NCBI GenBank assembly: GCA_022426245.1
Contig: JAKMDW010000009.1
Location: forward strand, 1 to 33,862
Length of the DNA stretch: 33,862 nt
Source: Alphaproteobacteria bacterium
GTDB lineage: Bacteria > Pseudomonadota > Alphaproteobacteria > RS24
Reading direction: 5' to 3'
Shown here: one piece after another, positions 1 through 33,862 of the stretch
How the letters are laid out: every line of letters begins with the position of its first letter
How positions within the stretch are numbered: the stretch's first letter is position 1
Made by a program: the position numbers and the translations under genes
Notes under the pieces: generated by a model
The model's database searches: none
Seen by the model: the letters and a program-made list of their open reading frames with translations, nothing else
What the model was told of the DNA's origin: nothing

Positions 1-296
1 ATGGCAGGAACATCACTGTCGCCAATCTCACGCGCATAACCTTCGGTTGTGCTGGTTAGGCCTTCATTAGTAGTGCTATGCGACACAAAACCCGCACCAC
101 CATAGACATAAGTGAAAGTGCCGAGGAGGTCGGCGCGTGATTGCTGTGGCCAATCCTCATAGGCCATATTGTCTTGCGCATTGGCCGTGTTGATAACCAA
201 TGAGGTTAGGCCAAGGACCAGCAAGGAAAGAACCGCCAGTACCCATGGGCGCAGGGGCATAAAACGGCGGAATGTGTAAGAATAACGGCGATGCAT
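1..296 (-). CDS. Secreted or outer-membrane protein, N-terminal fragment (runs off the window start)
   Basis: Reverse complement from ATG at 296 reads MHRRYSYTFRRFMPLRPWVLAVLSLLVLGLTSLVINTANAQDNMAYEDWPQQSRADLLGTFTYVYGGAGF...; Sec-like signal peptide ending ANA|QD, strong SD AAGGAGGAG upstream. Confidence 0.7.
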   Translation of the reverse strand, partial: MHRRYSYTFRRFMPLRPWVLAVLSLLVLGLTSLVINTANAQDNMAYEDWPQQSRADLLGTFTYVYGGAGFVSHSTTNEGLTSTTEGYAREIGDSDVPA

Positions 297-395
297 GGAT
301 CTCCTCCTTTTTCTTATTCTTCATGATCCTTTCCTACCGCTCAGAAATTAAAAAACGGTTAGGGTCGCTTCCCAAAAACTGCTACATGGTGGGGC

Positions 396-1178
396 ATGGC
401 GGAGACACACCACAAGACTGTTCTCATTACCGGAGCTGGTAAACGCATTGGCCGCGCTCTGGCTGAGGCGTTAGCCGCCGATGGCTGGGCCATTGCGGCG
501 CATTATGCCGGCTCAAAATCCGAAGCCGAGGCGCTGGTTGCCGACATTACCGATAAAGGCGGCAAAGCCGTGGCTTTGCAGGCCGATTTGCGAGATGCCG
601 CCGCCGTTGAGACACTGGTGACAGATGCCGCCGCCGCATTGGGGCCGCTCAGCGCGCTTATCAATAATGCCTCAACTTTTGAGCGCGACACGGCGCATAC
701 GCTGACCGCCGAAAGCTGGGACACACATATTAATGCCAATTTGCGCGCGCCCGCTTTGTTGATGCGCGATTTTGCCAATCAAACCGCGCTGCAAAATGAC
801 GGCCTTGCCGATTCTTGCATCATCAATATCACCGACCAGCGCGTTGATCGGCTAACCCCTGATTTCACCAGCTATACGGTTTCCAAAACCGGCCTCGCGA
901 CGCTGACTGAGACATTCGCGCAAGCCCTCGCGCCGCAACATATTCGCGTCAATGCCATTGCCCCCGGACCGACCCTACCCAATCCGCGGCAAGCGCAGGC
1001 CGAGTTCGACAAGCAAGCGCGCCTTGTGCCATTAGGGCATGGCGCGACACCTGACGATATTGTCGCTGCCGCGCGGTATATTTTGACGGCGCGCGCCATG
1101 ACAGGACAGACCATCATGCAAGATGGCGGCCAGCATTTGGCCTGGCAAACCCCAGATGTGGTTGAGGTAAAAGAGTAA
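396..1178 (+). CDS. folM: SDR-family pteridine/dihydromonapterin reductase (FolM/PTR1-like)
   Basis: TGAGKRIG cofactor motif, NNAS, YTVSK catalytic motif; overlaps folB by one base. Confidence 0.75.
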   Translation: MAETHHKTVLITGAGKRIGRALAEALAADGWAIAAHYAGSKSEAEALVADITDKGGKAVALQADLRDAAAVETLVTDAAAALGPLSALINNASTFERDTAHTLTAESWDTHINANLRAPALLMRDFANQTALQNDGLADSCIINITDQRVDRLTPDFTSYTVSKTGLATLTETFAQALAPQHIRVNAIAPGPTLPNPRQAQAEFDKQARLVPLGHGATPDDIVAAARYILTARAMTGQTIMQDGGQHLAWQTPDVVEVKE

Positions 1179-1594
1179 TGAACCAGCAAACACCCAATCA
1201 TCGACCGGACTTCGCCAGCGCGACGCGCGGTCTGCGCCAGGTTTTCGTCAATCGTCTGGCTGTGCAGGCCAGCATCGGTATTCACCCGCATGAACGAGAA
1301 GCGGAGCAGACCATCTGGCTGACCATTGATGCCGGCGTGATAGAAGATGCGCATGATGCGGGCGATACACCCGAAAACATTGGCGACGTTGTGTGCTATG
1401 AGAATATATGCAAAACCGTCACCGCACTGGCCCAGCACGAGCATATTGATTTGGTCGAAACGCTGGCTGAACGGATCGCTGACCGGCTGATGCAGGACAT
1501 GCGCATTACCCAAATTCGTGTGCAAATTGAAAAGCCTGAGGCAATTGCTGGGGCGACGTCGGTCGGAATTGCAATTTCTCGGCTGCGGGGCTGA
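1178..1594 (+). CDS. folB: Dihydroneopterin aldolase
   Basis: FolB-like pattern: VQASIGIHPHEREAEQTIWLTID, VCYENICKTV, DLVETLAERIADRL, VQIEKPEAI. Confidence 0.85.
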   Translation: MNQQTPNHRPDFASATRGLRQVFVNRLAVQASIGIHPHEREAEQTIWLTIDAGVIEDAHDAGDTPENIGDVVCYENICKTVTALAQHEHIDLVETLAERIADRLMQDMRITQIRVQIEKPEAIAGATSVGIAISRLRG

Positions 1595-1999
1595 CTTCAA
1601 AGCGCAGAATATCCCACTTTTCAGCCCTTTTTGGCAGCCCCTGGACGGCAAAACACCCAATAAGATACTGATTGAATTGAGAAAATCGTAAGACGCGAGT
1701 AATTCACACGCGCCTGCACAAATTTTTCATTCTTGTAAAGCCCAAAAATTCATTCAAAAAAATATTTTTTTGACCCGCTTGATTTTGTTTTTATCAATAA
1801 ATTCGGTAACTTAACAATATTGCCTATTTTTTAAGCAATGGGTTTGGAGGCTATATAAATCAATAGCTTGACCCCGTATCGGTAATTTTCTTCACATGTT
1901 TATCCACAGGAGTAGTGAATTAAATTTAGGCCAGAAATTCACCCTAATTCGAACAAATTCGTTAAACTGCGAGACGATTATGGACGGAAAACGAAATAC

Positions 2000-3892
2000 G
2001 TGAAAGACAGCCCGACAGATGCGGCCTCAGAAGTGCAAAACGAGCCGGTTGAAAAAACCGGCCGCGCTCTGATTGAAGCCAAAGTGGCAACGCTGCCCAG
2101 TGCGCCGGGCGTATATCGCATGCTCGATGCGGAAGGTAATGCGCTTTATGTCGGCAAGGCGAAGAACCTAAAAGCCAGGGTGCGTTCTTACGCGCGCCCG
2201 ACCGGTCACAATAATCGTATCTCGCGCATGATTGACGCGACCCGCGATATGGAATTTATCCGCACGGAAACCGAGACCGATGCGCTGCTGCTGGAAGCCA
2301 ATCTGATTAAGAGAATGAAGCCCCGTTATAATGTGCTGCTGCGCGACGATAAAAGTTTTCCATATATTCTGCTCGCTGAAGATCATGAGGTCGCCCAGCT
2401 TTATAAACATCGCGGCGCCCGCAAACGCCCGGGGGCTTATTTTGGCCCCTTCGCCTCAGCCGGCGCAGTCAATCGTTCGCTGAATACATTGCAGCGCGCT
2501 TTTTTGCTGCGCTCTTGTTCGGACAGTGTTTACGAAAGCCGCTCGCGGCCCTGCCTGCTCTATCAAATCAAACGCTGCAGCGCGCCCTGCACCGGCGAAA
2601 TATCGAGAGATGATTATAAAGAATTGGTTGAGGAGGCGCGCGATTTCCTGAACGGCAAAAGCCGCCAAGTGCAAGAAGCGCTATTGGAGAAAATGCAAAC
2701 AGCCAGCGCGGCGACAGATTTTGAAGCCGCCGCCGCGGCGCGCGACCGCATTCGCGCCCTAACCTATGTGCAGCAAGATAGCGGCATCAATCCGGGCGAC
2801 ATTACCGAGGCCGATGTGATTGCGATTGAGAAACAAGGCGGTCAGTCTTGCGTGCAAGTGTTCTTTTTCCGCGCCGGTCAAAACCTCGGCAATAAGGCTT
2901 ACTTCCCGCGCCATGAGCGCGACCAAGCCGAGCCGGAGATTTTGGAAGCCTTTATCGGGCAGTTTTATGAAAGCCGGCCGGTGCCGCGCGAGATTTTTGT
3001 CAATCATGCACTTGATGGTGCCGCGCTTATCGGTGAGGCGCTGAGCACACGCATGGGGCATAATGTGAAACTGCACAAACCCCAGCGCGGCGATAAAATG
3101 GGGTTGATGCGCCATGCCGAACAAAATGCCAAAGAGGCATTGGCGCGCCATGTGTCAGAGAGCGCGAGCCAACGCAAATTATTGCGGGGCGTCGCTGAAG
3201 CCTTTGGCCTCGACACTGCGCCCGACCGAATTGAGGTTTTTGACAATTCACATTTGCAAGGCACCAATCAATTGGGTGGCATGATCGTCGCCGGCCCTGA
3301 CGGGTTTATGAAAAATCAATATCGCAAATTCAACATCAAGGATGAGACGACGCAGCCCGGCGATGACTACGCCATGATGCGCGAGGTCTTTACCCGCCGC
3401 TATGGCCGTTTAGCGCGCGAGGAAAATCGCGACAGCGCGGCCTGGCCGGATTTGGTGCTGGTTGATGGCGGGCGTGGACAGCTGAATATAGCCCGCGAGG
3501 TGATGGTCGAATTGGGGCTGGAAGATGTGCCGCTGGTCGGCATTGCCAAAGGCCCCGACCGTGACGCAGGGCGTGAACGCTTTTTCATGCAAGGGCGCGC
3601 CGATTTTATGATGCCGCATAATTCGCCGGTGCTTTATTATCTGCAACGTCTGCGTGACGAAGCGCACCGCTTTGCCATTGGCAGTCACCGCGCCCGACGC
3701 AGCGCCGATATTCGTAAAAACCCCCTGGACGGCATTGATGGCATTGGCGCGGCGCGCAAACGTGCCCTGCTGCACCATTTCGGCTCAGGCCGCGCCGTTG
3801 GCCGCGCCGCATTATCGGAATTGGAAAAAGTTGAAGGAATTAGTGCAAAAATTGCGCAACGCATATACAACCATTTCAACAGTAACGACTAG
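2000..3892 (+). CDS. uvrC: Excinuclease ABC subunit C
   Basis: GIY-YIG N-terminus ([32 protein letters not shown]), UvrC homology region ([27 protein letters not shown]), C-terminal HhH ([16 protein letters not shown]). GTG start. Confidence 0.97.
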
Positions 3893-4467
3893 TGAAGGCA
3901 CTCATGCAGCACTTGCCCAATATATTGACGCTTTTGCGTATTCTTTTAATCCCGGGAATTTACTTGGCGTTTTTCGTGCCCGGCGCAGTGGGAGACGCTT
4001 TGGCGCTTTTGCTTTTCTCAATTGCCGGTTTTACCGATTTTTTTGATGGCTGGCTGGCGCGCAAATATGAAGTGCAATCCGGCTTTGGTCGCATGCTCGA
4101 CCCGATTGCCGATAAGCTGATGGTCGCCACCTGCCTGCTCTTGCTGGTCGGCTATGACATTATCGTCGATTTCCATATCATTGCTGCGTTGATTATTTTG
4201 TGCCGCGAAATACTGGTCTCGGGCTTGCGCGAATATCTTATGGAGCTGCATGTTGCCCTGCCGGTCTCGACACTGGCAAAATATAAAACCGCCATTCAGA
4301 TGATTGCCATCGGCTTTTTATTGATTGATGAAACAGGGCGTCTGATTTTGACCCATGCACCTGAAATCGGGCTTGGCCTCTTATGGCTGGCCGCCGGTCT
4401 GACGCTGATTACCGGCTATGATTATGTGCGTCAGGGCATGAAACACGCCAAATGGAGCGACCTATAA
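3892..4467 (+). CDS. pgsA: CDP-diacylglycerol--glycerol-3-phosphate 3-phosphatidyltransferase
   Basis: CDP-alcohol phosphatidyltransferase signature DFFDGWLARKYEVQSGFGRMLDPIADKLM; multiple TM segments. GTG start overlapping uvrC stop (ATG at 3904 also possible). Confidence 0.95.
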   Translation: MKALMQHLPNILTLLRILLIPGIYLAFFVPGAVGDALALLLFSIAGFTDFFDGWLARKYEVQSGFGRMLDPIADKLMVATCLLLLVGYDIIVDFHIIAALIILCREILVSGLREYLMELHVALPVSTLAKYKTAIQMIAIGFLLIDETGRLILTHAPEIGLGLLWLAAGLTLITGYDYVRQGMKHAKWSDL

Positions 4468-4766
4468 TGTCTGAGCGCGCGCCCCTACCTTGCCCTGAAA
4501 TGCAAGATATTCGCGAGCAGATTGATACGCTGGATAAGCGTCTGGTCGAACTGCTGGCGGCGCGACAAAAGCTGATTGCGGCCGCCGGTAAAGTAAAGCC
4601 AAGCCGCGACACGGTGCGCGATGAAGCGCGCATTGAAGAGGTGATTGCTCTGGTCTTGGCCGAAGCGAATGCCGCCGGACTGGCAGCCGAAATCGCCGAA
4701 CCGGTATGGCGACAGCTTATCGAAAGCTCAATCGCCTATGAATATGGCGTGTTTGATAAACGCTAA
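4467..4766 (+). CDS. Chorismate mutase (AroQ class, type II)
   Basis: IREQIDTLDKRLVELLAARQKLI...; TAATG overlap with pgsA stop (ORF extends to 4452, ATG at 4467 preferred). Confidence 0.85.
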   Translation: MSERAPLPCPEMQDIREQIDTLDKRLVELLAARQKLIAAAGKVKPSRDTVRDEARIEEVIALVLAEANAAGLAAEIAEPVWRQLIESSIAYEYGVFDKR

Positions 4767-4783
4767 TTGAGGTTATAAAAAAA

Positions 4784-5104
4784 CTAGAATTGTTTTTCCG
4801 GCACATCGACGGTCAGGCCGTCCAGCGCGTCGGAGATTTTAATCTGACAGGACAAGCGGCTATTGTCTTTTACCTCAAAGGCGAAATCCAGCATGTCGCT
4901 TTCCATCTCAGTACGCTCGCCCGTGGCAGCTTGCCAATCCTCACGCACATAGATGTGACAAGTGGCACACGCACACGCGCCGCCGCAATCAGCGTCGATA
5001 CCATTGACTGAATTCTTAATGGCAACCTCCATCAGGGTCATGCCATCATTGCCTTCGCAAATTGTTTCTGAACCATCGGAACCGACGAATGTCACTTTAG
5101 TCAT
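4784..5104 (-). CDS. 2Fe-2S ferredoxin, adrenodoxin type
   Basis: [14 protein letters not shown] cluster-binding motif and later LSCQIKI; start at [11 protein letters not shown] (5104), upstream extension unlikely. Confidence 0.93.
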
Positions 5105-5204
5105 AAATATCTCCCAAATTTCCCAAAGACTATACGGAAATTTGGCTTGAGGGCAAGCGTTGCGACGCGGCATAATGACATATAGCTGACCCTCAAAGGA
5201 CGAT

Positions 5205-6197
5205 ATGACAATAAGCAGAAAACTGACCATTCGCGCCGAAAGCTGGCCGTTAAAACACCGCTTTTCCATCGCGCGCGGTAGCAAGATCAGCGCCGATGTT
5301 TTGGCTGTTGAATTAACCTCCGGCGATGCGGTCGGGCGGGGCGAGGCTGTGCCCTATCGGCGTTATGGCGAGAGCATGGAAACCGTCACTGCAGCCGTTG
5401 AAAGCATTCAAACCGCTCTGGAAAATGGCCTGGACCGCGCGTCATTGCTTGATGCCCTGCTGCCCGGCGCAGCCCGCAATGCCATTGATTGCGCCCTGTG
5501 GGATTTGGAAGCCAAACAACAAAACACCAGCGCCGCTAAGCTATCGGGCATTCAGCCCAAGCCGATACAAACCGCCTTTACCGTGGTGATAGATGATGCC
5601 GATAAAATGGCGGCTCAAGCCGAGAGGGCGCAAGCCTATCCGCTATTGAAAATCAAATTGGGCGGACGCGACGGCGTGATGGCCGATATGTCACGTCTCG
5701 CCGCCGTGGCCGAGGCGCGCCCCGATGCACAGCTTATCGTTGACAGCAATGAGGGTTGGCAAATCGATGAGCTGGCGCGCTATGCCGATCTGCTGGGGCG
5801 TTATGGCGTGATATTTTTCGAGCAGCCCGTGCCGCAAGCGCAAGAGGCCGGATTGGCCGATATCGACTTGCCTTTTTGCGCCGATGAAAGCGTGCATGAT
5901 CGTGGTTCGCTGATCGCCCTGCCGCGCGCTTATGATTGGGTCAATTTGAAGCTCGACAAAACCGGTGGCCTGACCGAGGCACTGGCCTGCGCCGCCGCTG
6001 CAAAAGCCGATAACCGCAAAATCATGGTTGGCTGCATGGTTGCGACCTCACTGTCTATGGCACCTGCCATGCTATTGGCGCAACACGCCGATATGGTTGA
6101 TTTGGATGGGCCGCTTTGGCTGGCCGAGGATTGCCCACATGGCCTGCGTTATGATGGCGCGACCATTCACCCACCAAGTGCCGCGCTTTGGGGATAG
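5205..6197 (+). CDS. L-Ala-D/L-Glu (dipeptide) epimerase, enolase superfamily
   Basis: MLE/enolase-superfamily features: [36 protein letters not shown]. Confidence 0.85.
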
Positions 6198-6288
6198 CCT
6201 CATTGGCTCAAGTCTATTTCCCCTTCCCCCCATTATTTGAGATGCCGAGCCGTGTCGGTGGGATTACTTGACTCCCCTTTATTTAGTT

Positions 6289-6307
6289 GATAATGATTAT
6301 TAGTTGC
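6289..6307 (+). promoter_or_regulatory. Fur/iron-box-like sequence GATAATGATTATTAGTTGC
   Basis: 14 of 19 positions match the classical Fur box GATAATGATAATCATTATC, including the first nine; lies about 20 bp upstream of a short ORF with an SD. Confidence 0.5.
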
Positions 6308-6327
6308 ATAAATAAGGACTATCCGCC

Positions 6328-6495
6328 ATGACCCGCCTTCACGGAACCAAGACCAACACCTTGCAGCATATGCGCCACGCCCGCAGTGCCAAAATTGTGC
6401 GGCTGCCGACGCGACCGCTAAACGCTGCGCAGCCCCGCCGATGGCGCGGCACGGCGCGCATATTGCCATTTACCAGATCGCGCGCCGGAGGTTGA
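6328..6495 (+). pseudogene. Short ORF downstream of the Fur-like box; possible frame-disrupted HemP-type remnant
   Basis: AAGGA SD and ATG; 55-aa product MTRLHGTKTNTLQHMRHARSAKIVRLPTRPLN...; another frame gives RHGAHIAIYQIARRRLIRQ*, loosely resembling the HemP C-terminus (HG..Y.LR.TR.GKLILTK). Homology is tentative. Confidence 0.25.
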
Positions 6496-6641
6496 TAAGG
6501 CAATGACTGATGGCTATCTCGTGATGGGCACCCGGCACGGTTTATCCGCGCCAAAGGCACATAAATAATGCATCACAATAATTTGGCACTTACCATGCCA
6601 ATTTTTAGTTACTTCGCAAAAAAATAAGTTACAATGGCGTC

Positions 6642-6893
6642 ATGATTGACTGGCAGAACCCAAAATACCCAGACCTGCCCGACCTCCGCATGGCGGTTTT
6701 CGAGGCCGGTGAAAAACCCGACGACATGCCTTCGCTGGTGCTGTGTCATGGCTGGCCCGAACTTGCTTATAGCTGGCGCATTTACTCGACGCCTATGGCA
6801 TTAGACACAAAACGAGCAGCCGGAAAAACTGGCCGCTTAGATCACCGATTGGGTGATGCGACGGTTTGCTTAAAAACGTCGCCTAAGCCTTGA
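6642..6893 (+). pseudogene. Truncated alpha/beta hydrolase (epoxide hydrolase-like), N-terminal fragment
   Basis: LRMAVFEAGEKPDDMPSLVLCHGWPELAYSWRI matches the N-terminus of epoxide hydrolase-type alpha/beta hydrolases (HGWPE..YSWR), then loses family character and stops at 83 aa; no catalytic nucleophile region. Confidence 0.65.
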
Positions 6894-6938
6894 GACAAAC
6901 CGCACAGCCTCTTATAGTCGCGCCAAAGTTGAATCCAT

Positions 6939-8264
6939 ATGTTTGGGGATTTTATGAACCGTCCAGAAACCCATATCGGTGATGCCGGTGCCTTGCCGAT
7001 TGAGGCAATTAAGGGTGATGCGCCGCTGCGCATTTTGCTGCCATCCTATCGTTCTGACCCGCACACTGGCGGTCAGGGCATTTATATGCGTCTGATTTCA
7101 AAAGCGCTGGTTGATCTTGGCCATCATGTCGATGTCATTTCCGGCCCGCCCTATCCGATTTTAGATGCGCGTGTCGGGCTGATTAAGCTGCCCTCGCTCG
7201 ATATGTATGCGCGCGAAAACCCGATTGCCTGCCTCAATCGAGAAATTATGGCGAATAAAACCGACCTGTTTGAATGGTGGAGCCATAATTGGGGCGGTTT
7301 TCCCGAACCCTATACTTTCGGCGTTCGCATGGCCGATTATATGCGCGATAAAATCGACCAATATGACATCATGCACGACAACCAGACGCTGTGTTACGGC
7401 ATGCTTGATGTGCGCGATATGGGCCTGCCCGTCGTCGGCACGATTCATCACCCGATTACCATGGATAAGCGCATTGATATCGCCCATGCGAAATGGCCGC
7501 ATATGAAGTTTCTCAAATGGCGCTGGTATTCATTTTTGAATATGCAAATCAAAGTAGCGCGCCAGCTTGACCCGCTAATCGTCGTATCCGACAGCACCAA
7601 GCGCGATGTGGAAAAGGATTTCGGGGTTAACCCATCCAAAATGGTGCGTATCCATCACGGCATTGACCATGAGCTTTTCCAACCGCAACCACATATCACC
7701 CGCAAGACCAATCGCCTGATGGTAACGGCCAGTGCCGATGTGCCACTGAAAGGGTTGATTTATCTGATCGAGGCCTATGCCTCCCTGATCGCCGCGCATC
7801 CTGATTTGGAATTGCTGGTCGTTGGCCGCTTGCGCGAGGGTCAGACAATGAACTTGCTGAATAAGCTCGGCATTCGTGACCGCGTGAAATTTGTCTCCGG
7901 CCTGACCAGCGAGGATATTCGCGACCTCTATGCCGAGGCAACCATTGCTGTCTCGCCATCTGTCTATGAAGGCTTCGGCTTCCCCGCCGGCGAGGCCTTG
8001 TCGTGCGGCGTGCCGACCATTGCCACTGATGGCGGCTCTCTGCCCGAAGTGGTCGGTGATGCCGGTATTGTTGTGCCCCATTCCAACCCACCGGCTTTGG
8101 CCGAAGCGATTGATGCTTTGCTGAAAGACCCGGCACGGCGCGAGGCCATGTCGGTGAAAGCGCGCCAGCATATTCTCGACAATTTTAAATGGGAGCGTTG
8201 CGCGCGCAATGTCGTCGCGCTGTATCGCCAAACGCTGGCAGCGCATCACGGGATATCGCTGTAA
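6939..8264 (+). CDS. Glycosyltransferase family 4
   Basis: GT-B fold pattern: PHTGGQGIYMRLISKALVDLGHHVDVISG; SPSVYEGFGFPAGEALSCGVPTIATDGGSLPEVVGDAG. Confidence 0.93.
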   Translation: MFGDFMNRPETHIGDAGALPIEAIKGDAPLRILLPSYRSDPHTGGQGIYMRLISKALVDLGHHVDVISGPPYPILDARVGLIKLPSLDMYARENPIACLNREIMANKTDLFEWWSHNWGGFPEPYTFGVRMADYMRDKIDQYDIMHDNQTLCYGMLDVRDMGLPVVGTIHHPITMDKRIDIAHAKWPHMKFLKWRWYSFLNMQIKVARQLDPLIVVSDSTKRDVEKDFGVNPSKMVRIHHGIDHELFQPQPHITRKTNRLMVTASADVPLKGLIYLIEAYASLIAAHPDLELLVVGRLREGQTMNLLNKLGIRDRVKFVSGLTSEDIRDLYAEATIAVSPSVYEGFGFPAGEALSCGVPTIATDGGSLPEVVGDAGIVVPHSNPPALAEAIDALLKDPARREAMSVKARQHILDNFKWERCARNVVALYRQTLAAHHGISL

Positions 8265-8267
8265 ATT

Positions 8268-8996
8268 ATGCAAACCATCAATCTCAACCGACTGGACTTA
8301 CAAGACGGACACGCCCTGCTTGATTTGGGCTGCGGTCATGGCCGCCATACCCATGCTGCTTATTTCCATAAGCGTTGCCAAGCTGTCGGCCTCGACCTCG
8401 GCTTTGAAGACGTCAAAGTGACCCGAAGCGGTTTTGAAGCCAATCCGGATTTGGAGCCGCAAACCGGTGCGGCGCGGCGCTATGATTTAATGGTTGGGGA
8501 TGCGCTCAATCTGCCATTTGAGGACGGGCATTTCGACCGCCTCATCTGCTCGGAAGTGCTGGAGCATATCCCCGATTATCAGGGCGCGCTGACGGAAATC
8601 TGGCGCGTTGTCAAACCGGGTGGGCGCATTGGTATTTCGGTGCCGCATCGCTGGCCCGAGCAAATTTGCTGGCTATTCTCGGAAGAATATCACGACACGC
8701 CGGGCGGCCATGTGCGCATTTTCCGCGCCGGAGACCTGCGCGCCGATTTCGAGGCGCTTGGCTTTACCTTTACCGGCAGGCATTTGAAACACGGCCTGCA
8801 CAGCCCCTATTGGTGGCTGCGCTGCGCCGTCGGCGTCAATAATGACAAAAACCTGCTGGTGCGCGGCTTCAAGAAATTGCTGGAAATTGAGATTTTGAAA
8901 AACCCGCTGCCGCTGCGGCTGCTGTCGGCCATTGCCGACCCGCTAATGGGTAAGAGCCTGGTGCTGTATTTCCAAAAGCCGGACACTGCCATATGA
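8268..8996 (+). CDS. Class I SAM-dependent methyltransferase (Methyltransf_11-like)
   Basis: LLDLGCGHGRHT motif I, DALNLPFEDGHFDRLICSEVLEHIPDY, IWRVVKPGGRIGISVPH. Confidence 0.92.
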   Translation: MQTINLNRLDLQDGHALLDLGCGHGRHTHAAYFHKRCQAVGLDLGFEDVKVTRSGFEANPDLEPQTGAARRYDLMVGDALNLPFEDGHFDRLICSEVLEHIPDYQGALTEIWRVVKPGGRIGISVPHRWPEQICWLFSEEYHDTPGGHVRIFRAGDLRADFEALGFTFTGRHLKHGLHSPYWWLRCAVGVNNDKNLLVRGFKKLLEIEILKNPLPLRLLSAIADPLMGKSLVLYFQKPDTAI

Positions 8997-10066
8997 GCCA
9001 TATGAGCCACATGAGCCGCCCGACCAGCTTGACCGACGGCTATTTCTCCGGCGCGCGCGACACGATTTTAGCCCTGCAAAACCCTGACGGCTCGATACCG
9101 TGGTTTCAAAACGGCGTCATCGATCCGTGGAACCATTTGGAAGCCGCGATGGGGCTGAACCTTATCGGCGAGCGCGCCGCCGCCGAACACGCCATTCAAT
9201 ATTTGCGCGACAGCCAAGCGGAAGACGGTTCATGGTTTGGGCAGTTGGGCAGTGCCGTGCCGATTGACGAAGCGCTGCACCAATTCACCATGCAGGGCGT
9301 CGAGGAAGGCCACAAGATTCGCGACACGAATTTCATCGCCTATATTGCCACCGCCATTTGGCACCATTATTGCCTGCATGGCGACACCGATTACGCCGCC
9401 GCCAACTGGCCGATGGTCAGGGCAGCGGTTGATTTCGTCATCGCCTTGCAAGCGCCCGAGGGCGATATTCGCTGGACCGCGCCCGACCCGCAAACGCCGG
9501 AAGATGATGCGCTGGTGACCGGCAATAGCTCGATTCACAAAAGCCTGATATGCGCCGAAAATCTGGCCGCCGCTTTGGGCAAGGACGCTGAGAAATGGAC
9601 GGCGGCGCGGGTGAAGCTGGCCGATGCGCTGGCTCATAAGCCTGAACGCTATGACCGCACATGGGCGCCGAAGACGCGCTATTCGATGGATTGGTATTAT
9701 CCGGTGCTGTCGGGTGCGCTATCGCCGGCGCAGGAAAAAGCCCGCCTCGCCGCCCGCTGGGATGATTTCGTGATAGACGGTTTCGGGTGCCGCTGTGTGG
9801 CGGATGAACCGTGGGTGACCGTGGCCGAAAGTGCCGAATTGGTGATGGCGCTGCTGGCGCATGGCGACAAAGCCCGCGCCGAAACCCATCTGGCATGGCT
9901 CGACCAATTCCGCGACGAAAACGGCGCCTATTGGATGGGGATGCAGGTGGAAGAGCGGGTGTTTTGGCCGGTCGAACGCCCCGCCTGGACATCGGGCGCC
10001 GTCATCCTCGCCCACGACGCGGTCCACCAAACAACCCCCGCCTGCGGGGTGTTGGTCGGGCGGTAA
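8993..10066 (+). CDS. Alpha/alpha-barrel protein, prenyltransferase/squalene-cyclase-like fold, unknown activity
   Basis: ILALQNPDGSIPWFQNG...DPWNHLEAAMGL, YLRDSQAEDGSW, LVTGNSSIHKSL, TVAESAELVMALLAHGD; QW-like (Q..DGSW) repeats. ATGA overlap with the preceding methyltransferase. Confidence 0.7.
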   Translation: MSHMSHMSRPTSLTDGYFSGARDTILALQNPDGSIPWFQNGVIDPWNHLEAAMGLNLIGERAAAEHAIQYLRDSQAEDGSWFGQLGSAVPIDEALHQFTMQGVEEGHKIRDTNFIAYIATAIWHHYCLHGDTDYAAANWPMVRAAVDFVIALQAPEGDIRWTAPDPQTPEDDALVTGNSSIHKSLICAENLAAALGKDAEKWTAARVKLADALAHKPERYDRTWAPKTRYSMDWYYPVLSGALSPAQEKARLAARWDDFVIDGFGCRCVADEPWVTVAESAELVMALLAHGDKARAETHLAWLDQFRDENGAYWMGMQVEERVFWPVERPAWTSGAVILAHDAVHQTTPACGVLVGR

Positions 10067-10254
10067 ACATGGCCTAGCATCTCATTACCTTAAAAGTAAA
10101 AAGGGGGGATAGTGACTGCCTAAAATGCTTTAACCGCTCTATTTTTTTATATTTCTCTTGATTGAAGATATCCAGCTTTTTGAGAAAAGCTCGAATTAAG
10201 ACCGTCTTTGTTGGGACATCTAATTCAGGTTTATTTTTGGGTAGGCGTAATCTC

Positions 10255-10288
10255 CAGCCCTAAGCCGGCCTTAAGCTTGGCAGGGCTG
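10255..10288. other. Stem-loop in convergent intergenic region
   Basis: CAGCCCT(10255-10261)...AGGGCTG(10282-10288) with inner AAGC/GCTT pairing. Confidence 0.5.
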
Positions 10289-10312
10289 TCATTCGCACCC
10301 AAAAACGGGGCG

Positions 10313-10332
10313 TCAACGGCTGACGCCGTTGA
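10313..10332 (-). terminator. Putative Rho-independent terminator of the minus-strand methyltransferase operon
   Basis: 8-bp stem TCAACGGC/GCCGTTGA with a 4-nt loop; on the minus strand followed by CGCCCCGTTTTTGGG (short T tract displaced from the stem). Confidence 0.5.
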
Positions 10333-10361
10333 GCGTAACGTGCCACATTCAACAATAGAGA

Positions 10362-10970
10362 TTAGATGCGTCTAAGAATTCTCAAACTCTTCACCGCCTG
10401 TTCTTCTTTGAACAGGCCGCTATGCAAAGCGAGTTTGTAAATCTCGTGCGGTGGGCGACCACCATCTGCCGGATTGGGGAAGACGTCGTGAATGGCCAGC
10501 AAGCCGCCTTGCATCACCCGCGCGCCCCAATTTCGATAATCGGCTAACGCGGCGGGCATGGAGTGGCCGCCATCGATAAACACAAAAGCCGGTGCGGCCA
10601 TTGGCAGGCGGGCGACCAGTTGCGACGGACTGAGCGCGGGAATGACCGTGTCCTCCAATCCGGCACGGCGGATATTGGCGCGAAACTGTGCCAGCGTGGA
10701 CATGCCGCCTTCGCCATCGCCCAAATCCGGGTCGAAATATTCTTCGCCCGGCTGGTTTTCTTCCGAGCCGCGATGATGGTCGATCGCCAATAATACGCCA
10801 CCGGCTTTTTGGCAGGCTGTGCCCAGAATGATTGTCGATTTGCCGCAATAAGAGCCGATTTCCACGCATAGACCGTGCGGTAACATTTCTTCCGCCGCGG
10901 CATAAAGCGCGTCGCCCTCAGCCGCGTCGAGAAATCCTTTTACGCTGTCCAACTCAATCGGGTATTGCAT
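10362..10970 (-). CDS. Class I SAM-dependent methyltransferase (Methyltransf_24-like)
   Basis: CVEIGSYCGKSTIILGTA, LAIDHHRGSEENQPGEEYFDP, AFVFIDGGHSMPAALADYRNWG, GGLLAIHDVFP. Confidence 0.87.
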   Translation of the reverse strand: MQYPIELDSVKGFLDAAEGDALYAAAEEMLPHGLCVEIGSYCGKSTIILGTACQKAGGVLLAIDHHRGSEENQPGEEYFDPDLGDGEGGMSTLAQFRANIRRAGLEDTVIPALSPSQLVARLPMAAPAFVFIDGGHSMPAALADYRNWGARVMQGGLLAIHDVFPNPADGGRPPHEIYKLALHSGLFKEEQAVKSLRILRRI

Positions 10971-12316
10971 TACCGCCCAATCTTACGGCGCAGGGCTGAA
11001 GACCCGAAATCGCTTTCATCGAGGTCTTTGGCATCCAAATCTGCCGGTCCGTGGTCGAGCTTGATATGGTCAACGGTATAGCGTCCTGACGCGACATCAT
11101 AAATAGCGTCAAACTCAAAAACGCAGGCCGGAGCCTCATAATAATTTTTGATGAATGTGTGATGCACGCGCTCAAGTTCATTATCGGCATTGTAAATATC
11201 CGACATGAGGAAAATCCAGCTATCCTCATCGACATAAAACACCCGCCGCGCCTGCTCCATATTATATTCAGATTTCAGCGTCGCCTCCAAAACCCAGACC
11301 CGATGCTCTTCATAGCGCAAATAATCAGGGTTTAAATGTTTGGGCGTCAACAGCCCTTCGCGCGGCGTGGTGGTGGCCGAAGCCTTATATGCATTATAGG
11401 GCACAATCATGCGCTTTTTGCCCAGCAACTTCCATTCATAGCGGTTCGGCGCGCCGCTAAAGACAAACATATTGTGGTTTTGGCGCATACCGTCAGCGGT
11501 GGACATCGGGCCGTCATAGGTCACTGCATTTGGTGTGGCGCGCATAATTTTGCGCGTATTGGGATTAAACATCACGCCGTTACGCGGCTCTTCAACTTGG
11601 TCGATTGTATTGAACATTGAAAAACCCGAGGCGCTAAACTGCGCCGGCGCTTTCCAAATGCCCATCCAGTGAAATTGGTCATTCTCATGCTTGGCGTTCG
11701 GCCCTTGCGGGTCGGCATAGAAATTATAACGCCAGTCCTCACGAATAATTTTGGTGCGGCTGCCGTTTGGATAGACGTTCGCACCGCTGGTAACAGCATG
11801 ATAGCGATGGCCGTGCCAATGAAAATTATGGTTCCAGAAAACTTCCAGCGCATTTTTCGGTATCGGAAACGGCACGCCAATGCGGGCGCCGACAACTTTA
11901 TTGCCGTCATTGGTCAATTGCGCCCGCGCAACATTTTTGCGCGTTTCCTGCTGCACGAATTCGGGCAAAGCACATGAACGCCGTGTCGGATAGACATCCA
12001 GCCGATAAGTGTCGGGATGACGCGTGAACATGGTCTTTTGGCCTTCGCTCAAACGCGCGTCATATTGCGCCTTATTTTGCGCCGTGATGGTGTAAAGCGG
12101 CGCATCATCGGCGAACGGGTCGATATGGTCGCCGCCTTTGACATAGCCCGCCGGTGGCGTGGTGATGCCGCCCGTATAAGCCGGAATAACCCCATCTGCC
12201 GAAGCCGCAGGGTTTGCGCCATTGGCGGTTAATTCAGTTCCCAAAAGAGCCGGATCCGCAGCATGGGCGGTAGCAAGACCAAATGTTAGAATAACGGCAA
12301 GTACTTTTTGTATCAT
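10970..12316 (-). CDS. DUF1329 domain-containing secreted protein
   Basis: Signal peptide MIQKVLAVILTFGLATAHA; DUF1329-like features (GTELTANGANPAASADGVIPAYTGGITTPPAGY; FEFDAIYDVASGRY). ORF extends to 12397, but SD AAAGGGGAGTT supports ATG at 12316. Confidence 0.88.
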   Translation of the reverse strand: MIQKVLAVILTFGLATAHAADPALLGTELTANGANPAASADGVIPAYTGGITTPPAGYVKGGDHIDPFADDAPLYTITAQNKAQYDARLSEGQKTMFTRHPDTYRLDVYPTRRSCALPEFVQQETRKNVARAQLTNDGNKVVGARIGVPFPIPKNALEVFWNHNFHWHGHRYHAVTSGANVYPNGSRTKIIREDWRYNFYADPQGPNAKHENDQFHWMGIWKAPAQFSASGFSMFNTIDQVEEPRNGVMFNPNTRKIMRATPNAVTYDGPMSTADGMRQNHNMFVFSGAPNRYEWKLLGKKRMIVPYNAYKASATTTPREGLLTPKHLNPDYLRYEEHRVWVLEATLKSEYNMEQARRVFYVDEDSWIFLMSDIYNADNELERVHHTFIKNYYEAPACVFEFDAIYDVASGRYTVDHIKLDHGPADLDAKDLDESDFGSSALRRKIGR

Positions 12317-12396
12317 ATCGAACTCCCCTTTCAGCAAAAGTCTATCCAAAAGAGAATAGGAGACCAAGATGTTTTTACCGCGTCGGACACTCAGCA

Positions 12397-13785
12397 TTAG
12401 GATTTGCTGCGTTGCGCTTCCAGTTCAGCGATAACTTTCTTATGTTCATTTTCGTCGAATTTGAAAGTTGAGAACAAAATCGCGCCGATGATATAGGCAA
12501 AGAATGGCACGCCCGCATAAAGACCTTTAAAGGTCCAGACCACGGTGGCGCTTTGTTCGACATTCGGCACAAAGCCGGATAATGACAAGGCGAAGCCGGT
12601 GACTGTCAGCATCACCCCATATGCCGATTTCGAGACGAAATACCAAGCAGCGAAATAAGCACCTTCTTTGCGTTCGCCGGTGTGATATTCGTCGAGATCG
12701 ATAATGTCGGATTTAATTGACGGGTTAATCGTGCCGCCGCAAGAGCCTGCTGCACCGGCCAGGGCTGCCAATGCAAGCAGCCGCACTTCCATGCCCGGCT
12801 CCAAAGTTATCATGCAGCCAAAGGCAAACGCGGTGGTCAACATAGAGACCAACCAAAGCTGCTTTTTACCGAAGCGTTTGGCCAGCGGTGTCCATAAAGG
12901 CGTCAGCGCAAAAGAGAAGACCATATAAGAGAGAATGAAAAACGGCGCCATTTGCGGCGCGTTCATGACATATTGCGCGGTGTAGAGCGTCAAAATCGTA
13001 ATCGCTGCGCTGCCCAAATTTTCAATAAAAATGACAATCAGAAGAAGGCGCGCATGTTTGTTTTGCCAAATATCGCGCGCCGCAGCCCAGGGCTTTTCAG
13101 GCGCTTTATCGGCAAATTCCGGTCGCTCGCGCAGCACCCACACGCAGACTAATAGGCAAATGGCGGCAAATAATCCGGCATAAAGCGACTGGTCGGCGTT
13201 CAAGGCGCGCACCGCTTCCTCGCTCTCGCCCTCTGCCAGAATGAGAAAATACATTGTGCCGAGCGCCGATATGTAACCGGCAATCCAACCGGCATGACGG
13301 GCCGCAAAAATTTTCGTGCGCTCGTGATAATCATCGGTCAACTCAGCGCCCAATGACATATGCGGCACGATGAACATGGTTTGTGCCGAGAAGAAGCCGA
13401 TAATCGCGACACCCATCCACAGCGCCAGAGATCCGGCCGACATGCCATCAGGCGGTGCCGACAACATCCAGAAAAACAATACGGCAGGCAACACAGCACC
13501 CAGCAGCCACGGGCGGCGGCGGCCCATTGGTGTTTTGGTTTTGTCGGATAAATAGCCGACCAACGGATCGGATATGGCATCCCAGAAACGTGAAATGCCG
13601 TAAATCAAACCCATCAATGCCGGCGCGATGAGCAACACATCGGTTGAAAACTTAAGTGTATAAAGTGTGACGAGGCAGAACATATAACCCGCCCCGACGG
13701 GCGGAAGCGCATAGCTAAAGACTTCCAGCCAACTTATCTCGCGCGCCGATGGCACAGCCATATCGTCTGCATTCGTTACACTCAT
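12397..13785 (-). CDS. GPH-family (glycoside-pentoside-hexuronide:cation symporter) MFS transporter
   Basis: About 12 TM segments, SRFWDAISDPLVGYLSDKTKTPMGRRRPWLLGA motif typical of MelB/GPH carriers. Confidence 0.9.
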   Translation of the reverse strand: MSVTNADDMAVPSAREISWLEVFSYALPPVGAGYMFCLVTLYTLKFSTDVLLIAPALMGLIYGISRFWDAISDPLVGYLSDKTKTPMGRRRPWLLGAVLPAVLFFWMLSAPPDGMSAGSLALWMGVAIIGFFSAQTMFIVPHMSLGAELTDDYHERTKIFAARHAGWIAGYISALGTMYFLILAEGESEEAVRALNADQSLYAGLFAAICLLVCVWVLRERPEFADKAPEKPWAAARDIWQNKHARLLLIVIFIENLGSAAITILTLYTAQYVMNAPQMAPFFILSYMVFSFALTPLWTPLAKRFGKKQLWLVSMLTTAFAFGCMITLEPGMEVRLLALAALAGAAGSCGGTINPSIKSDIIDLDEYHTGERKEGAYFAAWYFVSKSAYGVMLTVTGFALSLSGFVPNVEQSATVVWTFKGLYAGVPFFAYIIGAILFSTFKFDENEHKKVIAELEAQRSKS

Positions 13786-13931
13786 GAGATTCTCCCTTGC
13801 CAAACAGCACCATTTATCGGCTCAAATGGCAAGAGCCACGATGACGTTATTTAAACGGATTTCGGCTGAAAAGCAGTCTCGACAGCAGCCATTGCCAGAC
13901 ATAGACTGAGCATCACTCGGGAGGAAACCGC

Positions 13932-14456
13932 ATGTCTGACACTTCGGCGCACACTAACGGCAAAGCCCTGCAACAGGGTTTGATTGTTTTAGGGCTGGTT
14001 TTATTCGGTGGCTATTTGCTGTTCGAGCGCGGCCTTGTTGGCGTGCTGTTGGAGGGCGACAAAAGCCGCCTGTCTTGGCTTATTCTCGCTATCTGGCTGG
14101 GCATGAGCGGCCGCTGGCTTTTCTTGCTGCGGCGCATGGAGAGCACAGACGAGATTGCCGAAGAGGATATGCTGCGCTGGCTCAACCATGGTTGGTTTGC
14201 CGCCGATAGCGTTTTGAAAATCGGCCTTTTGGGCACGATTATCGGTTTTATTCTTATGCTCGCGCCGATTGGCGAATTGACCAGCTTTGACGCCGCCAGC
14301 CTACAAAATGCGCTGGCCGCCATGTCTGCCGGTATGGCGGTAGCGCTTTACACAACGCTGACCGGCCTGATTGCCAATATCATTCTGCGCTTTCAGTTCC
14401 AATTTTTGGCCGACGCCATGCAGCAACGCCTGATAAGCCGCGAAGAGGCCGCATGA
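13932..14456 (+). CDS. MotA/TolQ/ExbB-like proton-channel membrane protein
   Basis: SVLKIGLLGTIIGFILML ... ALYTTLTGLIANIILRFQFQFLADAM resembles TolQ/ExbB TM2-TM3 signatures; 174 aa. Confidence 0.75.
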   Translation: MSDTSAHTNGKALQQGLIVLGLVLFGGYLLFERGLVGVLLEGDKSRLSWLILAIWLGMSGRWLFLLRRMESTDEIAEEDMLRWLNHGWFAADSVLKIGLLGTIIGFILMLAPIGELTSFDAASLQNALAAMSAGMAVALYTTLTGLIANIILRFQFQFLADAMQQRLISREEAA

Positions 14457-15091
14457 GGGGCGATAAACTTCTCGCACCGCCCGAAGACCAAAATGCCTTT
14501 ACCGACATTTTGTTCAATGCGCTATTGGGCTTCGCCTTCATGTTTTCGGTTGCCTTTATTCTCATTCGACCGGAAGTGACCGAGGGCAAAATTAACCCCA
14601 AAGCCGAATTTATGATTACCGCACAATGGCCCGATGGCCATCAAGACGATATCGACCTGATTGTCGAGGATGGCGAGGGCAATCTGGTTTGGTTCGATGC
14701 GCGCGAGGCCGGACTGATGCATCTCGACCGCGATGACCGTGGTTGGCTGGGCGACAGCATCACTGTTTCGGGCAAAAAGATTGAAAATCCGCTCAACCAA
14801 GAAACTGTTACCATTCGAGGCATTGCGGCGGGCGAATATGTCGTCAATCTGCTGCATTATAAAGCCGAAACCGGCCGCCCTGTGCCGGTGAAGGTGAAAG
14901 TCGAGAAACTCAATCCGCAAGTGACCGTCATTTTCGCCGGCACCAATGAATTGACCGGCGCGGGCGACGAACAAACCGCCGTGCGCTTCAAGCTCGACGC
15001 GACGGGCAAAGTGCTTGGGCTGGCGACACGCGACAAGCTGCTTATCCGGGCCGATGACTTTAATGCCAAGCAATCGGAGGACGCGAAATGA
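14453..15091 (+). CDS. ExbD/MotB-like single-TM protein with C-terminal beta domain resembling YfaP/DUF2135
   Basis: N-terminal helix NAFTDILFNALLGFAFMFSVAFILI with a membrane-proximal Asp; AQWPDGHQDDIDLIVEDGEGNLVWF...LDRDDRGWLGD...GEYVVNLLHYK resembles the W...DLDLhv..p.G....DxDD.G.G.E...G.Y.v.v.y pattern of YfaP/DUF2135. ATGA overlap with preceding gene. Confidence 0.6.
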   Translation: MRGDKLLAPPEDQNAFTDILFNALLGFAFMFSVAFILIRPEVTEGKINPKAEFMITAQWPDGHQDDIDLIVEDGEGNLVWFDAREAGLMHLDRDDRGWLGDSITVSGKKIENPLNQETVTIRGIAAGEYVVNLLHYKAETGRPVPVKVKVEKLNPQVTVIFAGTNELTGAGDEQTAVRFKLDATGKVLGLATRDKLLIRADDFNAKQSEDAK

Positions 15092-15648
15092 GTATTCCGC
15101 TTCTGCTCGGCCTTGCTTATGCGGTGGTGGCCGCGCTGCTTTTATCCCTCAACCTTCAGACCAAATATCGCCGTGGCATTAAAATCGCCGCCATTCTTGG
15201 CGTAAGCCTTTTATATATCGGCGCGTATCACGGCGCGCAAAACCTGCGCGGTTGGGCGATTTCTGCCGCGCCGCCTAATCCGTTCAAACTGCATTGGGCG
15301 GTGGTTGAAGAACCCGATAAGGCGCGCGGCACCAAAGGCGCGATTTATATTCTAGGGCAGCGCCTCAGCGCGCGCGGGGTGGCCATTGGTGAGCCGCGAC
15401 TGTTTCGCCTCCCCTTCACGCCCGAGCTTGCCGAACAGGTCGATGACGCGCTGACCAAAAAGGAAGATGGCCGCGATTTGGAAGCGCGCCTCAGCTATAA
15501 GGCCGCCACGCCCGACGAGGTTGATGACATACAAAAAAGGGACGGCCAAAAAAGCCGCCCCGATAGCGCCGGTGAAGAGGAAAGGCTGAAGCTCAACTTC
15601 CGTGAACTTTCTGCGCCGGATTTGCCGCCAAAATCTACCAGCCAATAA
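15088..15648 (+). CDS. Hypothetical membrane protein (two N-terminal TM segments, hydrophilic C-terminus)
   Basis: ATGA overlap with the preceding gene; MSIPLLLGLAYAVVAALLLSLNLQTKYRRGIKIAAILGVSLLYIGAYHGAQ.... No family recognised. Confidence 0.75.
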   Translation: MSIPLLLGLAYAVVAALLLSLNLQTKYRRGIKIAAILGVSLLYIGAYHGAQNLRGWAISAAPPNPFKLHWAVVEEPDKARGTKGAIYILGQRLSARGVAIGEPRLFRLPFTPELAEQVDDALTKKEDGRDLEARLSYKAATPDEVDDIQKRDGQKSRPDSAGEEERLKLNFRELSAPDLPPKSTSQ

Positions 15649-15651
15649 AAA

Positions 15652-15887
15652 CTACACCACCTCGAACATGTCGATGGTCAGGGGTTCGGTGAAGTCGCGC
15701 AGGACCATAACGGCAATGGCGGCGTTTCGGTTGGCGGCGTTTCGGGCAGCTCTTGCAGGCGCTGCGTTTCGCGCGGCGGGTCGGTTGGCGTTTCGGGCGG
15801 CACTGATGCACCGCCGCCACCACCACCGCAGGCTGCAAGAATGAAAGTCCAAATGGTTGACCGTGGTCCGGTTTTATTTTTCTTCAC
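15652..15887 (-). pseudogene. Lipoprotein leader remnant (lipobox plus poly-Gly/Pro-rich linker), frame-disrupted
   Basis: One frame from GTG 15887: MKKNKTGPRSTIWTFILAACGGGGGGASVPPETPTDPPRETQRLQELPETPPTETPP...; another frame ends ...AAIAVMVLRDFTEPLTIDMFEVV* at 15652. LAAC|GGGGGG is a lipobox-type start. Confidence 0.45.
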
Positions 15888-15924
15888 CGGAGAAGGATAG
15901 CAGCTTAAGCCCCATAATCAAGCA

Positions 15925-15955
15925 AAGGGCGACCCGAATTTATCGGGCCGCCCTT
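15925..15955 (-). terminator. Intrinsic terminator-like hairpin downstream of the PQQ dehydrogenase
   Basis: AAGGGCG-a-CCCGA ATTTA TCGGG-c-CGCCCTT; followed on the minus strand by TGCTTG (weak T content). Confidence 0.6.
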
Positions 15956-15976
15956 CAATTTTCAGCGTGAGGCTGC

Positions 15977-18217
15977 TCAGTTGAGGTTGAGCTTGCTGGT
16001 TTTGTCGGCGTCTTTTTTGGCCGCTTCCTGCACTTCATAGTCTTGCCACGCACGCAGATTGATGAAGGCATAAATATCCTCGACATCTTTCTCGCTCAGA
16101 CGGTCGGCAAAGCTCGACATTCCGCGATCTTCCAGCACGCCCTCCAGCACGATTTCCTTAAACATGCGATGCGTTTGCTCGCTCATTTTGCGCAAATCAG
16201 GCACTGCCGCGCCCCCAATCACAGCAATGCCGTGACAGAAAGTGCAGACCTCGTGATATAGCTCCATGCCATTGTCAATCGAGGCTTCTGTCGCCTCAAT
16301 GGTCGGCGGCAGCGGAATGTCACGCGCCCAATGGTCAGGCTGCTCAATCGACCCGCCGCCATTGAGCGTAAACACCAGCAGACGACCGAAATTGCCCCAT
16401 TTATTCGAGGCCGGCATAGCCGACCCGTCGGTCAGACCGCCTGCCCCACCGGAGCCGACTTGAATGGCGACATATTGCACGCCGTCAATCGCATAGGTGA
16501 TGGGGGGGGCAATGGTTGAGGTGTAGGTGTTGACCTTCCACAATTCTTTACCGGTGCTGGCATCATAAGCGACGAAATAGCCATCGCCATTACCCTGAAA
16601 CACCAAACCCGCTTCGGTTGACATGGTGCCGCCATTCCAGTGCATCGAATGTTCGCGCATCCAATGGGTTTTACCGGTCAGCGGGTCAAACGCCGTGATG
16701 TAGCCCTTATTGGCCGGGAAGTCCGGATGCTCGGCCAAGAGCGGCAGCAAACGACCAAACTCAATGCCGGTGTTCCAGCCGCCTTCAATATATTTATAGC
16801 GACCGGTCGCTTTGAAATCATGGTCAACATCAAACACCAGCGGGCTTTCCATTGCCGGAATGTAAACCAGACCGGTGTTCGGGTTGAAGCTCATCGACTG
16901 CCAATTATGACCGCCAAGCGGGCCGGGCAAAATCCATTGCGATTTATTGCTCTCGGCAAAATTGCGCGAGTCATTTTCCACCGGACGACCAGTTTCCATA
17001 TCAATATGGCTGGCCCAGTTAACCGTCACATAAGGGTTGGCGCGCAGCAATTCGCCGGTTTCGCGGTCCAACACATAGAAGAAACCGTTTTTCGGCGCTT
17101 GCATAATCACTTTGCGGTCGCGCCCGTCAATTTCCAAATCGGCCAGCATCATGTCCTGCACGGCTGTATAGTCCCATGTGTCACCCGGCGTGGTTTGATA
17201 GTGCCATTTCTTGCGGCCGGTATTCGGGTCAAGTGCCACAATGGAAGACAAGAACAGATTGTCGCCGCCACCCGGGGAGCGAATGGAGCGCGTCCAGGGG
17301 CTGCCATTGCCGACGCCCAAAAAGACCGTGTCGGTATCGGGGTCATAAACAATGGAGTTCCAGACAGTGCCGCCACCGCCGATCTTCCACCATTCGCCAC
17401 CCTTCCAAGTCGGGGCAGCCTCGGCCATTTCGGGATGCTCAAACGGTTTGTTCGGGTCACCCGGCACCGTGAAGAAGCGCCAGTCTTGCGCGCCGGTTTT
17501 CGCATCATAGGCCGTCACATAACCGCGCACACCATATTCGCCACCACCATTGCCGATAAACACGCGGCCATTGGCAACGCGTGGTGCACCGGTGATGGTG
17601 TAGGCTTTGGTGCGGTCGATAATCGTATTGATGCGCCAAATTTCTTCGCCGGTTTCGGCATTCAGCGAAATCAAATAGCCGTCAAGGCTGGCGACGTAAA
17701 CCGCGCCGTCATAAACCGCAACCCCGCGATTGACGACATCGCAACACGCCTTGCGCGCCCAATCGCCCGGCACTTCGGGGTCATAAGACCACACCTCTTC
17801 ACCGGTCGTTGCATCAACCGCGTAAACCACGCTCCAAGAGCCGGTCATATACATAATGCCATCGACCACAATCGGTGAAGCTTCCAGCCCGCGCGTTGTA
17901 TACATATCAACGGAAAAAGCCAGTTCGAGGTCTTTGACGGTTTTCTTATTAACCTGCGTCAATGGCGAATGGCGCTGCTCGGCATAAGTGCGGCCATAAG
18001 CCAACCAGTTACCCGGTTCGCTTTCCGCATTAATGATGCGGTTTGTGTCGATTTTACCGATCGTCGCGCTGGCTGATGCGTTGCCCGCGCTGATATTGCC
18101 CGAACTGCTATCGCTGTTTTGACTGACCGTGGCGGCTATCATGCCCAGCGCAATCAAGCCGAGGGCAACCACATTTACGATTGTGCCTTGTTTTTGATCC
18201 AATGTTGGATGAGCCAT
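15977..18217 (-). CDS. PQQ-dependent quinohemoprotein alcohol dehydrogenase (type II; C-terminal cytochrome c domain)
   Basis: Quinoprotein propeller motifs (NWLAYGRTYAEQRHSPL, CCDVVNRG vicinal cysteines, GDTWDYTAVQDMML, GGHNWQSMSFNPNTGLVYIPA) and heme c site CTFCH near the C-terminus; N-terminal hydrophobic anchor; SD GGGAGGA. Confidence 0.94.
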   Translation of the reverse strand: MAHPTLDQKQGTIVNVVALGLIALGMIAATVSQNSDSSSGNISAGNASASATIGKIDTNRIINAESEPGNWLAYGRTYAEQRHSPLTQVNKKTVKDLELAFSVDMYTTRGLEASPIVVDGIMYMTGSWSVVYAVDATTGEEVWSYDPEVPGDWARKACCDVVNRGVAVYDGAVYVASLDGYLISLNAETGEEIWRINTIIDRTKAYTITGAPRVANGRVFIGNGGGEYGVRGYVTAYDAKTGAQDWRFFTVPGDPNKPFEHPEMAEAAPTWKGGEWWKIGGGGTVWNSIVYDPDTDTVFLGVGNGSPWTRSIRSPGGGDNLFLSSIVALDPNTGRKKWHYQTTPGDTWDYTAVQDMMLADLEIDGRDRKVIMQAPKNGFFYVLDRETGELLRANPYVTVNWASHIDMETGRPVENDSRNFAESNKSQWILPGPLGGHNWQSMSFNPNTGLVYIPAMESPLVFDVDHDFKATGRYKYIEGGWNTGIEFGRLLPLLAEHPDFPANKGYITAFDPLTGKTHWMREHSMHWNGGTMSTEAGLVFQGNGDGYFVAYDASTGKELWKVNTYTSTIAPPITYAIDGVQYVAIQVGSGGAGGLTDGSAMPASNKWGNFGRLLVFTLNGGGSIEQPDHWARDIPLPPTIEATEASIDNGMELYHEVCTFCHGIAVIGGAAVPDLRKMSEQTHRMFKEIVLEGVLEDRGMSSFADRLSEKDVEDIYAFINLRAWQDYEVQEAAKKDADKTSKLNLN

Positions 18218-18403
18218 TTAAGCGTCCTCCCAATGACAACTTCCTCCGATAAACTCTAGAAAAAAAAGCCCCCATGCCACAAGAAGAAATCATCCCTTCC
18301 AAGCAGTTTTTACCCTGCGGCATATTCCCCGCCTTTCGCGTCATATTTGTATTTTGCCGCCAGCGCATTAAAACCTATGTCATCAACGTCAAAGGTTTTG
18401 GTT

Positions 18404-18886
18404 ATGAAACATGTCATCTTCGCGTTTGCTTTGTTGGTGTTTTCCGGCGCACATGCCGGCGCCGAAAGGGCGACATCTGTCACGGCCATGCAGCCGCAAA
18501 TCAAACTCGGTATTGGCGCGCGCCCGGCCGTAATGTTTGTGCATGTGCATAATAAAGGCGCAGCAACGCGGCTTATTGGTGCCAGCAGCGATGCATTCGC
18601 GCGCATTGAATTACATACACATGAAATGAATGGCGGCATGATGCGCATGGTCGAAGTCACCGATTTCGCTGTGCCGGCCAATGGCAAACTGCACCTCAAG
18701 CCCGGTGGTCACCATTTAATGATGTTCGGTTATCGCGGTGATGGAGAACAAGCGGTTACTGTGACACTGACTTTTGCCAATGGCGAAGAACTGGCCGTCG
18801 CGGCAACGCCATCTGCCCGCGCCAAACCAAACCATGATAAGGCGCATGATAAAATGCATAAGAAAATGCATCATCACGGACATTAA
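18404..18886 (+). CDS. PCuAC-type periplasmic copper chaperone (DUF461) with Met/His-rich tail
   Basis: Signal peptide MKHVIFAFALLVFSGAHA; FARIELHTHEMNGGMMRMVEVTDFAVPANGKLHLKPGGHHLMMFG matches the PCuAC H..M..GMM.M......L.PGG.HLM motif. ORF track starts at 18347; ATG at 18404 preferred. Confidence 0.92.
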   Translation: MKHVIFAFALLVFSGAHAGAERATSVTAMQPQIKLGIGARPAVMFVHVHNKGAATRLIGASSDAFARIELHTHEMNGGMMRMVEVTDFAVPANGKLHLKPGGHHLMMFGYRGDGEQAVTVTLTFANGEELAVAATPSARAKPNHDKAHDKMHKKMHHHGH

Positions 18887-18888
18887 GG

Positions 18889-19395
18889 TCAGTCACTGTC
18901 GAAATGCGCCGCTTTCAGCAGTGCCTTTTCGCGCAAAACCGGATCCGTCAGCACAAACTCATAGCGTTCGCGATAGCTGCGCGTGAACCCCTCAAACAGG
19001 GCGACCGACAGCGCCTCACGCGATTCAATCGGGCGCGAGTCGCCGCTAAATTCATCGAGCAATAAATAAGACGGATGCTCAATCGCATCATAATCAGCGG
19101 TTAAAAGATCGCCCGGCACGGCCACAAGTCCGGTAATCGAAATCGTCTCGCGACCGGTTACTGTTGCCGTCACATTAATGGCGGTGGCCATGGTTTGGGT
19201 TGCCGTATCAACCGCAAGTTCGGGTATCCAGCCCAATAATTCATGCAAATTCGCGGCAATGGCGATGGCTTCGGCCCGCGTCAGGCGATGAACGGCATTG
19301 GTGCGCGCCTGTTTTTGGCGTTCGACAAAGCGCGACCGCTCCAAAATATCTGCCAAATCGTCTCGAAGACTTTGTTTTAACTTAGAAATATCCAC
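18889..19395 (-). CDS. Conserved-looking hypothetical protein
   Basis: 168-aa ORF with plausible composition, ends convergent with the PCuAC gene; no family recognised. Confidence 0.65.
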   Translation of the reverse strand: MDISKLKQSLRDDLADILERSRFVERQKQARTNAVHRLTRAEAIAIAANLHELLGWIPELAVDTATQTMATAINVTATVTGRETISITGLVAVPGDLLTADYDAIEHPSYLLLDEFSGDSRPIESREALSVALFEGFTRSYRERYEFVLTDPVLREKALLKAAHFDSD

Positions 19396-19489
19396 AACAC
19401 ACCCAAACCATCCGTAATTTACCTAAGATTTTAGCCAAAATTTCGTGAAACAGTGTTTTTTTTTGGAAAAATGCCACTTTTTTACTAGC

Positions 19490-19506
19490 CGCGGCATTCT
19501 GCCGCG
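19490..19506 (+). promoter_or_regulatory. GC-rich hairpin in the proteorhodopsin 5' leader
   Basis: CGCGGCA-TTC-TGCCGCG perfect 7-bp stem, 3-nt loop, 35 nt upstream of the rhodopsin ATG. Confidence 0.55.
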
Positions 19507-19541
19507 TTATGTTAGTCATGTTAAATCATGGGAGTATTAAC

Positions 19542-20324
19542 ATGAATATTGTTAAGCGTTGGAAAGTCGCTGCTGCAGCTTTGGCTTTCTCTGGTGTTCC
19601 GTCGCTAGCTATGGCGGCAGATGCCAATCTTCAGTCCGACGATTTTGTCGGCATTTCTTTCTGGTTGATTTCTATGGCTCTTGTGGCCTCAACCGTTTTC
19701 TTCTTCATTGAACGCGACCGCGTCGATTCAAAATGGAAAACTTCTCTGACGGTTTCCGGTTTGGTGACATTGGTTGCTGCCGTGCACTATTTCTATATGC
19801 GCGATGTGTGGGTCGCCACTGGCGAAACACCGACCGTCTATCGTTATATTGACTGGCTGATTACTGTGCCGCTGCTGATGGTAGAATTCTTCCTCATCTT
19901 GTCGGCCATCACCGCCGTTCCGGCGCGCGTCTTCTGGCGCCTGCTTATCGGTACAACGCTGATGCTGGTATTTGGTTATCTGGGCGAAGCAGGTTACATG
20001 GATGTAACCTCAGGCTTTGTTTTGGGAACCGCAGCTTGGTTGTATGTTCTTTATGAAATCTTCCGTGGTGAAGCCGGTCAGTTGAATGCTGAGAATGCCA
20101 GCCCTGCTGTGCAGTCCGCTTTCAGCCTGATGCGCTACATTGTGACTTTCGGTTGGGCGATTTACCCAATCGGTTATCTGATGGGTTATATGATGGGCAG
20201 CGTCGATGCAGACACGCTGAACATTATCTATAATCTGGCTGACGTGTTGAACAAGATCGCCTTTGGTCTGATCATCTGGCACGTTGCTGTCACGGAGAGT
20301 GAAGGCAAAGCCAAGAAAAAATAA
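19542..20324 (+). CDS. Proteorhodopsin (retinal-binding proton pump, predicted green-absorbing)
   Basis: YRYIDWLITVPLLMVEFFLIL (D104, T108, E115, Leu112 at the GPR-105 tuning position), VHYFYMRD (H82), ASPAVQSAF...FGWAIYPIGY, NLADVLNKIAFGLIIWHVAV (Schiff-base K238). ATG at 19542 preferred over 19509; signal peptide ...SLAMAAD. Confidence 0.97.
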   Translation: MNIVKRWKVAAAALAFSGVPSLAMAADANLQSDDFVGISFWLISMALVASTVFFFIERDRVDSKWKTSLTVSGLVTLVAAVHYFYMRDVWVATGETPTVYRYIDWLITVPLLMVEFFLILSAITAVPARVFWRLLIGTTLMLVFGYLGEAGYMDVTSGFVLGTAAWLYVLYEIFRGEAGQLNAENASPAVQSAFSLMRYIVTFGWAIYPIGYLMGYMMGSVDADTLNIIYNLADVLNKIAFGLIIWHVAVTESEGKAKKK

Positions 20325-20344
20325 TCTTTCACTAGATTGATTTT

Positions 20345-20376
20345 AAGGGTCGGCGCTTTGCGTCGGCCCTTTTTTT
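20345..20376 (+). terminator. Rho-independent terminator of proteorhodopsin
   Basis: AAGGGTCGGCGC-TTT-GCGTCGGCCCTT (12-bp stem with two G-U pairs) running into a T tract. Confidence 0.9.
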
Positions 20377-20438
20377 GTCCTTTCTTATTGGCAGGCACGA
20401 CGTCAGGCCGTAAGCTGGCCGCCAGTGAGGGAACCGAA

Positions 20439-20831
20439 ATGACCAATCAACTTCTTGCCAAATGGCACGCCTATATGGACAAGCCCAGCGAAGACGCGCT
20501 GTCTGAAATGCTTCATGATGACGTAACCTTTGTTTCGCCGGTGGTCTTTACGCCGCAAAAAGGCAAAGCCGTCGCCATGCAATATCTGCTGTCTGCGGGC
20601 ATTGTGTTTCAAGATACCAAATTCAAATATGTGCATGAGCTCGAAACCGGCAATCGCATGATTTTGGAATTTGAAGCCGAAATGGACGGCAAATATATCA
20701 ATGGCGTCGTTATTATCGACTTCGATGATGCGGGGCCTATCACCCAGGTCAAAGTCATGGTGCGGCCTCTGCAGGCGGTCAATATGTTGTGGCAGCAAAT
20801 GGGCGCGCAGCTTGAACAAGCTTCTGCGTAA
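20439..20831 (+). CDS. NTF2/SnoaL-like fold small protein
   Basis: MTNQLLAKWHAYMDKPSEDALSEMLHDDVTFVSPVVFTPQKGKAVAMQYL...VVIIDFDDAGPITQVKVMVRPLQAV, typical SnoaL/NTF2 pattern. Confidence 0.8.
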   Translation: MTNQLLAKWHAYMDKPSEDALSEMLHDDVTFVSPVVFTPQKGKAVAMQYLLSAGIVFQDTKFKYVHELETGNRMILEFEAEMDGKYINGVVIIDFDDAGPITQVKVMVRPLQAVNMLWQQMGAQLEQASA

Positions 20832-20866
20832 CCGTCGGCAAGCCCTGCCATCAGGGGAGAGTAAGC

Positions 20867-21622
20867 GTGTCTGAGCCGCTGATTGAAGCGAGAGATTTAT
20901 GTGTGCGCCGTCAAGGCGGGCTGGTATTGGATAATGTGTCGCTGACGTTGGGCGAGCGCGATTTCATTACCCTTATCGGGCCGAATGGCGCCGGCAAGTC
21001 TGTGCTGTTACGCCATCTTCTGAAATTTGAAAGCCCGAATAGCGGCACGGTAAAACACCGCCACGCCATACGCATTGGCTATGTGCCGGAACGGTTTCAA
21101 ATCGACCCGACCCTGCCCTTGCCGGTGCGGCGCTTTTTGACGCTGAATAATAATCAATCGGCAGACGCGGTTGAGGCATTGGCGGCAGAAGCAAATTGCG
21201 AAGGCTTGCTTGATAAGCCATTGGCTAATTTGTCCGGCGGCGAGTTGCAGCGCGTGCTTTTGGCGCGCGCCTTGAGCAGCGACCCGCATGTGTTGATGCT
21301 CGACGAACCGGCGCAAAACCTCGATGTCAGTGGGCAATTGCAATTTTATCAGCTGATTGATGAGCTTTATGAAAAGCGCAATCTGTCCGTGCTGATGGTC
21401 AGCCATGACCTGCATATGGTGATGAGCTCCACACGCCAAGTGGTCTGCCTGTATCACCATATTTGCTGCTCGGGCGCGCCCGACAGCGTAGCGCGTGACC
21501 CTGAATTCGTTCAAATGTTCGGCGCCGAAATGGCGCAGATGATGGCGGTGTATCAACACAGCCACGCGCATGACCACACACATGATCATGACCACGCGCA
21601 TTTACACGAGATTAAACCATGA
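20867..21622 (+). CDS. znuC: Zinc ABC transporter ATP-binding protein with His-rich C-terminal tail
   Basis: Walker A GPNGAGKS, signature LSGGELQRVLLARAL, Walker B VLMLDEP; C-terminal HSHAHDHTHDHDHAHLH. GTG start. Confidence 0.92.
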   Translation: MSEPLIEARDLCVRRQGGLVLDNVSLTLGERDFITLIGPNGAGKSVLLRHLLKFESPNSGTVKHRHAIRIGYVPERFQIDPTLPLPVRRFLTLNNNQSADAVEALAAEANCEGLLDKPLANLSGGELQRVLLARALSSDPHVLMLDEPAQNLDVSGQLQFYQLIDELYEKRNLSVLMVSHDLHMVMSSTRQVVCLYHHICCSGAPDSVARDPEFVQMFGAEMAQMMAVYQHSHAHDHTHDHDHAHLHEIKP

Positions 21623-22428
21623 TGACCCCCATGCTCATCACCGCCATTGCCCTGGCTATGCTGGCCGGCCCGCTGGGCTGTTTTGTCGTCTGGCGGCGTA
21701 TGGCCTATTTCGGCGATGGCCTCGCCCATTCAGCTCTATTGGGCGTCGCGGTCGGCCTTGTCATCGGTATGAGCAATCAACTGGGCATGATTCTTGTGGC
21801 GATTTTATTCGCCATAATGCTGCTCTGGCTGCGCGCCCAACGTTTGCTGGCAACCGACACGCTGCTGGGTATCTTGGCGCATGCCGCCTTATCACTCGGC
21901 GTCGTCGCAATGGCCTTATTGGGGGTAGAAGATGCCGAGTTGCATGATTACCTGCTCGGCAGTCTCGACAGTGTCACCGCCGATATGCTGGTTTATGTGG
22001 TTCTCGGCTGTGGCCTGTCGCTGGGACTGTTAATGCGCCTCTGGCCCGGCTTATTGCTGATGACCTCCAGCGAGGAATTGGCGCACGCCGAGGGCGTGCC
22101 CGTTCGCACTTATGAGTTTTTGCTAATGCTTCTGCTCGGCGTTTTGGTTGCCGCCGCAATCCAAATTGTCGGCATTTTGTTGATTACATCGCTGCTCATC
22201 ATCCCCTCCTCAACAGCTCGACTGTTTGCCAAACGACCGGAAACAATGGCGATTGGCGGCAGCGTGATGGCGGCTTTGTGCATGTTGGGCGGCCTGCCCT
22301 TTGCCACGGCGATAGACGTGCCGCTTGGTCCGGCTATCGTGACGCTCAGCGTCACCTTGTTTATGGCCGTATTGACCGGGCGGCTTCTCATCGACCGTTT
22401 CAGTAGCCGGTTCAAAAAGTCTAATTAA
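21619..22428 (+). CDS. znuB: Zinc ABC transporter permease
   Basis: ABC-3 family permease: LAGPLGCFVVWRRMAYFGDGLAHSALLGVA, QIVGILLITSLLIIPSSTARLFAKRPE; ATGA overlap with znuC. Confidence 0.94.
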   Translation: MMTPMLITAIALAMLAGPLGCFVVWRRMAYFGDGLAHSALLGVAVGLVIGMSNQLGMILVAILFAIMLLWLRAQRLLATDTLLGILAHAALSLGVVAMALLGVEDAELHDYLLGSLDSVTADMLVYVVLGCGLSLGLLMRLWPGLLLMTSSEELAHAEGVPVRTYEFLLMLLLGVLVAAAIQIVGILLITSLLIIPSSTARLFAKRPETMAIGGSVMAALCMLGGLPFATAIDVPLGPAIVTLSVTLFMAVLTGRLLIDRFSSRFKKSN

Positions 22429-24247
22429 CCCAAATCGGCGACGAATAAGCGCGCTCTTGAATGGTCGTCGCAACACCCGGGCGCGGCGGCACACCGGCGC
22501 GCAACGCATCCCAGCTTGACCAACGACAGGACGGGTTTTCCATCACGCGAACATAATAAAAGGCCTGCTGGTCTTGTTTATATTCAGGGTCTCGCCATAC
22601 CGTCTTCAACGCGTTGGCTGATGTTTTGGCATCGGCTTTGCAGGTTTTGAGGTCAACCGTCGCACCATTATCGGGGCAGCGATGATTGCGACCGGGCTTT
22701 TTGCCACCCGCGCAAGCGATATCAAAAACCTTCTCGGCACTCTGCCCATCGGGCTTCAGCCAGCCCTTAACGATTTGCAGGCGCTGCAAGCCATAGGATT
22801 TAGCATCGCGCATCGCCCAAACCAAAAACGCGGGCGACCGGCGGCCTTTGACCGTCAAATCACCCCCCATTGACACACCCTCTTTATAAGCGCGCTTCAC
22901 CATATCCGTGCGGTTTTCGATATTGCGGCTGAAATTGGCCGAGGCGAAAAAACGGAGCTTTATGCGCGGGCCGGTCGTGGCATAGGTTTCTTTGCGGCGC
23001 ATGGCGTCAAAAATATCGCCGCGCGTATTGTTATCAGACCAAACCGCCGCCAGCCCTGACGCGCCCCAAGTGTGGAAATTATTGACATTATATGTGCTGC
23101 CATCGGGGTTAGGCTTGGCCATTGGCACAGAGCCGCGCAATGCTGAATTGGCGTCGATCAGTCCGATTTTTGACCAGTAATTATGCTCGTCAAACGCCCC
23201 CGCGCCGACATGCGTATCGGACGCGCCGATAAGGCCGAATTTATAGGGGTTTCCTCTTCCCTTCGCGGCCATTTCCAGCCCACGCAAATAGGCTTGGCGC
23301 ACATAGGAGCCATCGGGCTTGCTCTCAATCCAAGCGCCCACGCGGAACGGCATAATCTCGAAATCGGCAAATTCATCATTCGGTGACAAAAGCGGATGGG
23401 TTTCGCTATCGCCTTTAACTTGCGTCACTTCGACAATCGGCTCATTGCGCATACGGGTTTCGGCATATTCCATATCCATAGCGCTGCCGTCCCATTTTTT
23501 GGTCATGAACATCAGCCCGTTAGAGCCGTTGGCGTTGTGCGGAACGGCAATCGTGTCCATGCCCTTCTCGCGCAAACCGTCCATCCACGCCCAAAGGTCT
23601 TCCGGATTGGGTGACATAATGCGGCTGAACGGCAAGGTCGGCGCTTTGGCGCCTCGGAAAAACACATTGCGGTGCAGGTTTTGATTTTGCGGGCCGGAGG
23701 TATACTCATAGCCGATAAGCGTCGTGAACTTGCCCGGCTCATTATGCCGATTGGCGGTTTCGACAATCTCCTGCCACGCCGATTTCATAATCTCGACATC
23801 AACCAAATCATCGGGCTTGTCACTTTTAGTCAGATAGGGAAACAGTTTTTGAAAGGCCGTAAGGCGGTCTGCCGGCGTCTTGGCTTTACGCATTTCCAGC
23901 GAAATCGGGTGCTTCGACACCGGCAATTTCGGGTCGTGCATAGCCGGCAACATGCCGAGATAAATCGCGTGGTCGGTTACAGACTGAAAATCCAACGGCT
24001 CGGTCAGCGTCATATCAAAACCGGCGGGATGTTTAATCGTCTCGCCCTTAGCATAACGATAGGCATCGTCAGGCGTGTTACGATTTCCGAAAACATAACT
24101 ATCGAAAGATAAAACAGTATGCAGATGCGTCTCACCGAAAAGCACTTGTCGATTTTCGGGTCGACTCTCCTGTTCCGATGCGGCCGAAAACGGCGCAATC
24201 GAAAACGAAATAGCGGCAAAAACCGCCAAAAACTTAAGCTTCTTCAT
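22421..24247 (-). CDS. DUF3604 domain-containing secreted protein (PHP-like N-terminal motif)
   Basis: Signal peptide MKKLKFLAVFAAISFSIAPFSAASEQ; VLFGETHLHTVLSFDSYVFGNRNTPDDAYRYAKG, GLIGASDTHVGAGAF. ATG at 24247 preferred over 24361. Confidence 0.9.
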   Translation of the reverse strand: MKKLKFLAVFAAISFSIAPFSAASEQESRPENRQVLFGETHLHTVLSFDSYVFGNRNTPDDAYRYAKGETIKHPAGFDMTLTEPLDFQSVTDHAIYLGMLPAMHDPKLPVSKHPISLEMRKAKTPADRLTAFQKLFPYLTKSDKPDDLVDVEIMKSAWQEIVETANRHNEPGKFTTLIGYEYTSGPQNQNLHRNVFFRGAKAPTLPFSRIMSPNPEDLWAWMDGLREKGMDTIAVPHNANGSNGLMFMTKKWDGSAMDMEYAETRMRNEPIVEVTQVKGDSETHPLLSPNDEFADFEIMPFRVGAWIESKPDGSYVRQAYLRGLEMAAKGRGNPYKFGLIGASDTHVGAGAFDEHNYWSKIGLIDANSALRGSVPMAKPNPDGSTYNVNNFHTWGASGLAAVWSDNNTRGDIFDAMRRKETYATTGPRIKLRFFASANFSRNIENRTDMVKRAYKEGVSMGGDLTVKGRRSPAFLVWAMRDAKSYGLQRLQIVKGWLKPDGQSAEKVFDIACAGGKKPGRNHRCPDNGATVDLKTCKADAKTSANALKTVWRDPEYKQDQQAFYYVRVMENPSCRWSSWDALRAGVPPRPGVATTIQERAYSSPIWVN

Positions 24248-24323
24248 AACACCCCCCAAAGTTATTTTAATGTAACGCTTTTTTAACCATCCAAAAGGTA
24301 AAACGATACGTATTAAAAACGAG

Positions 24324-24400
24324 ATGTTTGTCGTCCTCCCCGACAAATATGTTCCTAACATGCCCTCGGCGTTCCTCCCACGTCGAGGGCTAATTTTTAC
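24324..24400 (+). ncRNA. Candidate cuckoo/CcsR-type sRNA: two stem-loops with identical anti-SD loop motif
   Basis: Stem-loop 1: ATGTTTGTCG-TCCTCCC-CGACAAATAT (24324-24350, 10 bp with one G-U). Stem-loop 2: GCCCTCGGCG-TTCCTCCCA-CGTCGAGGGC (24362-24390, 10 bp with one G-T), then TAATTTTTAC. Both loops contain TCCTCCC. Confidence 0.6.
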
Positions 24401-24419
24401 CCGATGTAATTATCCGACT

Positions 24420-25289
24420 TTATTGACATAAGGCCATTAAATTATACGCAATTTGGGCGGCGGTAAAATCGCTGGCCGGTTGCCCCGCCACGGGCGCCAG
24501 TTCCATCACATCGATACCGACGCAACGCCGCCCTTTCAGCGCGCTTGCCACCAAATCAAGGGCTTGATAATAGCCCAAGCCTCCGGGGACAGGCGTGCCG
24601 GTCGCCGGTAAAACGGACGGGTCGAGACCATCCAGGTCAAAAGTAACATAAATATTTTCGGGAAAGTCATCCGGCAGCGTGACGGCTGAAATATTGCCGC
24701 GCACCAGTTCCGGCGCGTCATAAGTCATCACCCCATGCGCGCGCCGCGCCGTTTCTTCTTCTTCAGCCAGGGCCCGCACACCGAATGAGGCCATCGGCAA
24801 ACCCTCTTGCGCCAATAAATACATGACGCTGGCATGCGAATGTTTGTGCCCTTGATAGGCATTGCGGAAATCGGCATGCGCATCAATATGCACCAAACCG
24901 AGCGGTGCATCTAACGCATCAACCACCCCCATTACCGCGCCATAGCTGACAGAGTGTTCCCCGCCAAGCGTGACCGGTATATGCCCGCGTCCTGAAATGG
25001 CGCCGCTGAGCGCGCGCAAATCGGCCATCACGGCCTCAATATTTTGGGCGCAATCAATCGGGGCATGCGTAAATATGCCATCGGCGCATGGCACTTGACC
25101 ATTGGTCAGACGCTCAAGCTGATGACTGGCGGCGATAATGGCGGCAGGCCCATTGGCCGCGCCCGTGCCATAAGACACAGTGGCTTCGAGCCCGCACGGC
25201 ACAACCTCAAAGCGCGCGCTCGCCATGTCATTTTCGGCGGCGCTTAATTCTTCTCCAAGAAACTGGTCATGTTTTTGGTGCGACCTCAA
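24420..25289 (-). CDS. speB: Agmatinase (ureohydrolase family)
   Basis: Metal-ligand motifs GGEHSVSYG, VHIDAHADF, YVTFDLDGLDPS...ATGTPVPGGL. Confidence 0.92.
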   Translation of the reverse strand: MRSHQKHDQFLGEELSAAENDMASARFEVVPCGLEATVSYGTGAANGPAAIIAASHQLERLTNGQVPCADGIFTHAPIDCAQNIEAVMADLRALSGAISGRGHIPVTLGGEHSVSYGAVMGVVDALDAPLGLVHIDAHADFRNAYQGHKHSHASVMYLLAQEGLPMASFGVRALAEEEETARRAHGVMTYDAPELVRGNISAVTLPDDFPENIYVTFDLDGLDPSVLPATGTPVPGGLGYYQALDLVASALKGRRCVGIDVMELAPVAGQPASDFTAAQIAYNLMALCQ

Positions 25290-26440
25290 GATAAGCGCCC
25301 TTCAAAATCTTCATAATCGAATTGTTTAATAATGCGCAGCGCGTCAGTATCGCTGTTCCAAATCGCCAACGACGGCAAATGTGCGCCGTTAAACGTCGTT
25401 GTTTTGACCATTGTGTAATGCGCTTGGTCAAGAAACGCGATGCGTTGCCCGCTTTGCGGCACGCCGTCAAATTTATAACTGCCGATAATATCGCCCGACA
25501 GACAGCTTGCGCCGCCCAGCCGCACATCCAGCGCGCCTGCCTCGCCCAGCATGGCCGGACGATAAGGTGCTTCAATCACATCCGGCATATGGCAGGTCGG
25601 GGAAATATCGGTAATGCCGACCGGCCCGTTATTTTCCGTCACATCGAGCACTTCACCGACCAGAATGGCCGCATCGAAACCAATCGCCGTGCCCGGCTCG
25701 ATATAGGTTTGCACGCCGAGATCTTCAGATAATTCCTTCAATATCTCAATCAGTCCGCCACGGTCATAATCATTTCGCGTCACCAAATGACCGCCGCCCA
25801 GATTAAGCCATTGATATTTGCCCTTATGCGCCTCAAGAAATGGTCGCACCGCCGCAATTGTGCGTTTTAGCGGTTCCAACCCCTGCTCGCATAAATTGTG
25901 CAAATGCAGGCCCGAAATATTATCGGGCAATGTGTCGAGCTTCGAAATCGGGTGACCAAGCCGCGAGCCGACTGCACACGGGTCATATAGCTCAATCTCG
26001 GCTTCTGAATGTTCCGGGTTAATGCGTAACGCAAGGTCCGCGCCGGCCGCTTTGGCCTGTGCAGAATAACGCTCAAACTGCGCCGTGCTGTTAAACACAA
26101 TATGGTCTGAAAGCGCTGCAATTTCATCAAACTCTGACGGCTTAAAAGCCGGCGCATAGGTCGCCAATTCACCGCCGAAATGGTTGCGCGCCAATTTGGC
26201 TTCCCATAAGCCCGACGCGCATGTGCCGGTCAGATGGTCGCTGATAAGCGGCGCAACAGCCCACATGGAAAACGCTTTCAGCGCCAGTAAAACCTTGGTG
26301 TCCGCCGCCTCGGAGACGCCGCGCAGCACTTCCAAGTTTTCGCGCAGGCGCACTTCATCAATGACAAAGCAAGGCGAGGGGACGCGGCTTAAATCAAAAT
26401 CGGCAAATCGGCCAGCGCCGGAAGATTGCGTTCTCAACAT
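25286..26440 (-). CDS. nspC: Carboxynorspermidine (carboxyspermidine) decarboxylase
   Basis: Fold-III PLP decarboxylase: PSPCFVIDEVRLRENLEVL, LLALKAFSMWAV, LRINPEHSE, LHLHNLCEQG, GASCLSGDIIGSYKF. Confidence 0.93.
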   Translation of the reverse strand: MLRTQSSGAGRFADFDLSRVPSPCFVIDEVRLRENLEVLRGVSEAADTKVLLALKAFSMWAVAPLISDHLTGTCASGLWEAKLARNHFGGELATYAPAFKPSEFDEIAALSDHIVFNSTAQFERYSAQAKAAGADLALRINPEHSEAEIELYDPCAVGSRLGHPISKLDTLPDNISGLHLHNLCEQGLEPLKRTIAAVRPFLEAHKGKYQWLNLGGGHLVTRNDYDRGGLIEILKELSEDLGVQTYIEPGTAIGFDAAILVGEVLDVTENNGPVGITDISPTCHMPDVIEAPYRPAMLGEAGALDVRLGGASCLSGDIIGSYKFDGVPQSGQRIAFLDQAHYTMVKTTTFNGAHLPSLAIWNSDTDALRIIKQFDYEDFEGRLS

Positions 26441-27648
26441 CAGTCAAACTCCGGCGCTTCAGCCAGCTCATCATACTGCCACGCCAAGCCATGCGCGTTC
26501 AGCATGTCCATAAACGGGTCAGGGTTAAGCTGCTCAAGGTTAAACACGCCCGGCTGCATCCATGTGCCGTCGAGCATTAAAGCGGCGCCAATCATCGCTG
26601 GAACGCCGGTGGTATAACTCACCGCCTGACTGCCGACTTCTTCAAAACAGGCTTCATGATCGCAATTATTATAGAGATAAACCGTGCGGGGCCGACCCTC
26701 ATGCGTGCCGCTGACAATATTACCGATACAGGTCTTGCCGATGGTGGTTTTGCCTAAATCACCCGGATTGGGCAACACGGCTTTCAGAAATTGTAATGGC
26801 ACAATCTCGCGACCCTCATAAAGCACCGGCTCAATCGCGGTCATGCCGACATTTTGCAGCACCTCCAAATGCGTCAGATAGGCATCGCCGAAGGTCATCC
26901 AAAAGCGCGCGCGCTCAAGCTCCGGAAAATGCTTGGACAGGCTTTCCAATTCCTCGTGATACATCAGATACATATTGCGCGGGCCGACTTCGGGAAATTC
27001 GAAGCTCTGCTTGTGAGAGAGCGCCGGTGTCTCGACCCATTTTCCGTTTGCCCAGTGCCGCGCCGGTGCCGTGACCTCGCGAATGTTAATCTCAGGGTTG
27101 AAATTTGTAGCAAAAGCCTGCCCATGATCGCCGCCATTGCAGTCAAGAATATCGAGCGTGCGCATGTTTGAGACCAAATGCTTTTGAATATAAGCGGTGA
27201 ACACATTGGTGACGCCCGGGTCGAAACCCGAACCGAGCAGTGCCATCAGCCCTTTTTCAGCAAAGCGCTGCTGATAGGCCCACTGCCAGTGATACTCAAA
27301 CTTGGCCTCATCGCGCGGCTCATAATTCGCCGTGTCGAGGTAATGCACGCCGGTTTCCAGACACGCATCCATAATCGCTAAATCCTGATATGGCAGCGCC
27401 AGATTGACCACAAGGTCAGGCTCGACTTGGTTGATAAGCGCAATGGTTTCAGCCGTATTATCGGCATCAACTTGCGCAATATTTATAGATTTACCGGTGC
27501 GTGTCGCAACCGCTTTTTGAATATCTTCACAAGGCCCCAAGCGTCGGCTGGCGAGGGTAATATCGTTAAATATATCAGGCAGCATTGCCATTTTATGCAC
27601 TGCTACCGAGCCGACGCCGCCGGCTCCAATCACCAGAACAGTCGCCAA
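26440..27648 (-). CDS. Carboxynorspermidine/carboxyspermidine dehydrogenase (saccharopine dehydrogenase-like)
   Basis: VLVIGAGGVGSVAVHKMA; VVNLALPYQDLAIMDACLETGVHYLDTANYEPRDEAKFEYHWQWAY; TGATG overlap with nspC. Confidence 0.93.
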   Translation of the reverse strand: MATVLVIGAGGVGSVAVHKMAMLPDIFNDITLASRRLGPCEDIQKAVATRTGKSINIAQVDADNTAETIALINQVEPDLVVNLALPYQDLAIMDACLETGVHYLDTANYEPRDEAKFEYHWQWAYQQRFAEKGLMALLGSGFDPGVTNVFTAYIQKHLVSNMRTLDILDCNGGDHGQAFATNFNPEINIREVTAPARHWANGKWVETPALSHKQSFEFPEVGPRNMYLMYHEELESLSKHFPELERARFWMTFGDAYLTHLEVLQNVGMTAIEPVLYEGREIVPLQFLKAVLPNPGDLGKTTIGKTCIGNIVSGTHEGRPRTVYLYNNCDHEACFEEVGSQAVSYTTGVPAMIGAALMLDGTWMQPGVFNLEQLNPDPFMDMLNAHGLAWQYDELAEAPEFD

Positions 27649-27793
27649 GTCACCCTCCGCGAATTCACCAAAAAACAGGACCCGTGAGTCACCTCCAATG
27701 CCGCCAATATGGACGACTGAGGGCGTGATTAGACACTTTTTTCAGGGCTGTAAAGCAAATTCATACAGAGCGGGAATCGCGCAAAAATAGGGC

Positions 27794-28069
27794 ATGAAAA
27801 AGCCCCGTCAACAGCCGAAATCCTGCTATGTCTACCTGCTGAAAAGCTGTGATGGCGGGCCTTCGAAGTCCTATGTCGGCTGGACAATGGACTTGGAAAA
27901 ACGCCTCGCCGCACATAATGACGGCAGCGGTGCCAAGTCAACGCGCGGGCGCCAATGGCGGCTTGTGCACAGTGAGGTTTTCAAAACCCGAGGCGAAGCC
28001 ATGTCGCGGGAATATGAATTGAAGAATAATCGCCCTGAGCGGAAACGTATATTGGGCAAAGAGGGATAA
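27794..28069 (+). CDS. GIY-YIG domain endonuclease-like protein
   Basis: CYVYLLKSCDG..SKSYVGWTMDLEKRLAAHNDG.GAKSTRGR.WRLV, GEAMSREYELK. Confidence 0.92.
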   Translation: MKKPRQQPKSCYVYLLKSCDGGPSKSYVGWTMDLEKRLAAHNDGSGAKSTRGRQWRLVHSEVFKTRGEAMSREYELKNNRPERKRILGKEG

Positions 28070-28073
28070 AAAG

Positions 28074-28865
28074 ATGAGCAGTTACACGCAAATGATGGAA
28101 GCCTTTTTGGCCTCCGGCCCACATAATTATAAAACCAACTTGCCGGAGACATGGAAACAAGGGCGCACCGCCTTTGGTGGGATTTCATCGGCGCTGCTGC
28201 TGGCCGCCATTTTGAACGACCATAACGACCTGCCCCCCTTGCGCACCATGCAGATCAATTTTATTGGCCCTGCCGTTGACGATTTGACCGTCACCAGCAA
28301 GATTTTGCGCAAAGGCAAAAACAATGTGACGTTCAGCGCCGAACTGGATAGCGATGCCGGTGCCGGAACACACGGGCTTTTCACTTTCGGCGTTGAGCGC
28401 ACATTGGATATGGTGATGGATTATCCGCTGAAAGATATTCCCAAGCGCCCTGACGAGCTTGAGCCTTATGTGCCGCGCGGCGAAGCACCCAGTTTCTTGG
28501 TGAATTTCGACCGCCGCTGGGTATCAGGCCCGACATTTTTCGAGCAATCCGACAACCCTGACATGCTGATTTGGACCCGGCTGACCGATCCGGAAAGCTG
28601 GGATAAAGGGCTGCTGCCCCTGGTTGTTCTCGCAGACACACCACCCGCCGCCTTTGGCACAATTAGCGGCGTGCGTGCGTTGTCTTCCATGAATTGGAAT
28701 ATTAATTTTCTGACGGATGATTTTTCGACCGAGGATGGCTGGTGGCTGATGCGCTCAGCCACCCGCTTCATCCGCGACGGATATTCTTCGCAGCTTATTC
28801 AAATATGGAATAGCGAAGGCCGCAGGGTGATGGACTCGATGCAGCACATCGCCATTTTCCAATAA
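28074..28865 (+). CDS. Acyl-CoA thioesterase family protein (TesB-like double hotdog)
   Basis: TWKQGRTAFGGISSALLLAAIL, LRTMQINFIGPA, ATRFIRDGYSSQLIQIWNSEGRRVMDSMQHIAIF. Confidence 0.85.
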   Translation: MSSYTQMMEAFLASGPHNYKTNLPETWKQGRTAFGGISSALLLAAILNDHNDLPPLRTMQINFIGPAVDDLTVTSKILRKGKNNVTFSAELDSDAGAGTHGLFTFGVERTLDMVMDYPLKDIPKRPDELEPYVPRGEAPSFLVNFDRRWVSGPTFFEQSDNPDMLIWTRLTDPESWDKGLLPLVVLADTPPAAFGTISGVRALSSMNWNINFLTDDFSTEDGWWLMRSATRFIRDGYSSQLIQIWNSEGRRVMDSMQHIAIFQ

Positions 28866-28881
28866 GCGAGAAGATTGAGAC

Positions 28882-30081
28882 CTAAAGCCCCAACACAAAT
28901 TTCGACATAATGCCTTTTTGCACTTCCGTCGTGCCGCCGAAAATGGTTGAAGCACGATTGAACAGCATGGAATGGGTCATATCCGGTGCTTGCGCCCGAT
29001 AATTCGGCTCATTGTCGCCAACGGTCGGATCAAAATCAGCCGAGAACAATACGGTCGAGTCGGCCGCCAGCATGTCATAGGCCAAATCACCCATATCCTG
29101 CTGCAATTCAGTGCCCAGTGTTTTCATCGGCAGCGGCAAAATCATCGAATCGCCCGACCCTTCCTCAGCAAACAAAGTGCGGTTTTCAAGCATTTGCAGC
29201 GCTTCATAGCGCACTGACAATTCGGCATGGCGTTTGGCAAAAGCGTCGGCTTGATAGCTGTCGCCGGCGGTTTCGGCCAGATAGCCATGCACGGTTTTCA
29301 AATTGGCGAGACCGTTGACGATGATATCGGTTCCGGCGATACCGGCGCGCTCATTGCCAAGCAGGAATTTCGCATAGGTCCAGCCTTCGTTTTCTTCGCC
29401 AACCAGATTTTTCACCGGCACGCGGACATCGGTGAAATAGACCTCGTTCAAATGATGGTCGCCATCAATCGAGTAAATCGGCTTCACTTCGATACCGGGT
29501 GTTTTCATATCAATGAGCAGGAAGGAAATGCCCTGCTGGGGCTTGCCTTCCGTGCTGGTGCGCACGAGACAGAAAATCCAATCGGCGATATGCGCCTGCG
29601 TGGTCCAAATTTTCTGGCCGTTAACGACATAGTCATCACCGTCGCGAATGGCCGCCGTCCGCAAGGATGCGAGGTCAGAACCTGAACCCGGCTCCGAATA
29701 ACCCTGACACCAGAATTGCTCACCATTGAGAATTTTCGGCAAATGCTCGGCTTTTTGTTCATCCGTGCCGAAAGCACAAATGACCGGGCCGACCATGGTC
29801 ACCCCGAAAGGTGACTGTCCCGGTGCGTTGGCGCGCGCAGCTTCTGATTGGAATATCGCTTTTTGCGGTTCGCTCCACCCTGTGCCGCCAAGCTCTTTCG
29901 GCCAGCCAATCGCGCCCCAGCTATTGCTGTTCAATGTGGCTTGCCAATCGGCCATTTCTTCCTTGGTCATATTGATGATGCTGCCGCCCTTATACGGATG
30001 CCCTTCCGGAATCACGTCTTCAAACCATGTACGGACTTCCTGTTGGAAGCTTTGTTCTTCGGGGGTCAGTTTCAAATCCAT
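28882..30081 (-). CDS. Acyl-CoA dehydrogenase family protein
   Basis: WCQGYSEPGSGSDLASLRTAAIRDGDDYVVNGQKIWTTQAHIADWIFCLVRT; C-terminal STIFGGTTEVQKGIMSKFVLGL. Confidence 0.94.
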   Translation of the reverse strand: MDLKLTPEEQSFQQEVRTWFEDVIPEGHPYKGGSIINMTKEEMADWQATLNSNSWGAIGWPKELGGTGWSEPQKAIFQSEAARANAPGQSPFGVTMVGPVICAFGTDEQKAEHLPKILNGEQFWCQGYSEPGSGSDLASLRTAAIRDGDDYVVNGQKIWTTQAHIADWIFCLVRTSTEGKPQQGISFLLIDMKTPGIEVKPIYSIDGDHHLNEVYFTDVRVPVKNLVGEENEGWTYAKFLLGNERAGIAGTDIIVNGLANLKTVHGYLAETAGDSYQADAFAKRHAELSVRYEALQMLENRTLFAEEGSGDSMILPLPMKTLGTELQQDMGDLAYDMLAADSTVLFSADFDPTVGDNEPNYRAQAPDMTHSMLFNRASTIFGGTTEVQKGIMSKFVLGL

Positions 30082-30142
30082 GTCTGTCTCCTGCTATAGG
30101 GTCCGATCCATCTCGATTGCTTTATATTCTATCAAGTGGCGC

Positions 30143-30937
30143 TTATTTTGTGAAGCGTGTGCCGGGGGCAGGCGGGGTTTCCGGCGCACCGGCAAAACAC
30201 TGCGCCTTTGACATCCAATCGGCCGCCACGTCACCCGTGACGGTCAAATCAGTGTCGGCAATATTGCGCACTTGTGTCACAACTTGGCAGAATTCAGCCG
30301 CTTTTCCTTCAATGCGTTCCGCGTTAGATGCCTCGCCAAATTCCCAAATCGCGCCGGAAGGAGCGGTTAATTTGACAAACGGCATCGGCCCCGGCGGCGT
30401 TTCGCCGCGGGTCGCATAGGTCCAGCCAAATGTATTTGTGCCCAAAACCGCAATGGAGCGAATGGTGTCTTGGTCATTACGCACCGCGCCAAGCTGGTCG
30501 AAAACCTCTTGTCCATGCGCCCATGTTTCCATCAGCCGCGCCGAAATAGATGAGCGCGCGCTCATATCCGGCCCGGCCCATTTCAGACGCTTTTTCGGGT
30601 CAACCTCGACAAAGCGCGCTGCCATATCAGTGTAAAAACTGTGCCATTTTTCCAGCAGGGCCTGACCTTTCGCGCCGCCATTCCAATCGGCTTCATAGGC
30701 ACGCATGCTGCTTTTTCCTATGGCGGTCATCGCATCACCCAGCCAAGCGGCGAAATTATCCTCATCGACATAGCTTTCATTGGCCGCCCAATTCCACATG
30801 TGCAAATGCTCCAGCACATTATTCAGCGTCCAACCTTTAAACTGTGTCGGCGCATCGAAATCCGCCTCATTCATGTCGCGCATCAGCGCATAAAGCGCGT
30901 CGCTCTCCGCTTTGAAGTCCAGTGCCTCTTGCAACAT
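30143..30937 (-). CDS. TIGR03084-type (DinB/maleylpyruvate isomerase-like) metal-binding protein
   Basis: FKGWTLNNVLEHLHMWNWAANESY; WAGPDMSARSSISARLMETWAHGQEVFDQLG; GEASNAERIEGKAAEFCQVVTQVRN. Confidence 0.82.
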   Translation of the reverse strand: MLQEALDFKAESDALYALMRDMNEADFDAPTQFKGWTLNNVLEHLHMWNWAANESYVDEDNFAAWLGDAMTAIGKSSMRAYEADWNGGAKGQALLEKWHSFYTDMAARFVEVDPKKRLKWAGPDMSARSSISARLMETWAHGQEVFDQLGAVRNDQDTIRSIAVLGTNTFGWTYATRGETPPGPMPFVKLTAPSGAIWEFGEASNAERIEGKAAEFCQVVTQVRNIADTDLTVTGDVAADWMSKAQCFAGAPETPPAPGTRFTK

Positions 30938-30946
30938 CGGTGTCTC

Positions 30947-32992
30947 CTATTCTTCGCCCGTATCAATGGCAATCATTAAATCATCAGCCGCCACTTGCGC
31001 GTCGGACACAACCAGCACATCTTCCACTGTGCCATCAACGCTGGCCAGAATTTCATGCTGCATTTTCATCGCCTCAATAATCGCCAGCCTGTCGCCGGTG
31101 GCAATCACATCACCCTTGCTGACGAACACATCAATCACCTTGCCGTGCATCGGCGCGGTCACTTTACTGCCATCGCCCGTCTCATCCGCCGTGGCATTGC
31201 GCATCAGCATATTGCTGCAGGTAAAGCTCTTGCCATCAATCGTCGCATACAGCGTTTCACCGCTCAAAAATGCCTGGCTGACATATTGCCCCCCACCTTT
31301 TTCGGCGCTGCTATTCAGCACCATATGCGTGCCATCATGCGCCTGCACTTCCAGCTCAATAATCTCCGCGCCGACATGCACCGCATATTGAGCGTGGTTT
31401 TTTGTGCGCACAGAAACCATGACCTCCTGTTCGCCAACCGCCAGCTTATAAGGCGTGCGCAGCGTTTCATCAGCCGAGAAATTAATCAGCGCTTGGGGCA
31501 CATGCATCGCCTTGGCGCGCGCCTTGGCGTGGTCACATTCAAAATGGCGCACCGCCAAAACTGCCAGCGCGGTCGCATCCGCCATTGGCGCCGCAAGCTC
31601 TGCGTCGGAAAAATTCTCGGCAATGAAGGCAGTTGAGAAATCGCCGGAGATGAAATCATCTTTTTCAAGACAGGCAATCAAAAAATCGCGATTGGTCTTC
31701 GGGCCAAATAAAGCCGTATCGGTCAGCGCCTCCACCATCAACTTACGCGCCGCCTCGCGGGTTGGGCCGGTGGTGATGAGCTTGGCAATCATCGGGTCAT
31801 AAAACGGCGATATTTCCTGTCCGCCGCGAATGCCCGTGTCATAGCGCACACCGGCGCGCGCCACCTGATTGAAACAGGCCACCTTGCCGGTGCTTGGCAA
31901 AAACCCTTTGGTCGGGTCTTCGGCGTAAAGCCGCACTTCGATCGAATGGCCGGAAAGGCTAACGTCTTCTTGCGTCATGCCCAGCGTGTCGCCTTCGGCC
32001 ACTTTTATTTGCAGCGCCACCAGATCGAGGCCGGTTACTTCTTCGGTCACCGGATGCTCAACCTGCAAACGCGTATTCATTTCCAGGAAGTAAAAGCTGC
32101 CATCGGTATCAAGCAGAAACTCCACCGTGCCCGCACCGCGATAATTTATCGACTTGGCAGCATCGACCGCCGCCTTGCCCATCGCATCGCGCAAATCCGG
32201 CGTCATTACCGGACATGGCGCTTCTTCAATGACTTTTTGATGACGCCGCTGCACCGAACAATCGCGTTCACCCAGATGCACAACATTACCGTGCGTATCG
32301 GCAAATATCTGAATTTCAACATGGCGCGGTTTGACGATGGCTTTCTCCAAAATCAACTCGCCTGAGCCGAAGGCGTTTTCCGCCTCCGAGCGGGCGGTCG
32401 AAATCGCCGCTGCCAGCCCGTCCGCTGCCTCAACCAGCCGCATGCCGCGCCCGCCGCCGCCTGCCGCCGCTTTTACCATAACGGGAAAACCTATTTTCTT
32501 GCCTTCAGCAATCAACACATCATCGCTCTGGTCTTCGCCCTCATAGCCCGGCACGCAAGGCACATCGGCCTCAATCATACGCCGCTTGGCCGCCGCTTTA
32601 TTGCCCATTAAATCAATTGCCTCCGCCGTCGGGCCAATAAATGTCAGACCGGCTTTTTCAACCGTGGCAGAGAAATCGGCATTTTCGGACAGGAACCCAT
32701 AGCCGGGGTGAATGGCGTCCGCACCGGTTTGTTTGGCCGCTTCGATAATTTTTTCGGCCACCAAATAAGACATGCCGACCGGACCGGGGCCGATAAGCAC
32801 CGCCTCATCAGCCATGGTGACATGCGGGGCATGTGTATCGGGTTCTGAATAAACCGCCACGGTTCGAATGCCCAAATCGCGCGCTGTGCGCATGACGCGG
32901 CAGGCAATTTCGCCGCGATTGGCAACCAAAATCTTACGAATAGTGCGGTGAACGGGTTTTTTCTTCTGCGCCATAATTACTCCTGCACCCAA
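30947..32992 (-). CDS. Acyl-CoA carboxylase biotin-carrying alpha subunit (methylcrotonyl/geranyl-CoA carboxylase-like)
   Basis: Biotin carboxylase (KILVANRGEIACRVMRTA, AAAGGGGRGMRLV, FLEMNTRLQVEHPVTEEVTG) and C-terminal BCCP with EAMKM biotinylation site. Confidence 0.93.
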   Translation of the reverse strand: MGAGVIMAQKKKPVHRTIRKILVANRGEIACRVMRTARDLGIRTVAVYSEPDTHAPHVTMADEAVLIGPGPVGMSYLVAEKIIEAAKQTGADAIHPGYGFLSENADFSATVEKAGLTFIGPTAEAIDLMGNKAAAKRRMIEADVPCVPGYEGEDQSDDVLIAEGKKIGFPVMVKAAAGGGGRGMRLVEAADGLAAAISTARSEAENAFGSGELILEKAIVKPRHVEIQIFADTHGNVVHLGERDCSVQRRHQKVIEEAPCPVMTPDLRDAMGKAAVDAAKSINYRGAGTVEFLLDTDGSFYFLEMNTRLQVEHPVTEEVTGLDLVALQIKVAEGDTLGMTQEDVSLSGHSIEVRLYAEDPTKGFLPSTGKVACFNQVARAGVRYDTGIRGGQEISPFYDPMIAKLITTGPTREAARKLMVEALTDTALFGPKTNRDFLIACLEKDDFISGDFSTAFIAENFSDAELAAPMADATALAVLAVRHFECDHAKARAKAMHVPQALINFSADETLRTPYKLAVGEQEVMVSVRTKNHAQYAVHVGAEIIELEVQAHDGTHMVLNSSAEKGGGQYVSQAFLSGETLYATIDGKSFTCSNMLMRNATADETGDGSKVTAPMHGKVIDVFVSKGDVIATGDRLAIIEAMKMQHEILASVDGTVEDVLVVSDAQVAADDLMIAIDTGEE

Positions 32993-33780
32993 TTGGGCTT
33001 GCGTTTTTCAAGGAAGCTGGCAACGCCCTCTTTGCCTTCATCGCTTTTGACGCTTTTGGCAAATGCCTCGCCCGCATAGCGTATCATCGCCACATCATCG
33101 AGATGCTTATTGGCTTCCAGCAATTCTTTGGTCGCCGCATTGGCACCGGGCGCGCACCGGCGCACACCGGCCACAAGTTCGGCCAGTTGCGCCTCCGCCG
33201 CCGCCATATCATCAACCGCGAAATCAACCAGCCCGTAATCAGCCCCTTGTTCCGCCGTGAAACGATGGCCCGTCAGCATAATCCGACGCGCCTTAATATC
33301 CCCTGCGCGCGCGACGATATAGCGACCGATTTGCGCCGGCACGATGCCGATAGCGGTTTCGGTCAACGCCATTTTGGTGTCCTTAACGGCAATCACAATA
33401 TCAGCAGCCGAGGCCATGCCCAGCCCACCGGCCATCGCCGCGCCGTGCAGCACAAAAATAATGACTTGCGGCATCGAGCGGACGGTCAGGAAGAAACGTC
33501 CCATTTTGGAATTATCCTCAATCACCTGCTCATCCGTATGCACGTCCTGGAAATTGCTTTTAAAGCCTTTCAAATCGCCACCGGCACAAAACACCTCGCC
33601 CTTGCCGCGCACGGTGACGCCACGAATATCTTGGCGAGTTTTGAGGTAATCAAATACGGCCTGCAATTCCGACATCAGCGCGTCCGACATGGCATTGCGC
33701 GCCTCAGGCCTGTTCAGCCAAACAGTTGCCCAGTGGCGATCTTCTTCGAGAATAACGACGCTGGTTTCAGGTGCTTGCAT
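32977..33780 (-). CDS. Enoyl-CoA hydratase/isomerase family protein
   Basis: WLNRPEARNAMSDALMSEL, GKGEVFCAGGDLKGF, HGAAMAGGLGMASAADIVIA; ATG at 33780 preferred. Confidence 0.92.
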   Translation of the reverse strand: MQAPETSVVILEEDRHWATVWLNRPEARNAMSDALMSELQAVFDYLKTRQDIRGVTVRGKGEVFCAGGDLKGFKSNFQDVHTDEQVIEDNSKMGRFFLTVRSMPQVIIFVLHGAAMAGGLGMASAADIVIAVKDTKMALTETAIGIVPAQIGRYIVARAGDIKARRIMLTGHRFTAEQGADYGLVDFAVDDMAAAEAQLAELVAGVRRCAPGANAATKELLEANKHLDDVAMIRYAGEAFAKSVKSDEGKEGVASFLEKRKPNWVQE

Positions 33781-33797
33781 GATAATTCCCCTATTCT

Positions 33798-33862
33798 TTA
33801 CATGCGGCCAACGCCAAAGGCGTTCGGGTTCAGCGTGCGATGCTCGCGCTCCCAAATCGTCT
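33798..33862 (-). CDS. Probable acyl-CoA carboxylase beta subunit, C-terminal fragment (runs off the window end)
   Basis: Reverse frame reads ...TIWEREHRTLNPNAFGVGRM*; FGV.RM resembles carboxyltransferase beta C-termini and the order beta-hydratase-alpha matches liu/atu clusters. Confidence 0.5.
   Translation of the reverse strand, partial: TIWEREHRTLNPNAFGVGRM

Follow-up and report, generated by a model that had tools for sequence, protein, structure and literature searches.

The αr14 RNA NfeR1 (Smr14C2, SmelC397; Rfam RF02344) of Sinorhizobium is built of hairpins in tandem, whose stems are hypervariable and whose anti-Shine-Dalgarno (aSD) loops are identical. There are three hairpins, and each exposes the nonamer CCUCCUCCC. 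NfeR1 is intergenic and has its own promoter, with LsrB/NtrC sites upstream, and it acts on defined mRNAs (PMC10746234). Through its aSD loops it pairs with translation initiation regions, which are thereby silenced (PMC10746234; PMC7143759). RSs0680a (RS0680a) of Rhodobacter sphaeroides forms two stem-loops, each of them with an aSD loop (PMC3927594). In the same species, CcsR1-4 form a tandem array downstream of the DUF1127 gene ccaF1, under an RpoHI/RpoHII promoter, so that the hairpins follow a small-protein gene (PMC10253847). AbcR1/2 (αr15), which are also alphaproteobacterial, bind Hfq and carry aSD motifs in unpaired regions (PMC7143759).

We analysed a locus in a stretch of 33,862 nucleotides (the window) from a 1.8-Mb alphaproteobacterial bin that is about 90% complete and belongs to the marine PS1 clade. 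The agmatinase encoded in the window shares 84% identity with its counterpart in a PS1-clade bin and 76-91% with those in several Rhodobiaceae/Alphaproteobacteria bins. The best reading is that the RNA of this locus works like the αr14/cuckoo RNAs, as a variant with its own promoter and without a DUF1127 partner. We predict, with a probability of about 0.85, that the locus is a stand-alone, independently promoted, trans-acting aSD sRNA of ~75-80 nt, which is encoded on the + strand and is ended by its second hairpin.

The predicted sRNA gene (24322..24399, +) comprises two hairpins and a terminator. Hairpin 1 (24324..24350) has 10 bp and the loop UCCUCCC (24334-24340). Hairpin 2 (24362..24390), the terminator stem, has the identical loop (24373-24379) and lies 11 nt further on. 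The first-pass annotation had described this pair correctly, except that the second stem has 11 bp rather than 10. It was also right about an intrinsic terminator: hairpin 2 is a strong terminator-like match on the + strand (11 pairs, 8 GC) and is directly followed by the U-rich tail TAATTTTTA (24391..24399), a U-run found in 12/12 genus orthologues. The + strand RNA folds with -32.3 kcal/mol (z -5.6), and both hairpins are recovered; none of 200 shuffles folds as well. The arrangement was also compared with chance, counting stems of at least 9 bp with loops of 6-8 nt, paired within 90 nt and having a common loop hexamer. On the + strand of the whole window there are 22 hairpins of this stem and loop size, and the only nearby pair with a common loop hexamer is that of hairpins 1 and 2. 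In 120 first-order Markov strands, no loop hexamer was common to both members of any of the 93 nearby pairs.

Among the described RNAs, RS0680a has the layout closest to that of the window RNA. AbcR1/2 have three stem-loops with two CU-rich motifs, a layout unlike the one found here, and are absent from the Rfam matches. At the gathering score, the Rfam search returns nothing at the locus. The best match is αr14, over the whole length, with 33.9 bits (E 2e-4 in a 901-base search), which is below the gathering cut-off of 58.8 bits. As αr14 is defined by the identical nonamer in each of three hairpins, while the window RNA has two hairpins with the heptamer UCCUCCC, and as the gathering score is not reached, the locus is not filed as αr14. 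The cuckoo family, with its SmelA075, SmelA099 and RS0680a modules, is delimited by a variable number of hairpins, aSD loops and free stems, and the locus agrees with this (two hairpins, covarying stems), but its loops read UCCUCCC or CCCUCCC instead of the full nonamer. RNAs of the CcsR/CIN1 type are transcribed together with a DUF1127 (CcaF) gene. The window RNA is not part of a tandem array, and no DUF1127 gene occurs in 12 genus genomes, which bears out the suspicion that it is an orphan. Other Rfam matches at the site (tmRNA, 13.8 bits; snoZ30, 17.6 bits) are far below the cut-off, and an αr14 match elsewhere in the genome (C81, 17 bits) was judged to be a short chance hairpin.

By blastn, the element is found in seven other genomes of the genus, and hairpin 2 only in an eighth. 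A covariance model (R1), built from an alignment of eight orthologues, matches the locus in 12/12 genus genomes searched, and wherever the flanks were checked the locus sits between the agmatinase and DUF3604 genes. In the alignment, 8/20 pairs and 13 cells are changed on both sides. Paired cells amount to 96.3% (91.0 +/- 1.1 when shuffled) and the covariation score is 0.329 (0.193 +/- 0.027 when shuffled); when the pairing partners are slid, the paired cells collapse to 34-46%. Each hairpin contributes: 3/9 pairs are changed on both sides in hairpin 1 (93.1% of cells paired) and 5/11 in hairpin 2 (98.9%). While the stems change, the eight orthologues keep the core CCUCC in loop 1, and CCUCCC in loop 2 is invariant among them. 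The proposal that selection acts on the loops, made when only the two differing stems and their identical loops had been seen, agrees with these orthologues, in which the stems covary and the CUCC(C) loops are retained. It does not extend unchanged to loop 1 in a sister subclade (G001, G004 and G010), where hairpin 1 is different and weaker and has the loop UCCUCA. In a further genus genome (G005), the hairpin 1 loop contains CCCUC. Beside the agmatinase gene of other genera (L056, L059, L060, L063 and L069), one or two hairpins are found, most with CUCCC- or CCUCC-type loops, and several of these relatives have CUCCC-type loops only. In view of these weakened or altered loops, the target rule may drift. 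Matches of R1 at the family level (G022:C122) and class level (G036, G031) were judged by eye to be ordinary terminators or chance; G032 gave a weaker match. The pattern TCCTCCC-N-TCCTCCC proved too unspecific outside the genus.

The structured RNA is that of the + strand: read in this direction, the stem cells contain 13 G·U against 3 A·C, and this excess, together with the conserved U-tail, assigns the strand. The combination of covariation, retained loops, U-run, G-U excess and αr14 as the top match speaks for the orphan or divergent cuckoo-like aSD sRNA that the first-pass annotation had proposed.

Upstream of the sRNA lies a conserved promoter-like block that had previously been missed. 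It contains a putative -10 element (GTATTA, 24310..24315, +), which lies at a CGTAT conserved in 12/12 orthologues in the alignment and reads GTATAG in the sister subclade; we infer a transcription start at about 24322. A consensus scan of the locus for a canonical sigma-70 -35/-10 pair found none. Further upstream is an element resembling a CtrA box (GTAA-CGCTTTT-TTAAC, 24272..24287, +). The CtrA box consensus is TTAA-N7-TTAA, from which the element deviates by one mismatch. It is present as NTAA-N7-[TC]TAA in 12/12 genus orthologues, and the exact consensus occurs in four of these (G001, G004, G005 and G010) and at the other-genus loci L056, L059 and L060. Its spacing to CGTAT is 22 nt in 10/12 orthologues according to a script; for the other two (G011, G008) the script picked up another CGTAT, and in the alignment they have this spacing too, without gaps. 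Within the window, the 17-mer box sequence has a single match at up to three mismatches. In any single region, a box of this kind has a local probability of 1-5% of arising by chance, so that its recurrence across diverged lineages is unlikely to be accidental. A CtrA orthologue is encoded in this genome (G000:C40; 52% identity to a Caulobacter-type CtrA query) and in most genus members. Transcription of the sRNA may be set by a CtrA-type response regulator acting at the -35 region. We treat CtrA control as a hypothesis only, because G003, G007 and G008 (each at least 90% complete) keep the box, while a CtrA orthologue was not found in them, although in incomplete bins the absence of ctrA, or of a paralogue, from a single genome is weak evidence. 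CtrA may have been lost in a subclade.

Both hairpins display an aSD copy, which makes the silencing of mRNAs by covering their ribosome-binding sites probable. Each UCCUCCC loop would pair with GGGAGGA-type Shine-Dalgarno (SD) sequences of selected mRNAs, probably assisted by Hfq, which is encoded in 8/9 genus genomes and was not found in this incomplete bin. By analogy with NfeR1, pairing would block 30S binding and speed mRNA decay. As modules, hairpins 1 and 2 are probably redundant. Strong SDs that match the loops do exist: the pattern GGGAGGA-N3-10-ATG has 19 sites in the genome, compared with 2 for a reversed-pattern control, and most of the 19 precede plausible genes. According to Pfam, the products of these genes include an AMP-binding ligase, an enoyl-CoA hydratase, an amidase, a PQQ dehydrogenase, an aldehyde dehydrogenase, a GST, MnhB, a YCF48-like protein and GreA. 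Two candidate targets are in the window, a small membrane-protein-like gene (ORF 13932-14456; site at 13919-13934, +) and a PQQ dehydrogenase gene (site at 18215-18231, -).

The aSD heptamer as such is unspecific. As the loops copy the core of the 16S aSD, the RNA might instead be a general translation attenuator that mimics the 3' end of 16S rRNA and so sequesters a large number of SDs, or else a ribosomal protein, with no defined regulon. Dosage would be added by a second locus of this genome (see below), which has several further hairpins of this kind. We consider this unlikely, given the defined mRNAs on which the related NfeR1 acts (PMC10746234) and the finding of only 19 perfect GGGAGGA start sites in the genome.

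The hairpins could also be nothing but terminators: hairpin 2 would then be an intrinsic one whose CU-rich loop is accidental, and hairpin 1 would be incidental. Hairpin 2 would indeed serve well for this, the same loop occurs in another terminator-like hairpin of the genome (L002, near an ABC-F-like gene), and in L063 and L069 the locus apparently follows a + strand gene. In the window, however, there is no + strand gene directly upstream that could be terminated: the DUF3604 gene (PF12228, E 2.5e-222; 22421..24247) is a divergent neighbour on the minus strand. The agmatinase/arginase-family gene on the other side (PF00491, E 1.4e-56; 24420..25289, -) is convergent, and the minus strand lacks a U-run after hairpin 2 that would serve the agmatinase operon. 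This operon continues with saccharopine-dehydrogenase-like and decarboxylase-like genes, and the row (24420-27648, -) may be a carboxyspermidine-type polyamine operon. Since hairpin 1 is conserved and covaries by itself, the loops are kept while the stems change and the promoter-like block is held at a fixed spacing, a purely terminating function is quite improbable.

Finally, the hairpins might belong to the minus strand, as the 5' leader of the DUF3604 gene that exposes GGA motifs to CsrA/RsmA, a caveat of the first-pass annotation that is excluded for practical purposes: the loops do read GGGAGGA on that strand, which also folds better than shuffles, if less significantly than the + strand (z -3.7), but csrA is absent from 9/9 genus genomes tested, several of them at least 90% complete (the control genomes of E. 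coli, B. subtilis and T. maritima were all positive), L063 and L069 retain the locus beside the agmatinase gene without DUF3604 as a neighbour, the U-run and the G-U cells fit the + strand, and the DUF3604 gene has its own SD (GGGGGG) right before its ATG at 24247.

The same genome contains a second, larger aSD locus that the earlier reading had missed (L096:1334-1575; G000:C100, about 18143-18384). It consists of a reading frame for 40 amino acids (MLKQIFSLTSFVSAPALASALLALYGVALVTHTITGINIV) and four hairpins, with the stop codon inside the first hairpin. The loops are of the CCUCCC or CCCUCC type, the last hairpin is a terminator with the loop UCCUCCC, and the fold has a z-score of -8.7. The flanking genes, named by reading their translations, are TetR-like and tsaD-like. 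This sister locus is present in 9/12 genus genomes and was not found in G007, G008 and G011, where the caution on incomplete bins applies. In G001, G004, G005 and G010, not every hairpin keeps its aSD loop. For several copies, αr14 is again the best Rfam match. In other genera of the family (L142, L143 and L144), the conserved small-protein gene and its hairpins recur in this layout upstream of a tsaD-like gene, with four hairpins in G016 and G019 and two with aSD loops in G013. As in ccaF1-CcsR, the hairpins stand behind a small-protein gene (PMC10253847), but the protein of ~40 residues is unlike CcaF1: it is not a DUF1127 protein, and no Pfam or NCBIfam family was found for it. The sister locus is thus a possible parallel to ccaF1-CcsR with an unrelated protein. 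In the literature cited here, this locus appears to be unremarked.

A single long hairpin occurs beside an ABC-F-like gene, in the opposite reading direction, in this genome (L002:1505-1537, G000:C57) and in G002 and G007. The loop at these three sites (L002, L106 and L103) is TCCTCCC or CCCTCCC, and L106 matches αr14 at 33.1 bits. This is possibly a third aSD RNA, or a terminator only.

The window RNA would extend cuckoo/αr14-style regulation to the marine PS1 clade with its small genomes (1.2-1.8 Mb), in which sub-threshold Rfam scores would hide such RNAs. It would represent a natural, minimal two-hairpin version of this style, with a testable link to CtrA, and the sister locus would be a second example of aSD hairpins behind a small-protein gene, here with an unrelated protein. 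It is tempting to speculate, although we hold it rather doubtful in its entirety, that the PS1 clade has a two-part aSD system, in which a CtrA-controlled orphan two-hairpin RNA is accompanied by a family-wide operon of a hydrophobic ~40-aa protein and several aSD hairpins that replaces DUF1127/CcaF-CcsR with an unrelated partner. If this is true, an orphan RNA under CtrA would tie the masking of SD sequences to the cell cycle or to differentiation.
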